From: Candidatus Acididesulfobacter guangdongensis
GTDB lineage: Bacteria; SZUA-79; Acidulodesulfobacterales; Acidulodesulfobacteraceae
NCBI GenBank assembly: GCA_004195045.1
Contig: SGBC01000001.1
Span: 620,001 to 684,000 of the forward strand
Reading direction: 5' to 3'
Length of the DNA: 64,000 bases
Positions 1 through 64,000 of this stretch are shown in pieces. A model generated the notes under the pieces. The model worked only from the letters and a program-made list of their open reading frames with translations. It ran no database searches and was not told where the DNA came from. Position numbers and translations under genes: made by a program. The first letter of the stretch is position 1, and the number at the start of each line of letters is the position of its first letter.

Positions 1-11
1 TTAAACATTTG

Positions 12-338
12 TTATTTAATTAAAAAATTAAGACTGCTGTACAACGGCTGAAAAGACACAGGATATTTTAATACAACAATTACACAGTTAAAATTTTTCA
101 AAGAAAATTTATTAAGTCTTAAATATTCTTTTATTTTTCTTTTTATATAATTTTTTTCGGTTGCTTTAAATTTATGTTTTTTAAAACCTACCGCATATTT
201 AAAAGCTGTAGAATGATTAAAAAAAATTATTACATCATTCATCATCCTTTTTTTGCCGTTTTTAAAAACTCTATCGATTTCCTTTTTATTTTTTAAATGA
301 TAATCTTTACCGAATTTATAGCTGATTTCTAAAGACAT
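12..338 (-). CDS. rnpA: Ribonuclease P protein component
   Basis: Protein subunit of RNase P, which assists the catalytic RNA in maturing the 5' end of tRNAs. The 108-residue product has the basic family core: an N-terminal KNKKEIDRVFKNGKK segment, then VGFKKHKFKATEKN followed by IKRKIKEYLR, equivalent to the family's R-N-x-I-K-R-x-x-R-E signature. Length is normal for the family. It lies 27 nt downstream of rpmH on the same strand, the usual rpmH-rnpA pair beside the origin. An ATG a few bases past its stop (positions 8-6, minus strand) may begin the next gene, which the window edge cuts off. Confidence 0.93.
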   Translation of the reverse strand: MSLEISYKFGKDYHLKNKKEIDRVFKNGKKRMMNDVIIFFNHSTAFKYAVGFKKHKFKATEKNYIKRKIKEYLRLNKFSLKNFNCVIVVLKYPVSFQPLYSSLNFLIK

Positions 339-365
339 TATGCGACATTATTCAGAACTTAAAAA

Positions 366-515
366 TTATTTAGAACTTATAATAGGAACAAGAATTTTTC
401 TTCCTTTCCTTCTTCTTCTGGCAATTACTAATCTTCCTGCTTTTGTTGCCATACGTCCTAAAAATCCATGTGTTCTTTTTCTTTTTAAATTGCTTGGTTG
501 AAAAGTTCTTTTCAT
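366..515 (-). CDS. rpmH: 50S ribosomal protein L34
   Basis: Large-subunit ribosomal protein bL34. Reading the minus strand from the ATG at 515 gives 49 residues that begin [18 protein letters not shown], continue with [20 protein letters not shown], and end ILVPIISSK before TAA at 366. This is the complete L34 signature; the tail is a few residues longer than the common 44-46. A GGAGATAG ribosome-binding site precedes the ATG. A longer open frame overlaps the gene in another phase and is only a shadow. The gene faces away from dnaA, the classic origin layout. Confidence 0.96.
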
Positions 516-680
516 AACTATCTCCGTTTTTTATTAATAATTTAATAATACTCAACCTATAGATTTAATCAAATCATTAGATTAATGTCAATAAATTTTT
601 AGTTAAAAATTTAAATATATTTATTGAATTTATATAATATGCGCCAAGTTATATTATATATAATTGCCGTATATTATAAT

Positions 681-873
681 CTTATACTTTAATCCTGCAA
701 TAGAAAATATTTATGCATTTCTTTGCTCGGTTAAGCAAAATATAAGGAAAAGGTGTCAGATTTTATTTTTTTGCATATGGAGTAGTTCAATTAACAAAGA
801 AAATATTTGCAAAAAAATTAATCTGACACCTTTTCCGAGCAGATAACTTTCTATTGCAGAATTAAGGTTATAA
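681..873. repeat. REPIN-like long inverted repeat beside the origin
   Basis: Two imperfect arms about 75-95 nt long face each other around a spacer of about 34 nt. The outermost arms pair TGCAATAGAAA (696-706) with TTTCTATTGCA (848-858). The next pair is TGCTCGG (724-730) with CCGAGCA (835-841). The inner pair is AAAAGGTGTCAGATT (748-762) with AATCTGACACCTTTT (820-834), and the match continues into the poly-T/GC and GC/poly-A ends. The GGTGTCAG core recalls REP/REPIN elements mobilised by RAYT transposases; no RAYT gene is in the window. The short open frame inside is not a gene. Confidence 0.6.
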
Positions 874-910
874 TCGTTATTGCTAAATTTTAGCAAAACA
901 TTATACAATA

Positions 911-951
911 TTATTCACATACTTTAAAAATATTCATATACTTTAAAAATA
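911..951 (+). promoter_or_regulatory. DnaA box and tandem 19-bp repeats
   Basis: TTATTCACA at 911-919 is a perfect match to the DnaA-box consensus TTATNCACA. It overlaps two head-to-tail 19-bp units, TTCACATACTTTAAAAATA (914-932) and TTCATATACTTTAAAAATA (933-951), which differ at one base. The second unit carries a degenerate box. Such short direct repeats beside a DnaA box fit an origin or dnaA autoregulatory element; function is inferred. Confidence 0.5.
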
Positions 952-1193
952 TCTGCGGCTATATTCAGTTTTAAAGATATTATATTTTACAATTGAAAAT
1001 TTTTTAATTATAATTAGAAAATCTTATTCCAATTTATTGTTTATAAAAATTATTACAGTATTGTTAAATAATTAAATAATTATTTTATTTTATATATATA
1101 ACTTATTAATTTTATTAAGTTAATTGACCTATCAACAGCTGTTAACAAATATGTTTAATTCTAACTAAAAACTTATTATTATCTTATCTAAAT

Positions 1194-2726
1194 ATGGTAA
1201 ATGATTTTTCGGAACAATTCTTAAATAATTTAAAAGAAGCAATAGGCGCTCAAAATTTTAATTTATGGTTTTCCCCTTCAAATATCAATATTAAAGATAA
1301 TACCATCATATTTTCTGTGCCTAATAAATTTTATAAAGACATTATCGTTGAATCGTATAAGGAAATTATTTTAAATTTGTGGAAAAAATACAGCAATGAT
1401 GAATTAAATATTTTATTTAATATAAATGAGGAACTTAAAAATAGCGTTATTGAAACTAAAATTTCAGGTTTAGACGATTTTTTTCCATCCAATAAATCTA
1501 AAAAAAATAAAATAGATAATGAAAATATAAATAATTTCCATAATAATAATGATAATGATAATAACACCGCAGATGAATATAAAAAAGATAATTACTCTAA
1601 TAACGATTTTAATTCTGCCGATAAAACAGATAATAATATTAACGTAAATAAAGATAAAAAAACGACGGATGCTTCTCAGTTAAATCAGTTAAAAAATATA
1701 AAAAAGCATTATTTAAATCTTAATACTAAATATACGTTTGAAAATTTTGTTATAGGTTCCGGAAATCAATTTGCGCATGCAGCGTGTTTTGCCGTTGCAA
1801 ATCTTCCCGGACATACTTATAATCCTATGTTTATTTATAGCGACGTAGGTCTTGGCAAGACACATCTTCTTAATGCAATCGGTAATAAAATAATTAAAGA
1901 AAAACAATTAAATGTCTTTTTGGTTTCATCTGAACAATTTACCAATGAAATGATATCGTCTATAAGGGATGATAAAATGGTAGATTTCAGAAATAAATAT
2001 AGAAACGTTGACGTGCTGTTAATTGACGATATCCAGTTTATTGCCGGAAAAGAAAGAACTCAGGAAGAATTTTTTTACACATTTAATGCTTTATATGAAA
2101 ATCAAAAACAGATTGTAGTCTCAAGCGATAAGATACCTAGAAATATAGTCAGTTTAGAAGAAAGATTAAGGTCAAGGTTTGAATGGGGATTAATAGCCGA
2201 TATTCAGCCGCCTGACTTTGAAACAAGGGTAGCAATATTAAAAAAGAAAGCTTTTCTTAATGAAATTGATATGAGTGATGAAATAATTTATTTTATTGCA
2301 AGTAAAATTTCAAATAATATAAGGGAATTAGAGGGCGCTTTGATAAAAGTCGCGGCATTTTCATCTTTTACAGGAAAAAAAATAACGCTGGATTTATCAA
2401 GAGAAGCGTTGTCAAACCTTATAAAAGAAGAAGAAAAGCCTATGACTGCGGAAATTATTATCAAAACGGTTTGTAATTTTTTTAATATTAAAATACCTGA
2501 AATAAAATCTAATAAAAAATTAAAAGAATTTGTACTTCCCAGACAGATAGCTATGTATATAATAAGAACCAATACTAATCTATCTTTTCCTGAAATAGGC
2601 GATAAATTCGGCGGGAAAGACCATTCATCCGTTATTTATGCGGTTGACAAAATTAAAAAAACATTAATTAAAGATAAAGAGTTAGAGAAAACCATTCAAA
2701 ATATAATTAAAATAATACAAAAATAA
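1194..2726 (+). CDS. dnaA: Chromosomal replication initiator DnaA
   Basis: AAA+ ATPase that binds DnaA boxes and melts the origin. The 510-residue product has the N-terminal DnaB-interaction domain (about 1-90), then a linker of about 75 residues extremely rich in Asn, Asp and Lys. The ATPase domain follows, with Walker A GLGKTH (about 219-224), Walker B LLIDDIQF and the sensor region around LEERLRSRFEWGL. The C-terminal DNA-binding domain has the DnaA signature GGKDHSSVIYAV. It is longer than most DnaA proteins because of the linker. No clear Shine-Dalgarno precedes the ATG. The first gene of the dnaA-dnaN-gyrB series. Confidence 0.97.
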   Translation: MVNDFSEQFLNNLKEAIGAQNFNLWFSPSNINIKDNTIIFSVPNKFYKDIIVESYKEIILNLWKKYSNDELNILFNINEELKNSVIETKISGLDDFFPSNKSKKNKIDNENINNFHNNNDNDNNTADEYKKDNYSNNDFNSADKTDNNINVNKDKKTTDASQLNQLKNIKKHYLNLNTKYTFENFVIGSGNQFAHAACFAVANLPGHTYNPMFIYSDVGLGKTHLLNAIGNKIIKEKQLNVFLVSSEQFTNEMISSIRDDKMVDFRNKYRNVDVLLIDDIQFIAGKERTQEEFFYTFNALYENQKQIVVSSDKIPRNIVSLEERLRSRFEWGLIADIQPPDFETRVAILKKKAFLNEIDMSDEIIYFIASKISNNIRELEGALIKVAAFSSFTGKKITLDLSREALSNLIKEEEKPMTAEIIIKTVCNFFNIKIPEIKSNKKLKEFVLPRQIAMYIIRTNTNLSFPEIGDKFGGKDHSSVIYAVDKIKKTLIKDKELEKTIQNIIKIIQK

Positions 2727-3087
2727 TATATATAAATATAATTATGATTAATTAAATTAATTATATATATTTTATATTTTTTTTTAACATTTCTTGAAAT
2801 GTTAAATTATTTTAATTTATACAATTATATTCAAATAATTATATATCTAATTTAACAAAAAACTGTTTAAAAATATGTTTAATTTAAAATTGATTTACTG
2901 AAAATTAAAAAAATTTTTAAAATTAAACAAAATCATTTAAATAACATCAATTATTTATACATATATTTAGACAGGCAGAATTAAATAAATTTAAATACTT
3001 ATTTCATTTATTAACTTTTTAGTGTATATTACTACTATTATTATCTTTTAATTATTAATATATAAGTAGTAATAGGGAAACGGTAAA
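2727..3087. other. AT-rich gap between dnaA and dnaN
   Basis: This 361-nt stretch is almost pure A and T. No open frame, no consensus DnaA box and no strong terminator could be supported. Short A/T palindromes occur, as expected from base composition. It may act as an unwinding region or a dnaN promoter region, but the sequence does not decide. Confidence 0.4.
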
Positions 3088-4473
3088 ATGTTCAATTTTA
3101 AAATCAAAAAAAATATATTTTTAAAAAGTATTCTTATAGTACAGGGAGCTACAGAAAAAAAAATCTCATTACCTGTACTATCTAATTTATTAATAGAATC
3201 AGTTTCTCCAAATAAAGAAATATTACCTGATATAATCAACAGTGATGTAATGTTAAATAATTCAGATAATAAAAATAACGGATTAATCAAGATAAGCGCA
3301 ACCGACTTAGAAATAACGATTAAAGATTTTTGCAGCGCTGAAATAATAAGCGAAGGCAAAATTACATTAAATGCCAGAACGCTATACAATATAATTAAGG
3401 AATTTCCTGACGATAAAAATAGTAAAGACGGCAAAAACAATAAAAATGAAGAGATAGATATTGAAATAACAGAAACCGAAACAGGACTTGTTATAATCAG
3501 CTATAAAAAAATTATTTTTAAACTTACAACTATTCCTGCAATAGATTATCCTACGCTTTTAGATGTTAAAACTAATGATAATTTTAACGTTGATTTTAAG
3601 TTTTTAAAATTTATAATAAATAAAGTGATATTTGCAGTATCGCTATTAGAAGATACTAAAAAAAGTTTATCCGGTATTTATTTTATTTTATTAGAAACGG
3701 AAGAAAAAAACTACCTGCGGGTCGTGGCTACCGACGGACATAGATTATCATTAGCCCAAATACCTTTATTTAATAATACAGATAATAAAATAAATAAAAT
3801 TAATGAAAAATCTTCTGATAATATTGATTCTATATATAATAAATTTAAAGAAGGCATAATAATACCCAAAAAAATTCTTAGCGAATTAATTAAAATAAAT
3901 TTGGATGATAAAGATGTTTTTGTTAATATTTCAATTAATTCAAATAATATTATTTTTAAATTAAACGATGGAATTAATAATAAAAATAATATAAATTCTA
4001 TATACGGAACGACTTTTATTTCGAGATTAATAGACGGCAAGTATCCTAATTACGAAGCCATATTACCTAAAGACAATTATAAAACGGCAATTATAAAAAC
4101 AGCAGAATTAATAAATTCTATAAAAAGGGTTTATGTATTGGCAGAAGAAAAATCTCATTCTGTTGAACTTAGTTTTATCAAAAATTTATTAATTATAAAA
4201 ACTATTCAAACAAATCAGGGAGAAGCAGTAGATGAAATAGAAATAGAATATGACGGAGAACCTATAAATATAAAATTAAATTCTAAATATATTCTTGATT
4301 TTATCAGTAATATATACGATGAAAAAATTGTACTAAAATTTAATACTATATCAACGCCTTTAGTTATTGAACCGCTAATTGAAAATAAAGATAATAGCAA
4401 ACTAAAGAATCAGACGGATTTAAACGTATTAGATTATAAATTAACAGGCGTTTTTATGCCTATGAGGTATTAA
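3088..4473 (+). CDS. dnaN: DNA polymerase III beta sliding clamp
   Basis: Ring-shaped processivity clamp for the replicative polymerase. The N-terminus (NIFLKSILIVQGATEKK, then SLPVLSNLLIES) and the TDGHRLSLAQIPL and YEAILPKDN segments are beta-clamp hallmarks, and the protein ends GVFMPMRY like other clamps (usually ...MPMRL). At 461 residues it is about 90 longer than normal; Asn/Lys/Asp-rich insertions near residues 50-65, 105-120 and 235-250 explain the excess. AGGG lies a short distance upstream of the ATG. It is 9 nt from gyrB, so the two are probably co-transcribed. Confidence 0.95.
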   Translation: MFNFKIKKNIFLKSILIVQGATEKKISLPVLSNLLIESVSPNKEILPDIINSDVMLNNSDNKNNGLIKISATDLEITIKDFCSAEIISEGKITLNARTLYNIIKEFPDDKNSKDGKNNKNEEIDIEITETETGLVIISYKKIIFKLTTIPAIDYPTLLDVKTNDNFNVDFKFLKFIINKVIFAVSLLEDTKKSLSGIYFILLETEEKNYLRVVATDGHRLSLAQIPLFNNTDNKINKINEKSSDNIDSIYNKFKEGIIIPKKILSELIKINLDDKDVFVNISINSNNIIFKLNDGINNKNNINSIYGTTFISRLIDGKYPNYEAILPKDNYKTAIIKTAELINSIKRVYVLAEEKSHSVELSFIKNLLIIKTIQTNQGEAVDEIEIEYDGEPINIKLNSKYILDFISNIYDEKIVLKFNTISTPLVIEPLIENKDNSKLKNQTDLNVLDYKLTGVFMPMRY

Positions 4474-7062
<2,589 letters not shown>

Positions 7063-7252
7063 ATATTTAACATTATAATACATACGTTAGCGAGTTTCAT
7101 TAATTTTGGGGTGGGTTATTTTAACGCAAGACACCCAAACCAGAGAGGTATTAGCGCTCCTAATTATTTTTGGATAAAAAAATTTCTACAGTTTTAAACC
7201 CATCTATTCTATTATCTGCGATATGTTGTATTTGCTGTTTATATGTGTTGTT
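7063..7252. other. Structured convergent gap between gyrB and tatA
   Basis: This gap separates the convergent stops of gyrB and tatA and is clearly richer in G and C than other spacers. TTTGGG-TG (from about 7099) can pair with CACCCAAA (near 7132) with one bulged G, and an AGCGCT palindrome follows near 7154. The loop is long and the T-run weak, so this is not a textbook terminator. A terminator or small RNA is possible; no known RNA family was recognised. Confidence 0.3.
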
Positions 7253-7735
7253 TTATTTAGGCTGTAATATTTCCGTATCTTTTTTAACCTTTTTGCTCGT
7301 TGTCGGCTTGGTTCCGGCAGACCGCCGTTTTTTTACTTCCGCCGTATTCGAATGACTTGACGAAGCTGCCTTTTTTGGTTTAATGGTTTTTAATTCCGCA
7401 GGTTGTTTTCTTTTTACGGAAGAAGTTTTAGCAGTTTTTTTTGCCGTCACGCGGCTATATTTAATTTTTGCGGAGGATAAAGGATTCTCTAGAGGATTAA
7501 TATTTTTTTTATTAGCTAATTGTTTATCGTCATGCGCTTCTGCGATGTCATTTTTACCGTCTGTTTTGTCATCCATCGGATTATTCATCTGGTCTTTAAA
7601 TTCTGAAGTAGCCTTTTTAAATTCCCTCAAACCTTTCCCCAGAGACTTTCCGATATCCGGCAATCGTTTAGGTCCGAATACCAGCAAAGCAACCACAATA
7701 ATAATTATAATTTCGGGAGTGCCTATTCCAAACAT
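7253..7735 (-). CDS. tatA: Sec-independent (Tat) translocase protein TatA/TatB
   Basis: Membrane component of the twin-arginine translocase, which exports folded proteins. The N-terminus [20 protein letters not shown] is the single transmembrane helix with the TatA/B-type acidic residue near its start. It is followed by the [20 protein letters not shown] hinge and amphipathic helix. The remaining ~110 residues are a hydrophilic Lys/Ser/Thr-rich tail, making 160 residues in all, longer than a typical TatA and closer to TatB in length. A strong AGGAGG lies just upstream of the ATG. No tatC is nearby. Functionally it matches the Tat signals on SoxY and SoxB in the neighbouring cluster. Confidence 0.88.
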
Positions 7736-7967
7736 TTTACCTCCTCTTTCTCTTATATCTTTAAATTATAACACATTAAAATAAAAAAACAATAAATCTC
7801 ATTATTCTGTTAATTATTAATGATAATAACATTTCTGAAATTAAAAAAAATTAAATATAATTAATGATTATATTTAAGCTGGAAAAATAATAGGCTATTT
7901 TATTAGCATAAATATTAAATTTAGTCTTTTTTAAAATTTTATATTAGCATTTGCATATATGAATTAT

Positions 7968-8005
7968 AAATAATGCAATTAATATACCATATTGCATTAT
8001 TTTTT
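7968..8005. terminator. Terminator-like perfect hairpin
   Basis: AAATAATGCAAT (7968-7979) and ATTGCATTATTT (7991-8002) form a perfect 12-bp stem around an 11-nt loop, followed by a short run of T. It sits in the 611-nt gap between divergent tatA and the sox genes, where neither gene needs a terminator. It may insulate the sox promoter or be an operator. Confidence 0.35.
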
Positions 8006-8116
8006 ATATTTAAAAATTATAAAATTAATGAATAGCACAAACCGAATTATAATTATCTATTTCCATGCAATTCAGTTATATTTTATATTCAATTTTAAAA
8101 TAATAAAACAAAGCTA

Positions 8117-8134
8117 TTGTCCATTTTGGGACAC
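8117..8134. promoter_or_regulatory. Putative enhancer dyad upstream of the first sox promoter
   Basis: TTGTCC-ATTTTG-GGACAC is an inverted repeat with a 6-nt spacer, centred about 125 nt before the -24 GG of the sigma-54 promoter. A near-copy stands before the second sox promoter at 14596-14613. NtrC-type activators bind dyads of this size at about this distance, so it is a candidate site for the regulator at 13140-14486. Confidence 0.45.
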
Positions 8135-8249
8135 TATATATTGTGCCTAATCGTACTATTTAGTTTAATTAATGTAATTTAATTTGAGAAATTGTTTTTA
8201 AATTAAATTATTATAGATACTTATAAAAATAATGCATTATTTTTATATT

Positions 8250-8265
8250 TGGCATTATATTTGCT
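8250..8265 (+). promoter_or_regulatory. Sigma-54 (-24/-12) promoter
   Basis: TGGCATTATATTTGCT matches the RpoN consensus TGGCAC-N5-TTGCW with one mismatch (T for C at the sixth base). The invariant GG (8251-8252) and GC (8263-8264) have exactly the required 10-nt separation. It lies about 80 nt before the SoxW-like gene. An almost identical element precedes the porin/soxYZ genes. Confidence 0.7.
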
Positions 8266-8346
8266 ATTATATAAAAAAGTAATACCTTATTAAATATTTT
8301 TATAAAATATTAAGATAAAAAAATCTGATTTTTAATAAAAAACAAA

Positions 8347-8850
8347 ATGAAAATTTTAATATTATTAATTATGGCTTTTAACTTTTTAGCCATACAAAAC
8401 GTATATGCTCAAAATAAGTCAAAATTTCAAAAAATTAAATGGATAAGTTTTAAAAAGGCTGTTTTTTCAAATAATAAAGTCAAAAAACCATTTTTTTTAG
8501 AATTTTATGCGCCCTATTGCGATTATTGTATTCAGATGGAAAAAAAAGTATTTTATAGGGGAAAAGTAATAAAAATTATCAATAAATATTTTTATCCGGT
8601 TAAAATTAATATTGAAGGAAATAAAACGGTAAAATTTTTTAATGGAAAACATTATAGTAAAAAGCTATTGTCTATAAAACTTAATGTTATGGGGACACCG
8701 ACGGCAATTTTTTACAGTTCAGGGTTAAAAAAAATTTTTACTCTGCCGGGTTATTGGAATGAAGATGATTTTGTTTTAGTTGCCAGATGGATAGCAAAGA
8801 AAAAATATAAAATAGAATCGTTGCGTAAATACTATAAGGAGATAAAGTAA
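8347..8850 (+). CDS. soxW: Periplasmic thioredoxin-like protein (SoxW type)
   Basis: Thiol-disulfide oxidoreductase of the thioredoxin fold, probably periplasmic. A signal peptide covers residues 1-22 (hydrophobic core ending NVYAQ). The active site is APYCDYC with Cys58 and Cys61, and the cis-proline region is VMGTPTAIF. Proteins of this kind in sox clusters are called SoxW and keep the SoxY carrier cysteine or the cytochrome reduced; the role here is inferred from fold and neighbours. It is the first gene after a sigma-54 promoter and its stop abuts the start of the SoxA-like gene, so the two are co-transcribed. No strong ribosome-binding site precedes its ATG. Confidence 0.75.
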   Translation: MKILILLIMAFNFLAIQNVYAQNKSKFQKIKWISFKKAVFSNNKVKKPFFLEFYAPYCDYCIQMEKKVFYRGKVIKIINKYFYPVKINIEGNKTVKFFNGKHYSKKLLSIKLNVMGTPTAIFYSSGLKKIFTLPGYWNEDDFVLVARWIAKKKYKIESLRKYYKEIK

Positions 8851-9303
8851 ATGGGGAAAATAATAAGTTATTGTAAAATTAAGAATCTGTTTTTACTGTA
8901 TATATTAATATCTATGGCAGTTAGCTTATGTTTCGTTAAAATTTCTTTTGCTGTTAAATCTCCAAAAACACTAAGCGAAGCAATAAAAACAGGTAAAGCG
9001 TATTTTTTTAAACCTTATGGTGTAAATGGCAAATCTTGTGCAACATGCCATTTATTAGATAAGAATATAAAAAAAGGTAAAATAACTATAAAAGCCATAA
9101 AAGGTATTGCTAGATTTTTTCCTAAATGGAAAAACAATAAAATTTACACACTAAAAGATCAATTGGCGCATTGTATTGTTTATGGAGAAAACGGCTTTAG
9201 ACCTAACAAAGATTCTAATATCATAAAATATCTATATTTTTACTTATATTACTTGTCTAACGGCTACAGAATAAAAATTATTCCATCTAAAAAAATGCAT
9301 TAA
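8851..9303 (+). CDS. soxA: SoxA-like single-haem cytochrome c
   Basis: Small secreted c-type cytochrome. After a hydrophobic signal segment (about 12-35) it carries one haem site, CATCH (Cys63, Cys66, His67). GIARFFPKWKNNKIYTLKDQ then resembles the SoxA region G-[VI]-A-x-x-[FY]-P-K-[WY]. Cys108 in QLAHCIVYG falls where SoxA has its haem-ligating, persulfide-forming cysteine. SoxA joins thiosulfate to SoxY in the SoxXA complex. At 150 residues it has only the C-terminal half of a usual SoxA (about 270), and no SoxX is in the window. A clear AAGGAG precedes the ATG. Assignment rests on motif recognition; a generic class I cytochrome remains possible. Confidence 0.65.
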   Translation: MGKIISYCKIKNLFLLYILISMAVSLCFVKISFAVKSPKTLSEAIKTGKAYFFKPYGVNGKSCATCHLLDKNIKKGKITIKAIKGIARFFPKWKNNKIYTLKDQLAHCIVYGENGFRPNKDSNIIKYLYFYLYYLSNGYRIKIIPSKKMH

Positions 9304-9361
9304 TAGTATTAGTATTTTATAATATAATCAAAATATACAATTATAATTAGAGGTTTTTTAT

Positions 9362-9844
9362 ATGTATATATTTTTAAAATTTATATTGTTGTTATTAATT
9401 TCTTTTTCTGTTATATCAATTTATAGTAAAAATGCATTTTCTTCAACCAATCAAAAAATAAACACGGTTTCTTATTTTCAACATAAGACGCTAAAAGAAT
9501 TATATGTGGTGTCGCAGAATCCTAAAAAGTGGCCGTTGCTTTTATCCGATATAAGCAACGCAATTATTTATTCTAATAGATATTTTTTTAGATATAAGAT
9601 TATTGTAGTTGGTTACGGTCCCGGAGGAATTAAATTTTTTATGAATAAGTATAATAAAAAAAATTATCCCACTATTCAGAGTTTCCACACATACGGCGTT
9701 AAATTTGTCACATGCCATTTGACTATGAAAACATTGGGTATAAAAAAATCGCATCTGTTCAAATTTGTAAAAATCGCTTATCCGGGTGCCGTTTTTTATA
9801 TATTTAAATTAAAAAGCCAAGGATATGTTAATATTAATTACTAA
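9362..9844 (+). CDS. Secreted DsrE/DsrF-like protein, copy 1
   Basis: DsrE-fold protein with a signal peptide (hydrophobic residues 5-22), so probably periplasmic. The core reads YKIIVVGYGPGGIKFF, then YGVKFVTCHLTM with Cys118 at the place of the DsrE-family sulfur-binding cysteine. The last strand is YPGAVFYIFK. It lies 58 nt after the SoxA-like gene in the same orientation. DsrE proteins carry persulfide sulfur; most are cytoplasmic, so the export signal is notable. A close paralog lies at 20361-20834 at the other end of the cluster. Exact substrate is unknown. Confidence 0.65.
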   Translation: MYIFLKFILLLLISFSVISIYSKNAFSSTNQKINTVSYFQHKTLKELYVVSQNPKKWPLLLSDISNAIIYSNRYFFRYKIIVVGYGPGGIKFFMNKYNKKNYPTIQSFHTYGVKFVTCHLTMKTLGIKKSHLFKFVKIAYPGAVFYIFKLKSQGYVNINY

Positions 9845-9956
9845 TTTATAATTATTAAAAACATTAAAGTTAAATCATTGCATTTGCAGTTCCTGAATAT
9901 CTATTAAAATTTTAATTAATAAATAAAAATAATTAATTTTATTTATAAGGAGACGA

Positions 9957-11642
9957 ATGCTTATTACATTGAAATCCCGTTTATATTTTGGCTCGATTAT
10001 TATTTTTTTAATTATTTCAATTATTTTTTTCTTCATTCTGCGGTATGTTTATTTTTTAAGGAGCGCTTCTTATAATCAAGAAGCAATAAGTCTTACCTCC
10101 ATTTCTTTAGTAAAAATCCAAAGGAATGTTTTAAACATAATAAGCTTAGAACATATAGAAAAATATAAAGAAGAAATAGCAAAATTAAGGAATAAACCGT
10201 TTAATCGTAATGCAATCAACTTGAAGATAAAAAAAATTATAAGAAATACAAAAGAAATTCAAAAAGAGAATATGCTTTCTCTCAATGGGTATGTTGACGG
10301 ATTTAAAAAAGAAAAATTTATTTCTATTTTTGGAATAAAAAAATCATTACTAAGAAGGTATAAAAATAAAAAAATAAATTTAAAATTAAAAATGTTAAGG
10401 AGAGAATTGTTGTCTCATAGAAAAGTCCTTTTTAAAATTACAAGTAATCCGTCCCGCTACGGTTTAATTTATTCTCCATTATATATAAAAAAGATGATGA
10501 ACCCAACTATTAAAAGCGTAGAAGATATAGGTGCGGTGATAACTAAAAAAGTTGCGGATAAAATAAAAGTTTTGTATTTAAGTTTTATAATAATTCCATT
10601 TTTTCTGTTGATAGTTCTATTTTTAACCAGTGTATATTTTAAGAAATCTTTCGTTGATAAACTTGAAATAGTAATAAAAAAAATAAAAGATATAGCGCAA
10701 GGGGATTTAACGCAGAAAATAAATCTTATCATGAATCCAAAAAATGAGATTGGAGCTCTAATAATGCATGTAAATACATTAATAGAATCTTTAATAGTGA
10801 ATGTCAAAAGTATTAAAAAAACTTCATCAAATCTTTCAACTCATGGTAAAGGATTATCAGATTCGTCCAGAGAACTTGATAATAATATAAATATTATGAA
10901 AACAAAAACTATCGCAATTATTGATTCTATAAAACAGATAAGTTCAGCGGTGGTTGAGATTGCAAAAAATATTTCATTGGCTAATACTATTGTTAAAAAT
11001 ACTCAGGAAGAAACAGGAAAAGGAACTGATTTAGTTAAAAATGTTATTTCTGAAATGAAGCATATAGATAATGAAGTAATAGTTATAAACGGTGCAATAA
11101 AAGATCTCGGAGTGTCATCTGAAAAAATTGGAGAAATAACGGTTGTTATTGATGAAATTGCCGACCAAACTAATCTTCTTGCACTTAATGCAGCAATTGA
11201 AGCGGCTAGAGCCGGAGAACAAGGAAGAGGATTTGCAGTTGTAGCAGATGAGGTAAGAAAATTAGCCGAAAGAACAACGAAAGCAACAAAAGAAATTACA
11301 AACATGATAGTTACGTTGCAGAATGATGTTGCAAAAGCCGTTAAATCAATAGAAGCTGGACGAAATAAAGTATCAAATGGGGTGGACGCAGCAAATCTTG
11401 CAGGAAACTCAATAGATGAAATAAAATCTTTGATTGATATGGTTACCGATATGATTACAAGAATCGCGGCTGCAACAGAAGAACAATCAAGTATTTTAGA
11501 AGAAATATCCGACTCGTCTGAATCTATTATGCTTGAGCAAGCAAAAAGCTTAAATACAGGGAAACTGGTTGGCGCATCTTCGTCAGAATTGTCTCAGTTG
11601 TCAATGGCATTAAATAAACAAATCGGAATTTATAAAATATGA
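9957..11642 (+). CDS. Methyl-accepting chemotaxis protein
   Basis: Transmembrane chemoreceptor of 561 residues. TM1 is about residues 10-30, a periplasmic sensor of about 170 residues follows, and TM2 is about 203-225. HAMP comes next, then a long coiled-coil signalling domain. The hairpin tip (about 398-440) is conserved: [20 protein letters not shown], then [20 protein letters not shown]. There is no C-terminal CheR-docking pentapeptide. A good AAGGAG precedes the ATG. It stands inside the sox region with a kinase and a regulator, which suggests sensing of a sulfur compound or redox state; the ligand is unknown. No che genes are nearby. It ends with UGA directly followed by UAA. Confidence 0.92.
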
Positions 11643-11704
11643 TAATGGAATATTTATATAATCATTAATTAACAGTTATGTTTATACATAACATAACATA
11701 AAAT

Positions 11705-13102
11705 ATGTTGAAATTTATAAACGATATTAGCTTAAGAACAAAACTTCTTTTTTCATCTTTTGTCGTCTTATTTTTTATAATGATTACCGTTAACTCTATT
11801 GCGCTGTACACAATTTATGCTACGCTTGTTTATAGAAATTCTTTAAGAAATAATGCACGTAAAAATATGTGCGTATCGCAATTAAAATTTTCATTATTAC
11901 ATAAAGATATTGAATCTATAAAAAATATTCTTTATGAAGTTCATAAGAATAGTTATATTAACTATCTATATATCAGCGTATTAAAAAACAATAAGATAGG
12001 CATAAAACATCAGCTTTATTTTGGCTTATATAATGAAAAATTAATAAAAAATATTCCTCCAGATTTAATAAAACACGATAATAAAATCATAGGAAAAGTT
12101 TATATACAATTTAATATTAAAAAAGAATTGCAGCTAATAAGACTAAGGGTTTTTTGGGTTGCGGCAAGGTTTTATCTTATAAGTTTTATTTTTATATGCA
12201 TAGGTCTTGTTATATTTTATTTTATAATATCTAAAATCATAGAACCTCTTCTATTACTTAAAAGCAACATGATGAAAGTATCCAATGGAGATTATTCAGT
12301 TCATATACAACCTAGTTCTAAAGATGAAATTGGAAGTTTAGCTGATATTTTTAATTCTATGATTAAAAATATAAAAGGATATATTGACAAAATAGATTTA
12401 ATTAGTAAAGAAAGGGAGGAATTAAATTGTATGGCACAGATGGGAGAAATGTCCAGTATGGTAGCACATGAAATTAAAAATGCAGCTTATGTGATTAACT
12501 CCAGTAATAAATATATAAAAAATAATCTTCATGCTAAAGATAAAAATTTGATAGAATTTATTAATATTATTGAAGAAGAACTAAAAAGGCTTAATAATAT
12601 GACGGTAGGTTTTATGAATTTTGCAAAACAAAGAGAACCAAAATTAGCCGATATTAACTTGAATTATATAATAAACGAATCACTTCAGATATTAAATTAT
12701 GAAATAAAAAACGTCAATATAAAAATTATAAAACAATTAGATAATTCTATCGGATTAATAAAAGGCGACAGGGAATTATTAAAGCAGGTTATTATTAATT
12801 TGCTTATTAACGCAATGGATGCAGTTAGCAATATAAACGACCCTGTAATAAAAATAATAAGTTCTCCGGCATATAAAAAAGATAAAATATCAATAAGCAT
12901 ATCGGATAATGGAGAAGGTATAAAAATTTTGAATATAAATAACGTATTTAAGCCCTTTTTTACAACTAAAAAAAGCGGAACCGGTTTAGGGCTTGCTATA
13001 TCTTCAAGGATTGTACTTTTGCATAAAGGATTAATTAAAGCTGAAAGAATAGACGGATTTACTGTTTTTACAGTTATACTCCCAAGGCGGATAATTTTAT
13101 AA
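11705..13102 (+). CDS. Membrane sensor histidine kinase (NtrB/ZraS type)
   Basis: Sensor kinase of 465 residues. TM1 is about 15-37, a periplasmic sensor covers about 38-152, and TM2 is about 153-178. HAMP includes KVSNGDYSVHI. The dimerisation H-box is MVAHEIKNAAYVI with the phosphoacceptor His255. ATPase boxes follow: NLLINAMDAV (N), ISDNGEGI (G1) and GTGLGLAIS (G2). The H-box has Ala where most kinases have Pro after HE-x-x-N. It is 37 nt before an NtrC-type regulator, its evident partner. Placement between two sox blocks points to a sulfur-compound signal; that is inference. Confidence 0.9.
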   Translation: MLKFINDISLRTKLLFSSFVVLFFIMITVNSIALYTIYATLVYRNSLRNNARKNMCVSQLKFSLLHKDIESIKNILYEVHKNSYINYLYISVLKNNKIGIKHQLYFGLYNEKLIKNIPPDLIKHDNKIIGKVYIQFNIKKELQLIRLRVFWVAARFYLISFIFICIGLVIFYFIISKIIEPLLLLKSNMMKVSNGDYSVHIQPSSKDEIGSLADIFNSMIKNIKGYIDKIDLISKEREELNCMAQMGEMSSMVAHEIKNAAYVINSSNKYIKNNLHAKDKNLIEFINIIEEELKRLNNMTVGFMNFAKQREPKLADINLNYIINESLQILNYEIKNVNIKIIKQLDNSIGLIKGDRELLKQVIINLLINAMDAVSNINDPVIKIISSPAYKKDKISISISDNGEGIKILNINNVFKPFFTTKKSGTGLGLAISSRIVLLHKGLIKAERIDGFTVFTVILPRRIIL

Positions 13103-13139
13103 TATTTTACTTTATTATACTTTAAGTTAATTTTATATT

Positions 13140-14486
13140 ATGAGCAGAATACTTTTAATTGACGACGAGAAAAATATTTTAAAAACTGTCGGTTCAAATC
13201 TTGAACAAAACGGTTTTAATGTTGATGCGGCCATTAGCGCAGAGGTTGCACTTACAAAGTTGGACAGCAATAACTATGATGTGATACTTTGCGATTTAAT
13301 ATTAACAGGGATGAACGGATTAGATTTCTTGAGTCTTGTAAGAAAGATTAATAAAGATATTATATTCATAATGATTACGGCAAACGGTTTTATTGACGAT
13401 GCCGTTAAGGCAATCAAAATAGGAGCCGATGATTTCATAAGTAAACCGATAGATATGGACGGCTTAATCAATAATATAAACATTTTGCTGAGCAAAAAAG
13501 AAAACTACTACAACGAAAATAAACCGCAGTTTGACACTAAGTTAATTTATCAATCTAAAATTATGGAAGATTTAATTAAAGAAATAGGGATGATTGCGAA
13601 GGCTCCTTCAAATATTCTAATAACGGGCGAAACAGGAACGGGCAAGGAATTAATAGCAAAAATTATTCATGAAATATCAGGCAGGAAAGGACCTTTTGTC
13701 GGAATTAATATTAACGCATACCCTGATAGTTTAATAGAAAATGAACTTTTCGGTCATGCAAAGGGATCATTTACAAACGCCATAAACACACAAAAAGGAA
13801 AATTCGAACTTGCATCTAACGGAACATTGTTTTTAGATGAAATTGGAGAAATGCCATTGTTTGTCCAATCAAAATTATTAAGAATATTGCAGGAGCGTGA
13901 ATTTTCAATGATAGGTTCTAATTCTGTCATAAAACTGACCGCAAGAATTATCAGTGCAACAAATATTAACATAGAAAGTGCCGTATTGCAGAATAAATTC
14001 AGAGAAGACTTATTTTATAGGATAAATGTATTTCATGTAAAGGTCCCCCCGCTTAGGGAACGGAAAGACGATATTATGCCGCTCGTTTATTATTTTATAA
14101 AAAGATTTAATGCAGAAAACAAAAAGAATATAGTTAGCATATCAAAAGATGTTGAAGAAAAATTAATGCAATATAGTTTTCCAGGAAATATAAGAGAACT
14201 TGAAAATATAATTGAGAGAGCTGTTATTATTACCCCTTTCGATACAATTGAAGTAGATAATTTACCAAATTATTTAAAAAAAACAAGTGAAGTCTCGTCT
14301 ATTCTTATGCCTTCCAATAATAATTTAGATTACGATTTAAATTTGGATACGGTAGAAAAAGAACTTATAATTAAGGTACTTGAGAAATATAATTATAATC
14401 AGACAAAAACAGCTGCTTCTATCGGTATATCCCGAAAACAACTAAGAACTAAAATGAAAAAATACGACCTTTTCAATAAACGATAG
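13140..14486 (+). CDS. NtrC-family sigma-54-dependent response regulator
   Basis: Activator with the three NtrC domains in 448 residues. The receiver has the acidic pair in LLIDDEKN, phosphoacceptor Asp52 in VILCDLILTG and Lys in FISKPID. The AAA+ domain has Walker A GETGTGKE (about 162-169), Walker B TLFLDEIGE and an arginine-finger region REDLFYRINVFHV. A Fis-type helix-turn-helix ends the protein (TKTAASIGISRKQLRTKM). The sigma-54 contact loop reads GSFTNA (209-214) instead of GAFTGA. Two sigma-54 promoters with matching upstream dyads flank it, so it most likely activates the sox genes on both sides with the adjacent kinase. Confidence 0.92.
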   Translation: MSRILLIDDEKNILKTVGSNLEQNGFNVDAAISAEVALTKLDSNNYDVILCDLILTGMNGLDFLSLVRKINKDIIFIMITANGFIDDAVKAIKIGADDFISKPIDMDGLINNINILLSKKENYYNENKPQFDTKLIYQSKIMEDLIKEIGMIAKAPSNILITGETGTGKELIAKIIHEISGRKGPFVGININAYPDSLIENELFGHAKGSFTNAINTQKGKFELASNGTLFLDEIGEMPLFVQSKLLRILQEREFSMIGSNSVIKLTARIISATNINIESAVLQNKFREDLFYRINVFHVKVPPLRERKDDIMPLVYYFIKRFNAENKKNIVSISKDVEEKLMQYSFPGNIRELENIIERAVIITPFDTIEVDNLPNYLKKTSEVSSILMPSNNNLDYDLNLDTVEKELIIKVLEKYNYNQTKTAASIGISRKQLRTKMKKYDLFNKR

Positions 14487-14595
14487 ATTATTTTAAATCT
14501 TAAATTTAAATGTTGTCGCAAATTAAATTTGATTTTAATTTTTAATAAATAAAGTCGTGCCGATTAGTATCACAAAAGTCTTTTTTTGCACTATA

Positions 14596-14613
14596 TTGTT
14601 CTTATACGGACAA
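14596..14613. promoter_or_regulatory. Putative enhancer dyad upstream of the second sox promoter
   Basis: TTGTTC-TTATAC-GGACAA is an inverted repeat with a 6-nt spacer, nearly identical to the dyad at 8117-8134. Its centre is about 71 nt before the -24 GG. The two dyads differ in promoter distance by about 54 nt, close to five helical turns, so both would face the same side of the DNA. A candidate site for the NtrC-type regulator encoded just upstream. Confidence 0.45.
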
Positions 14614-14674
14614 TTAATTATCCTAAAAACAATTAATAGTCAATATAAATCAGAAAATATGAATAATCTTATTA

Positions 14675-14690
14675 TGGCATAGTATTTGCT
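14675..14690 (+). promoter_or_regulatory. Sigma-54 (-24/-12) promoter
   Basis: TGGCATAGTATTTGCT has GG at 14676-14677 and GC at 14688-14689 with the exact 10-nt spacing. It matches TGGCAC-N5-TTGCW with one mismatch and shares TGGCAT and TTTGCT with the promoter at 8250. It lies about 115 nt before the porin-like gene and would drive it and probably soxYZ. Confidence 0.72.
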
Positions 14691-14805
14691 ATATATATTT
14701 TGCAGTATATAACTATAACTGCGATAAATTTTATTTATTATTAAAAAAAATTTATCATTGTATACTTGTTTAATTATTTTCGCATAAAATTCACAGGAGG
14801 AGAGG

Positions 14806-16563
14806 ATGCGATTGAAATTAATCTATATTGGTGCTGCAATATTTTATTTTTTAGTATGTTTGTACAATCCTGTTACTGTGTCTGCAAATAAGCTTAAAAA
14901 ACAGCAAACTAAATCGCATAACGGTCTTAGTTTTATGCTTGGAGGCAGGTATATAGGCGCGGCTTTTTATGCCGAGAATCAAGGGCAAGGATTTCAAAAT
15001 GTTTCAGGATATCCGAATAACAATTCATTTCAAGAATTTGCCCAAATGTTAAGAATTAATACATTAATCAAATATAAAAAACTTATAAGTTTATATACCC
15101 AGTTTGCACTTTCAAGCGATTATAACGGTATAGCAAATTATTATGGCGGAATTCCTCCGGGATTCCAAACGCTGGCTCAAAATCCTGTGCCGGTCGGTTT
15201 TAATAATGATTTTGATACATTTGGTATTAGAGAAGTTTATATTAATTTAAGATTGCCCAATCAATATTTTAGACATATTATATTTGGCAGGACATTTTTG
15301 CATTTTGGTCTCGGAGTTGCTATAAGAACCGATGTTGATGGTATATTTGATAATTTTAATGTCGGAAATTTCAATATAACCGCAGGTACTATGATAACAT
15401 CGATGGCAGCTGCAGGGACATATTGCTATTCTTCAAATAAACTTAATCCTTGCAACACATTGCAAGGACTTGCCGGAACAACGGAAGGGTTTTATCCGAC
15501 CGCTGCCATGGGCTATACCCATGTGCAAATGGGAACAATCCCTGTGATTCAATTTATAACAAAAAAACCCGTAAAGCATACAGTTTTTAGCGCATGGCTT
15601 TCAGAGGCACATCTCAATCAATTTCAGGCTCCGTTGTATAATGTGCCAAATTCTGTTTATTTTCAAACATTTGGTTCATATACTAACGACAATAATTTTT
15701 GGCCTACTCTCAACATTACTTTGGCAGGCGGTTCGTTATGGTATGAAAACGGCAAAAATAAGTTTGCGATTGAATTTGATTATCTCAGAGGTAAAGCTAT
15801 GCCGACGTCGGCTGCTTTGTCTAATGGACTGCTCAATAGTCGCTCCGCTGATCATTATTTATGGACCCAGTGGGGGGGAGCTAACCCAAATTCTCCGCTG
15901 ACTGCTCCTTTGCTGGTTGAACCGGCAGGCAATAATGCTTATGACACTATTAATTCATACGATATTTATGCTAAAGGTTCAACATTAACGAGCATTAAAA
16001 AGATGCCTCTTATGATAGGATTTAAATTTGGGCTTGGTGCTCCGGTAGAGGCAGGTTCATATGATATGTCCGATTATTCAAGGGTTCAAAATCAGCCTAC
16101 TTTATTTGGCAATCTTATAACTTCTAACTGGCAGATGATACAGATACTCGCTCCCGGAAATAGTTATATGTATGGTGCGCCGTTGTCTTCCAATCTGGAA
16201 AACAAAAGAATTGAAGAGATTTTATTCAGAGAGTTTTTACCTGATAAAAATAATTTAACTGAAGCTGTGATACAGGCTAACTGGGTAAAATCAAATATAC
16301 ATGTAAACGGCAAATATGTTCCTCTTTTTGGCGGAAGTAACATAGGAACAGAATTTGACCTCGATTTTGTGCATGTTATTAAAAAAGGTTTTTTCTGGAA
16401 AGCTTGGGCGTCTTATATGTTTACAGGAAGAGGGCTTGAAACATTTTATGGTCCGGGTAATTATTCGTCCGGCTGCGTAACTAATGCTTCAACTGCATGC
16501 TTAGATACCGCGACGCATAAAAATATAGCTGCAGTGGGTACTGCCATTGTATGGAATTTTTAA
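14806..16563 (+). CDS. Outer-membrane beta-barrel (porin-like) protein
   Basis: Secreted protein of 585 residues with a signal peptide (hydrophobic 5-28, ending near TVSANK). The mature part has alternating aromatic/polar stretches, many Gly and Asn residues and a final phenylalanine (AIVWNF), the usual outer-membrane insertion signal. It is large enough for a 16-18-strand barrel. A strong GGAGGAGAGG precedes the ATG. It opens the second sox block behind a sigma-54 promoter, so a role in uptake of thiosulfate or handling of extracellular sulfur is a reasonable guess. No specific porin family was recognised. Four cysteines (two each near residues 206-216 and 564-572) are unusual for a barrel. 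Confidence 0.7.
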   Translation: MRLKLIYIGAAIFYFLVCLYNPVTVSANKLKKQQTKSHNGLSFMLGGRYIGAAFYAENQGQGFQNVSGYPNNNSFQEFAQMLRINTLIKYKKLISLYTQFALSSDYNGIANYYGGIPPGFQTLAQNPVPVGFNNDFDTFGIREVYINLRLPNQYFRHIIFGRTFLHFGLGVAIRTDVDGIFDNFNVGNFNITAGTMITSMAAAGTYCYSSNKLNPCNTLQGLAGTTEGFYPTAAMGYTHVQMGTIPVIQFITKKPVKHTVFSAWLSEAHLNQFQAPLYNVPNSVYFQTFGSYTNDNNFWPTLNITLAGGSLWYENGKNKFAIEFDYLRGKAMPTSAALSNGLLNSRSADHYLWTQWGGANPNSPLTAPLLVEPAGNNAYDTINSYDIYAKGSTLTSIKKMPLMIGFKFGLGAPVEAGSYDMSDYSRVQNQPTLFGNLITSNWQMIQILAPGNSYMYGAPLSSNLENKRIEEILFREFLPDKNNLTEAVIQANWVKSNIHVNGKYVPLFGGSNIGTEFDLDFVHVIKKGFFWKAWASYMFTGRGLETFYGPGNYSSGCVTNASTACLDTATHKNIAAVGTAIVWNF

Positions 16564-16711
16564 TTTATTTAATATATTATTGAAAGTTTTAAATCGAGTT
16601 TAAAAGAATGACAATACTTTACACAAAACGCACATGATTTAATCAAGTTTTTTATATATACGATTTTTGACTAATAAAAAATAATTTTAAAATTAAGGAG
16701 ATGACAATAAC

Positions 16712-17275
16712 ATGAGCAAAAATACTAGACAGTTTGCCGATGACGGCGAGGAGAAAGCATTCAATACAAATAAAGTAACGAGAAGAGATTTTATAAAGAA
16801 AACAATTTTAACAACTGCTTTGACTATAGGAGCAAGTTCAATATTGAATGTTCCAATGGATTCTTTTGCGAAAAATATTTCACTTAAGCCAGCTAAAATG
16901 AAAACAAATTATGTTAAAACCATTAATGGAAAAGAAGTAAAGTGGATTGCCAATCCGACTGCTGAAGAAAAATTGCTGATTCCAAAAATAAGTCTTCCAT
17001 TAATTGCGCAGGACGGAGCTATGGTGCCGATAAAAATGGAAACTAAAAAACTGCAAACCGACAGTCTATATTTAAAAACTTTTTATATATGCGATTTAAA
17101 TAATCCGCATCTATTGTTGGGTTCATTTGACTTGACGCCATTTAACGGTAAGGCGTATATTTCTACCAGAATAAAATTAATGCAGGAGTCATATGTTCAA
17201 GTTCTGGCAGAATATTCCAATAATGAAGTTTATGGCGCAAGGAAACTTGTTAAAGTGACTGTAGGAGGATGTTGA
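16712..17275 (+). CDS. soxY: Sulfur carrier protein SoxY (Tat-exported)
   Basis: Periplasmic carrier on which thiosulfate-derived sulfur is bound during Sox oxidation. A Tat signal (TRRDFIKKT, then a hydrophobic segment) occupies about residues 23-52. The domain shows DGAMVPIKMET, SLYLKTFYICDLNNPHLLLG, GKAYISTRIKLM and ARKLVKVTVGGC, typical of SoxY. The carrier cysteine is residue 187, the very last: the usual C-terminal GGCGG arm stops at GGC with UGA next. An AAGGAG lies before the ATG. It is followed by soxZ, its partner. The Tat signal fits the need to fold before export. Confidence 0.92.
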   Translation: MSKNTRQFADDGEEKAFNTNKVTRRDFIKKTILTTALTIGASSILNVPMDSFAKNISLKPAKMKTNYVKTINGKEVKWIANPTAEEKLLIPKISLPLIAQDGAMVPIKMETKKLQTDSLYLKTFYICDLNNPHLLLGSFDLTPFNGKAYISTRIKLMQESYVQVLAEYSNNEVYGARKLVKVTVGGC

Positions 17276-17363
17276 TTCTATTTTAAGAAACGTAAAATAA
17301 TCAAAAAAAGTTTAAATTAGTTAATTAAAATTATGTAGTTTTAATAAAATGAGGGGATCAGAA

Positions 17364-17693
17364 ATGAAGATTGGAACAATAATGATAAGGGTACCTAGAA
17401 AAGTAAAAAAAGGAAAAAATTTTAAAGTTTTAACTTTAACAGAACATCCTATGAACACAGGACTTGTGAAAAATCCTAAAACAGGTAAAATTATTCCCGA
17501 ATGGATAATTAATAAAGTTAATATATTTTATGATAAAAAATTGATAACAACATGTAATTATGGCATAGGAATTGCGGCAAATCCGTTCTTAGCATTTTAT
17601 GTAAAGGCTGAAAAAAGTGCACCGTTAGATTTTGTAATGCATGACAACGAAGGCAATGTGTATAAAAAAACTGTTCTGATAAATGTTTATTAA
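17364..17693 (+). CDS. soxZ: SoxZ, partner of the SoxY sulfur carrier
   Basis: Immunoglobulin-like partner that forms the SoxYZ heterodimer. Recognised from MKIGTIMIRVPRKVKKGKNF, the LTEHPMNTGLVKNPKTGKII segment (family pattern HPM-x-x-G) and the final FVMHDNEGNVYKKTVLINV. There is no signal peptide, as expected because SoxZ is co-exported with SoxY. An ATG at 17349 is in frame, but AGGGG sits at the right distance for the ATG at 17364, which also gives the usual N-terminus, so that start was chosen (109 residues). It lies 88 nt after soxY. Confidence 0.92.
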   Translation: MKIGTIMIRVPRKVKKGKNFKVLTLTEHPMNTGLVKNPKTGKIIPEWIINKVNIFYDKKLITTCNYGIGIAANPFLAFYVKAEKSAPLDFVMHDNEGNVYKKTVLINVY

Positions 17694-17717
17694 CTATATT
17701 ACAATTGCGGGGATTCA

Positions 17718-18200
17718 ATGAAAAAATTTATTGTTTTATTTTTATTTGCAATTATTTATTACGGAGGTTCAGTCAACAATGTTTTTGCTTTAAGCAAAAA
17801 TGATAAAGCATTTTATACATTAAAAATCAAAAAAAAGTTTAAAAATGTTGTTTTCGATTTAAAGCAATCCATAATAAATGATAATTATGCTATAGTTTCG
17901 GTAAATCCTATTTCGCAAGGTATACAAGGCATAGGAAAAAAAATATCAAAATTAGATGTCATTGAGTTTTGTAATTTATCTTATGCATACGATATTCTTA
18001 ACGGCAATAAAAATTATGCTGCTTTTATGCCATGCAGAGTTGCCGTATATAAACAAGGAAAATATGTAGTTATTATAGGATTTTTACCATCTTTTGCGCT
18101 TAAATTTTTTAAAAATAATACCAATATGATGAAAAAAACGGCTTTAAAAGTAAGTCGTCAGATGGTGAGCATTATAAATTCAGTCAAAGATGGTTTTTAA
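17718..18200 (+). CDS. Secreted DUF302-family protein
   Basis: Small exported protein of 160 residues with a signal peptide (1-25, ending VFAL). The domain resembles DUF302: a variable N-terminal sheet, then IEFCNLSYAYDILNGNKNY and FMPCRVAVYKQGKYVVI, followed by a C-terminal helix. Two cysteines (in EFCNL and MPCRV) are spaced as in that family. DUF302 proteins are common in sulfur-oxidation loci, but their biochemical role is not settled. It starts 24 nt after soxZ with GCGGGG upstream, so it belongs to the soxYZ transcript. Confidence 0.7.
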   Translation: MKKFIVLFLFAIIYYGGSVNNVFALSKNDKAFYTLKIKKKFKNVVFDLKQSIINDNYAIVSVNPISQGIQGIGKKISKLDVIEFCNLSYAYDILNGNKNYAAFMPCRVAVYKQGKYVVIIGFLPSFALKFFKNNTNMMKKTALKVSRQMVSIINSVKDGF

Positions 18201-18446
18201 AAAATTTATTAACATCAGGTAATATATATATTTTGTGAATGTTATGTGGATTGATGTCCTACATGAAATATACAAAATAGACAAGATGCAATATATATAT
18301 TACGAATATTATATGGATTGGTGCGTAGATTATAAATAATTAAATTCCTAATCATAGTTGCATGAATTTTTTTAAGATAAAATAATAAAATTTTCCGTTC
18401 TATTTCATTTTAATTCAATTTATTATTAATGGAGATATAAAAAGCC
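18201..18446. repeat. Gap before soxB with an imperfect direct repeat
   Basis: The 246-nt spacer contains two copies of a degenerate element of about 45-60 nt. The first runs from about 18223 and the second from about 18288; both contain ATATATAT, then GAAT-TTAT-TGGATTG. No sigma-54 site or dyad like those of the two sox promoters was seen. It may hold a soxB promoter or be a remnant of local duplication. Confidence 0.35.
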
Positions 18447-20135
18447 ATGAAAAATACTGTTACAAGAAGAGATTTTTTAAAAAAAACCGCACTCCTTACA
18501 GGCTATTTAGCGATTAATCCGGTAAATCTCCTTAAGTACAAGCCTGTAGGCAATCTTACTATCATTTGGAATTCAGATTCTCATGCGCATTTAAAACCGG
18601 TATTGTATAGGGAACCGTCAGTAAATATAGGTCCTAAAATCATGAACGGCAGACCCGGTCATTTAGTAGGAGATTCTTTCTGTCTATATTATGATATAAA
18701 CCCAAAGTCGGCTATGGGATATTTTTGTTCTTACAAAAATTTTAATAACCTATCGAAGGAATATGGACCTATGGGCGGATATGCTCATATGAGCACGGTA
18801 ATCAATAAAATTAGGGATGAAAGATATGGCAAAACTATATTGCTTGATACGGGCGATTCATGGCAAGGAACCGGTATTGCTCTTTTGACAAAAGGAAAGG
18901 CTGTCTACACGGTTCAAAATGCGATGGGTTATGACGCAATGACCGGGCATTGGGAATTTACTTACGGGAAGGAACAATTGCTAGAAAATATAAAAAATTT
19001 AAATTTCCCTTTTATTGCACAGAATGTAAAAAATGCAACATGGGGAAATTTAATTTTTAAACCATATATTATAAAGGAAGTTAATGGGCTAAGAGTGGGT
19101 ATAATCGGACAGGCATTCCCATATGTTCCGCTTGCGCATCCAGCTCATTTTGTCGAAGGGTGGTCATTTGGCATAGATACACACCATGCCCAAAAAATGG
19201 TAGATCAATTAAAAAATACTGAAAAAGTTGATATTGTAGTTGTACTTTCGCATAACGGACTAGAAGTTGATAGAAAATTTGCAGCTTTAATTAAGGGTAT
19301 AGATGTAATTGTGGGAGGTCATACCCATGATATTCTTCCAGCACCTGAAATTATAAACAATACTATAATAGTTCAGGCAGGAACTCATGGAAAATTTATT
19401 GGGAGATTAGATTTAAATGTTTCAAATAAAAAAATTACGGCTTATGATCATAAGCTTATACCTATTGTATCAAATTGGATTAAGCCAGATCCTAAAATTG
19501 CGCAGATCATAGAAGACGAATTTAAACCATATAACAATATATTAAATGAGAAGCTAGGGACGACGGAAAGTTTATTATATAGACGTGCAACATTTATCAG
19601 TACGGTTGATAACGTTGCAGAGCAGGCATTTATTGAAAAATTTGATACCCCATTATTTTTTGCCCCCGGCTGGCGTTGGGGGGAGACTTTGCTCCCTGGT
19701 TCCGATATTACTATGGAAAATGTTTATGGCGAATATGGAACAACTTATCCTGAGGTTTACAAAACCCTTCTTACTGGAAAACAGTTATTATTGTCGCAAT
19801 TAAGTGTTCTTAGCGATGTTTTTGCGAAAGATGCTTATTTACAGATGGGCGGAGATGCTACTCGTGTCTCTAATTCAAAATTTCATATACATATAAACGA
19901 ATCATTTAATAAGAGAATTAAAAGTTGGGAGATTAACGGAAAACCATTAAATTTGAATAAAAAATACTGGGCTGTCTCGACAGGCGGAAAAATGCAAAAT
20001 ATGAACTCAGGTGATAAAGGGTTAACTAAATTTAAAGCATGCGATGTTATTGCGGAATATATCAGAAATCATAAAATTATTCAATCAACCCAAACGGAAC
20101 AAGTTATATATCGCAAATCGCCTACTGCCGGTTAA
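18447..20135 (+). CDS. soxB: Thiosulfohydrolase SoxB (Tat-exported)
   Basis: Periplasmic dinuclear-manganese hydrolase that removes sulfate from SoxY-bound thiosulfonate. A Tat signal (TRRDFLKKTALLTGY) occupies about residues 6-32. The metallophosphoesterase domain has NSDSHAHLKPVLYREPSVN (Asp44, His46), LLDTGDSWQGTG, MTGHWEFTYG, FIAQNV, VVLSHNGLEVD and GGHTHDILPAP. The C-terminal 5'-nucleotidase-type domain ends near QTEQVIYRKSP. The 562-residue length is normal for SoxB. Canonical SoxB reads TDTHAQL where this one has SDSHAHL; the metal ligands are kept. It is in the same direction as soxYZ but 246 nt beyond the DUF302 gene. Confidence 0.94.
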   Translation: MKNTVTRRDFLKKTALLTGYLAINPVNLLKYKPVGNLTIIWNSDSHAHLKPVLYREPSVNIGPKIMNGRPGHLVGDSFCLYYDINPKSAMGYFCSYKNFNNLSKEYGPMGGYAHMSTVINKIRDERYGKTILLDTGDSWQGTGIALLTKGKAVYTVQNAMGYDAMTGHWEFTYGKEQLLENIKNLNFPFIAQNVKNATWGNLIFKPYIIKEVNGLRVGIIGQAFPYVPLAHPAHFVEGWSFGIDTHHAQKMVDQLKNTEKVDIVVVLSHNGLEVDRKFAALIKGIDVIVGGHTHDILPAPEIINNTIIVQAGTHGKFIGRLDLNVSNKKITAYDHKLIPIVSNWIKPDPKIAQIIEDEFKPYNNILNEKLGTTESLLYRRATFISTVDNVAEQAFIEKFDTPLFFAPGWRWGETLLPGSDITMENVYGEYGTTYPEVYKTLLTGKQLLLSQLSVLSDVFAKDAYLQMGGDATRVSNSKFHIHINESFNKRIKSWEINGKPLNLNKKYWAVSTGGKMQNMNSGDKGLTKFKACDVIAEYIRNHKIIQSTQTEQVIYRKSPTAG

Positions 20136-20360
20136 TACAATGCATCAAATATATTTAAATACCATCTATCATCGAAGCGGTTTATTACTGAATAAAATTG
20201 CCTAACTTGTGATTATTATTTGCATACTGTAATTAGATTGATAGTAAAATTAAATCAAATAAATAAAAAATTATCCATAAAATATTGCATGCTGCTATAT
20301 CGTTCGATATTGGCTTTTATAGCTAAATGATAGTAGTGAACATTATACCAGGAGAAAATT

Positions 20361-20834
20361 ATGAAAAATATATTAAGTATATTTGTTTATACGCTCTTCA
20401 CCATTTTTTTAACTTTTATATTCATACAAAATTCATATGCAAGAGCTAAAGACATAAATGCGTTGAAATATTTTAAACATCATAAGTTAAAAGAACTTTA
20501 TCAGGTTCCTCAAAATCCAAAGTATTGGACTTTATTATTGAATAATATTTCAAACAACGTTAGAATTTCAGACACGCATTTTATTAATTATAAAATTCTT
20601 GTGGTAGCTTACGGTCCTGCCCTTAAACTTTTTATGAAATCTGACAAAAAATATTACCCATTACTTCAGAGCATTGCCAGCTATGGCGTGAAATTAGTAG
20701 CATGCCATCAAACAATGTTAGGAATGCATGTAAAAAAAACGCAAATTTTTAAATTTGTGCATATTGTTTATCCGGGTGCAATATTTTATATTGTACAGAA
20801 AGAAAACGAAGGTTATGCGTATCTGCAGCCGTAA
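20361..20834 (+). CDS. Secreted DsrE/DsrF-like protein, copy 2
   Basis: Paralog of the protein at 9362-9844, 157 residues, with a signal peptide (hydrophobic 3-22, ending NSYARA). Matching blocks are LKYFKHHKLKELYQVPQNPK, YKILVVAYGPALKLFM, YGVKLVACHQTM (Cys115 at the DsrE cysteine) and YPGAIFYIVQ. The export signal implies sulfur-carrier or sulfur-relay work in the periplasm, which is inference. CAGGAG precedes the ATG. It stands alone 225 nt after soxB and closes the sulfur cluster; the duplicated pair brackets it. Confidence 0.65.
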   Translation: MKNILSIFVYTLFTIFLTFIFIQNSYARAKDINALKYFKHHKLKELYQVPQNPKYWTLLLNNISNNVRISDTHFINYKILVVAYGPALKLFMKSDKKYYPLLQSIASYGVKLVACHQTMLGMHVKKTQIFKFVHIVYPGAIFYIVQKENEGYAYLQP

Positions 20835-21046
20835 AAATAATTAAAATTAATAAATTTTGTCTATATTTCCTATATTTTAACAACCTATATCTTTATTGTT
20901 ATAAATTAGGCTGAAATATTGATAATAAGTTTTTTATCTAAAAATATAAGTCAATATTGATTTATAATTGAGTTATATAATATTTTATTTATGTAGCATA
21001 AAATGGCATTGCAATATATTATTTAAATAGATATTATATTTAGTTA

Positions 21047-21724
21047 ATGAGCAAAATAAAAAATAATGATGAATTTATTTTAAAAGTAAACGATATTTTT
21101 TACAGTATTCAGGGAGAATCTTCATTTGCGGGTTCCCCCTGTTTTTTTGTAAGACTGGCAGGATGCAATATAAGATGTCCGTATTGTGACACAAAAGAAG
21201 CGTTAACGGATACAAACGCAAAACTAATGCATATAAGCGATATTATAACCGAAATAATAAAATACGGCGAAAATGTAAAATTAGCGGAAATAACTGGCGG
21301 AGAACCGTTAATACAGGAAGGCGTTTATGAATTAATGAAAAGATTTTTAAATTTAAAATATACCGTGCTTGTTGAAACAAACGGCACGCTCAGTCTTAAA
21401 AGTATTCCGGATGAAGTCATTAAAATAATGGATATAAAATGTCCGTCAAGCGGATATGCAGATTATAACAATGTTGAAAATCTAAATTATATCAATAAAA
21501 ACGACGAATTAAAATTTATTATAGGAAACATCGCTGATTATGAATTTGCCAAGAATTTCATAAATATAAACAGGAAAATCATTAAAACTGAAAAAATAAT
21601 CTTCAGTGCCGTCGATGTCGCTGAAAATCAATTTTCATCGCATATTCTAGCCGAAAAGATTTTATCTGACAGACTAAATGTAAAAATAGGACTGCAGCTG
21701 CATAAGTTCCTCGATTTGAAATAG
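21047..21724 (+). CDS. queE: 7-carboxy-7-deazaguanine synthase QueE
   Basis: Radical-SAM enzyme of queuosine/7-deazaguanine synthesis that contracts the ring of 6-carboxytetrahydropterin. The N-terminus VNDIFYSIQGESSFAG and the cluster motif GCNIRCPYCDT (C-x3-C-x2-C) are diagnostic, followed by EITGGEPLIQ and VETNGT. The 225-residue length is normal. No other queuosine gene lies nearby. No ribosome-binding site is obvious. It begins a run of genes that has nothing to do with the sox cluster. Confidence 0.9.
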   Translation: MSKIKNNDEFILKVNDIFYSIQGESSFAGSPCFFVRLAGCNIRCPYCDTKEALTDTNAKLMHISDIITEIIKYGENVKLAEITGGEPLIQEGVYELMKRFLNLKYTVLVETNGTLSLKSIPDEVIKIMDIKCPSSGYADYNNVENLNYINKNDELKFIIGNIADYEFAKNFININRKIIKTEKIIFSAVDVAENQFSSHILAEKILSDRLNVKIGLQLHKFLDLK

Positions 21725-21776
21725 TTTTAGCTTTTTTTATATATAGTTCTAAATCCTGTGATATAATTAACAAATT

Positions 21777-22898
21777 ATGATTAGCGGACAATTTCTTTTT
21801 ATAATTATTGTAGCTGTTTTAACGATTATTATCTCAATCATTATTGTTAAAAACAATATATATATTCCTACCTTTTCAGGCGCTATAGCCGTCGCCTTCG
21901 GTATCATGATAAACGGGGCTTTTCAGCAGGATTATTTTTTAAAACGGTTAATAGGACCGTATGCGGTTTATTTATTGATTTCTATATTAATTATTATTGT
22001 TTTAAGCAATTTAAACGAACTTCGTTCAAAAAAATATTATTTAAGCCATCATTTCACAGACGAAATACATACCTTTGCAACCGGGACCTACGTGATTGCT
22101 TTTTTCACCGTTACCCTGTCAATTATCAAAGAACTCGGCAATATATTAATATTAGCTTACATTTTATTTTTTGCCGGCTTTGTTATCTATTCGTTGTATT
22201 TGTTTATTTCTGTAAAAAACTATAAGGCGATATGGCAGGAAAATTATTCTAAAAAAATTCTTATGTATAATTTAAACGGCGTCATTCTTTTAATATCGGT
22301 AGCTACAAGTTATGTAGTTATAGACGGGAGTCTGCTTCTGGGAAAATTTTTCAGAGGAAGCACGGACAATATTCTCCTGATTTTGTCTTCATTATTTTAT
22401 ATTGCCGGATTATACATGATAATAAGAAATTATATTAAATATAAATATAAAATTATTGATAATTGGAAAGTCGGCAATGTTATAGTACACGGTGCGGTAT
22501 CTACATTTGGTCTTGCCTGCGTTATTGCCGGATTCAGCAGTAATATTAATGGGTTAATCTGGATAGCGGCTCTGATATTGTTTATTATAGTAGAAATTTA
22601 TGAGATAGTATTTATGGTTAAAAGAATTCAATATTACGGCGTCGATAAAGGTATCTTAACGTATTCAACAAATCAATGGGCAAGAAATTTTACTTTCGGG
22701 ATGTTTCTGGCATTTTCAATAATGTTCAAAATCAAAGATTCCGTATATTATAAAATTAAAATATTGGATTTTAGTTATAATTTAATTTTTTCGTACGGCA
22801 AATATTTTGTAATAGGCTTTTTTATCCTTGAATTATTAATATTTATGTATAATATTAATAGGTTAAATAAACCAAAAATATACGAGAGCGATGCTTGA
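21777..22898 (+). CDS. Polytopic membrane protein of unknown function
   Basis: 373 residues with about ten hydrophobic segments and short loops. Polar positions inside the membrane part include GTYVIAFFTVTLS, HGAVSTFGLACV and YSTNQWARNFTFGMFLAF. The layout vaguely recalls the SLAC1/TehA anion-channel family, but no signature could be confirmed, so no function is assigned. It starts 52 nt after queE without a visible ribosome-binding site and ends with UGA. Confidence 0.55.
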   Translation: MISGQFLFIIIVAVLTIIISIIIVKNNIYIPTFSGAIAVAFGIMINGAFQQDYFLKRLIGPYAVYLLISILIIIVLSNLNELRSKKYYLSHHFTDEIHTFATGTYVIAFFTVTLSIIKELGNILILAYILFFAGFVIYSLYLFISVKNYKAIWQENYSKKILMYNLNGVILLISVATSYVVIDGSLLLGKFFRGSTDNILLILSSLFYIAGLYMIIRNYIKYKYKIIDNWKVGNVIVHGAVSTFGLACVIAGFSSNINGLIWIAALILFIIVEIYEIVFMVKRIQYYGVDKGILTYSTNQWARNFTFGMFLAFSIMFKIKDSVYYKIKILDFSYNLIFSYGKYFVIGFFILELLIFMYNINRLNKPKIYESDA

Positions 22899-23167
22899 CT
22901 TCGTTTTTTTATAGTTATATAATAAAATACGTATTATTAAATATTGGTAATATTTATTTTTTGTTTAAAAGATGTTTATTATGCGTTTCCTGCCTTGCTG
23001 TTTGATTATAAAATTATAAAACTGAAGCATTTATTTTTAAAAAAAATAGAATATCATTTTTTTTGTAATTTTTATTATGCAGTACGGATTTATTTATTAT
23101 AATTTTTTATAGTTATTTTTTTATAGCCATTTTGTTTATTAATTTAATGTTAATTTTAAGAGGAATT

Positions 23168-23968
23168 ATGATGGGAAAATCACCTAATCTTACCGGTAAT
23201 TCGAAAAAAAGTTTGTTATCCGGAAATAAATATTTCAGGATAATCGCTCTATTATTATTTTTAGCAGTACCTGTTTTAGCATTTTCCGGTTGCGCGTCAA
23301 TGAGCGGCACTACCAGTTCAACCACGTCAACAAGCGGTATGAGCGCAGGCAATATGAACCTGCAGACAAAAATGAGTTCATCTATTTTTCTTCAGCCTGT
23401 CCCGCCGAGCGAAAAGATAGTTTATGTAAGAGCTACAAATACAAGTTCTGCAACGGGACTGAATTTTAAAGCTGTCTTAGAACAGGCATTAATTGCAAGA
23501 GGATACAGGATTACAAATAATCCTCAGGATGCTTATTTTATGCTTATGTCAAATGTATTATATCTCGGCAAAGAAACTCATGCTTACACAGCGGCAGGCG
23601 CACTGGCAGGAGGTTTCGGAGGAGCGTTGATAGGTTCAAGATACGGCTCTACAGGTTCTACGTTAGTCGGAGGCGGACTTGGAGCATTAGCGGGCGGTAT
23701 TATCGGTGCTATGTTTCAGCATAAAAAATACATGATGGTTGTTGATATCCAGTTGGAACAAAGACAGAAGGGGTCATATACGACTAACGGAACGGCAACG
23801 TCTGAAGGATTGGGAAATACGACTACTACCTACAATGCAGGCGTTAAAAATTGGGCAATTTACAGAGACAGGGTTGTTGCAACAGCCAGTGCAATTAATC
23901 TGAGATTCAGTTCTGCAGAGCCGGCATTAAAGACGGTCGTCGGAAGAGAAATTTCAAATTTATTATAA
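23168..23968 (+). CDS. traT: TraT-family outer-membrane lipoprotein
   Basis: Homolog of TraT, the surface-exclusion and complement-resistance lipoprotein of F-like plasmids. A hydrophobic segment ends LAVPVLAFSGCAS with the probable lipidated cysteine. The body shows the family pattern: MSSSIFLQPVPPSEKIVYV, VLEQALIARGYRITNNPQDA, a Gly-rich hydrophobic hairpin (AAGALAGGFGGALIG and GGGLGALAGGIIGAMF), MVVDIQLEQR and a C-terminal region ending REISNLL. An upstream in-frame ATG at 23132 exists, but AAGAGG fits the ATG pair at 23168/23171. No conjugation genes are nearby, so a chromosomal role is likely. The lipobox has Phe at -3, which is atypical. Confidence 0.85.
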   Translation: MMGKSPNLTGNSKKSLLSGNKYFRIIALLLFLAVPVLAFSGCASMSGTTSSTTSTSGMSAGNMNLQTKMSSSIFLQPVPPSEKIVYVRATNTSSATGLNFKAVLEQALIARGYRITNNPQDAYFMLMSNVLYLGKETHAYTAAGALAGGFGGALIGSRYGSTGSTLVGGGLGALAGGIIGAMFQHKKYMMVVDIQLEQRQKGSYTTNGTATSEGLGNTTTTYNAGVKNWAIYRDRVVATASAINLRFSSAEPALKTVVGREISNLL

Positions 23969-24035
23969 TAATTGTATCGAATAATTATAATATTAAGATT
24001 GTTGTTAATGATATAAGACTTATATAAACTATTTA

Positions 24036-24081
24036 TGCCGTATAACTTTATATATTAAATATGAAATTATACGGCATTTTT
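24036..24081 (+). terminator. Rho-independent terminator after traT
   Basis: TGCCGTATAA (24036-24045) pairs with TTATACGGCA (24067-24076), followed by five T residues. It lies 67 nt after the traT stop. The stem can lengthen by an A-T pair on the outside. Confidence 0.75.
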
Positions 24082-24192
24082 AGTTATCGGATTTAAATCG
24101 CATGTTTATATATATTCTTTATATTCTTTTTATCTGTCAGGAACATATATTATTATGTTATGTATTTATACAGAACATCAGAAACATAACAT

Positions 24193-24615
24193 TTACATTA
24201 TCCTGCCCGCTTTTCCCGATAATGTCATAATATTATTAAATACAAAAATACATACAGCGGTAAATTCAAGAAATGCAAAAATAGAAAAAAACAGCTGTGT
24301 TATTAAACTGCATCCGGGATTGTCGCTTGATATTATCCAGATTAGCGCCATGCCCAAAAGTCCTATATTAGCCAAATAAAATTGTATAATTATTAATCTG
24401 TCGCTGTAAAGTTTAAATCCGCTGAATCTGGGCAATACGTGATAGCCGACGGAATATATCATCATTGCTATAAAACCTAATAAAAGAAAATGCACATGGC
24501 TTAAAAGAAGATAGCTTACAGAAGGCGGATAAATTGCCATTATAAAACCTAATAGCGCTCCAAAAACAAAATACAGCAGAGACGCAACGGTAAAATATCG
24601 TATTGCAGGACTCAT
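24193..24615 (-). CDS. Small haem-copper-oxidase subunit I-like membrane protein
   Basis: 140 residues, four predicted transmembrane helices. The motif SHVHFLLLGFIAMMIYSVGY, then HVLPRF, resembles the helix of cytochrome oxidase subunit I and NnrS-like proteins that binds haem through histidine. It is far too short for an oxidase (about 450 or more), so it is a stand-alone member of the small COX1-like family whose role is not established. GAGGTG lies 8-10 nt before the ATG. It is last on the minus strand after nth, with a 185-nt gap, so it probably has its own promoter. Confidence 0.6.
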   Translation of the reverse strand: MSPAIRYFTVASLLYFVFGALLGFIMAIYPPSVSYLLLSHVHFLLLGFIAMMIYSVGYHVLPRFSGFKLYSDRLIIIQFYLANIGLLGMALIWIISSDNPGCSLITQLFFSIFAFLEFTAVCIFVFNNIMTLSGKAGRIM

Positions 24616-24800
24616 AGATTATTACACCTCGCATAAAGTTAATAAATTAGTTTGCAATTAAATCAGCCAATCATATATATATTAAATAAAATTTAACATA
24701 TATCATTATATACGATATTAAAGCAGGTAAAAATGATAAAAATCACATATAAGTCTGCAAAAGTATATAGCAGTTAGTCAATATGCGGAAGCGCCGATTA

Positions 24801-25436
24801 TTAATTTTTATTGTTTTGATAATATTGACAGTATAGATTTATAAAACATTGCGGACATTTTGGATTTCTGGCAATGCAGTAAATTCTGCCGTGATTTACT
24901 AGCCATCTGTGCATTTTCATCCACAGTTCAGGTTTAATAAGGTTTGTTAAATCTCTTTCTGTATTTTCAACATTTGTAGAATTAGCGAGACCTATGCGGT
25001 TTGCCACTCTGAAAACATGGGTGTCGACCGGAAATCTGTTCTGTCCGTAAAATGTACCAAGAATAACATTGGCAGATTTCCTGCCTATGCCCGGTAAATC
25101 CACTAATGTATCAAAATCGGAAGGAACATCGTCATTAAACTTATTTTTCAATATTTCTGAAGTGTTAATTATATTTTTGGCTTTAGTATGGTACATGCCG
25201 CATGTTTTAATCTGCTCTTCAAATATTTCAAGGGGAACATCGGCAAGATCGGAGGGCTTTTTATATAACTTAAATAATTCTCCGGTTATTATATTAACCC
25301 GTTTATCGGTGCATTGCGCAGATAGAATCACGGCTATAAGAAGCTGAAAGGCATTACCGTAATTTAAAAAAGGTTTCAGTTCGCCGTAATTTTTTTCAAA
25401 CAGATCAATAATATTATTTAATTTAATTTTATCCAT
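24801..25436 (-). CDS. nth: Endonuclease III
   Basis: DNA glycosylase/AP lyase of base-excision repair that removes oxidised pyrimidines. The helix-hairpin-helix is LPGIGRKSANVILG with the catalytic Lys, the catalytic Asp is in FPVDTHVFRVANR, and the 4Fe-4S cluster ligands are spaced C-x6-C-x2-C-x5-C near the C-terminus. At 211 residues it is full length. It lies 64 nt after rph. Confidence 0.95.
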   Translation of the reverse strand: MDKIKLNNIIDLFEKNYGELKPFLNYGNAFQLLIAVILSAQCTDKRVNIITGELFKLYKKPSDLADVPLEIFEEQIKTCGMYHTKAKNIINTSEILKNKFNDDVPSDFDTLVDLPGIGRKSANVILGTFYGQNRFPVDTHVFRVANRIGLANSTNVENTERDLTNLIKPELWMKMHRWLVNHGRIYCIARNPKCPQCFINLYCQYYQNNKN

Positions 25437-25500
25437 TATTATGTATTATAATTTAGTTGTTTTTTTATAAAATAAATTAAATAATTAATAGGGCATAATT

Positions 25501-26220
25501 TTAGTAAGAGTTTATAATATTCAGCTGCATTTCCGTCAGCTGCGAAATAGCTTTTTTGGCGATAGCGCCGAATTTATTGATAAGTTCAAAATCTATTGGA
25601 GTTTTTTCTGCGCACCCCTGAATTTCGATTAATTTTCCGCTTCCTGTCATTACAAAATTAAAATCAAGTTCTGCGTTGGAATCTTCTGAATAATCAAGGT
25701 CAAGTAAAATTTCGCTATTTACAATTCCAAGGCTTATAGCAGCAACAGAATCGTAAAACGGCATCTTTTCAATCCTGTTCTGTTTTAATAATTTTAGAAA
25801 AGCCAAATGCGCCGCTATATACGCGCCTGTGATAGAAGCGGTTCTTGTTCCGCCGTCGGCGCTTATGACATCGCAGTCGAGCAGGAGCGTAATATCCGGA
25901 AAATCCGAGAAATTAGCTACCGTTCGCAGAGTTCTTCCGATAAGTCTTTGAATTTCTTGGGCTCTTCCGTTAATTTTACCCTTTGAAGAATCTCTCTGCA
26001 TTCGGGTCTGCGTTGAACGCGGAAGCATTGAATACTCCGCCGTAATCCAGCCTTGCCTTTTATCCTTTAAAAAAGGAGGAACTTTATTCTCAACGCTTGC
26101 GGTGCATATTACATGGGTATCGCCGCATTTTATCATACATGAACCTTCGGCATATTTCATGTAGTCCGGAATTATCGTTATTTCTCTCATTTCATCAAAA
26201 GCGCGATTTTTTTTTCTCAT
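25501..26220 (-). CDS. rph: Ribonuclease PH
   Basis: Phosphorolytic 3'-5' exonuclease that trims tRNA 3' ends. Recognised from the N-terminal YAEGSCMIKCGDTHVICTAS, the WITAEYSMLPRST segment, GRAQEIQRLIGRTLR and DCDVISADGGTRTASITGAY. The 239-residue length is normal. It is separated by 171 nt from the TusA-like gene upstream and precedes nth in the same direction. Confidence 0.95.
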   Translation of the reverse strand: MRKKNRAFDEMREITIIPDYMKYAEGSCMIKCGDTHVICTASVENKVPPFLKDKRQGWITAEYSMLPRSTQTRMQRDSSKGKINGRAQEIQRLIGRTLRTVANFSDFPDITLLLDCDVISADGGTRTASITGAYIAAHLAFLKLLKQNRIEKMPFYDSVAAISLGIVNSEILLDLDYSEDSNAELDFNFVMTGSGKLIEIQGCAEKTPIDFELINKFGAIAKKAISQLTEMQLNIINSY

Positions 26221-26391
26221 GTTATTTTAAACTTATTTTAAATATTCTATTGTATAATTTAAATTTAATTTTAAATTAGTTTAACTTAGATTAATATCAA
26301 GCGAACTGAGCCGACGCTTTCGTTATTGAATATCAAGGTATATATCAAGGTATATTTTTAGAACCTGATCAATAGATCAATATCAATCAAG

Positions 26392-26640
26392 CTATACCGA
26401 CGTCCATTTTTTATTCCGGATAAAAAACATATAAAGACCGTTAAACTTAATTGTATTCAAAAGTTTAGTACCTACTAACGAACATACGGACGGTATGTCG
26501 TTAAGCATAGACTCCTTATCAGATATTACCATAAGCGTTGCTTCAGGTTTTAATGCTTTTAGTTTTCCGACGACCGCCAGAACAGGAGGTCCTCAGCATA
26601 AACCCCTTATGTCTAAAGTATTTATCGAGTCCATCTCCAT
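26392..26640 (-). CDS. tusA: TusA-family sulfur carrier, candidate selenoprotein (in-frame UGA)
   Basis: Reading from the ATG at 26640 with UGA at codon 16 (26595-26593) decoded as one residue gives 82 residues. The sequence is an N-terminal MEMDSINTLDIRGLC, the UGA, then GPPVLAVVGKLKALKPEA, SDKESMLNDIPSVCSLVGTK and LLNTIKFNGLYMFFIRNKKW. The TusA/SirA pattern is LD-x-RGL-x-C-P-x-P-VL, ...S-x-x-DIP-x-x-C-x-x-x-G...L and a final Y-x-F-x-I-[RK] strand. Every block is present at normal spacing, and the UGA aligns with the catalytic Cys. AGGAG stands 9 nt before the ATG. The gene is 103 nt after nusB on the same strand. Selenocysteine is the favoured reading; a pseudogene with one nonsense change or a sequence error is the alternative. 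No sel genes are in the window. Confidence 0.7.
26565..26582 (-). promoter_or_regulatory. SECIS-like hairpin downstream of the in-frame UGA
   Basis: On the mRNA, UUCUGGC-GGUC-GUCGGAA folds as a seven-base-pair stem (two G-U pairs) with a GGUC loop. The loop starts 17 nt after the UGA. Bacterial SECIS elements usually place the apical loop about 16-37 nt after UGA with a G in its first two bases; both hold. Weakness: the stem is short with two wobble pairs, and an alternative GACC/GGUC pairing exists. Confidence 0.5.
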
Positions 26641-26743
26641 TTTAATTTTCTCCTGTAATTTAAATTTAAATAATTTTAACTTATTATTTATTACGGCGCT
26701 TTGTAAAAATTTTTAATTTTTAGTATAAATAATTAAATTATAT

Positions 26744-27211
26744 TTATAAATTTATATTTTGAACCGCCGCATCAAGAACACCGTTGATAAAAAACGGAGA
26801 ATCTGCATTACCGAATTTTTTTGCTATTTCAATAGCCTCATTAATAGTGACATTTTTTGGAATTTCTGAATGAAACAATATTTCAAACATAGATTGCCTC
26901 AAAATGTTTCTGTCTATTCTTGACATCCTATCGATAGACCAATTTTTTGATACTTTTTGGATTAAAAAATCAATTTTGTCAAGATTATTTAAAGTTCCGG
27001 CTGCAATGTCTTTAAAAAAATCAAATATCTCCAAAGATTCTTTTTTTGTATATAATTCGCTCGCAGAGCTTATAAAACCGTTATAAATGAGACTTTCAGA
27101 GGCAAAATTCATAAAAAAAGCGTTAAGTCTAAATTCGGTAGAATCAATTCCGCCGTCCGCTTCATATAAAAATTGCACTGCAAGTTCTCTTGCCATTCTT
27201 CTTTTTGTCAT
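26744..27211 (-). CDS. nusB: Transcription antitermination factor NusB
   Basis: Small helical protein that joins NusE and NusG in antitermination of rRNA operons. The N-terminus MTKRRMARELAVQFLYEAD, the central WSIDRMSRIDRNILRQSMFE and the C-terminal INEAIEIAKKFGNADSPFF, then INGVLD, are NusB signatures. The 155-residue length is normal. It follows ribH by 50 nt, the common ribH-nusB order. Confidence 0.95.
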   Translation of the reverse strand: MTKRRMARELAVQFLYEADGGIDSTEFRLNAFFMNFASESLIYNGFISSASELYTKKESLEIFDFFKDIAAGTLNNLDKIDFLIQKVSKNWSIDRMSRIDRNILRQSMFEILFHSEIPKNVTINEAIEIAKKFGNADSPFFINGVLDAAVQNINL

Positions 27212-27261
27212 TATTAAGATATTATTTATATTTGAAAGATTTTAAATTAAACTTAAATATA

Positions 27262-27732
27262 TTATTTTTTAAGTTTTGCAAATAACGTAACCATTTCAAC
27301 AATGGACATCGCCGCATCGAAACCTTTATTGCCCATTTTAGTGCCCGCTCTTGATATTGCCTGTTCTATCGATTCCGAAGTAATAATGCCGTAGCTGACC
27401 GGCGTATTAGAGTTAACTGCCAGCTCTGAAACCATTTTGGCAACCTGCTGCGACAATAGGTCAAAATGATTTGTTTCTCCTCTTATTAAAGTACCTAAGC
27501 ATATAATTCCGTCGTATTTTTTTGTTTCCGCCATTATTTTAATTGCCATGGGAAGCTCAAATGCACCCGGAACTTTAACCACTGTTATATCCGATTCGTT
27601 GGCGCCGGAACGTGTCAGATAATCTATCGCACCGTCCAAAAGTTTAGAATTTATAAATTCATTAAATCGGGATACGGCAATGCCGAATTTGAATCCCGCA
27701 GCGCTTAAATTTCCTTCTATTACATTATACAT
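27262..27732 (-). CDS. ribH: 6,7-dimethyl-8-ribityllumazine synthase
   Basis: Penultimate enzyme of riboflavin synthesis. Recognised from FGIAVSRFNEFINSKLLDGA, VPGAFELPMAIK, GIICLGTLIRGETNHFDLLS and GIITSESIEQAISRAGTKMG. Catalytic His lies in the ETNHFD motif. The 156-residue length is normal. It starts 23 nt after ribBA, so it is co-transcribed with it. Confidence 0.97.
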   Translation of the reverse strand: MYNVIEGNLSAAGFKFGIAVSRFNEFINSKLLDGAIDYLTRSGANESDITVVKVPGAFELPMAIKIMAETKKYDGIICLGTLIRGETNHFDLLSQQVAKMVSELAVNSNTPVSYGIITSESIEQAISRAGTKMGNKGFDAAMSIVEMVTLFAKLKK

Positions 27733-27755
27733 TTTAAAAGACCCCGTTTGCTTAA

Positions 27756-28982
27756 TTATTTTTTTATTGTTTTTTTATTATCAATGTGCAGTATATGACC
27801 CATTTTTTCTTTTTTAGTTGTTAAATAATGCAAATTTTTGTGCGTAGGGCAAATTTCAATAGGCACTCTTTCTACCACGCTGAGACCGTATCCTTCAAGA
27901 CCTATGATTTTTTTTGGATTATTTGTCATCAATTTCATTTTTCCGACACCCAAGTCGACTAAAATTTGAGCACCGACCCCGTATTCCCTCAAATCTGCTT
28001 TGAATCCTAATTTTTCGTTGGCTTCAACCGTATCATAGCCTTTGTCTTGCAGATTGTAAGCCTTAAGTTTGTTTACAAGTCCTATCCCTCTGCCCTCCTG
28101 ACTGAGATAGAGTATAACGCCCTTTCCTTCTTTTTCTATCATTTCCATGGCGTTCTTCAACTGGTCTCCGCAATCGCATCTTTCCGAGCCGAAGACGTCG
28201 CCAGTCAAACATTGCGAATGTACCCTGACTAAAATCGGTTCATCTTTTTTTATATCCCCTTTAACCAAAGCAACATGTTCTTTAAAATCAATATCGTTTG
28301 AATAGGCTATTATTTTAAATTCGCCGCCGAATTTTGTAGGAATAGTAGATTCAACCAATCTTTTTACATGTTTTTCATGTTTTACCCTATAATTTATAAT
28401 ATCCTGTATTGTCAAAATTTTTAAATCATGCTGTTTGGCAAATTCTATTAAATCAGGCATTCTTGCCATAGTCCCGTCATCTTTCATAATTTCGCATATT
28501 ACGCCGGCAGGTTTAAGTCCCGCAATAGCTGCAATATCGGTAGAACCTTCGGTTTGCCCCGTCCTGACCAAAACGCCTCCGTTTTTGGCGGTAATCGGAA
28601 AAATGTGTCCCGGTCGTACAAGGTCTGTCGGTTTTGCGTCATCTTTAACGGCGGTGAGTATAGTCTGCGCCCTGTCAAAAGCAGAAATACCTGTCGTAAC
28701 CCCTTCCGCTGCTTCTATTGAAACCGTAAAGGCAGTGGAAAATTTAGATTGATTATTTGCAGCCTGAGGAGGCAGATTCAGCTGGTCAGCTTTTTCCTGT
28801 GTTACGGTAAGACATATTAAGCCGCGTGCGTATTTTGTCATAAAGTTTATTGCTTCCGGCGTTACCATCTCGGCTGCCATGGTGAGATCTCCTTCATTTT
28901 CTCTGTCTTCATCGTCAACTAAGATAATCATTTTACCTTTTTTAATTTCTTCGGCTGCTTCTTCAACCGTTGTCATCGGCAT
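27756..28982 (-). CDS. ribBA: Bifunctional DHBP synthase / GTP cyclohydrolase II
   Basis: Fusion that supplies both precursors of riboflavin. The N-terminal DHBP synthase (1 to about 205) has [17 protein letters not shown] and RPGHIFPI. The C-terminal GTP cyclohydrolase II (about 206-400) has the zinc motif [15 protein letters not shown], then [12 protein letters not shown] and [11 protein letters not shown]. Both active sites look intact, so both activities are expected. It is 57 nt after ribE. Confidence 0.97.
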
Positions 28983-29039
28983 AATAAAACCTCTTATTTT
29001 TTTAAATTTAATTTAATTTAAGTTAATTGTTCAAGCAAT

Positions 29040-29792
29040 TTATTTGAGAAAGCCGTTTTCATAAAGAAATTCACGGGTTATATCGGTCTGTTCCGCTCTG
29101 TGTTTCATGGTTATATGCGAGTTTTTATTGTAAGTACTATGTTCTGCGTTATTGTCAAGATTATTGCTGCCTGTGCTTGCTGCAGAGCCTGAATTTTTAA
29201 GCAGTCTTTCAGAATTATTTATGACTGCTTTTTCTATTATATCAAATTCGATATTGACAAACTCACCTATTTTTATATCCCCTAAATTTGTAAACTTGTA
29301 AGTCAAAGGTATGATGCTCACGTAAAAATCATTATTTTTAATTTCATTAATTGTCAGACTAATGCCGTCAACGGCAATCGAACCTTTGTCGATTAAATAT
29401 TTGGACGATTCGGGAGCGTTATTTGCAATACCTATTATGTAGGCATTTTTATATTGGCGTTTATTTATAACTTTTCCTGTTCCGTCAATATGTCCTAATA
29501 CAAAATGCCCGGATATATCGCTATTTACCGATAAAGCGGGTTCAATGTTAACTTTAGTTCCGGTTTTCATATATTTTAACGACGATTTTTTAAATGTTTC
29601 CGGCGAAAAATCAAAATATACAGTCTTAGCATTTATACTTCTTACGGTCAGACATATTCCGTTAACGGCTATGCTCTGACCTATGTAGGATTTCACGGAG
29701 CATTCAGGAAGATAAACCCCCAATATCCCGCTGTTTGAACTAAATGTTATAGATTTGACCTCGCCTTTTTCTTTAATTATTCCGGTGAACAT
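29040..29792 (-). CDS. ribE: Riboflavin synthase alpha chain
   Basis: Dismutates two lumazines to riboflavin. Two lumazine-binding repeats are visible: MFTGIIKEKGEVKS with AVNGICLTVRSI, and VLGHIDGTGKV with AVDGISLTINEIKN. The domain ends near residue 195. A further 55 residues are rich in Asn, Ser and Thr and finish with ITREFLYENGFL. The whole is longer (250) than the usual 200-220 because of the Asn/Ser-rich stretch. It lies between ribD and ribBA. Confidence 0.94.
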   Translation of the reverse strand: MFTGIIKEKGEVKSITFSSNSGILGVYLPECSVKSYIGQSIAVNGICLTVRSINAKTVYFDFSPETFKKSSLKYMKTGTKVNIEPALSVNSDISGHFVLGHIDGTGKVINKRQYKNAYIIGIANNAPESSKYLIDKGSIAVDGISLTINEIKNNDFYVSIIPLTYKFTNLGDIKIGEFVNIEFDIIEKAVINNSERLLKNSGSAASTGSNNLDNNAEHSTYNKNSHITMKHRAEQTDITREFLYENGFLK

Positions 29793-29852
29793 AATTTATA
29801 TTTTAATAATTTATTTTAATATTTTAATTTACAGTCTGGTTTATTTAAAAGA

Positions 29853-31232
29853 TTATGATTCTGGATAATAAATTAAAAAAATATCGTCGCCAGTTTTTTT
29901 AATGTCCAAATTTTTTAATTTAATCAACTGTTTATTGGTGTATAAATCATTCAAGCCGTCTTTAACGGCATTCCCGGTCTGTAAATTATTATTAAATTTA
30001 TTTAAATTAATATTTGAAAAATTAATTAAATCGAATGCGCCTATAGAATTTCCGGCAGAATTATTAAAACCTGCAGCCGTACTGTCAATAATATTAATAT
30101 TCCCTATCAGATAAGGCGTTATATTAAATATTAATTTATCGTAAAGTTTATTTGATATAAGATAAGCAAATAAATTTGGTCCAGGCTCTACAAATATACT
30201 TGTAATACCGTATGCTGCGCATTCTTTAAAAATACAGGCGATGTCAAGATAATGTTTTTTTTGTAAAACATCGCAGTCGCTGCCGATAGTAAAACCATTT
30301 TTTTCGGCACTCTCGGCTGAATAATTTTTTAATCTGTCTTCATAGCTATTATTATATAACACTTCTTTTATAATTGCACCTTTTTGTTCAAGCAATTTTT
30401 TTCTTTTTAATTTTTCTTCGCTATATTTGAAAGAGGTGAAAATAAAAATTTTATCGCCGTCATTTTTATATTTGAAAAGTTTTGAGTCGGCAGGAGTCAT
30501 AAGATTTGAGTCAATAATAATTTTTGCAAACTTTTTGTCGGCAATGATGTTATCCTTAGCGTATCTGATATTTAATCTTGGATTATCGCTTATAACCGTA
30601 TTGGCAGATACCATAATGGCGTCATGCATAAGCCGCAAATTATGAGTATATCGTAAAGATTTTTCCGATGACAGATAAAACTGGGTGTTGTTCAGGGCAT
30701 TATTTTTACTATCCACCGCTGCATTTTTATGGGAAAATCCAATTTTTCCGTCTATACTGACTGCAAGTTTGATTGTAATAAAAGGAAGTTCGGCGCTAAT
30801 ATTTTTCAGGAATATTTCGTTCAGTTTTTTTGCCCTGTCCTCTAAAACGCCATATTTGACATCAATTCCGTTATCCTTGAGATATTTGAACCCTTTACCG
30901 GAAACTAAAGGATTAGGGTCTTTCATGGCTGCAACCACGCGCGAAATTCCGTATTTTTTTATTGATTCAACGCATGGAGGAGTTTTTCCAAAATGACTGC
31001 AGGGTTCTAAACTTACATATAAGGTTGCCCCTTTCGCGTCGCTGCCTGCCATTTTAAGAGCAATAATTTCAGCATGCGGTCCTCCTGCTTTTTTATGATA
31101 TCCAGATCCTATAACTTTGCTATTTTTAACAATTACGGAACCTACCATAGGATTGGGAGACGTTAAACCTGCAGCTTTTCTTGCAAGATTTAATGTTTTG
31201 GCAATGTAATATTCATCGATGCGGTCAGTCAT
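29853..31232 (-). CDS. ribD: Bifunctional pyrimidine deaminase/reductase RibD
   Basis: Catalyses the deamination and reduction steps of riboflavin synthesis. The deaminase domain has the zinc motifs GPHAEIIAL and SLEPCSHFGKTPPCVESI. The reductase domain begins near ITIKLAVSIDGKIG and continues through DNPRLNIRY and FVEPGPNLFAYLI. At about 460 residues it is roughly 90 longer than usual; Asn-rich inserts in the reductase half account for this. A TTG 15 nt upstream is in frame inside the nrdR end, but the ATG one base after the nrdR stop is the natural start. No FMN riboswitch was found ahead of nrdR-ribD. Confidence 0.94.
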   Translation of the reverse strand: MTDRIDEYYIAKTLNLARKAAGLTSPNPMVGSVIVKNSKVIGSGYHKKAGGPHAEIIALKMAGSDAKGATLYVSLEPCSHFGKTPPCVESIKKYGISRVVAAMKDPNPLVSGKGFKYLKDNGIDVKYGVLEDRAKKLNEIFLKNISAELPFITIKLAVSIDGKIGFSHKNAAVDSKNNALNNTQFYLSSEKSLRYTHNLRLMHDAIMVSANTVISDNPRLNIRYAKDNIIADKKFAKIIIDSNLMTPADSKLFKYKNDGDKIFIFTSFKYSEEKLKRKKLLEQKGAIIKEVLYNNSYEDRLKNYSAESAEKNGFTIGSDCDVLQKKHYLDIACIFKECAAYGITSIFVEPGPNLFAYLISNKLYDKLIFNITPYLIGNINIIDSTAAGFNNSAGNSIGAFDLINFSNINLNKFNNNLQTGNAVKDGLNDLYTNKQLIKLKNLDIKKTGDDIFLIYYPES

Positions 31233-31233
31233 T

Positions 31234-31689
31234 TTATTTTTTTTCAATTAAATCAGATACTGTTTCGTATAATTCGTTTATATCTTTAAACGACAGATAG
31301 ACTGAAGCAAATCTCACATAGCTTATAGCATCGATATTTTTTAGTTTATTAAGAGCAAATTTTCCGATTTCCGTACTTTGTATTTCGTTCAGACTGCTTT
31401 CCTCAATCCATTTTTCAACTGATTGGATTATAGTTTCTATATCTTCTATGGAAACAGGTCTTTTTTCACATGCTTTAATTAAACCGTTCAATATTTTCTG
31501 TCTGTCAAAAGCTTCGCGTCTGCCGTCTTTTTTAATAATTAAAGGCAACGACATAACAATCGTTTCTAATGTATAAAATTTTCTGCCGCAAAAATTGCAC
31601 TGCCTTTTTCTGCGGACTGCTTTGGCATCTTTAGATAATCTTGAATCTATAACTTTATCGTCTTCGCTTGAACAAAACGGACATTTCAT
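31234..31689 (-). CDS. nrdR: Transcriptional repressor NrdR
   Basis: Nucleotide-sensing repressor of ribonucleotide reductase genes. The zinc ribbon (MKCPFCSSEDDKVIDSRLSK ... QCNFCGRKFYTLE) is followed by the ATP-cone domain (VIKKDGRREAFDRQKILNGL equivalent) and ends with YVRFASVYLSFKDI. The 151-residue length is normal. Its stop is one base from the ribD ATG, which suggests translational coupling. It is the first gene of the minus-strand riboflavin series. Confidence 0.96.
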   Translation of the reverse strand: MKCPFCSSEDDKVIDSRLSKDAKAVRRKRQCNFCGRKFYTLETIVMSLPLIIKKDGRREAFDRQKILNGLIKACEKRPVSIEDIETIIQSVEKWIEESSLNEIQSTEIGKFALNKLKNIDAISYVRFASVYLSFKDINELYETVSDLIEKK

Positions 31690-31854
31690 AGATAATTTTA
31701 TTATTAATATAAGTATAAATTAAGTATAATAATATATAGAGGCACATGGATAATATAACATTTTTCAGCACAGTTTGTTATTATGCAATTTTTATTTATA
31801 AAAAATATTGCTATTATTATAATATAAATTTATAAAAATAAAAAAATAAAAAAG

Positions 31855-32553
31855 ATGTTTTACAAAAATTCTATCAAAGACAACAATGCTTTTACATTAA
31901 TCGAACTGGTGATGGTTTTGGTTTTAATAGGAATAGTCGGCATAATAGGCGTTGTAGGGCTTGGTTCCGCTGTTTCAAGCGATAGGGCAATTTATGAAAG
32001 GCAGTTTGAATCGTCTATCAGGTATGCCCAGCAGTATTCTATGTCTCATTACTGTTTTGCATTTGTAGTTTTTGGTCTGTCAGCTAATTCAAATTCCTGC
32101 TCCGTATCTTCCGGCGGAGTGAACTCGGGCGCAGAATACGGCGGATACCAGATATGTGCGTGTCCTTCGTCAAACAGTACAATAAATAGCGGCGGCACAT
32201 CGTCCGCCCCTGTTTTAATAAATAATCCTCTGGCGCAGGTTGCAGGTTATTTTCAAACCGCATTTAACTACAATATAAAATACTCAGTTCAAAATAATGC
32301 CAACGCTGCGCCGAATATAACCGGAAATTATTTTGCTTTTAATTCGGAAGGACAGCCCGGCGTTTTTTCCGCTTCCGCTTCCGCAGATGCTTTTTGCTCA
32401 CCCCAAAGCGCTCAATATTTTACGCCGTTTTCGGTCGCTGCCGATTCTGCGGCAGATTATTTTATTAACATATCCTTCGGCGATAAACCTTCGGATTCTT
32501 TTTATGTTTATCCTAATACAGGGCTTGTAAGCAGCAGCGGCACCCTGCAATAA
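31855..32553 (+). CDS. Type IV pilin-like / pseudopilin protein
   Basis: 232 residues with an N-terminal class III signal: a short basic leader, then FTLIELVMVLVLIGIVGIIG, the prepilin hydrophobic helix with Glu at +5. The residue before the cleavage site is Ala (DNNA/FTLIE) instead of the normal Gly. The rest is a Ser/Gly/Asn/Ala-rich globular domain with four or more cysteines, like GspH/FimT pseudopilins. No pilus assembly genes are adjacent. A weak terminator follows. Confidence 0.75.
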   Translation: MFYKNSIKDNNAFTLIELVMVLVLIGIVGIIGVVGLGSAVSSDRAIYERQFESSIRYAQQYSMSHYCFAFVVFGLSANSNSCSVSSGGVNSGAEYGGYQICACPSSNSTINSGGTSSAPVLINNPLAQVAGYFQTAFNYNIKYSVQNNANAAPNITGNYFAFNSEGQPGVFSASASADAFCSPQSAQYFTPFSVAADSAADYFINISFGDKPSDSFYVYPNTGLVSSSGTLQ

Positions 32554-32558
32554 TAACA

Positions 32559-32596
32559 AAATTATTTATTTTATCCATTCACAAATAATTTTTTTG
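32559..32596 (+). terminator. Probable terminator after the pilin-like gene
   Basis: AAATTATTT (32559-32567) pairs with AAATAATTT (32583-32591), followed by a run of T residues, just after the stop codon. The stem is all A-T, so confidence is limited. Confidence 0.4.
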
Positions 32597-32737
32597 ATGA
32601 TATAATATTTTTTTAATTTTGTTCGGAAGCTATTTGATATTGATATATTTATTGATATTGATGCGTAAAATTTATTTTATTTTAATTTTGTTTAAAAAAT
32701 TATTTAAAAAAACACACAAGAAAGGGGGAAATTATTT

Positions 32738-33166
32738 ATGTTTATGCAAAAAATTAAAAATCTGTTTTCTGTATCGGCAATTTCTTTATCGGTAGGTTTA
32801 TTTGTTTTTGGTTTAGCAGTGTTTGCGGCGCCGAAGTTTGCAAACGCTAAAACAAAAACTTTTTATTGCCCGTTAGGCTATTCTTTTAACCCAAAGTTAG
32901 AACTGTGCGAAGGCGACGGAAGCCTGAAAGGCTACAACACTACACCTGCTACAAAGATAAACGTTTTTAAATCAAAACACCATGTTTTTATTTGTCCAAA
33001 TAAGTATGTCTATTCTAAAAAGATTCAGCTGTGCAGAGGCGAAGGTTCTTTAAAGGGCAGCAATATTCAGCCTACTGTTGAGACCAGAAAAGCAAAACCT
33101 GTTTCAAAAATTTCTAAAACTGCTCTGAAAAATATTAAAAAGACTGCTTTGAAGGTAAAAAAATAA
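32738..33166 (+). CDS. Small secreted protein with two Cys-containing repeats
   Basis: 142 residues. A signal peptide covers about 1-38 (ending KFANAK). Two repeats of about 30 residues follow: FYCPLGYSFNPKLELCEGDG with SLKGYN, and FICPNKYVYSKKIQLCRGEG with SLKGSN. Each has two cysteines 12-14 apart and a G-x-GSLKG end. The last 40 residues are Lys-rich and strongly basic. The C-P-x-x-Y ... C spacing loosely recalls small chitin-binding modules, but no family was confirmed. A GGGGG Shine-Dalgarno is present. Confidence 0.6.
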   Translation: MFMQKIKNLFSVSAISLSVGLFVFGLAVFAAPKFANAKTKTFYCPLGYSFNPKLELCEGDGSLKGYNTTPATKINVFKSKHHVFICPNKYVYSKKIQLCRGEGSLKGSNIQPTVETRKAKPVSKISKTALKNIKKTALKVKK

Positions 33167-33356
33167 GCGGTAAAAAAACAGAACCTGAATTTTATTCTAA
33201 CTGAATGCAATAAATATTGACCGTATTGCAATCGTTATACACCGTCCGGATTTGGCAATATTGCCGGCGTAATATTATTGTTATTTTTATTTATTTCTAT
33301 TATCAAGATTAAGTTAAATAAAAAATAAACAAATTGGATGAAATATAAAACATAAA

Positions 33357-34340
33357 GTGAAAATAATAGCAATATTAAGAAATCAGAGGATGTTTGATAT
33401 ATTAAAAGAGTATGCCGACTTAAATAATTTCGGTATTATTCGTTATGCAGATGTTAAAGATTTTTTTGAAGATTATTCTTCATACTCAAGCGAAGATATT
33501 TATATGGTTGTCAACGCTGGAATAGATATAGGGCGTGATGTGCTGTCTCTAAAAAATCTTAAAGCTGTTCAGCAGTTCGGCATTGGTTTTGAAAATGTTG
33601 ATTTAGACGAAGCGGCAAAAAACAGAATACCTGTTTTTAACGTTCCTACACAAGGTACGGCAAATGCAACGTCTGTGGCAGAACTGTCGATGTTTTACGC
33701 TCTTGCCCTTGCAAGAGATTATAACGGATGTATAAATTCTATCAATCACGGCATTGCAAATGAACCTATGGGTATCAGCCTTGCCGGAAAAAAATTCGGT
33801 ATTATAGGTATGGGCGGAATAGGTCTTGAGCTCATAAGACTTCTTAAGCCTTTTAATACCGTTATTTACGGCATTAAACACTCGAGACCGGAAAAAGATT
33901 ACGCAAGGAAATTAGGCATAGAGTTTACAGGAACATTTGACGACGATTTTAAAATTATTCTGCCTAAATTAGATTTCCTTATTCTTGCGCTTCCGCTTAA
34001 TGAAACTACGCAAAATATTTTAAACGGCGAAACAATAGCGCTGCTGAAAAAAGGTTCCTATGTCATAAACGTAGGCAGAGCGGGACTTATTGAAAAAAAC
34101 GCTCTTGTGGAAGCATTAAAAAGCGGAAGGATTAAAGGCGCCGGACTCGATGTCCTGTGGGATGAACCTGCGCATATAAAAGATGAAATATTTCATTTCA
34201 ATGTTATAGCGACTCCTCACATCGGCGGAGCCACAGAATCGTCGATTCACGATATAGCGAGAATATGTATAGAAAATATTAAGAATTATATCGCCAGTAA
34301 AAGCTTGATAAATTGTGTAAATTCGGAAGCATTAAGTTAG
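33357..34340 (+). CDS. D-isomer-specific 2-hydroxyacid dehydrogenase
   Basis: NAD-dependent dehydrogenase of the D-2-hydroxyacid family, 327 residues. The NAD-binding motif is KFGIIGMGGIGLEL. The catalytic region shows YVINVGRAGLIEK, GLDVLWDEPAH and the His in IATPHIGGATESS. Substrate (phosphoglycerate, lactate, glyoxylate or another) cannot be told from the motifs. The frame starts at GTG 33357 with no clear ribosome-binding site. No neighbour suggests a pathway. Confidence 0.88.
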   Translation: MKIIAILRNQRMFDILKEYADLNNFGIIRYADVKDFFEDYSSYSSEDIYMVVNAGIDIGRDVLSLKNLKAVQQFGIGFENVDLDEAAKNRIPVFNVPTQGTANATSVAELSMFYALALARDYNGCINSINHGIANEPMGISLAGKKFGIIGMGGIGLELIRLLKPFNTVIYGIKHSRPEKDYARKLGIEFTGTFDDDFKIILPKLDFLILALPLNETTQNILNGETIALLKKGSYVINVGRAGLIEKNALVEALKSGRIKGAGLDVLWDEPAHIKDEIFHFNVIATPHIGGATESSIHDIARICIENIKNYIASKSLINCVNSEALS

Positions 34341-34467
34341 AAGGCGGCAGGCAGATGGATATATGTATAGAATAGAGATGATAAGTTTATTATTACCCTG
34401 TTATTGCATTTAAGATTAAAATTAAACAGATAAATATAATAAAAATAGAAAAATAAAAAGGACATTT

Positions 34468-37335
34468 ATGGATTATAAAAATACGCTTAATTTGCCGTCT
34501 ACCGGTTTTCCCATGAAGGCTAATCTGAAAACCACCGAAGAAAAATTTTTAAAAGAGTGGGATGAGATGGATTTATACGGAAAAATGTCGGAAAAAGCAA
34601 AAGAAAAAAATTTTAAAACATTTATCCTCCATGACGGTCCGCCGTATGCAAACGGTCATATTCATCTCGGCACTGCTCTGAATAAAATTTTGAAAGATAT
34701 TATAATACGATTTAAATTTATGCAGGGCTATTACGCCCCTTACATACCCGGCTGGGATTGCCACGGTCTTCCTATAGAGCATAATGTAGATAAAAGTTTA
34801 AAACATAAAGACGCTATTACACAGCTGGAAAAAAGAAAACTCTGCAGGCAGTATGCCGCAGAGTTTGTAGAAATCCAGAAAGCTGAATTTAAACGGCTTG
34901 GCGGCGTCGGAAGGTATGACGAGCCGTATTTAACAATGAATTATTCCTATGAAGCCAATACCGTCAGGAAACTGGCTGATTTCATTAAAAACGGCGGGCT
35001 TTACAGAGCAAATAAACCGATATATTGGTGCAGTTCGTGCAGAACAGCGCTTGCCGAAGCCGAGGTTGAATATGCGGAAAAAACATCGCCTTCGATTTAT
35101 GTAAAATTTAAAATGAAATCGGGACTCGGTGATATCGCAAATCTGCCGGAAGGCGAAAGTATTTTTGCGGTGATATGGACAACTACCCCATGGACATTGC
35201 CGGCGAATCTCGCAATATCCGTAAATCCTGATTTTGATTATGTTTTTGTTGAGGTAAATAAAAATCTAAACGGCAGCAGCGGTAATGGCAAAGAAATATA
35301 TATATTAGAAGAAAGTCTTGCCGAAGAAACATTAAAAAAGTTTGGATTTAAAGACGGCGAATTTAAAATACTGACGAAAACCAATGGAAAAAATTTGGAA
35401 AATAAGATCGCTGCGCATCCGTTTTTAAATAGGGACTCTATTCTTATTCTGGGCAAGCATGTAAAAAAAGATACCGGTACGGGTCTTGTTCATACCGCGC
35501 CCGGTCACGGAGACGACGATTACGCCGTCGGATTAAAATACAATTTGCCCGCATATGCTCCGGTTAACAATGAAGGCAGGTTTGTAAACGATGTAGAGTT
35601 TTTTGCCGGAATGCGTGTTTTTGATTCTAATCCCCATGTTATAGAAAAATTAAAAGAAACAGATTCATTAGTTCTTGAAGAAAAAATTGAGCATTCTTAT
35701 CCTCATTGCTGGAGATGTAAAAACCCGGTTATTTTGCGTTCTACAAAGCAGTGGTTCATTTCAATGTCTATAAATAACCTTCGTGAAAATGCGCTTAAAG
35801 CTGTTAAAGAAAACGTCAAATGGATACCTCAGTGGGGGGTCGACAGAATATCCGGAATGCTTGAGGTAAGACCAGACTGGTGTGTTTCAAGACAGAGGTC
35901 ATGGGGTGTTCCAATTACGGCTTTTTATTGCAAACAATGCGGAGAGCCGCTGATAGATTATGATATTACTATGAAAATAGCAGATGAATTCGAAAAATAC
36001 GGTGCGGATATCTGGTTTGAAAAGGATGCCGGTTATTTTTTGGACGAAGCAAAAATTAGTAAACATGTCAAATGCAGCAAATGCGGCAGCGAAGAATTTG
36101 AAAAAGAAAGCGATATATTAGATGTATGGTTTGACAGCGGAGTGAGTTATTTTTGTGTTCTGAAAAATGATAAAGATATGAAAGATATCGGTTTTCCGGC
36201 AGATTTGTACCTTGAAGGTTCCGACCAGCACAGAGGTTGGTTTCACTCAAGTCTTTTAATAGCTATCGGTTCTCAGGACGGCATCCCTTACAAGTCTGTC
36301 TTGACGCATGGATTTGTCGTGGACAGTTCGGGAAGAAAGATGTCCAAGTCTCTCGGCAATGTCATTGCGCCGGATGAAATTATAAATAAATACGGAGCAG
36401 ATATATTAAGGCTGTGGGCTGCATCGGAAGATTATAAGAACGATATGAGAATTTCCAATGAAATATTATCGCGCCTTTCCGAAGGCTACAGAAAAATAAG
36501 AAATACGATAAGATTTATGCTGGGCAATCTGTATGATTTCGACGAAAACACCAATGCCGTAAACTTTGAAAATCTGCGCGATATAGACAGATATGAAATG
36601 CATAACATATCCATGCTTGCGCAAAATTTATCAAAACACTATTTAAATTATGATTTTCACCTCGTATATCAAAATATATACAGATTCGTTACGAGTTTTT
36701 CATCTTTTTATCTGGATATTGCAAAAGATTCTCTTTATGTCGAAGCAAAAAATTCATTCAAAAGAAGGTCTATTCAAACAGTTCTATACCAGGGTTTGGA
36801 TGTGCTGATTAAATACCTTGGTCCTGTTCTGCCCTTTACATCTCAGGAGGCGTGGAGCTATTTTAACAAAAAAAATAAAGAAACAGAGCTTGTATTTGAA
36901 CATTTTGACGAACCGTTTGATAAAAAAGACGAAAGTTTCATTGATTTTGAACTTGCCGAAAGGTTTGAAAAACTTATTGAAGCAAGAAATATTGTTTTAT
37001 CATCCTTAGAAAAAGCAAGAACCGAAAAAACTATAGGCAGTTCGCTTGAAGCATTGGTAATAATAAGAGCTTCCGAAGAAGATTATAAATTATTATCAGA
37101 ATTTCAAATAAACGAATTAAAAGAAATATTTATTGTGTCCGATTTGCAGATTGAGCGGCTGCAGCCGGATGAAGCAAACGGAGAGTTTATTTCAGAAGCT
37201 ATAGTAAAACCTGCTCCGGGGCAAAAATGCGCAAGATGCTGGACATTTAAAGAAAGTGTAGGAACTCATAGCGACTATAACGATGTCTGCGACAGATGCT
37301 ATGATGTATTAATTGATTTGCAAGCAGACAATTAA
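34468..37335 (+). CDS. ileS: Isoleucyl-tRNA synthetase
   Basis: Class I synthetase of 955 residues. HIGH motif is PPYANGHIHLGTALNKIL, KMSKS motif is GRKMSKSLGN, and the editing domain shows WTTTPWTLPANLAI. A C-terminal zinc finger (GQKCARCWTF ... VCDRCYDVL) is complete. Length fits the bacterial enzyme. AAAAGGAC lies before the ATG. A possible operon with tpiA 48 nt downstream. Confidence 0.97.
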   Translation: MDYKNTLNLPSTGFPMKANLKTTEEKFLKEWDEMDLYGKMSEKAKEKNFKTFILHDGPPYANGHIHLGTALNKILKDIIIRFKFMQGYYAPYIPGWDCHGLPIEHNVDKSLKHKDAITQLEKRKLCRQYAAEFVEIQKAEFKRLGGVGRYDEPYLTMNYSYEANTVRKLADFIKNGGLYRANKPIYWCSSCRTALAEAEVEYAEKTSPSIYVKFKMKSGLGDIANLPEGESIFAVIWTTTPWTLPANLAISVNPDFDYVFVEVNKNLNGSSGNGKEIYILEESLAEETLKKFGFKDGEFKILTKTNGKNLENKIAAHPFLNRDSILILGKHVKKDTGTGLVHTAPGHGDDDYAVGLKYNLPAYAPVNNEGRFVNDVEFFAGMRVFDSNPHVIEKLKETDSLVLEEKIEHSYPHCWRCKNPVILRSTKQWFISMSINNLRENALKAVKENVKWIPQWGVDRISGMLEVRPDWCVSRQRSWGVPITAFYCKQCGEPLIDYDITMKIADEFEKYGADIWFEKDAGYFLDEAKISKHVKCSKCGSEEFEKESDILDVWFDSGVSYFCVLKNDKDMKDIGFPADLYLEGSDQHRGWFHSSLLIAIGSQDGIPYKSVLTHGFVVDSSGRKMSKSLGNVIAPDEIINKYGADILRLWAASEDYKNDMRISNEILSRLSEGYRKIRNTIRFMLGNLYDFDENTNAVNFENLRDIDRYEMHNISMLAQNLSKHYLNYDFHLVYQNIYRFVTSFSSFYLDIAKDSLYVEAKNSFKRRSIQTVLYQGLDVLIKYLGPVLPFTSQEAWSYFNKKNKETELVFEHFDEPFDKKDESFIDFELAERFEKLIEARNIVLSSLEKARTEKTIGSSLEALVIIRASEEDYKLLSEFQINELKEIFIVSDLQIERLQPDEANGEFISEAIVKPAPGQKCARCWTFKESVGTHSDYNDVCDRCYDVLIDLQADN

Positions 37336-37383
37336 ATTAAATAAAACAGAAGGATAAAAATATTGTGAAAGAACGGAAATATT

Positions 37384-38427
37384 ATGAAAAAGAAAAAAAT
37401 AATCGCAGCTAATTTTAAAATGAACAAAACGCATCTTGAAGTGCGCGAATACCTGAAGTCGTTTTTTAAAAAATTGAAAGAATTCAGCAGAACCTATGAA
37501 TCCGATGATTTTAACGGCAATAAAGAAAACGGCTCAAATAGCGGCAGCAGTACGCAATCCGCATCTGTTGCAGGCGCCGCAGAAGCGGAAATAGTCTTCG
37601 CTCCCCCCTTCACGGCTCTTAATGAAGCATACAATATAATTGAAGAAAATTCAGAATTCAGAAATATTGTTAAACTTGCTTCGCAAAATGTTTATTGCGA
37701 ATCATCGGGTGCATATACCGGCGAAATATCCATAGATATGATTAAAGCATTCAATTGTACATACGCTATCGTAGGTCATTCAGAAAGAAGATGGATATTC
37801 AACGAATCCGAAGAACTTATTGCTAAAAAAATTTCCGCTATATTATATTACAATACAAAAATAGCAGCCGATATCCGTAATGACGGCGATAATAACGCAG
37901 AAAAACATAGCGTCAAATTTTCTGCTGTATCGCCCATATTGTGCGTCGGTGAAAATTTAGAGATTAGAAAAAGCGGAAAAGCCTTTGATTTTGTGGCAGC
38001 GCAGTTAGACAGCGCATTAAATTGCTATGCAAAAGATTTAAACGGCGGAACTGTGCAGAATAAGGACGGGTTTAGCTCTATAAAAACAGCGAAAAGTATT
38101 AATAGCAATCATAAAGGCAGCGGCAGTACCAACGCTGCGGGTATTGATACCGGAAAGCTCATAATTGCCTATGAACCTATATGGGCAATAGGCACGGGAG
38201 CGTCTATAGAACCGGAAGACGGCGAAAAGATGCATAAATTTATATATGAATATTTAACCGCTAATTATTGCATTGAAAATTTTTCGGTAATTTACGGCGG
38301 AAGCGTTACCGAAAAAAATATTAATGTATTAATGGAAAAAGACCATATTGACGGCGTATTGGTCGGCGGAGCAAGTCTTGACCCCCAATCTTTTTTTAAT
38401 ATATACAGTTTTGCCGTTTCAAAATAA
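37384..38427 (+). CDS. tpiA: Triosephosphate isomerase with low-complexity insertions
   Basis: Glycolytic isomerase. Catalytic residues are present: Lys in ANFKMNKT, His in YAIVGHSERRW and Glu in IIAYEPIWAIGTG, followed by IYGGSVTEKN and GVLVGGASLD. It has 347 residues, nearly 100 more than a normal TIM. Extra material lies at about 40-65 (Asn/Gly/Ser/Ala-rich), about 165-180 and about 215-250 (Asn/Ser/Gly-rich), in loops between barrel elements. The catalytic residues remain intact, so the enzyme is probably active. Confidence 0.95.
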   Translation: MKKKKIIAANFKMNKTHLEVREYLKSFFKKLKEFSRTYESDDFNGNKENGSNSGSSTQSASVAGAAEAEIVFAPPFTALNEAYNIIEENSEFRNIVKLASQNVYCESSGAYTGEISIDMIKAFNCTYAIVGHSERRWIFNESEELIAKKISAILYYNTKIAADIRNDGDNNAEKHSVKFSAVSPILCVGENLEIRKSGKAFDFVAAQLDSALNCYAKDLNGGTVQNKDGFSSIKTAKSINSNHKGSGSTNAAGIDTGKLIIAYEPIWAIGTGASIEPEDGEKMHKFIYEYLTANYCIENFSVIYGGSVTEKNINVLMEKDHIDGVLVGGASLDPQSFFNIYSFAVSK

Positions 38428-38633
38428 AATATTGCATATCGCAAATATTGCAAAGTCATGAAAATACAGCAGCGCAGCGATGGCATATTTCTAATTTTGA
38501 TTATCCTGCGGCAAATTCATCTTCATTTAAAGTTATAAATAATATATAATATAAAAATATGTATATGCAATACTATATATATTAACAGCATACAACTTAC
38601 ACAACATATACTAATAAACAGGTTGATAAAAAA

Positions 38634-40019
38634 ATGAGCGATAATTTTAAAAGTATTCAGCGGGTGCAGCCGCCTAAAGGGACAAGGGATTTTCTTCCCA
38701 ACGCTATGATTTTGAGAAGAGATATAATAGAAAAAATTAGGAAATGTTTTGAACTTTATGGATTTAGCGAAATAGATTCGCCGGTTTTTGAGTATTTTGA
38801 ACTTCTTTCAAGAAAATGCGGAGAAGAAATAGAAAAAGAGATTTATACTTTTAAAGATAAAGCGGACAGAAAACTTGGCTTAAGATTTGAGTTCACTTCT
38901 CCGCTCGGGAGATATTACGCTTCAAATAATTCAAAACTTACAAAACCTTTTAAAAGATATATAATAGGAAAAGTTTACAGGTATGAAAATACCCAGAATG
39001 GCAGGTACAGGGAGTTTTATCAGGCAGATGCCGATATTGTGGGGGTTTACTCAATGTTTGCAGAACTTGAATTAATGGATTTGGCGGTTTTTACACTTGA
39101 AAAGTTGGGACTCAATAATTATGCAATACATCTGAATAACAGAAAACTATTAGACGGCATTATTGAATTATCGGGTATACCTGCAGATAAAAAAGAAGCG
39201 GCGTTAAGAATTTTGGATAAATTGTCTAAAATAGGCGAAAGTAAAACTGTAAAAGAATTTACAGAAAACGGTTTAACTGAAGAAAACTATAAATCTTTTA
39301 TTAATTTAGTAAACGGCGGCAGTTTTGCAGAAAAAAATAATGCCGGCAGTTATGCCGGCGGCTATACGGAAAATAATCCAGATATAATATTTTTAGAATC
39401 CCTTAAGGAAAAACTTAGAAATAACGCTCAGTCATTAGATGGAATAAATGAGCTTATAGATATTTTTAAAAATTCTAATAAATTTAAGATCGGCAAATAT
39501 TTAAAGTTTGACCCGCTGCTTGTAAGGGGTCTCGGCTATTATACCGGACCGATATTCGAAATAAAATCGTTAGATGTTAATATCGGCAGTTTTGCGGCAG
39601 GCGGCAGATACGATAATCTGCTTGAGCTGTACGGAGCGCGTCCCGAAGGGGCATGCGGATTATCGTTCGGCGTTGACAGAATTATAGATATAATTAATGC
39701 GAAAAATCCTGGCTATATTAATGAACTGCCGTCTTCTACCAAGGTATTTGTCGCATATCTTGAGCCTGACGAAAAGGTAATAGACTATGCTTTTAATGTA
39801 GCAAAAGAGTTTAGAGCAAACGGCATAGCCTGTGAAATAAATCTTAATGAAAAATTGAATATATCTAAACAGCTGAAATATGCCGACTCAAGAAATATCG
39901 GCTATGCCGTCGTAATAGGCAGCAATGAACTTTGTGAAAATAAAATCAAGTTAAAAGATATGAAAAAAGCGGAAGAATTCTTTATATCTATTAAAGAAGC
40001 TGTAGAAATTTTAAAATAA
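38634..40019 (+). CDS. hisS: Histidyl-tRNA synthetase
   Basis: Class II synthetase of 461 residues. Motif 1 is PPKGTRDFLP, motif 2 lies around GKVYRYENTQNGRYREFYQ, the histidine-specific motif is LVRGLGYYTGPIFE and motif 3 is AGGRYDNLLELYG ... GLSFGVDRI. The C-terminal anticodon-binding domain is present. A Gly/Asn/Ala-rich insert of about 25 residues lies near 225-250. Its stop lies inside a 14-bp tandem repeat array. Confidence 0.96.
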   Translation: MSDNFKSIQRVQPPKGTRDFLPNAMILRRDIIEKIRKCFELYGFSEIDSPVFEYFELLSRKCGEEIEKEIYTFKDKADRKLGLRFEFTSPLGRYYASNNSKLTKPFKRYIIGKVYRYENTQNGRYREFYQADADIVGVYSMFAELELMDLAVFTLEKLGLNNYAIHLNNRKLLDGIIELSGIPADKKEAALRILDKLSKIGESKTVKEFTENGLTEENYKSFINLVNGGSFAEKNNAGSYAGGYTENNPDIIFLESLKEKLRNNAQSLDGINELIDIFKNSNKFKIGKYLKFDPLLVRGLGYYTGPIFEIKSLDVNIGSFAAGGRYDNLLELYGARPEGACGLSFGVDRIIDIINAKNPGYINELPSSTKVFVAYLEPDEKVIDYAFNVAKEFRANGIACEINLNEKLNISKQLKYADSRNIGYAVVIGSNELCENKIKLKDMKKAEEFFISIKEAVEILK

Positions 40020-40083
40020 AGCTATTAAAATAAAGCTGTTAAAATAAAGCTTTAAAAATAAAATTATTAAAATGAAGCTATGA
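40014..40083. repeat. Five tandem 14-bp units at the end of hisS
   Basis: Units of AAATAAAGCTATTA follow head to tail: 40014-40027, 40028-40041 (G for A), 40042-40055, 40056-40069 and 40070-40083 (last three diverged). The first unit contains the hisS stop. Such a simple array can arise by slippage and may vary between strains. Confidence 0.8.
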
Positions 40084-40110
40084 TGATAAACAACAACGAT
40101 AAACTAAACT

Positions 40111-43100
40111 ATGAATAGAATCGTAAAATCCAGAGCATTTGCCGCAGGCATTCTGATTATTTTATTATATATTGCCGCTTCTTTTGGAATTTATTGTTTA
40201 ATCAATCATATAAACGATAAGGCAAAGATTAATAATTCATTTTATAAAAAGACTCTATGTCTTGCTAAAGATTTTTATTTTTTAAATTTATATTTAAAAC
40301 AATACAAGAGTACTAATAATTACCGCTCAAAATCCAACAGTCGCTCCAATCTTCGCTATACTGCCCAAATAAATTCTAAATTGAATGCTGAACAGTATCT
40401 ACACCATAAATCGGGAGTGAACGCTGCCGATGTAATTTCTAAATTAAATTCTAAAATCAATTCTAAAATATATTCGATAAATAAAAGTTTCCGATATTTA
40501 TTTAAAAATTTGAAAAGCAGCGATAAGTCTTTATTAAAATTAATACACCCTGTTTTATACAGAGCATTCATAGACTGGAAGAATAAATCTCTGCCGGAAT
40601 TGAATTTATTAGAAAAACGGAAGAATGTTAAAAATATACCTATCTCACGCTTATCTTTTATATTTTACCGTAATTCGAGGCTATTAAGAAAAGCTTCGGA
40701 TGCGTCAATGAAAAAAAATATGAATTATATAAGCGATTCCATGCATCTGCTGAGCCTGCTTCTTTTTATAAATTTCTTAATGGTAATTATTATAAGTCCT
40801 CTGTTTCTGTATTATATTATTAAGGTTAAAATTCAGGCGGAAGACAATGAAAAGTCGATCCAGTCGATATTTAACCAGATGGTTAGCGGTCTGGTCCTTT
40901 TCAGGGACAAATTTATTTACGTAAATCCGGAAGGCGAGAAAATACTTGGATATTCGTCGGAAGAATTAAAAAATATGAATAATTGGGATATTATGTCCTA
41001 TGAATTTAAAGAAAGCGCAAAATCAAGATATGCAGGGGCTATTAAACATGAAGGCGAAAGAGGCGAATTTCTGTATAAAATCATCGGCAAAAATAATGAA
41101 ATAAAGTGGGTTCTTTTTCATTCTCTGACTATAAATTATAAAAATAAACCTACCAGATTAGCTAATTTTATAGATTTAACGGAACGGAAAAATGCGGAAG
41201 ACAAAGTAAAAAATCTTACAAGACTTTATTCTACACTCAGCGAAATAAATCAGCTGCTTTTGAGGGTCGAAAACATCGACGATGTTTATGAAAATATATG
41301 CAGAATTGCCGTTGAGAAAGGTCAGTTTAAAATGGCTTTGTGCGGTTTTCCTGATGAGCGCAACAGCAATAAGATAGCCGTTAAATTTTCTTACGGCTTT
41401 GTCGGAGACTATCTGGATGATTTTAGCATGTATGTTGACGACGCAATGCCTGAAGGAAAAGGACCCGGAGCTACGGCTTTCAGAGAGGACAGAATTGTAA
41501 TCAATAATGATACGGAAAACAATCCTATGATGCAGCCGTGGAGAGATAAAGCTCTGAAGATGGGTTTTTTATCCAGTGCATGCATTCCGCTTAAACGGCA
41601 AAATAAAATAATCGGGATATTCAGTTTATATGCCGGAGAAAAAGATTTTTTTGACGATAAAGAGATTACACTGTTAGAAGAATTAATGAAAGATATTTCT
41701 TTTATGATAAATAAAATTGATTTGGAAAAAGAAATTAATTTTATATCATTCTATGACGCTCTTACAAAACTTCCCAACAGAAATTTTTTCATAGAAAGCG
41801 TGAATAACTTTCTTGAAAGAATAGAAAACCGCCCTGCAGCCATAATCTTGCTTGATTTTTATAAATTGTCGTATATTAACAATACATTCGGCTACGGCGC
41901 CGGAGACGAACTGCTTATAAAGACGGCTGATGTGCTAAAAGATGCCTTTGACCCGACCGATATAATTTCAAGAATAGGCGGGGATGAATTTGCAATATTC
42001 ATAAGCAATTTAAGCGATAAGGATTCGGCAGTGCAGTTCATTGACAAAATAAAGCAGTGTTTTAAAGATGAAATAACTATCGGTACGCATAAATTTAATA
42101 TTTCCTATAATATAGGGGTATCGATTTATCCTGATGACGGCATTACGGCAAACGATCTTTTAAAATCCGCCGATATTGCCCTGTCAAACGCAAAAACTCA
42201 GGGTGAAAACGATTATGAATTTTTTACCTCTTCCATGAACGTTAAAGCTTCTGAATTTTTAATGATGAAAAAACATCTTACGGAGGCATTTGTTAATAAA
42301 GAATTTGTCGTGTATTATCAGCCGTATTTTAAGGTGGATAAATTAAACAAATTAAACAAGGCTCATGATTACGATGATCACAGCGCAATAGATATGAATA
42401 ATAATATTGCTCTATTAAATCCCGCTATATACGGCATGGAAGCGCTTATGCGCTGGAACAGTCCCGATTTAGGTCTTGTTTCGCCGGTTAAGTTTATCCC
42501 TCTGCTTGAAGAAATGGGTTTAATAAGGCAGCTTGAAGAATTTTTGATTGAAGCGGTATGCAGCGATTTGCAAAACTGGAAAAAAATGAACTTAAATTTA
42601 GTTCCAGTTTCTATAAATATTTCCCCCGTAAGTTTTGACTATGAAGTAAAATGGTACTGCAATCCTGAATTGCTTAACAATTCGTCGCATATTTTTGAAG
42701 GCGGAAAATTAAGTTTGGCGGATACTATTTTTCAGGCTATAAAAAGGCACGGTCTGGAATATTCTTTGATAAACATAGAAGTAACCGAGGGTTTATTTAT
42801 TCACCATTTTGACTGTGCTCTTAAAATACTAAACACATTTAAAGCAAAAGGTATGAAAATATATATTGACGATTTCGGTACCGGATATTCCTCCTTGTCG
42901 TATATAAAAAATATCCCTGCCGATGTTATTAAGATAGATATTTCATTTATCAAAAGCATGATGGAAAACCAGAAAGTTTTTGCAATCGTCAATACCATTG
43001 TAGAACTTTCCGCAAGATTAGGTATGGAAACTATAAGCGAAGGCGTTGAAACAGTTGAACAGCTTGTAAAATTACAATCTCTCGGCGCAAATATGGTTCA

Positions 43101-43155
43101 GGGGTATCTTTTCTCAAAACCTGTGCCTGAGGCAGAGATACGCAAAATGCTTTAA
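40111..43155 (+). CDS. PAS-GAF-GGDEF-EAL cyclic-di-GMP protein
   Basis: Membrane-bound c-di-GMP enzyme of 1014 residues. TM1 is about 10-32, a basic Asn/Ser-rich extracytoplasmic region follows, and TM2 is about 210-237. Then come PAS (about 245-365), GAF (about 375-535), GGDEF (motif RIGGDEFAIF, about 620) and EAL. The EAL domain has YGMEALMRW (about 775), NIEVTEGLF, IDDFGTGYSS, SEGVET and NMVQGYLFSKP. Both catalytic signatures are intact, so it could make or degrade the second messenger. Part of it is copied, with a deletion, at 46334-47184. Confidence 0.93.
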   Translation: MNRIVKSRAFAAGILIILLYIAASFGIYCLINHINDKAKINNSFYKKTLCLAKDFYFLNLYLKQYKSTNNYRSKSNSRSNLRYTAQINSKLNAEQYLHHKSGVNAADVISKLNSKINSKIYSINKSFRYLFKNLKSSDKSLLKLIHPVLYRAFIDWKNKSLPELNLLEKRKNVKNIPISRLSFIFYRNSRLLRKASDASMKKNMNYISDSMHLLSLLLFINFLMVIIISPLFLYYIIKVKIQAEDNEKSIQSIFNQMVSGLVLFRDKFIYVNPEGEKILGYSSEELKNMNNWDIMSYEFKESAKSRYAGAIKHEGERGEFLYKIIGKNNEIKWVLFHSLTINYKNKPTRLANFIDLTERKNAEDKVKNLTRLYSTLSEINQLLLRVENIDDVYENICRIAVEKGQFKMALCGFPDERNSNKIAVKFSYGFVGDYLDDFSMYVDDAMPEGKGPGATAFREDRIVINNDTENNPMMQPWRDKALKMGFLSSACIPLKRQNKIIGIFSLYAGEKDFFDDKEITLLEELMKDISFMINKIDLEKEINFISFYDALTKLPNRNFFIESVNNFLERIENRPAAIILLDFYKLSYINNTFGYGAGDELLIKTADVLKDAFDPTDIISRIGGDEFAIFISNLSDKDSAVQFIDKIKQCFKDEITIGTHKFNISYNIGVSIYPDDGITANDLLKSADIALSNAKTQGENDYEFFTSSMNVKASEFLMMKKHLTEAFVNKEFVVYYQPYFKVDKLNKLNKAHDYDDHSAIDMNNNIALLNPAIYGMEALMRWNSPDLGLVSPVKFIPLLEEMGLIRQLEEFLIEAVCSDLQNWKKMNLNLVPVSINISPVSFDYEVKWYCNPELLNNSSHIFEGGKLSLADTIFQAIKRHGLEYSLINIEVTEGLFIHHFDCALKILNTFKAKGMKIYIDDFGTGYSSLSYIKNIPADVIKIDISFIKSMMENQKVFAIVNTIVELSARLGMETISEGVETVEQLVKLQSLGANMVQGYLFSKPVPEAEIRKML

Positions 43156-43946
43156 AAAAAGTTTTTATTGCCCCCATAAATATAGTAATATCAATGTGTT
43201 GCTGATAATTATGGTGCAGTTGGGTTAATTATTAAATATTAAAAATATTCAGCTTATTTTGCTAATTGCTTTAATATTTAATAGTTGTTATAAATCGCAT
43301 ATTTCTTAATTTTTTTAATAATAATAGACGCAGTGCATGAAATATTATTTTAGTCATAAATGCAGCGAGAATTAAAAAATTAGAGACGTACGCCGTTTAT
43401 TATTTTTAAAACTGTTTAAGATATTAATTATGCTTTACTTTGAAATATTAGTTATTTATTAAACGTATTATATATAGTATATATTATATATTTTATATAT
43501 TGGTTATTTTTTCGTAATTTTTTTCCTGACTTTGACACCTCATACAGCCCAAAGCCTTTAAAATGCTGTGTTTCTATTTTGAAAAAGCGCAATTTGCAGG
43601 ATGAATTTAATTGCAATTTAACATGCGCAAAATGCATAAAACTAAATTTATAATCGGTGAAAAACGGAATTTTCGTTCGGTGTTTTGAGTACTTTTCGTT
43701 CGGCGTTTTAGGGAATTTTAAATCGGTGTTGACATAAAAGGCGTGACCCCGTTCCCATGGGACTTTTAAAGGTTTACGAACTGAGGAAGGAAGGGTATGT
43801 TTACGTTACCAATCCGTAAAATTAATGCGGCGTGTAGTTTTGTAGTTTTCAAATAAAATAGCCCCTTGCAATATCTTAGTATTTATCTTATAATCATAAA
43901 TGTGGGCTAATCCCACTTATTTAATTTTTACAATGAGGCGATAAAT
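43156..43946. other. Gene-poor stretch after the GGDEF-EAL gene
   Basis: This 791-nt stretch has no convincing full gene. It includes the tail shared with the later GGDEF-EAL copy (to about 43228), the direct-repeat copy at 43371-43525 and two copies of TTTTCGTTCGG-GTTTT near 43677 and 43694. A 20-codon open frame (43757-43819, MGLLKVYELRKEGYVYVTNP) may be a gene remnant. Confidence 0.5.
43371..43525. repeat. Direct repeat R1, copy A
   Basis: About 155 nt beginning ATTAAAAAATTAG and ending ATTTTTTCGTAATTTTTTTC. It recurs at 44663-44836 with scattered changes and about 20 extra A/T bases. The two copies flank the AbrB/RelE pair in the same orientation. Copy B contains the 3' end of a decayed minus-strand gene, so copy A may be a remnant of the same 3' end. 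Confidence 0.75.
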
Positions 43947-44204
43947 ATGAAAAACACAGGGCTATTAGAACGGAATACACAGTTAGCGGTTAGAATAGAC
44001 GATAAAGGCAGGCTTACTTTGCCTATAAGCATAAGAAAGGATATAAATATAAATCCGGGAGATATATTTTATTTAAATTACGATGCGGCAAAAAAACAGA
44101 TGCAATTAAATAAAGCTATCAATCCCTTTGATGTTTTAGCAGGGGAAGCCTTAAAAGAATATAAGAAAGGCAATGCCAAAAGAATAGAAAAACTTGCAAA
44201 GTAA
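43947..44204 (+). CDS. AbrB/MazE-type antitoxin
   Basis: 85 residues with a SpoVT-AbrB DNA-binding fold: VRIDDKGRLTLPISIRKDI, then NINPGDIFYL. The C-terminal third (NPFDVLAGEALKEYKKGNAK) is the likely toxin-neutralising segment. ATGAGGCG lies upstream of the ATG. Two bases separate its stop from the toxin ATG, the usual coupled antitoxin-toxin arrangement, and such antitoxins normally repress their own promoter. Confidence 0.82.
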   Translation: MKNTGLLERNTQLAVRIDDKGRLTLPISIRKDININPGDIFYLNYDAAKKQMQLNKAINPFDVLAGEALKEYKKGNAKRIEKLAK

Positions 44205-44206
44205 AT

Positions 44207-44509
44207 ATGGAAACCGCCTACGATGTTCTGTTTACCGCTAATGCCGAAAAAGACCTGCTAAATCTTAAAAAACTCAAAGAATCCGCACTCGATAAGATTA
44301 TGGATTTAGAACAAAACCCGCTCAAAGGGCATATACTTAAAGGAAGCCTTAGCGGAGTAAGGGCTTTGAAATTCTCAATTAAAGGAGTCGCCTACAGAGC
44401 GGCTTACATTGTTATAGAAGAAGACCGCGTTTGTCTGGTTTTTATGATTGGACCGCATGAAGGATTTTACGAAAAAGCGCAGAGAAGGGCAAAAACTTTT
44501 GGAATATAA
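44207..44509 (+). CDS. RelE/ParE-family toxin
   Basis: 100 residues with the RelE/ParE fold: YDVLFTANAEKDLLNLKKLK, then the core GSLSGVRALKFSIKGVAYRA and the strand RVCLVFMIGPHEGFYEKAQR. The basic residues after the loop fit a ribosome-dependent mRNA interferase or a gyrase poison; which one is not decided by sequence. Paired with the AbrB-type antitoxin two bases upstream, it forms an intact module inside an otherwise decayed region. Confidence 0.8.
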   Translation: METAYDVLFTANAEKDLLNLKKLKESALDKIMDLEQNPLKGHILKGSLSGVRALKFSIKGVAYRAAYIVIEEDRVCLVFMIGPHEGFYEKAQRRAKTFGI

Positions 44510-44594
44510 TAAAAAAATCCAACTATTTATTTCATCCCCAACAATCCCCTTAGATGTTTTTGCGCCATAGTCTGCGCTCTTTTTTCGCCGGAGT

Positions 44595-44614
44595 TTTTGC
44601 CGTCAGGCAAAAAA
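44595..44614. terminator. Hairpin after the toxin gene
   Basis: TTTTTGCC (44595-44602) and GGCAAAAA (44607-44614) form an 8-bp stem around a GTCA tetraloop, 85 nt past the toxin stop. It lies in a locally GC-richer patch with A/T tracts on both strands, so it may terminate in either direction. Confidence 0.5.
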
Positions 44615-44662
44615 CGGAGCAAGAAAAAACGGGAATATTCAATATTTTGTGTCAGCTTGAAA

Positions 44663-44836
44663 ATTAAAAAATTAGGGACGAACACCGTTTATTATTTTAA
44701 AACTGTTTAACATACTAATTATGCTTTATTTTGAAATATTAGTTATTTATTAAACGTATTATAACATAGTATGTATTATCATATGTATTATACGCTTTAT
44801 TCTTTATATATTGGTTATTTTTTCGTAATTTTTTTC
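44663..44836. repeat. Direct repeat R1, copy B
   Basis: Second copy of the repeat at 43371-43525, in the same orientation. Shared blocks include ACCGTTTATTATTTT-like, ATTATGCTTTA and TTAGTTATTTATTAAACG, then TTGGTTATTTTTTCGTAA. It overlaps the end of the pseudogene at 44804-45107. Confidence 0.75.
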
Positions 44837-45107
44837 TTCCGGAATTCTAACCGGAAGAAATTTAGATTTTTCGTAGGCATGGTTATGAATAACTTCAAGA
44901 ATAAGGGCATATTGTTCGCCGTTGTACTTCATTAATCTTAAACAGGATACGGTTTGAGTCATCAAGTTTTGCCCTATACAATCCATAATTAGGCATTTTT
45001 TTGACGCTTGCCTGTTTAAAATTATCGTTTTGAATAAAGCCTATAATTTTATCGTAATTTTTTTTTACGCCGGAGGTGTTTAAATCATTATATTCAAGAA
45101 TTTTCAT
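44804..45107 (-). pseudogene. Frameshifted gene, possible RelE-fold domain
   Basis: Two overlapping minus-strand frames make one protein when joined. The first gives MKILEYNDLNTSGVKKNYDK ... MPNYGLYRAKLDDSNRILF. The second continues RLMKYNGEQYALILEVIHNH, then AYEKSKFLPVRI, ending NYEKITNI. The shift lies near 44936-44943 (GTTTAAG). The pattern YRAKL-DDSNR-ILF ... LILEVI-NH resembles the RelE-like start of some toxins or helicase-linked proteins, but the family was not firmly recognised. The gene is probably dead. Confidence 0.5.
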
Positions 45108-45124
45108 AATTAATATATATAAAA

Positions 45125-45237
45125 ATTATGCGTACGATACGATGATACGCAAGATACGGGTACGCAGGCAAGCAGACAAAATAGATAAGCCGCATATGCT
45201 GTTTTGTGCATTTGCCTATTTTTCCTCCCGAAATATT
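45125..45237. repeat. Direct repeat R2, copy A
   Basis: About 113 nt nearly identical to 48593-48709, containing GATACG-type short repeats and AGATAAGCCGCATATGCT, then TTTTGTGCATTTGCCTA. The second copy overlaps the 3' end of the DUF3617 gene, so copy A is a displaced fragment of that gene end. Confidence 0.8.
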
Positions 45238-45385
45238 CAATATACAAATCAGATATCTTTATTTTAATAATAAGAATACATGGCGTCAGCAGCAATTATG
45301 TAAAAAATAGGGCCGTAATTTATTAGGTTCATAATAGTATTTTGCTACCTATTTGCTGCTGTTTAATTTATTCTTTCGCTTTAAC

Positions 45386-45440
45386 TGGTGCCCCGACCGG
45401 AATCGAACCGATGACCAAAGGTTTAGAAAACCTACAGTCT
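45386..45440 (-). tRNA. 3' fragment of a tRNA-Arg(TCT), probable integration scar
   Basis: The minus strand reads GACTGTAGGTTTTCTAAACC, then the T-arm ATCGG-TTCGATT-CCGGT, then the acceptor strand CGGGGCA and CCA. The anticodon loop TTTCTAA gives anticodon TCT. The D-arm and 5' acceptor strand are missing, since the sequence beyond 45440 is unrelated A/T. It cannot be a working tRNA. A 3' half from anticodon loop to CCA is exactly what site-specific integration into a tRNA gene leaves at the far end of an element. Confidence 0.75.
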
Positions 45441-45718
45441 ATTTTATAACTCATTGATTTTATTTGTATATTTATACAATATTAAAATTAGGTAGTAATA
45501 CAGTAGTAAAATAAGCTAAAAACAATATTTGTTATGAATTCATCACTTTTATTTTGGCAGTCAAAAAGTTGTAAGTTAGTTTGCATACAAGAGAAAAAAT
45601 AAATCCGTCATTTTTTTATTTTTTGTATTTCATTGAACGCATCCAAAAAAAGCAGTATAATTAATAAATAAATGATATATTTATTAATAAAATAATTTAT
45701 TAGTGCTAAAATTTATAA

Positions 45719-46067
45719 TATCATAATATTAAAATAAAAGATAATTATCCCGTCGCAGGGTTAATTCTTTACGGGTCAAAGGCGAGGGGCGACTATAATC
45801 CGAAATTCAGATTTAGATATCCTTATCGTAATTCAGGATAATTATGATATAGATGCCGATATATCTTTTGATAAGCTTAAAGATCTTTATTTTTTAGCGC
45901 CGGATAGAAAAATAAGAGATGAAATTTTAGAAATAATAATAGACATTGAAACTAAATACGATATCTTTATAGATTTTCAGATAAGAAACAGAAGCTATTT
46001 AGAAACTAACGTTGCCGGTGTTGTGCCGTTATACCAAAATATTAAAAAAGACGGAATATTATTATAA
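45719..46067 (+). pseudogene. MNT-type nucleotidyltransferase remnant (frameshifted)
   Basis: The first frame gives DNYPVAGLILYGSKARGDYN, then the reading shifts. The second frame gives NSDLDILIVIQDNYDIDADI, SFDKLKDLYFLAPDRKIRDE, ILEIIIDIETKYDIFIDFQI and VVPLYQNIKKDGILL. Joined, GS-x-x-RGD-x(n)-SDLDILI is the nucleotidyltransferase motif of minimal MNT proteins, the partner of HEPN toxins. The shift lies just after GACTATAATCCG (near 45800). There is no start codon, so the N-terminus is also lost. Confidence 0.75.
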
Positions 46068-46082
46068 TTATAGCAACAGGTT

Positions 46083-46259
46083 ATGACCATAGAAAAAAGA
46101 GACAGGGACGCTTTAATAAAATACAAAATAGAAAGAGCGGAAGAAACCATTGAAGATGCCGTTATAAAATTTAATAAAGAAGACATTGCTTTATCTCTCG
46201 AACAGGCAAAAGAATTTATTAAAAAGGTAACGAATGTCAATATTGTTTATTTTGAATAA
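46083..46259 (+). pseudogene. Shortened HEPN-domain protein, partner of the MNT remnant
   Basis: 58 residues: MTIEKRDRDALIKYKIERAE, then ETIEDAVIKFNKEDIALSLE, then QAKEFIKKVTNVNIVYFE. KYKIERAEETIEDA matches the first helix of HEPN proteins (K-x-R-x-E-x-A-x-E-x-[IL]-x-D-A). The middle of the domain, which holds the R-x4-6-H motif, is absent and the C-terminal helix follows directly. Placed 15 nt after the MNT remnant, as in HEPN-MNT toxin-antitoxin pairs. Probably inactive. Confidence 0.6.
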
Positions 46260-46333
46260 TAATTAAAATAAATTTATGAAGATTAAAAATCAAAAACAAT
46301 AAACTAACGGGTTAATGACAATGAAAGAAGCAT

Positions 46334-47184
46334 CCCTGCAGCCATAATCTTGCTTGATTTTTATAAATTGTCGTATATTAACAATACATTCGGCTACGGC
46401 GCCGGAGACGAACTGCTTATCAAGACGGCTGATGTGCTAAAAGATGCCTTTGACCCGACCGATATAATTTCAAGAATAGGCGGGGATGAATTTGCAATAT
46501 TCATAAGCAATTTAAGCGATAAGGATTCGGCAGTGCAGTTCATTGACAAAATAAAGCAGTGTTTTAAAGATGAAATAACTATCGGTACGCATAAATTTAA
46601 TATTTCCTATAATATAGGGGTATCGATTTATCCTGATGACGGCATTACGGCAAACGATCTTTTAAAATCCGCCGATATTGCCCTGTCAAACGCAAAAACT
46701 CAGGGTGAAAACGATTATGAATTTTTCACCTCTTCCATGAACGTTAAAGCTTCTGAATTTTCATTTTGACTGTGCTCTTAAAATACTAAACACATTTAAA
46801 GCAAAAGGTATGAAAATATATATTGACGATTTCGGTACCGGATATTCCTCCTTGTCGTATATAAAAAATATCCCTGCCGATGTTATTAAGATAGATATTT
46901 CATTTATCAAAAGCATGATGGAAAACCAGAAAGTTTTTGCAATCGTCAATACCATTGTAGAACTTTCCGCAAGATTAGGTATGGAAACTATAAGCGAAGG
47001 CGTTGAAACAGTTGAACAGCTTGTAAAATTACAATCTCTCGGCGCAAATATGGTTCAGGGGTATCTTTTCTCAAAACCTGTGCCTGAGGCAGAGATACGC
47101 AAAATGCTTTAAAAAAAGTTTTTATTGCCCCATTAATATAGTAATATCAATGTGTTGCTGATAATTATGGTGCAGTTTGGTTAA
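46334..47184 (+). pseudogene. Truncated, internally deleted copy of the GGDEF-EAL gene
   Basis: 46334-46761 repeats 41832-42259 and 46762-47184 repeats 42805 to about 43228, with only a few base differences in each block. The 545 nt between them (including the EAL motif region) are missing. 545 is not a multiple of three, so the frame is broken: the first part ends ASEFSF-stop and the rest (to 47112) is in another frame. It has no N-terminal sensor part. The near identity implies a recent duplication. The copied tail ends at the stop of the next, convergent gene. Confidence 0.92.
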
Positions 47185-48245
47185 AACCCAAATTTTAAAC
47201 CGAATTGCAAGAATATTTGATTATATTGATCTGTTGGTTCTACATATGACTTTGTAATAAGATAATTTGAATTTACAATTTCATCATTAGCATCATCTAT
47301 AACAACGCCATTATAAGTAATATTATTTATATTTGATCTTCCCATTTTATTCTGTTCAAATTTAAAGCCTATATAAGGGTTTATAGATATACCATGAATT
47401 TTATATAATTTATAACCTGCTTTAATTCCAAATATATATCCTGCTTTTGGCGCCATAATAAAATGTGTAGAATTATTAATTGCAGCACCATAAAATGTAT
47501 AGCCATTAGAAAAATTATAAGTATGTTCTGCCGGTACTGCACCATTTACTACGTCTTTTATATCATTAAGATAATATCCTTCGGCTTCAATCCATAATTT
47601 ATTATGCAATACAGGCGGTATATAATAAGCTTTAGCGCCTAATACATAATAATTTAAATGATAATAATCGCTATTTAATCCCGGTAAATCCCTATTCCAA
47701 TTTACCCATTGATATCCAAAATTAGGAATAACGGCTAATCTATTGCCGATACCTAAATATTTTCCCAAATTAACAACATAACCTAATCTAAATCCATATC
47801 TTGACATATTAGACGAATGTGCTATATTTGTAAGACCAACCGGTTCGTCGTATGTTCCTGAACCGGGCAGATATGAATAACTTGCTTTATACCATATAGG
47901 AATCTGTTTGGTTAAAATATTCTGAAAAGAAATTCCGTATCCATGAAATCCTATATGTTCACCGTCTTGATATGAACCGGCAGGATTAGACGAAGAAGCA
48001 AAAACAGACGGCTCATATTCACCATAGTGGAAATAATCGTTTTCAAAATAAATATTGACGGATTTGATAATGGAATCTACATTTACCCTTTGTGAAACTG
48101 ATGTTTTATATGCGGTTTGAATTTTTTGACCGATAGGATGATAACTTTCAGGATATCCGTATTTCGACATAGTCTGTGCATAAATATTCGCTGAACTCAG
48201 CATAAATATTGCGATAATAGTAAAAATTAATAAAAATTTTTTCAT
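47181..48245 (-). CDS. Outer-membrane beta-barrel protein
   Basis: 354 residues. A signal peptide (MKKFLLIFTIIAIFMLSSAN, then IYAQ) is followed by alternating amphipathic strands rich in Tyr, Gly and Asn and a final FGLKFGF with the C-terminal Phe that marks outer-membrane barrels. About 12-14 strands would fit. No specific family recognised. AGGAGG lies 8 nt before the ATG. Its 3' end meets the edge of the duplicated GGDEF-EAL segment, so the last codons may have been altered by that event. Confidence 0.7.
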   Translation of the reverse strand: MKKFLLIFTIIAIFMLSSANIYAQTMSKYGYPESYHPIGQKIQTAYKTSVSQRVNVDSIIKSVNIYFENDYFHYGEYEPSVFASSSNPAGSYQDGEHIGFHGYGISFQNILTKQIPIWYKASYSYLPGSGTYDEPVGLTNIAHSSNMSRYGFRLGYVVNLGKYLGIGNRLAVIPNFGYQWVNWNRDLPGLNSDYYHLNYYVLGAKAYYIPPVLHNKLWIEAEGYYLNDIKDVVNGAVPAEHTYNFSNGYTFYGAAINNSTHFIMAPKAGYIFGIKAGYKLYKIHGISINPYIGFKFEQNKMGRSNINNITYNGVVIDDANDEIVNSNYLITKSYVEPTDQYNQIFLQFGLKFGF

Positions 48246-48592
48246 TAACCTTTCCTCCTAAAAGAATTATGTATATTTTAATAATGCAATTTAAATTATA
48301 TATATTATAATAATTAACTACTTAAACATATTATGCAATCTTTATTTAATATCAGCAGAGCATATATAAAAAAAGTATCTTCAGTTTCCGCTTATACGTA
48401 TAGAATTTATTAATGCATCTAATTGAAGTTACAATTAAGTATTGGAAATTTAGATTATTTATTCTATGCTGATTTTTATTATTTATTTACATAATAAATA
48501 AATTATGTTTATAATATTTTAATTAAACTTATGTATATTTATGCATCACCCTCATGAAATGTCAAGAATTTTTTTAAAATTGATCTAAATAT

Positions 48593-48709
48593 ATTATGCA
48601 TACGATACAATGATACGCAAGATACGGATACGCAGGCAAGCAGGCAAGCAAGATAGATAAGCCGCATATGCTATTTTGTGCATTTGCCTATTCTTCTTCC
48701 CGAAATATT
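48593..48709. repeat. Direct repeat R2, copy B
   Basis: About 117 nt matching 45125-45237. It covers the last 13 or so codons of the DUF3617 gene and its downstream flank. Small differences include one extra GGCAAGCA-type unit. The 3.4 kb between the copies holds most of the scarred region. Confidence 0.8.
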
Positions 48710-49150
48710 AAGCAGTGTATCCACAGTTATAGTTCTATTTTGAACATAGCTTGTAGAATATAGATTTCCGCGCATATAAGAAGTTACGTCTGTCGGGAAT
48801 GTTTCTTTTAAGAGCCCCTTTATTACGGAGTGCATACCATTTTTGTCGGTAGAACATTCAAACGTCATTATGGCGGTTTTTCCTCTCATCGTTACCGTTG
48901 AATTAGGGCAGGCGTTAGACATATAAGGCATTTTAGGCATGACCGGTTTATTGCCGACGCACGAATTAACAGTAAAAGTTGAAGGCGGAACGGTGTATGG
49001 CATATTCTCTACTTTAATGTTTCCGTGAAACTGCCACAGCCCCGGCAAAAAAAGACCGCCCGCATAAACTGTATCAGCATAAACAATAGTAAAAAAATAT
49101 GCCGATAAAAATATTAGAACAAACAGAACAAATCTTACAGTGTTTTTCAT
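48671..49150 (-). CDS. Periplasmic DUF3617-family protein
   Basis: 159 residues with a signal peptide (hydrophobic 8-25). The domain shows FLPGLWQFHGNIKVENMP, a cysteine pair region (VNSCVGNKPVMPKMPYMSNA), then MRGKTAIMTFECSTDKNG and the final ISGRRIGKC, which match DUF3617 (P-G-L-W ... C ... SG-x-x-IG-x-C). Function of the family is unknown. Its 3' end is contained in repeat R2. Confidence 0.75.
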   Translation of the reverse strand: MKNTVRFVLFVLIFLSAYFFTIVYADTVYAGGLFLPGLWQFHGNIKVENMPYTVPPSTFTVNSCVGNKPVMPKMPYMSNACPNSTVTMRGKTAIMTFECSTDKNGMHSVIKGLLKETFPTDVTSYMRGNLYSTSYVQNRTITVDTLLNISGRRIGKCTK

Positions 49151-49898
49151 TTAGAGCACCTTTTCATTTTAATAAATTCGCCGAATAAATCGCATATAGC
49201 ACATTTTTTTGTTAGGTTAGACAGATTTATGATTTTCACCTGAAAATAATATTTGTTTGTTGATTATTGATTATTGTGCTAATAATAATAATAATTTTAA
49301 TTATATTTGTCAACAGAAACATATCCTATTTATTTTATATCCGGAATAATAAGGGCAGACACAATTAATAATATCATTATTAAAATAATCCAAACAGCGG
49401 GAATAACATTCTTGACATTTTTAAAATAATGGTTTAAAATTAATAATAAACAAAATGTATCTTAAACTTTTTAAACTTTATAGTTTATTATCTCATTATT
49501 ATTTTATTCAAAATGTCGGTATCTATAGTAAAGTAATATTCTGTTTTATATATTAATTTATTGATTACTTATTTTAATAAATTAATAATTTGATGCTGAC
49601 TATTTTATCATATTATTCATACGCAGTGTATATATATTATTTTCGCCTGTAGTTTATCTCTATTATATTTTAAATATTAAATATAAATATAAAAAAGCGA
49701 TAAAGGCAGCCTTTATTACCTGAATTTTTATTTATCTTCTTCAGTAAAGTCAGTAAAAAATTAAAATTTTTCTTACTTTTTAATTGACTAACTAAACTTA
49801 TTATCTAAATTTAAAATGTAAAATGCACGATGTTTCTTAGAAACATTTGTAATCAAAAAGATTAACTATTTAAAAATATTTTATGTAAAAAAGACCAT
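49151..49898. other. Long AT-rich gap before the pyruvate carboxylase genes
   Basis: 748 nt with no open frame, RNA gene or clear repeat that could be supported. GATAAAGGCAGCCTTTATTACC (split across about 49697-49720) holds a short palindromic AAAGGC-GCCTTTA hairpin that might be an operator or terminator. Confidence 0.4.
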
Positions 49899-51323
49899 AT
49901 GAAAAAATTTAAAAAAGTATTAATAGCCAACAGGGGCGAAATAGCTTCCCGTGTTATAAGAGCATGCAAAGAGCTTGGTATTAAGACGGTTGCAATTTAT
50001 TCCGAGGCAGATTCGCAGGCTCTGCACGTTAAAAAAGCGGACGAGGCGTATCTTGTCGGGCCGGGTCCTATCTCAGGATATTTGAATGTTAATAGAATAG
50101 TTGATCTTGCAGTTAATATAGGGGTCGATGCGATACACCCGGGTTACGGTTTTTTGTCGGAAAACGCCAAATTTCCCGCATACTGTGAAAAAAGAGGAAT
50201 TGTTTTTATAGGTCCGTCGGCTAAGTCTATCGCTATGATGGGCGATAAAATAGAATCAAAGAAACTAATGCGTCAAGCAGGCGTGCCCGTTGTCGGAGGT
50301 TCCGAAGGCGGAGTCGAATCTGAGGAAGATGCATTGAATATTGCAAATAATACCGGATATCCGGTAATGATAAAAGCTTCCGCAGGCGGCGGCGGCAAAG
50401 GAATAAGAATTTGTTTTAACGATGACGATATTAAAAAAAATTTTTCGCTGTCAAGGTCTGAAGCTGAAAAAGCTTTCGGAAATCCGGAAGTTTTTATTGA
50501 AAAATACATAGATAAGCCTCATCACATAGAATTTCAAATTCTTGCGGATAATTACGGCAATATAATCCATCTCGGCGAGAGAGATTGTTCTATTCAAAGA
50601 AAACATCAAAAATTAATAGAGATTGCGCCTTCTCTCATATTAACCGAAGAGTTAAGGAAAAAAATGGGCGAGTCCGCCATTGCAGCGGCTAAAGCCTGCG
50701 ATTACAGAAATGCCGGAACCATAGAATATATTATGGATAAAGACGGCAATTATTATTTTATGGAAATGAACACCAGAATTCAGGTTGAACATCCTGTTAC
50801 CGAAATGATTACAGGAGTAGATATAGTAGGGGAACAGATTCAAATTGCAATGGGCAAAGAATTGGATATTAAACAGGAAGACGTTGTATTAAGGGGCTAT
50901 GCTATAGAATGCAGAATTAATGCCGAAAATCCGAGAAAAGATTTTGCTCCCAGCACTGGAAAGATTACTGCGTACTACTCGCCCGGAGGCATTGGAGTCA
51001 GGATAGACGGAGCTGTATATAAAGATTATGTTTTGCCGCCTTATTATGATTCAATGATTGCTAAAATGACTGTTTACGGAAGAACATGGGATGAAACGGT
51101 GAGAAGGGCGTCAAGAGCCCTGCAGGAATTTGTCGTAAAAGGCATAAAAACTACAATACCGTTTCAGTTAAAAATTATAGAAGACGAAGATTTTATAAAA
51201 GGAAATTTTGATACTCATTTTATTGAAGAAAGGCAATATTTAAGGGATTATAAGGTACAGCGCGATCCGTTCGACAGGATTCTTGCTATATCGGCTGCCA
51301 TCGCAGCATATTACGGTATATAA
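49899..51323 (+). CDS. pycA: Pyruvate carboxylase subunit A (biotin carboxylase)
   Basis: ATP-grasp enzyme that carboxylates biotin. KVLIANRGEIASRVIRACKE, the glycine-rich loop KASAGGGGKGIR, ERDCSIQRKHQKLIE, EMNTRIQVEHPVTE and DSMIAKMTVYG are all intact. The 474-residue length is normal for a stand-alone subunit. With the OadA-like gene 55 nt downstream it makes a two-subunit pyruvate carboxylase, although an acetyl-CoA carboxylase AccC role cannot be excluded from this gene alone. Oxaloacetate supply is the inferred role. Confidence 0.93.
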   Translation: MKKFKKVLIANRGEIASRVIRACKELGIKTVAIYSEADSQALHVKKADEAYLVGPGPISGYLNVNRIVDLAVNIGVDAIHPGYGFLSENAKFPAYCEKRGIVFIGPSAKSIAMMGDKIESKKLMRQAGVPVVGGSEGGVESEEDALNIANNTGYPVMIKASAGGGGKGIRICFNDDDIKKNFSLSRSEAEKAFGNPEVFIEKYIDKPHHIEFQILADNYGNIIHLGERDCSIQRKHQKLIEIAPSLILTEELRKKMGESAIAAAKACDYRNAGTIEYIMDKDGNYYFMEMNTRIQVEHPVTEMITGVDIVGEQIQIAMGKELDIKQEDVVLRGYAIECRINAENPRKDFAPSTGKITAYYSPGGIGVRIDGAVYKDYVLPPYYDSMIAKMTVYGRTWDETVRRASRALQEFVVKGIKTTIPFQLKIIEDEDFIKGNFDTHFIEERQYLRDYKVQRDPFDRILAISAAIAAYYGI

Positions 51324-51378
51324 AACTAAAGGAAATAACTAAACTAAGTTAATTTATAAAAATAACGGGCGTAATATT

Positions 51379-53283
51379 ATGAATGAAAAAAAAGAAAATT
51401 ATATCAGAAAAGTTGATTTTATGGAAGTCGCTTTAAGAGATGCGCATCAGTCGTTGCTGGCTACGAGAATGACCACTCCCGATATTTTGGGAATAGCTCC
51501 CGTCCTTGATACTATAGGGTTTTGGTCGTTAGAGGTGTGGGGAGGAGCGACTTTTGATTCATGTCTGAGATTTCTAAAAGAAGACCCGTGGGAAAGACTT
51601 AAAAAATTACGCAAATCTTACAAACATTCCCGTCTTCAAATGCTTTTAAGAGGACAGAATTTAGTAGGATACCGTCATTACGCCGACGATGTCGTAGAAA
51701 AATTTATAGATTTAAGCGTTAATAACGGAATAGATGTATTCAGGATATTTGATTCGCTGAATGATTTCAGAAATATCAGAAAATCAATGGAAGCCGTAAA
51801 AAAAAGAAAAAAGATAGTAGAAGCGACAATATGCTATACGACGAGCCCTGTCCACACAAATGAATTATTTACTGAAATGGCAGTGGAACTTGCAGAAATG
51901 GGAGCCGATACGATAGCCATTAAAGATATGGCTGGTCTGCTTTCCCCGATAAAAGCATATGAACTTGTATCTATGATTAAAAAAGTCGTAAATTTGCCTA
52001 TCCATGTTCATTCGCATTCAACAAGCGGTTTTGCTTCAATGGCGCTGTTAAAAGCAGTTGAAGGCGGAGCGGACATTATAGATACCGCAATATCGTCAAT
52101 GTGCTGCGGAACGTCCCATCCGCCGACGGAATCCATGGTATTTACTTTATCGGAAATGGGCTATGATGTAGATCTCGATCTTGAAAAACTTAAGGAAGTT
52201 GCTGATTATTTTAGAAAAGTAAGAAAAAAATATAAAGTTTTTGAGAGTGAATATACTGGTCTTAATGCCGATGTGCTTGTTACTCAGGTTCCGGGCGGAA
52301 TGATGTCGAATCTTGCAAATCAGCTTAAGGAACAAAATGCGCTTGATAAAATGGATGAGGTTTTATACGAAGTGCCTCAGGTGCGTGAAGATTTAGGATA
52401 TCCTCCTTTAGTAACGCCAACTTCGCAGATTATCGGAACTCAGGCAGCTCTTAATGTAATAACGGGAGAAAAATATAAAGTTATAACAAGCGAGACGAAA
52501 AATTATCTAAAGGGCTTTTACGGCAAAGCGCCGGCTGCAATAAACGAAGATGTAAGAAAAAGAGCTTTAGGCAATGAAGAATTTATAACCGTAAGACCGG
52601 CTGACCTTTTAGAACCTGAATTGGGACAGAATATAGACAAAATTAAAGAATTTATAACCGGCGACGAAGATATTATGAGCTATATATTATTTCCGCAGAT
52701 TTCCATTGAATTTTTTCAAGACAGAAAAGACGGAAAATTGCCGGATTATACAATTCAAACCGACGGTATGGAATATGCCGCCGATATGTCCGGCGGGTTA
52801 GTGCTTTCCGATGAATTTGTGGGAGCGGAAAAATTTAGAGACGGCGACCTTGTGCCGAGTGAATTTATTGTTACCGTGCACGGCGAAAATTATAAAATAA
52901 AAGTTGCGGGCGTAGGGCATAAATCTGACCAGAAAAGACCGTTCTTTTTAAATGTTGACGGAACAATGGAAGAAGTAACGATTGAGTCGCTTACGGAAAT
53001 AGTTCCGAGTTACGGAGGCGAAATAGTCGGCGAAAATGTTGCAAGGTCAAAACGTCCTTCGCCTAAAAGAGAGGGAGACGTCTATGCTCCGATGCCAGGC
53101 AGAATTACAAAATTATTGGTAAAAAAAGGCGATACCGTAAGTGCCGGCGATACCGTGCTAATAGTCGAAGCTATGAAAATGGAAAATGAAATCCATACGC
53201 CCATAGACGGTATTATCAAGGAAGTATATGTTAAAGAAGGCGATATGGCGAACCCCGACGAGACGCTTATATATGTTGAATAG
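51379..53283 (+). CDS. pycB: Pyruvate carboxylase subunit B (carboxyltransferase-biotinyl)
   Basis: 634 residues. The carboxyltransferase TIM barrel has VDFMEVALRDAHQSLLATRM, FRIFDSLND, TIAIKDMAGLLSP and the metal-binding HVHSHSTSGF. A conserved helical domain follows. A biotinyl domain ends the protein with VEAMKMENEIHTP, where Lys is the biotin site. Such proteins serve either pyruvate carboxylase or sodium-pumping oxaloacetate decarboxylase; no membrane decarboxylase subunits are nearby and pycA is adjacent, which favours carboxylase. Confidence 0.93.
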   Translation: MNEKKENYIRKVDFMEVALRDAHQSLLATRMTTPDILGIAPVLDTIGFWSLEVWGGATFDSCLRFLKEDPWERLKKLRKSYKHSRLQMLLRGQNLVGYRHYADDVVEKFIDLSVNNGIDVFRIFDSLNDFRNIRKSMEAVKKRKKIVEATICYTTSPVHTNELFTEMAVELAEMGADTIAIKDMAGLLSPIKAYELVSMIKKVVNLPIHVHSHSTSGFASMALLKAVEGGADIIDTAISSMCCGTSHPPTESMVFTLSEMGYDVDLDLEKLKEVADYFRKVRKKYKVFESEYTGLNADVLVTQVPGGMMSNLANQLKEQNALDKMDEVLYEVPQVREDLGYPPLVTPTSQIIGTQAALNVITGEKYKVITSETKNYLKGFYGKAPAAINEDVRKRALGNEEFITVRPADLLEPELGQNIDKIKEFITGDEDIMSYILFPQISIEFFQDRKDGKLPDYTIQTDGMEYAADMSGGLVLSDEFVGAEKFRDGDLVPSEFIVTVHGENYKIKVAGVGHKSDQKRPFFLNVDGTMEEVTIESLTEIVPSYGGEIVGENVARSKRPSPKREGDVYAPMPGRITKLLVKKGDTVSAGDTVLIVEAMKMENEIHTPIDGIIKEVYVKEGDMANPDETLIYVE

Positions 53284-53354
53284 ATTTTGTAGTATAATAA
53301 TATAAAAATGATTAATTAATATTGATTAATATTAAAATTTAGAAGGTGATTCAA

Positions 53355-54173
53355 TTGACGGTACGCAATCCGGCAGTGGCTGGTTCTTTTTATCCTGCGG
53401 ATATAAATCAGATAAATGCGCTTATACAATCTTTTAATGTGAGTATTCCCGAACATAAAATAAACGCTTTCGGGATAGTTTCTCCGCATGCGGGGTATGT
53501 TTATTCCGGAAAGACGGCTTTTATGGGGTTTTCTTCTATCAACATTAAAAAAAATATAATAATTATAGGTCCTAACCATACCGGTTTAGGCGCTGCTTTT
53601 TCTGTTATGAATGAAGGAAATTATAATTTTGGTTCATTTAATGTGCCGATTAATTCAGCCCTTGCAGATGAAATTATTAACCAGAGCGACAGTCCTTTCC
53701 AACATGACGATAAAGCTCAGCTGAAAGAACATTCGCTTGAAGTTCAGATTCCGCTGATTCATTATTTTATGACGGATTTTTCGATAGTTCCGCTTGTCAT
53801 ATCGTATGTCAGGTATAATGACGTAATAAAAGCCGCTAAAGCTATTTATAACGCCATTGTGAAATTAAACCTGCTTGACGACGTTCTGGTGGTAGCAAGT
53901 TCCGACATGACTCATTACGAAAGCGCCGAAGAGGCTGAGATGAAAGATTCTATAGCTATAAACGAAATCCTCCGGCTGGATTCCGAAGGTCTTTATAACA
54001 AAGTTATAAATAATAATATTTCTATGTGCGGATTTATTCCTGTTTCAATTATGCTGCTAATCGCAAAAATGGCAGGGAAAAATAACGCAAAATTAATTAA
54101 TTATACAAACTCCGGAGAGGCTTCAGGGGATTATTCAAGCGTTGTAGGGTACTCTTCTATTGCAGTATATTAA
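53355..54173 (+). CDS. Memo-family protein (AmmeMemoRadiSam protein B type)
   Basis: 272 residues of the Memo family, which has a dioxygenase-like fold. Hallmarks are RNPAVAGSFYPADINQINAL, SPHAGYVYSGKTA, IGPNHTGLG, EHSLEVQIPLIHYF and SSDMTHYESA. The metal-ligand histidines of the fold are kept. The frame opens at GTG 53346, but AAGGTGA sits correctly for TTG 53355, giving the usual start just before RNPAVAGSFYP. Its partners (AMMECR1 and a radical SAM protein) are not adjacent, so the process it serves is uncertain. Confidence 0.85.
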   Translation: MTVRNPAVAGSFYPADINQINALIQSFNVSIPEHKINAFGIVSPHAGYVYSGKTAFMGFSSINIKKNIIIIGPNHTGLGAAFSVMNEGNYNFGSFNVPINSALADEIINQSDSPFQHDDKAQLKEHSLEVQIPLIHYFMTDFSIVPLVISYVRYNDVIKAAKAIYNAIVKLNLLDDVLVVASSDMTHYESAEEAEMKDSIAINEILRLDSEGLYNKVINNNISMCGFIPVSIMLLIAKMAGKNNAKLINYTNSGEASGDYSSVVGYSSIAVY

Positions 54174-54395
54174 TAATATGCGTATATTGAATAATTCAAT
54201 ATGCATGATTTGCCGCGCATTGTAAACAAATAAAATGTAAGCGGGTCATGTATTTTTTTGCGTTTTAAATAAAAACTTATACAACTTATACAACTTATAA
54301 TAATAAATAATAGGTATATATATGATATATGTCGTATATACATTTCCGTTTTAAATAAATAATAATACATCATTAATACATTATATGGTAACAAT

Positions 54396-55946
54396 ATGGT
54401 AAAAACAAGATTTGCACCGAGTCCGACAGGGTATCTGCATATCGGCGGAGCTAGAACTGCACTGTTTAATTATATATATGCCAAACATTTCGGCGGCAGA
54501 TTTATTTTAAGAATTGAAGACACGGACTTCGAACGGTCTTTAAAAGCGTATGAAGAAGATATCGTCAAAAGTATGCAGTGGCTCGGACTGGTGTCTGACG
54601 AACCAATTCTGTACCAATCCCAGAGATTAAATATATACAAAGAATATTGCCAAAAACTTTTAGATGAAGGTAAAGCCTACAATTGTTACTGTACTGCGGA
54701 ATCTCTCGAAGAAGATAAAAACAAACTTATAGCAGAAGGCAAAAAACCGATGTATTCAGGAAAATGCCGCAACTTATCAGATGATGAACAGAATTTAAAT
54801 TTACCGCATGTAGTGAGATTTAAAACGAATAGAAGCGGCGGCAGCAAGTTTACCAAATTTAAAGATCTGATACGGGACCAGTCTGTTTCTGTTAATCACA
54901 GTGAAATTGACGATTTTGTTATTATGCGGACAGACGGGATACCTACATATAATTTTGCCGTTGTTATAGACGACGCCCTTATGGGCATTACACATATTAT
55001 AAGAGGAGACGACCATTTAAGCAACACTCCTAAGCAGATACTGCTTTATGAAGCTCTTGGATTTGAGCCTCCTGCGTTTGCCCATGTTTCAATGATTCTC
55101 GGGAATGACGGCAAAAGACTGTCCAAAAGACACGGCGCAACGGCGGTTATGCAATATAAAAATGACGGTTTTTTACCTGAAGCTATTATAAATTATCTCG
55201 TAAGATTGGGCTGGTCTCACGGCAACGATGAAATACTGTCGCTCGACGAGATGATACAATATTTTGATTTAAAACATATAAGCAAATCCGCAGGCGTATT
55301 TAATAAAGAAAAATTATTATGGCTCAATGCTCATTATATAAAACAAAAAACGGCTGAGGAATTAACAAGTCTGATAAATGATATAAATGTAAACAACAAC
55401 AACATAGATAATGGAAATAATAGCGCCGAAAAAGGCAAAGTAATTCAATATAGTGAAAATGTTGCGGTTTTAATAGACGCTTTAAAGCCAAGAGCAAAAA
55501 CATTAGTTGAAATAAAGGAAAAAATGGGTTTTTATTTAAATGAAGGCAATATTGCTTACGATGATAATCTGCTCAGCGAAATAGACAAATTTAAACTAAA
55601 TGAGTCAGACAATAATGAATATAATGATAATTCGGAACAGAAAAAAGCTAATGCAGATGAAGCTATATATTTTCTGAATCAATTAGTGGATTTTGTCAAA
55701 AATTTGCGGTTAGACAGTCTAAACTTAAACAGCGCCGACTGCCTTAATTTTATAAAAGAATCTTTCAACGATTTTTTTTCTAAAAACAAATGGTCATTAA
55801 AACATAAAGCTATGTTAATAAGAATAGCGCTTACCGGAGAAAAGATAAGCCCCGGCATTTATGAAGTTATTTTTGCGCTTGGCGAAGCAAGAACTCTGAA
55901 AAGGATAAATGATTTTATAGAGTTTGTAAGAAAAAATAATAACTGA
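54396..55946 (+). CDS. gltX: Glutamyl-tRNA synthetase
   Basis: Class I synthetase of 516 residues. HIGH motif is FAPSPTGYLHIGGARTALFN, KMSKS-equivalent is KRLSKRHGA, and RGDDHLSNTPKQILLY precedes it. Two Asn-rich insertions lie in the C-terminal half (around NNNNIDNGNNSAEKG and SDNNEYNDNSEQKK). Length is slightly above normal. The zinc-binding region of the family (CYC...C) is partly kept as AYNCYCTAE and CRN. Confidence 0.96.
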   Translation: MVKTRFAPSPTGYLHIGGARTALFNYIYAKHFGGRFILRIEDTDFERSLKAYEEDIVKSMQWLGLVSDEPILYQSQRLNIYKEYCQKLLDEGKAYNCYCTAESLEEDKNKLIAEGKKPMYSGKCRNLSDDEQNLNLPHVVRFKTNRSGGSKFTKFKDLIRDQSVSVNHSEIDDFVIMRTDGIPTYNFAVVIDDALMGITHIIRGDDHLSNTPKQILLYEALGFEPPAFAHVSMILGNDGKRLSKRHGATAVMQYKNDGFLPEAIINYLVRLGWSHGNDEILSLDEMIQYFDLKHISKSAGVFNKEKLLWLNAHYIKQKTAEELTSLINDINVNNNNIDNGNNSAEKGKVIQYSENVAVLIDALKPRAKTLVEIKEKMGFYLNEGNIAYDDNLLSEIDKFKLNESDNNEYNDNSEQKKANADEAIYFLNQLVDFVKNLRLDSLNLNSADCLNFIKESFNDFFSKNKWSLKHKAMLIRIALTGEKISPGIYEVIFALGEARTLKRINDFIEFVRKNNN

Positions 55947-56097
55947 GATTGCAGCGAGGCAATAACATGAGCAATAATCAACAATTATCCCGCCCTTATA
56001 GACGAAGCATTACTGTAATGTTTATAATAAATAAAAAAATAAGAAGCAATAATGAGAAGCAATAATAATAAGAAAAAGAAGTAATGATAAAAGCATT

Positions 56098-56700
56098 ATG
56101 AAATTAATCTGCGGTATTGATGAAGTCGGCAGAGGATGTTTAGCCGGTCCGGTAATCTCAGCCGCAATAATTATCGATAAAAAATTAATTCCGTCCGGCA
56201 TTAAAGACTCCAAATTATTAACCTCCGACAAAAGGGAATATTTTTTTGACTATTTAATGAAAAATGCGGTTTCCGTATCAATCGGTACGTCTTCCAATGT
56301 TGAAATTGATGAAATTAATATATTAAACGCAGCATTGCTTTCTATGGAAAGAGCGTTTAATAATCTGACCGTAAAACCTGACGTAGTCATTATAGACGGT
56401 CCTTATATTCCTAAAGGACTGAAAAATCTGAATTCAATGAACGACGTTGCTCCTTCCGGCAGTGCTTCATTTAAAGCTCTGTCGGTTATAAAAGCAGATG
56501 TCAAAGTAAAATTAGTATCCTGCGCTTCTATTGTAGCAAAGGTTATAAGGGATAGAATTATGATAGAATATTATGATAAAAAATATCATGGATACGGTTT
56601 TAGAAATCATAAAGGATATGCGACAAAGGAACATAAAGAAAATATTCTAAAATTAGGATTAACCGATATACATAGAAAAACATTCAAATTTGACAGATAA
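56098..56700 (+). CDS. rnhB: Ribonuclease HII
   Basis: Removes ribonucleotides from RNA-DNA hybrids. The first active-site block is CGIDEVGRGCLAGPVISAAI with the Asp-Glu pair; the next acidic residue is in VVIIDGPYIP and the last block is SCASIVAKVIRDR. The 200-residue length is normal. It starts the group rnhB-yraN-NAD genes. Confidence 0.95.
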   Translation: MKLICGIDEVGRGCLAGPVISAAIIIDKKLIPSGIKDSKLLTSDKREYFFDYLMKNAVSVSIGTSSNVEIDEINILNAALLSMERAFNNLTVKPDVVIIDGPYIPKGLKNLNSMNDVAPSGSASFKALSVIKADVKVKLVSCASIVAKVIRDRIMIEYYDKKYHGYGFRNHKGYATKEHKENILKLGLTDIHRKTFKFDR

Positions 56701-56708
56701 TAAATCAG

Positions 56709-56788
56709 GCTGCTGCAATTCATTATCGATTATCGGCTAACGGTATTTTATTCTTATCAGGCTCATTAAGATAGCTGCTGCAATTCAT
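56709..56788. repeat. Duplicated 15-bp motif between rnhB and yraN
   Basis: GCTGCTGCAATTCAT occurs at 56709-56723 and 56774-56788, each followed by a related ATTATCGG stretch. The 258-nt gap holds no gene. Confidence 0.6.
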
Positions 56789-56958
56789 AATTGGATTATC
56801 GGATTATCTGGCTTTAGGAAACATTACCATAAATATGTAATGATTATTATTATATTTTTGGAATAATGAACATAAATATGTTTTAATTAATTTATCTATG
56901 AATTATAATATTAAAAAAAGTTAACGGTAAATTAACAAAATAGTATTTATAAAATAAA

Positions 56959-57330
56959 ATGAAGGCGAAATCATTAAACAGGAAAAAGGGAGAAACCGGA
57001 GAAAAATTAGCCAAAGAATTTTTAGAGAAATTAGGATATAAAATTATAGCGGTTAATTTTAGAAAAAAATGCGGGGAAATTGATATAATAGCGGATAAAA
57101 GTCAAAATAACATCTATTTCATAGAGGTTAAATCAAGATTTCAGAATAATTTTGGAATGCCCTTAGAAGCCGTTAACGGTAAAAAGATGGATAAGATAGC
57201 AAAAGTGTCGGAACTATTTTTGCTGGAGTACCCTGAAATACCGAAATCAATAAACTATGCAATAATATCAATAGAATACCTATCTAACAGTTCGATTAAA
57301 CTTATATTTTTTGAAAATGGATTTGATTAA
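56959..57330 (+). CDS. yraN: UPF0102 family endonuclease-fold protein YraN
   Basis: 123 residues with KGETGEKLAKEFLEKLGYKI, then CGEIDIIADKSQNNIYFIEV and KSRFQ. The E-I-D ... E-V-K residues form the PD-(D/E)XK nuclease-like site of UPF0102. Cellular role not established. Often follows rnhB, as here. Its end overlaps the next gene by a few codons. Confidence 0.9.
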   Translation: MKAKSLNRKKGETGEKLAKEFLEKLGYKIIAVNFRKKCGEIDIIADKSQNNIYFIEVKSRFQNNFGMPLEAVNGKKMDKIAKVSELFLLEYPEIPKSINYAIISIEYLSNSSIKLIFFENGFD

Positions 57331-58309
57331 ATTATCTTTAGCGCAAATTGCTCCAGTACCTGGATTATTAGCTCATAATTTTGAGAAGCATCTTGAGTAT
57401 ATTGACAGAGCAAAACAGGCAGGCAGTGAGATAGTAATATTTCCTGAACTGTCCCTGACGGGCTATTTTTTAAAAGATGCCGTTTATGATTCTGCCATAG
57501 ATATCAACGATATTAGAACAAATAGTACTGCTGCAGACGCTGCAGAAAAAGATAAGGGTAGAAAAAGTGGAGACAGCGGCTGCAAAAATAAAATAAATAA
57601 TAAAAATGCAATAAAAAATAATAGCTGCGGATTAGATTTAAAAAAATCTAATAACTATATTTTAGACGGTCTTTTAGATAAAAGCAGCGAGATTGCAATA
57701 ATTGCAGGATTCGTTGAATCAGATGAAGACTTTAACTTTTATAACAGCACATGTTGTTTATCAGGAGGCAATATGCTGCATGTCCATAGAAAAGTATATT
57801 TGCCGACTTACGGTATGTTTGAAGAAATGCGCTATTTCAAACAGGGCAAAGAATTTGGAGTGTTTGATATTTTAGGAACAAAGGCATCTATATTGACATG
57901 CGAAGACGCATGGCATCTGTCTTCTTCATATATTGCGGTTAATAAAGGCGCTAAGCTGATTATAATTAATTCCGCTTCTCCTGCCAGAGGCATTGAAGAA
58001 GAAAACGATAAATTCAGTTCTGTTAAGATGTGGGAAGAACTGCTATCGGTAATAGCATTTTATTATAAAAGCTACGTTGTATATGTAAACAGGGTAGGTT
58101 TTGAAGACGGAATAGGTTTTTCAGGAGGTTCATGCGTATTTTCCCCCAACGGCAAAAAAGACTATTGTCTTGATTATCTTGACGAAGGACTGCTGAATAT
58201 TGAACTCAATCTTGATTTTTTAAAAAATGAAAGATTTAAAACTCCTATATTGAGAGACGAAAACTTAGATATCACCTTAAAAGAACTTAACGGCATAATA
58301 AATAAATAA
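57317..58309 (+). CDS. NAD synthetase glutaminase subunit (nitrilase fold)
   Basis: 331 residues of the CN-hydrolase family. Catalytic Glu is in VIFPELSLTGYF, Lys in VHRKVYLPTYGMFEE and Cys in ILTCEDAWH; LPTYGMFEEMRYF is the signature of glutaminase domains of NAD synthetase. It would supply ammonia to NadE, encoded 23 nt downstream. A frame from TTG 57311 exists, but the ATG at 57317 is preferred. A Lys/Asn/Ser-rich insert sits near residues 75-112. It overlaps the 3' end of yraN. Confidence 0.85.
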   Translation: MDLIKLSLAQIAPVPGLLAHNFEKHLEYIDRAKQAGSEIVIFPELSLTGYFLKDAVYDSAIDINDIRTNSTAADAAEKDKGRKSGDSGCKNKINNKNAIKNNSCGLDLKKSNNYILDGLLDKSSEIAIIAGFVESDEDFNFYNSTCCLSGGNMLHVHRKVYLPTYGMFEEMRYFKQGKEFGVFDILGTKASILTCEDAWHLSSSYIAVNKGAKLIIINSASPARGIEEENDKFSSVKMWEELLSVIAFYYKSYVVYVNRVGFEDGIGFSGGSCVFSPNGKKDYCLDYLDEGLLNIELNLDFLKNERFKTPILRDENLDITLKELNGIINK

Positions 58310-58332
58310 TTATATATTGAAAAAAATAGATA

Positions 58333-59235
58333 ATGATGATCAATCAACATCTGCCGAAGATAGATTCGGCCAATTTCAAAAATATTAATAAACTGCTTGT
58401 GAATTTTATTAGAGAAGAAGTAGGCAGAACGGGTGTAAATAAAATTGTGCTGGGGCTGTCAGGCGGTATAGATTCCGCCGTTTCCTGCTATCTCGCGGCA
58501 GCGGCGCTCGGAAGCGAAAATGTTTCGGCAGTTATGATGCCCTACAAAACAAGTTCTTCAAAAAGTCTTGAAGATGCTATGCAAGTCGTAAAAGATTTAA
58601 ACATAAATTATTATATAACTGATATAACCGACCAGATTGATAGTTATTTTGATAAGCCGGTTTATAATAAATCATATTATAATAATTCTGATTTGGATTT
58701 TGAAAAAAAATTTAAAGAAAATAATAATGAATTAAAACTCAGAATGGGCAATAAAATGGCACGGGAAAGGATGTCTATCTTATATGATTATTCTTATATT
58801 TTAAATTCTTTAGTGTTGGGTACAAGCAATAAATCAGAACTGTTATTAGGCTACGGAACAATATACGGCGATATGGCGTCTGCCGTAAATCCGATAGGCG
58901 ATATTTACAAAACGCAGATATATCAGCTTGCGAAACATCTCGGCGTTCCCGATAGTTTGATAAACAAAGCTCCTTCGGCAGATTTATGGCAGGACCAGTC
59001 AGATGAAGAAGAACTCGGATTCACTTATAAATTGGCAGACGAAATTATGTTTCTTTTAATAGACAAAATGTATAAGCCTGAAGTTGTAATATCTATGGGC
59101 TATAATGCAGCTATTATAGAGAATATTTATAATAAAATAAAAAAATCGCAATTTAAAAGAAGATTGCCGTTAATTGCAAAAGTATCGCAGAGGACTATAA
59201 ACATCGATTTCAGATATTTAAGAGACTGGGTTTGA
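58333..59235 (+). CDS. nadE: NAD synthetase (ATP pyrophosphatase subunit)
   Basis: 300 residues. The P-loop pyrophosphatase motif is LGLSGGIDSAVSCYLAAAAL, and LGTSNKSELLLGYGTIYGDM and APSADLWQDQSDEEELGF complete the NadE signature. It makes NAD from deamido-NAD. In many bacteria the glutaminase is fused; here it is a separate gene just upstream. Ends with UGA. Confidence 0.94.
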   Translation: MMINQHLPKIDSANFKNINKLLVNFIREEVGRTGVNKIVLGLSGGIDSAVSCYLAAAALGSENVSAVMMPYKTSSSKSLEDAMQVVKDLNINYYITDITDQIDSYFDKPVYNKSYYNNSDLDFEKKFKENNNELKLRMGNKMARERMSILYDYSYILNSLVLGTSNKSELLLGYGTIYGDMASAVNPIGDIYKTQIYQLAKHLGVPDSLINKAPSADLWQDQSDEEELGFTYKLADEIMFLLIDKMYKPEVVISMGYNAAIIENIYNKIKKSQFKRRLPLIAKVSQRTINIDFRYLRDWV

Positions 59236-59334
59236 GATGCGTGTGCTGCTATTATAACAATAAACTGCGGTTTTTATATATTTGCAATCGAAAGCAGCAG
59301 TGTTTGAGATGTGCCGCTATTATAATAATAAACT
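59231..59334. repeat. Direct repeat between nadE and rsmI
   Basis: TTTGAGATG followed by a GCTATTATAA-AATAAACT block occurs at 59231-59266 and again at 59303-59334. The first copy contains the nadE stop codon. A short local duplication. Confidence 0.65.
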
Positions 59335-59368
59335 TAAAAAATATATATTAACATAAAATTTCATCGCT

Positions 59369-60067
59369 ATGCATAGCTTGTATGTCGTTGCAACCCCGAT
59401 AGGAAATCTCGAAGATATTACGATAAGAGCCCTGAAAACTTTACGCTCAGTCAGCTTAATAGCCTGCGAAGACACGAGAAAAACAAGAATTCTTACCTCA
59501 CGATATCATATAAAATCCCGCCTTGTTTCATATCATGAATATAACAAAAGGGGTGCGGCGGAAAATATAGTTTTACATATTCTTAAAACAGGCGACGCTG
59601 CATTAGTTACCGAAGCCGGAACGCCGCTCATTTCCGATCCGGGTTCTTACCTTGTGAGAATGTGCATTGAAAAAGATATAAGGGTTATACCCATTCCTGG
59701 ACCTTCCAGCGTTATAACCGCCCTGTCCGTATCCGGCGTGGATGTGTCCGAGTTTACTTTTGTAGGTTTTTTGCCTAAAAAACCCGGGAAAAGAAAAAAT
59801 TTGCTCATGAGATTGCAGGAGGAAGGCAGAACTTTTGTTGTATTTGAAGCGGCAAGAGATATTGAAAAATTGTTTGATGTTATAGAAAATATTTTCGGCA
59901 ATATAAAAATCTGTTATGCAAAAGAGCTCACTAAGTTTTTTGAAAATATTAAAACCAAAGAAATAAAATATTTGCGTGAAGATTTTAAAAACAATCCTGA
60001 ACTTCTAAGAGGCGAAATTACATTAATAGTATCGCCTACGGCACCTTCTAACCCAACTTCATCATAA
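59369..60067 (+). CDS. rsmI: 16S rRNA (cytidine-1402-2'-O)-methyltransferase
   Basis: SAM-dependent enzyme of the tetrapyrrole-methylase fold. Diagnostic blocks are YVVATPIGNLEDITIRALKT, CEDTRKTRILTSRY, TEAGTPLISDPGSYLVR and PGPSSVITALSVSG. The 232-residue length is slightly short but complete. No strong ribosome-binding site before the ATG. Confidence 0.94.
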   Translation: MHSLYVVATPIGNLEDITIRALKTLRSVSLIACEDTRKTRILTSRYHIKSRLVSYHEYNKRGAAENIVLHILKTGDAALVTEAGTPLISDPGSYLVRMCIEKDIRVIPIPGPSSVITALSVSGVDVSEFTFVGFLPKKPGKRKNLLMRLQEEGRTFVVFEAARDIEKLFDVIENIFGNIKICYAKELTKFFENIKTKEIKYLREDFKNNPELLRGEITLIVSPTAPSNPTSS

Positions 60068-60202
60068 TTATCAGCAACATATTGATATTACTATATTTAT
60101 GGGGCAATAAAAATGCCTATTGGGATTACAAAATGAAATAGATGTAATAATATTAATGGGTTATAATTTTAGAATAATAAAAGTGGTGAAGTTGGGTCAA
60201 AA

Positions 60203-60259
60203 TTGTAACAAAAATTTAACATTCCTGTCATAAAACTGTAATACTCCGTTTAGTATAAT
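60203..60259 (+). promoter_or_regulatory. Tandem PHO boxes and -10 element (PhoB promoter)
   Basis: Four 7-mers occur at exact 11-bp intervals: TTGTAAC (60203), ATTTAAC (60214), CTGTCAT (60225) and CTGTAAT (60236). CTGTCATAAAACTGTAAT matches the PhoB box consensus almost perfectly. TATAAT (60254-60259) follows 11 nt later, so the boxes replace the -35, as in known PhoB promoters. It would drive the MFS transporter. Confidence 0.82.
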
Positions 60260-60367
60260 ACCCCAATATGATAAAAATATAATTCATTTTCCGTATTTAA
60301 TGTTTTGCAATAATTCCGCAGTATAAAGTAAAACAAAATCAAAAAGTAAATCAAGAGGGGAGGATTT

Positions 60368-61813
60368 ATGAACGAAGGCGGAGATTTAAGAAGCGAGCTG
60401 CTTCATGATGTTGACGAAGTCGGTCTTGTAAAACATCATTTTAGGACTATGTTTACGGCGGGGATGGGGTTTTTTACGGATGCGTACGATTTGTTTATTA
60501 TAGGGGTTACCATAGCCCTGTTGGCTCCGATATGGCATCTGACGCCCGTTGACATTGCATGGCTCGGCTCCACGTCATTAATCGGCGCTGCAATGGGCGC
60601 ATATGTTTTCGGCAGGATATCCGATATCTTTGGAAGAAAGGCCGTTTACGGACTTGAAGTAATCATACTTACCATAGCCGCAATAGGTTCTGCCTTTTCT
60701 CAGGATATTATGCAGCTTATAATATGGAGATTTATACTCGGTATCGGCATAGGCGGCGATTACCCTATAAGCGCGATTATTATGAGCGAATATTCAAACA
60801 GAAAAGACAGAGGCAAATTAATCGGCATGGTGTTTTCCCTGCAGGGAATTGGATTAATAGCAGGTCCTATAGTTGCAATTTTAATACTTATGCTCGGCGT
60901 TCCGCATGATATAGCGTGGAGGATTTTATTAGGATTAGGCGCAATTCCTGCTGCAAGCGTTATCTATCTTAGAAGAAAGATTAAAGAAACTCCGCATTAT
61001 TCGCTTTCAGTTAAAGGTAATGTTGACGGCACTGTTGCTGCGATAAATGATATAACCGGTTCAAATATTAAAGTCAAACATGACAATCAGCAGGTAGGAG
61101 TAAAAGCAAAAGCAAAATGGACGGATATATTAAAATATCCTTATAACGTGAGACTGCTGGGTACTATGGGAAGCTGGTTTCTGCTTGACTGGGCATTTTA
61201 CGGAAACTCAATTTCATGGCCTCTTGTTATGAAATCGTTTCTTCCGCATGCAACGTTTATACAGGGGTTAGCTTTAGCAACCATTGTCTTTATAGTTTTT
61301 GCCGCTCCGTTTTACTGGATAGCGTCTTTTAACTTGGATACACTTGGCAGAAAATTTATACAGACATTCGGATTTATCGGTATGGGGCTAGCCTATCTTA
61401 TAATATCGTTAGTAAGTTATTCAGGATACACTTTAGCGCCTTTAGCTTTTATGCTGATATTCGGATTGAGTTACGTATTCGTGGAGTTTGGACCGAACAT
61501 GACGACATTCATTTATCCTGCCGAAGTATATCCGACTTCCATAAGAGGTCTTGGAGACGGTTTGTCGGCTGGAGCAGGAAAAACGGGGGCGTTTATCGGA
61601 ACGTTTCTTTTTCCGCTGCTTATAACCACAATAAAGATTCAGGGAACATTTTTAGTTCTTGCTATAATTTCCGTAGTTGGAGCTATTTTGACCCTTGTAA
61701 CGCTGCCTGAAACAAAAAATGTGTCTTTAGCAACAGTCAGCGAAGAAAATCAGTTTGTCAAGGATGGGGATTCTGAATCATTGCAGATGGAAGGACATCC
61801 CGCAATAAAATAA
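60368..61813 (+). CDS. MFS transporter, phosphate:H+ symporter type
   Basis: 481 residues with about 12 transmembrane segments. The family signature is in the second and fourth segments: GMGFFTDAYDLFIIGVTIAL, then GIGIGGDYPISAIIMSEYSN. FGRISDIFGRK is the MFS loop-2/3 motif, and the second half shows FGPNMTTFIYPAEVYPTSIR. These match the PHS (Pho84-like) branch. The PHO boxes upstream support phosphate as substrate. An AGAGGGGAGG Shine-Dalgarno precedes the ATG. Confidence in MFS is high; substrate is inferred. Confidence 0.88.
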   Translation: MNEGGDLRSELLHDVDEVGLVKHHFRTMFTAGMGFFTDAYDLFIIGVTIALLAPIWHLTPVDIAWLGSTSLIGAAMGAYVFGRISDIFGRKAVYGLEVIILTIAAIGSAFSQDIMQLIIWRFILGIGIGGDYPISAIIMSEYSNRKDRGKLIGMVFSLQGIGLIAGPIVAILILMLGVPHDIAWRILLGLGAIPAASVIYLRRKIKETPHYSLSVKGNVDGTVAAINDITGSNIKVKHDNQQVGVKAKAKWTDILKYPYNVRLLGTMGSWFLLDWAFYGNSISWPLVMKSFLPHATFIQGLALATIVFIVFAAPFYWIASFNLDTLGRKFIQTFGFIGMGLAYLIISLVSYSGYTLAPLAFMLIFGLSYVFVEFGPNMTTFIYPAEVYPTSIRGLGDGLSAGAGKTGAFIGTFLFPLLITTIKIQGTFLVLAIISVVGAILTLVTLPETKNVSLATVSEENQFVKDGDSESLQMEGHPAIK

Positions 61814-61892
61814 ATTAGCATCGGTAAATGTAAATTGGAAATCAATTATTAATAATTTTTCAAAATTAAAGAAAATTGCCAATCAAACAATT

Positions 61893-61957
61893 TTAAAGGA
61901 CGATTAAGTTATTGCCGATAACGGCAGTGAAACGGCTTATTCGTCCTTTAATATTTT
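61893..61957 (+). terminator. Rho-independent terminator after the transporter
   Basis: TTAAAGGACGA (61893-61903) pairs with TCGTCCTTTAA (61941-61951), then a T-rich run. The stem extends inward with TAAG/CTTA beyond one mismatch. Strong GC for this region. Confidence 0.85.
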
Positions 61958-62153
61958 TTAATATTTGATTATCCTTATTTTTAATTACTGATGATGCAAC
62001 AATATCTTGGTCTATCAGGTCGTTTCATTTCTCATTAATCATTTCTTGCAATTGATTTCCATTTTATTTAGAATAATTTGATTTGTTTTATTTTTAGCAT
62101 ATTTTTCTCAGCATACCACTCACTATCCGACGGACGCATATCAGTTTATCAAC

Positions 62154-62214
62154 TTGTAACAAAAAATTAACCTAACCGTCATCATAATGCAATATTAATT
62201 ATATATACTATAAT
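62154..62214 (+). promoter_or_regulatory. Second tandem PHO-box array with -10 element
   Basis: 7-mers at 11-bp intervals: TTGTAAC (62154), AATTAAC (62165), CCGTCAT (62176) and ATGCAAT (62187). They align one to one with the array at 60203. TATAAT follows at 62209-62214. It points to the small gene at 62316. Confidence 0.68.
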
Positions 62215-62315
62215 AAAATTTCTCGTAAAAGGAAACGAAGCTTGTAATTGAAGTTTATAAATAAAATAGCTCAATAACTGAATACTAATTATATACGTTA
62301 ATAGAGGTGAGAACT

Positions 62316-62531
62316 ATGGATACGGAAAAAATAGAATACGGCATCGAAGAAAACTTTGCCTGTAATAAGGAAAATATACCGCCGTTAAACGGCAGCGAAA
62401 AGTTTTTCGTCAAAACAATATCCGGAAAAGAACCTGAAACAGAAGTTGAAATTTACGAATCGTCTGAAGTTATAGATAAAATAAAAAAATCGGAAAAGCA
62501 TTTTTTTGAATATTTCATAGGCTTGTGGTAA
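62316..62531 (+). CDS. Small acidic protein, probable Pho regulon member
   Basis: 71 residues, hydrophilic and Glu-rich: MDTEKIEYGIEENFACNKEN, then IPPLNGSEKFFVKTISGKEP, then a Glu/Lys-rich end closing HFFEYFIGLW. No signal peptide or membrane segment; one cysteine. No family recognised. A GTG at 62307 is in frame, but AGAGGTG lies 6 nt before the ATG at 62316. The PHO-box array upstream suggests induction by phosphate starvation. Confidence 0.6.
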   Translation: MDTEKIEYGIEENFACNKENIPPLNGSEKFFVKTISGKEPETEVEIYESSEVIDKIKKSEKHFFEYFIGLW

Positions 62532-62688
62532 AATAAAAAGATATAAATAGCATACATAGCGTTCGTGTTTTTATGCAGTAATATAATACTATATACATAT
62601 ATTTATAGCACTATCGGGTATTGAATTATTAAATACTTTCAATAAGATGCTAATAATTGTGTAGAAAATAAACCGTAAAAAAGCCGCT

Positions 62689-63417
62689 ATGAAAACAATC
62701 CAAAAAGAAAATTATTCAAAATCAGATACGCATATTCATACAAGTTATAGCGACGGATTAAATACTCCTGAAGAAATAGTTTGCGCCGCCGCCTGTAATA
62801 ATTTGAACGTCATAGCTATTACCGACCACAATCGGGTGAAGGGAGCCTATATAGCAAAAGAGTATGCGGAAAAAAATCGCCATTTAAATGTCGATGTTAT
62901 AATAGGAGAAGAAATATCTACAAAAAACGGACATTTAATAGGGCTTTTTATAAAAAATAAAATCATTCCGGGTAAAACCGCTCAGGATACTATCGATGAA
63001 ATACATAAACAGGGCGGTATTGCCGTATGTCCGCATCCGTATTATCCTATTTCTTACAGGGAGAAAGGCAGCAAACCGCTGCGTTATCTGTTGAGCACCC
63101 TTGATTTTGATGCCGTTGAAGTTATAAATAACTCGAGCATATTCGCTTTTTTTTATAATGCCTTATCCTCTCTTGCAAACGCTTCTGCCGGTCTTCCTGC
63201 ATTGGGGGTTTCCGATGCGCATTCTGAAGAATTTGTCGGCAAAGGTTTTACAAGATTTGCAGGCGTCAGCGCCGAAGATTTACGAAACACTATAGCTGCA
63301 AACAATATAACAGCCCATTTTAAAACATATTCTTTTAAAGATACAAATAAACAGCTCTATTATTCTATTAGATCGTTTTACCATTACATTACTATAAAAA
63401 ATCATGCAGGCTATTAA
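62689..63417 (+). CDS. PHP-domain metal-dependent phosphoesterase
   Basis: 242 residues of the PHP superfamily. The metal-binding blocks are SDTHIHTSYSDGLNTPEEIV, IAITDHNRVKGAYIA, VIIGEEISTKNGHLIGLFI, VCPHPYYP and GVSDAHSEE. All PHP histidine/aspartate ligands are visible. Family members hydrolyse small phosphates or nucleotides; the substrate is not known. It follows the Pho-type small gene by 157 nt and may share its regulation. Confidence 0.85.
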   Translation: MKTIQKENYSKSDTHIHTSYSDGLNTPEEIVCAAACNNLNVIAITDHNRVKGAYIAKEYAEKNRHLNVDVIIGEEISTKNGHLIGLFIKNKIIPGKTAQDTIDEIHKQGGIAVCPHPYYPISYREKGSKPLRYLLSTLDFDAVEVINNSSIFAFFYNALSSLANASAGLPALGVSDAHSEEFVGKGFTRFAGVSAEDLRNTIAANNITAHFKTYSFKDTNKQLYYSIRSFYHYITIKNHAGY

Positions 63418-63475
63418 TTATTATTATTTTTTTTTGTTGTGTTTTTTCTGATTATAATGTCATAATATAATTATA

Positions 63476-63886
63476 ATGATTACTATAAGAAAAAATAGAT
63501 TATTATCTTTTTTATTTTATATGCTCGCATTTTTGAGCGTTGCCTATCTGATAGGTATACACGATTTGAGCTATATTTTCAATACGCCGATGGTCATGGT
63601 TTTTCCCGTTAAAACATTGAATCAAAAAAGCATGGCTGTTCAAAAATATATAACAGGAAATATAAATAATAAAATAAAATTTTCAGATATCGCAGGTTCA
63701 AATTTTAAAATTGCTAAACAATTAGGTGCCGTTTATTGTTTTGAATGCGGCAATATCCCCGGTCTAAAGTTTTTAATCGCTGATTTTTCAGGCAGCATTA
63801 TCTTAGTATTGGCTGTTTTCTATTTCTTTCTAAAAAAACTTATCGCTTTTCCGCTCATTCACCCTCCAAAATATTCTTCATTTTAA
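63476..63886 (+). CDS. Small membrane protein of unknown function
   Basis: 136 residues with a hydrophobic segment at about 9-30 and another at about 103-122. The middle contains two cysteines in VYCFECGNIPG. No family was recognised and no ribosome-binding site is visible, so start and reality are less certain. It lies 58 nt after the PHP gene. Confidence 0.45.
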   Translation: MITIRKNRLLSFLFYMLAFLSVAYLIGIHDLSYIFNTPMVMVFPVKTLNQKSMAVQKYITGNINNKIKFSDIAGSNFKIAKQLGAVYCFECGNIPGLKFLIADFSGSIILVLAVFYFFLKKLIAFPLIHPPKYSSF

Positions 63887-64000
63887 TATTATTTTTCAGT
63901 TTTTTATTTTTTACTTATTTATTAAACCGTTTTTTTTATTTTTCAGTTTGCTTTATGCTGAAGTCAAAGTTGTTTAAAAAAAATAAGGAAATTTGTCGCG

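Follow-up and report, generated by a model that had tools for sequence, protein, structure and literature searches.

TusA proteins pass sulfur between proteins as a cysteine persulfide, and in E. coli TusA the catalytic residue is the Cys of the RCPEP site. In bacteria, the SECIS element that accompanies selenocysteine (Sec) insertion is a hairpin just past the UGA codon with a small apical loop containing G (PMC1088965). Members of Ca. Acidulodesulfobacterales are potential sulfate reducers and possible sulfide oxidizers in which sirA and sirA-like genes are expressed (PMC6776010), and they inhabit metal-rich acid mine drainage (PMC6776010). Here we describe a TusA-superfamily gene of this uncultured group, very likely encoding a selenoprotein. 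Its product shares with TusA/SirA proteins (PF01206; 3lvj, 1dcj) the fold, the length, the D-x-x-G-L-x-[C/U] site before helix 1, and the DIP-x-x-C motif. Unlike them, it has a putative Sec at the catalytic Cys position, preceded directly by an additional Cys and followed by Gly in place of Pro.

The tusA gene and its in-frame UGA

The gene, which we call Sec-TusA, lies on the minus strand at 26392-26640 of the window, the whole 64,000-nucleotide stretch of DNA that was analyzed. Its frame (26640 to 26392) opens with an ATG, nine bases after a Shine-Dalgarno sequence AGGAG (26650-26654, minus strand), and runs through 15 codons, a UGA, and 66 codons to a TAG stop at 26392-26394, giving 82 residues including the putative Sec16. 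The translation, MEMDSINTLDIRGLC-UGA-GPPVLAVVGKLKALKPEATLMVISDKESMLNDIPSVCSLVGTKLLNTIKFNGLYMFFIRNKKWTSV-UAG, contains a single in-frame UGA. This is codon 16 (26593-26595, minus strand), which lies in the motif DIRGLC-U-GPPV and corresponds in the alignment to the RCPEP Cys of E. coli TusA. Codon 15 (TGC, 26596-26598, minus strand) encodes an invariant Cys beside it, forming a Cys-Sec pair where relatives have Cys-Cys. The GCGGTCGTC stretch is found a single time in the window.

With the UGA read as Cys, the product matched the Pfam TusA family PF01206 with an E value of 9.2e-11 (41.9 bits against a cut-off of 28.6). The score for the TusA equivalog NF001423 (NCBIfam, tRNA 2-thiolation) was below the cut-off (44.8 against 78 bits), and the YedF model TIGR03527 was not met (14.6 against 110 bits, E 0.02) by this protein of 82 residues and one domain. 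Nor was the CPxP active-site motif of canonical TusA, the corresponding residues being UGPP with Sec for Cys and Gly for the first Pro. A structure model predicted the beta-alpha-beta-alpha-beta-beta fold of TusA (pLDDT 91) and placed Sec16 in the loop preceding helix 1; its best PDB matches were the E. coli TusA structures 3lvj, 3lvk, and 1dcj, with TM values of 0.77-0.82 for 3lvj. By sequence and fold, the protein belongs to the TusA superfamily as an active-site variant and is not a canonical TusA.

A sequence-only reading of this DNA had placed an in-frame UGA on the catalytic Cys of a minus-strand TusA gene at 26392-26640, which held on the evidence of the frame, the Pfam match, and the presence of the UGA in 27 of 30 genomes. 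Its canonical-type motif around the Cys required correction, since the site here reads RGL-C-U-G-P-P, with Gly replacing the Pro that directly follows the catalytic residue in CPxP. Its statement that UGA is a normal stop elsewhere in the window also held (5 of 44 long ORFs), and two Sec-TusA orthologs (L025 and L037) themselves terminate in UGA. As to its remark that gene callers would miss or split the gene, callers that treat UGA as a stop would end it at codon 16 in all genomes of the group. The proposal that Cys15 is the resolving partner of Sec16 remains an inference; in an eleven-row alignment of subfamily members with Sec or Cys, Cys15 and Cys53 were among 15 invariant columns, and position 16 was always Cys or Sec.

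The source genome (2.2 Mb, 5 contigs, 99% complete) encodes four further TusA paralogs, all with CPxP, one of which lies beside IscS and IscU (names assigned by eye). In the tree, the Cys-Cys and Cys-Sec forms were separated from these four paralogs with moderate support (89/86), while a single clade of Sec forms was not resolved: the L095 form described below had a long branch and most forks remained open. An apparent second Sec-TusA in one genome (G029, C4:49014) was rejected because another frame of that stretch encodes an intact CPLP TusA with a normal stop.

The UGA occupied the identical tusA codon in 27 of the 30 phylum genomes, representing six genera. Downstream of the UGA, where dN/dS was 0.06-0.28 wherever it could be computed, the gene is under purifying selection, that is, coding constraint. 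A plus-strand ORF at 26495-26716 was considered as the source of the codon conservation and discarded as a chance antisense frame, its cluster comprising only 5 of 24 loci. Homologs with stops at scattered positions would have refuted the sequence-only reading; none were found, and the homologs have UGA or Cys at one codon. Because the same triplet recurs in 27 separately assembled genomes, a sequencing error is very unlikely.

The gene belongs to a syntenic run of ribD, ribE, ribBA, ribH, nusB, tusA, and rph. In the window these genes, named from sequence and order, are all on the minus strand: ribD-ribE-ribBA-ribH at 27262-31247, nusB directly upstream of tusA at 26744-27211, and rph (RNase PH) directly downstream at 25501-26220; the synteny of nusB and rph is conserved. 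No partner in sulfur or selenium metabolism was found in the operon, the neighbors being the riboflavin genes, nusB, and rph. In one genome (G018, loci L104/L105), tusA is cleanly lost, leaving nusB and rph 24 bp apart. Since this genome retains selA and Sec-SelD, Sec-TusA is not essential for selenium use. Neither a Sec-TusA ortholog nor rph was found in two genomes (G002 and G024), so the tusA locus is probably missing from these assemblies.

The SECIS-like hairpin and the selenocysteine machinery

The sequence-only reading had not examined a SECIS. A SECIS-like hairpin is present at 26565-26582 (minus strand), with a covarying 7-bp stem, UUCUGGC/GUCGGAA, and an invariant apical loop GGUC (26572-26575, minus strand) that begins 17 nt after the UGA. 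When the T of the UGA is numbered 1, columns 14-20 pair with 25-31 and the loop occupies 21-24. Over 24 distinct sequences, 95% of the cells were paired, and double-sided changes were seen in three stem pairs (U-A to A-U; C-G to U-A; G-C to U-G or U-A). The covariation score was 0.363 against 0.167 in shuffles, none of 500 shuffles scoring as high. Because the shuffles ignore relatedness, this count is not a probability; slid versions of the hairpin, which keep relatedness, gave scores of at most 0.115. RNAalifold recovered the identical hairpin. Furthermore, codons +6 to +8 (GCG GTC GTC), which lie over the loop, showed zero synonymous change in 27 distinct sequences, a synonymous identity of 1.00 against roughly 0.2-0.9 elsewhere; the exceptions to that range were one fixed Phe codon and the thinly sampled codon +5 beside the loop codons. 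In the window, GTC accounts for 15% of Val codons and GCG for 17% of Ala codons. An Rfam scan of the window at gathering scores gave no match, and minimum-energy folds of single sequences did not always show the hairpin. As these folds were inconsistent, the case for the hairpin rests on covariation and codon constraint. With a covarying stem and GGUC at +17 nt, it fits the description of a bacterial SECIS, as inferred from sequence alone.

Absence of sel genes from the genome would have spoken against the sequence-only reading, but a complete set was found in the source genome: selA (575 bits), selB (312 bits over 1-578), tRNA-Sec with the anticodon UCA (TCA in DNA), and selD. Across the phylum, selA scored above the cut-off in 28 of 30 genomes, and selD with one in-frame UGA was present in all 30, the UGA site reading HG-U-GCK in the source genome and in 12 loci read. 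In the source-genome selD (L087, 10974), the UGA falls at the catalytic HG-U-GCK and a hairpin loop lies 17 nt downstream. In the genomes that carry Sec-TusA, the SelD loop begins at the same distance from its UGA as that in tusA. Because selD carries a UGA and the sel machinery is present, these cells very probably translate UGA as Sec in a well-known selenoprotein that is independent of Sec-TusA.

Relatives of Sec-TusA and their neighbors

Scanning of a genome collection revealed Cys-Cys forms in two MAGs, one of Chromatiales and one of Nitrospiria, and in a Thiodiazotropha; a set of 369 genomes from Thiodiazotropha's class yielded another two. Relatives outside the phylum that have Cys at the UGA site are L084, L085, L086, L102, and L103. 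Because the collection scan relied on just two peptide patterns, the true range of Cys-Sec and Cys-Cys forms may be wider. A profile search of 386 genomes gave six matches outside the phylum at E <= 1e-15; all were set aside as canonical CPxP TusA proteins, mostly encoded beside IscS/IscU-like genes.

UGA forms also occur on two contigs binned as Nitrospirota (L081 and L095), and among 396 Nitrospirota genomes only these two matched at E <= 1e-9. The L081 form is 54% identical and has the same hairpin, on a contig with 52% GC and different neighbors; its bin contains selA and a truncated selB. The L095 protein is 36% identical to that of L081 and has the motif RGLC-UGA-GDPV, with GGUC again 17 nt past the UGA. 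This locus (G033:C117:5832-6038, also L097) adjoins a PhoB/PhoR-like pair, and the same bin also holds a Cys-Cys form. Since neither selA nor a full selB was found in the L095 bin, the contig may have been assigned to the wrong bin, or this bin may be incomplete.

In Thiodiazotropha's class, which is gammaproteobacterial, the gene immediately after three of the Cys-Cys forms encodes a MerR-type regulator akin to metal sensors. Multi-Cys MerR regulators follow the Cys-Cys TusA at L085 (5761-6693), L102 (1019-1961), and L103 (1018-1737), and in L085 and L102 a small HMA-like protein, recognized by eye without a Pfam hit, precedes it. Within the phylum, Cys-Cys paralogs (L106, L107, L108, and L109) adjoin a TetR regulator and, in three of the four cases, also a nitroreductase (names by eye). 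L108 has two tandem TusA-like genes, one with a CSSCC stretch. Inferred from neighbors only, the MerR and TetR/nitroreductase genes hint that the subfamily could be used under stress. The Sec form has no MerR, TetR, or nitroreductase partner at its locus. Plasmid records gave no match.

Proposed function, rival explanations, and known systems

The tusA product is very likely a selenoprotein in which UGA is decoded as Sec at the sulfur-carrying position. The claim of a Sec-TusA is supported at the level of sequence, from which it is inferred; protein or 75Se evidence is absent. In the proposed translation step, for which sequence support is strong, SelB with Sec-tRNA(Sec) would recognize the hairpin, with its GGUC loop 17 nt past the UGA, and insert Sec16. 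The predicted fold and the alignment support a product with the TusA fold whose Sec16 occupies the persulfide-carrying position of TusA, in the loop that precedes helix 1. Its function, whether sulfur, selenium, or metal handling or thiol redox, is inferred only. We propose that Sec16 would form a selenenylsulfide by taking up sulfane sulfur (or selenium) and that the invariant Cys15 would resolve it, forming a Cys15-Sec16 bond to be reopened by thioredoxin-type reductants; these two chemical steps, taken jointly, are untested and in our view as likely to be wrong as right. The protein may then carry chalcogens through redox cycles, in cells whose sulfur traffic is heavy. A bolder reading, which we regard as falling slightly short of probable, is that this is the first TusA-superfamily selenoprotein, a dedicated sulfur/selenium carrier that works on a Cys-Sec pair through a selenenylsulfide rather than a persulfide, and that it has been kept in most of the phylum and is also present on the two Nitrospirota-binned contigs. 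Sec at that atom would alter the nucleophilicity of the site and how stably sulfur is bound, which raises the question of why one phylum wants it. An 82-residue domain with solved Cys homologs is a small system for studying selenenylsulfide transfer, and the Cys-Cys relatives supply a natural Sec/Cys pair for comparison.

Two rival explanations concern only the chemical step. The first, which remains possible, is a role in metal, metalloid, or electrophile stress, the Cys-Sec pair binding or transferring Hg, As, or similar. Adjacent Cys-Sec may do likewise in other families, the CU motif being found in MerB-like SaoL, HgcA, SaoC, and MbdU (PMC13188914); Cys-Cys relatives precede the MerR-type gene, Cys-Cys paralogs in the phylum lie by TetR and nitroreductase genes, and the habitat is metal-rich (PMC6776010). 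However, the Sec form lacks such neighbors and the inducer of the regulator is unknown. The second, selenium delivery as a carrier to SelD or a tRNA selenation enzyme, draws support from the TusA-domain protein YedF, which is tied to SelD by gene neighborhood and co-occurrence (PMC2432076, PMC5322559), and from the UGA-containing SelD in 30 of 30 phylum genomes. We consider it unlikely, because no sel gene lies beside tusA in the flanks seen and G018 retains selA and Sec-SelD without Sec-TusA.

The remaining rivals concern the UGA itself. Suppression or a code change might have it specify a different amino acid, Trp or Cys, or it might serve as a regulatory stop with conditional readthrough; any such decoding would keep the frame open. 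This is very unlikely, as UGA terminates other genes and even two tusA orthologs, tRNA-Sec (UCA), SelA, and SelB are present, relatives have Cys at the site, and the hairpin spacing equals that in SelD. The UGA could instead be a nonsense mutation or a miscall, the TusA gene being dead or misread. A stop in one gene of one assembly would alone permit this, and the loss of the gene from G018 would agree with it, but it is all but excluded by the identical UGA in 27 separately assembled genomes, the dN/dS well below 1 after it, the lack of further internal stops, and the covarying hairpin.

Returning to the Sec-TusA reading, we compared the protein with described families. With the Cys-Cys TusA subfamily it shares the D-[IV]-x-G-[LIM]-C-C motif, followed by an SDK ... 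D-[IM]-P stretch, whereas in the Cys-Cys forms a Cys codon stands at the UGA site, the GCGGTCGTC stretch is not conserved, and the gene neighbors are different. YedF (TIGR03527, SirA-like) likewise contains a TusA-like domain and has been linked to selenium (PMC5322559), but it carries a C-terminal DsrE domain, which Sec-TusA lacks, and was described without Sec. TusA, SirA, and PF01206 are absent from an inventory of 119 prokaryotic selenoprotein families dated May 2026 (PMC13188914), and no Sec-TusA, SirA, or TusA appeared in the other open-access prokaryotic selenoprotein literature that we searched, which does not exclude an earlier annotation. Sec rhodaneses, DsrE-like proteins, and Sec YeeE/YedE (PMC13188914) resemble Sec-TusA in having Sec in sulfur transfer or transport proteins, while their domains differ from TusA. 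It is thus highly probable that Sec-TusA represents a new selenoprotein family within the TusA superfamily, which would add one family to the prokaryotic selenoproteome.
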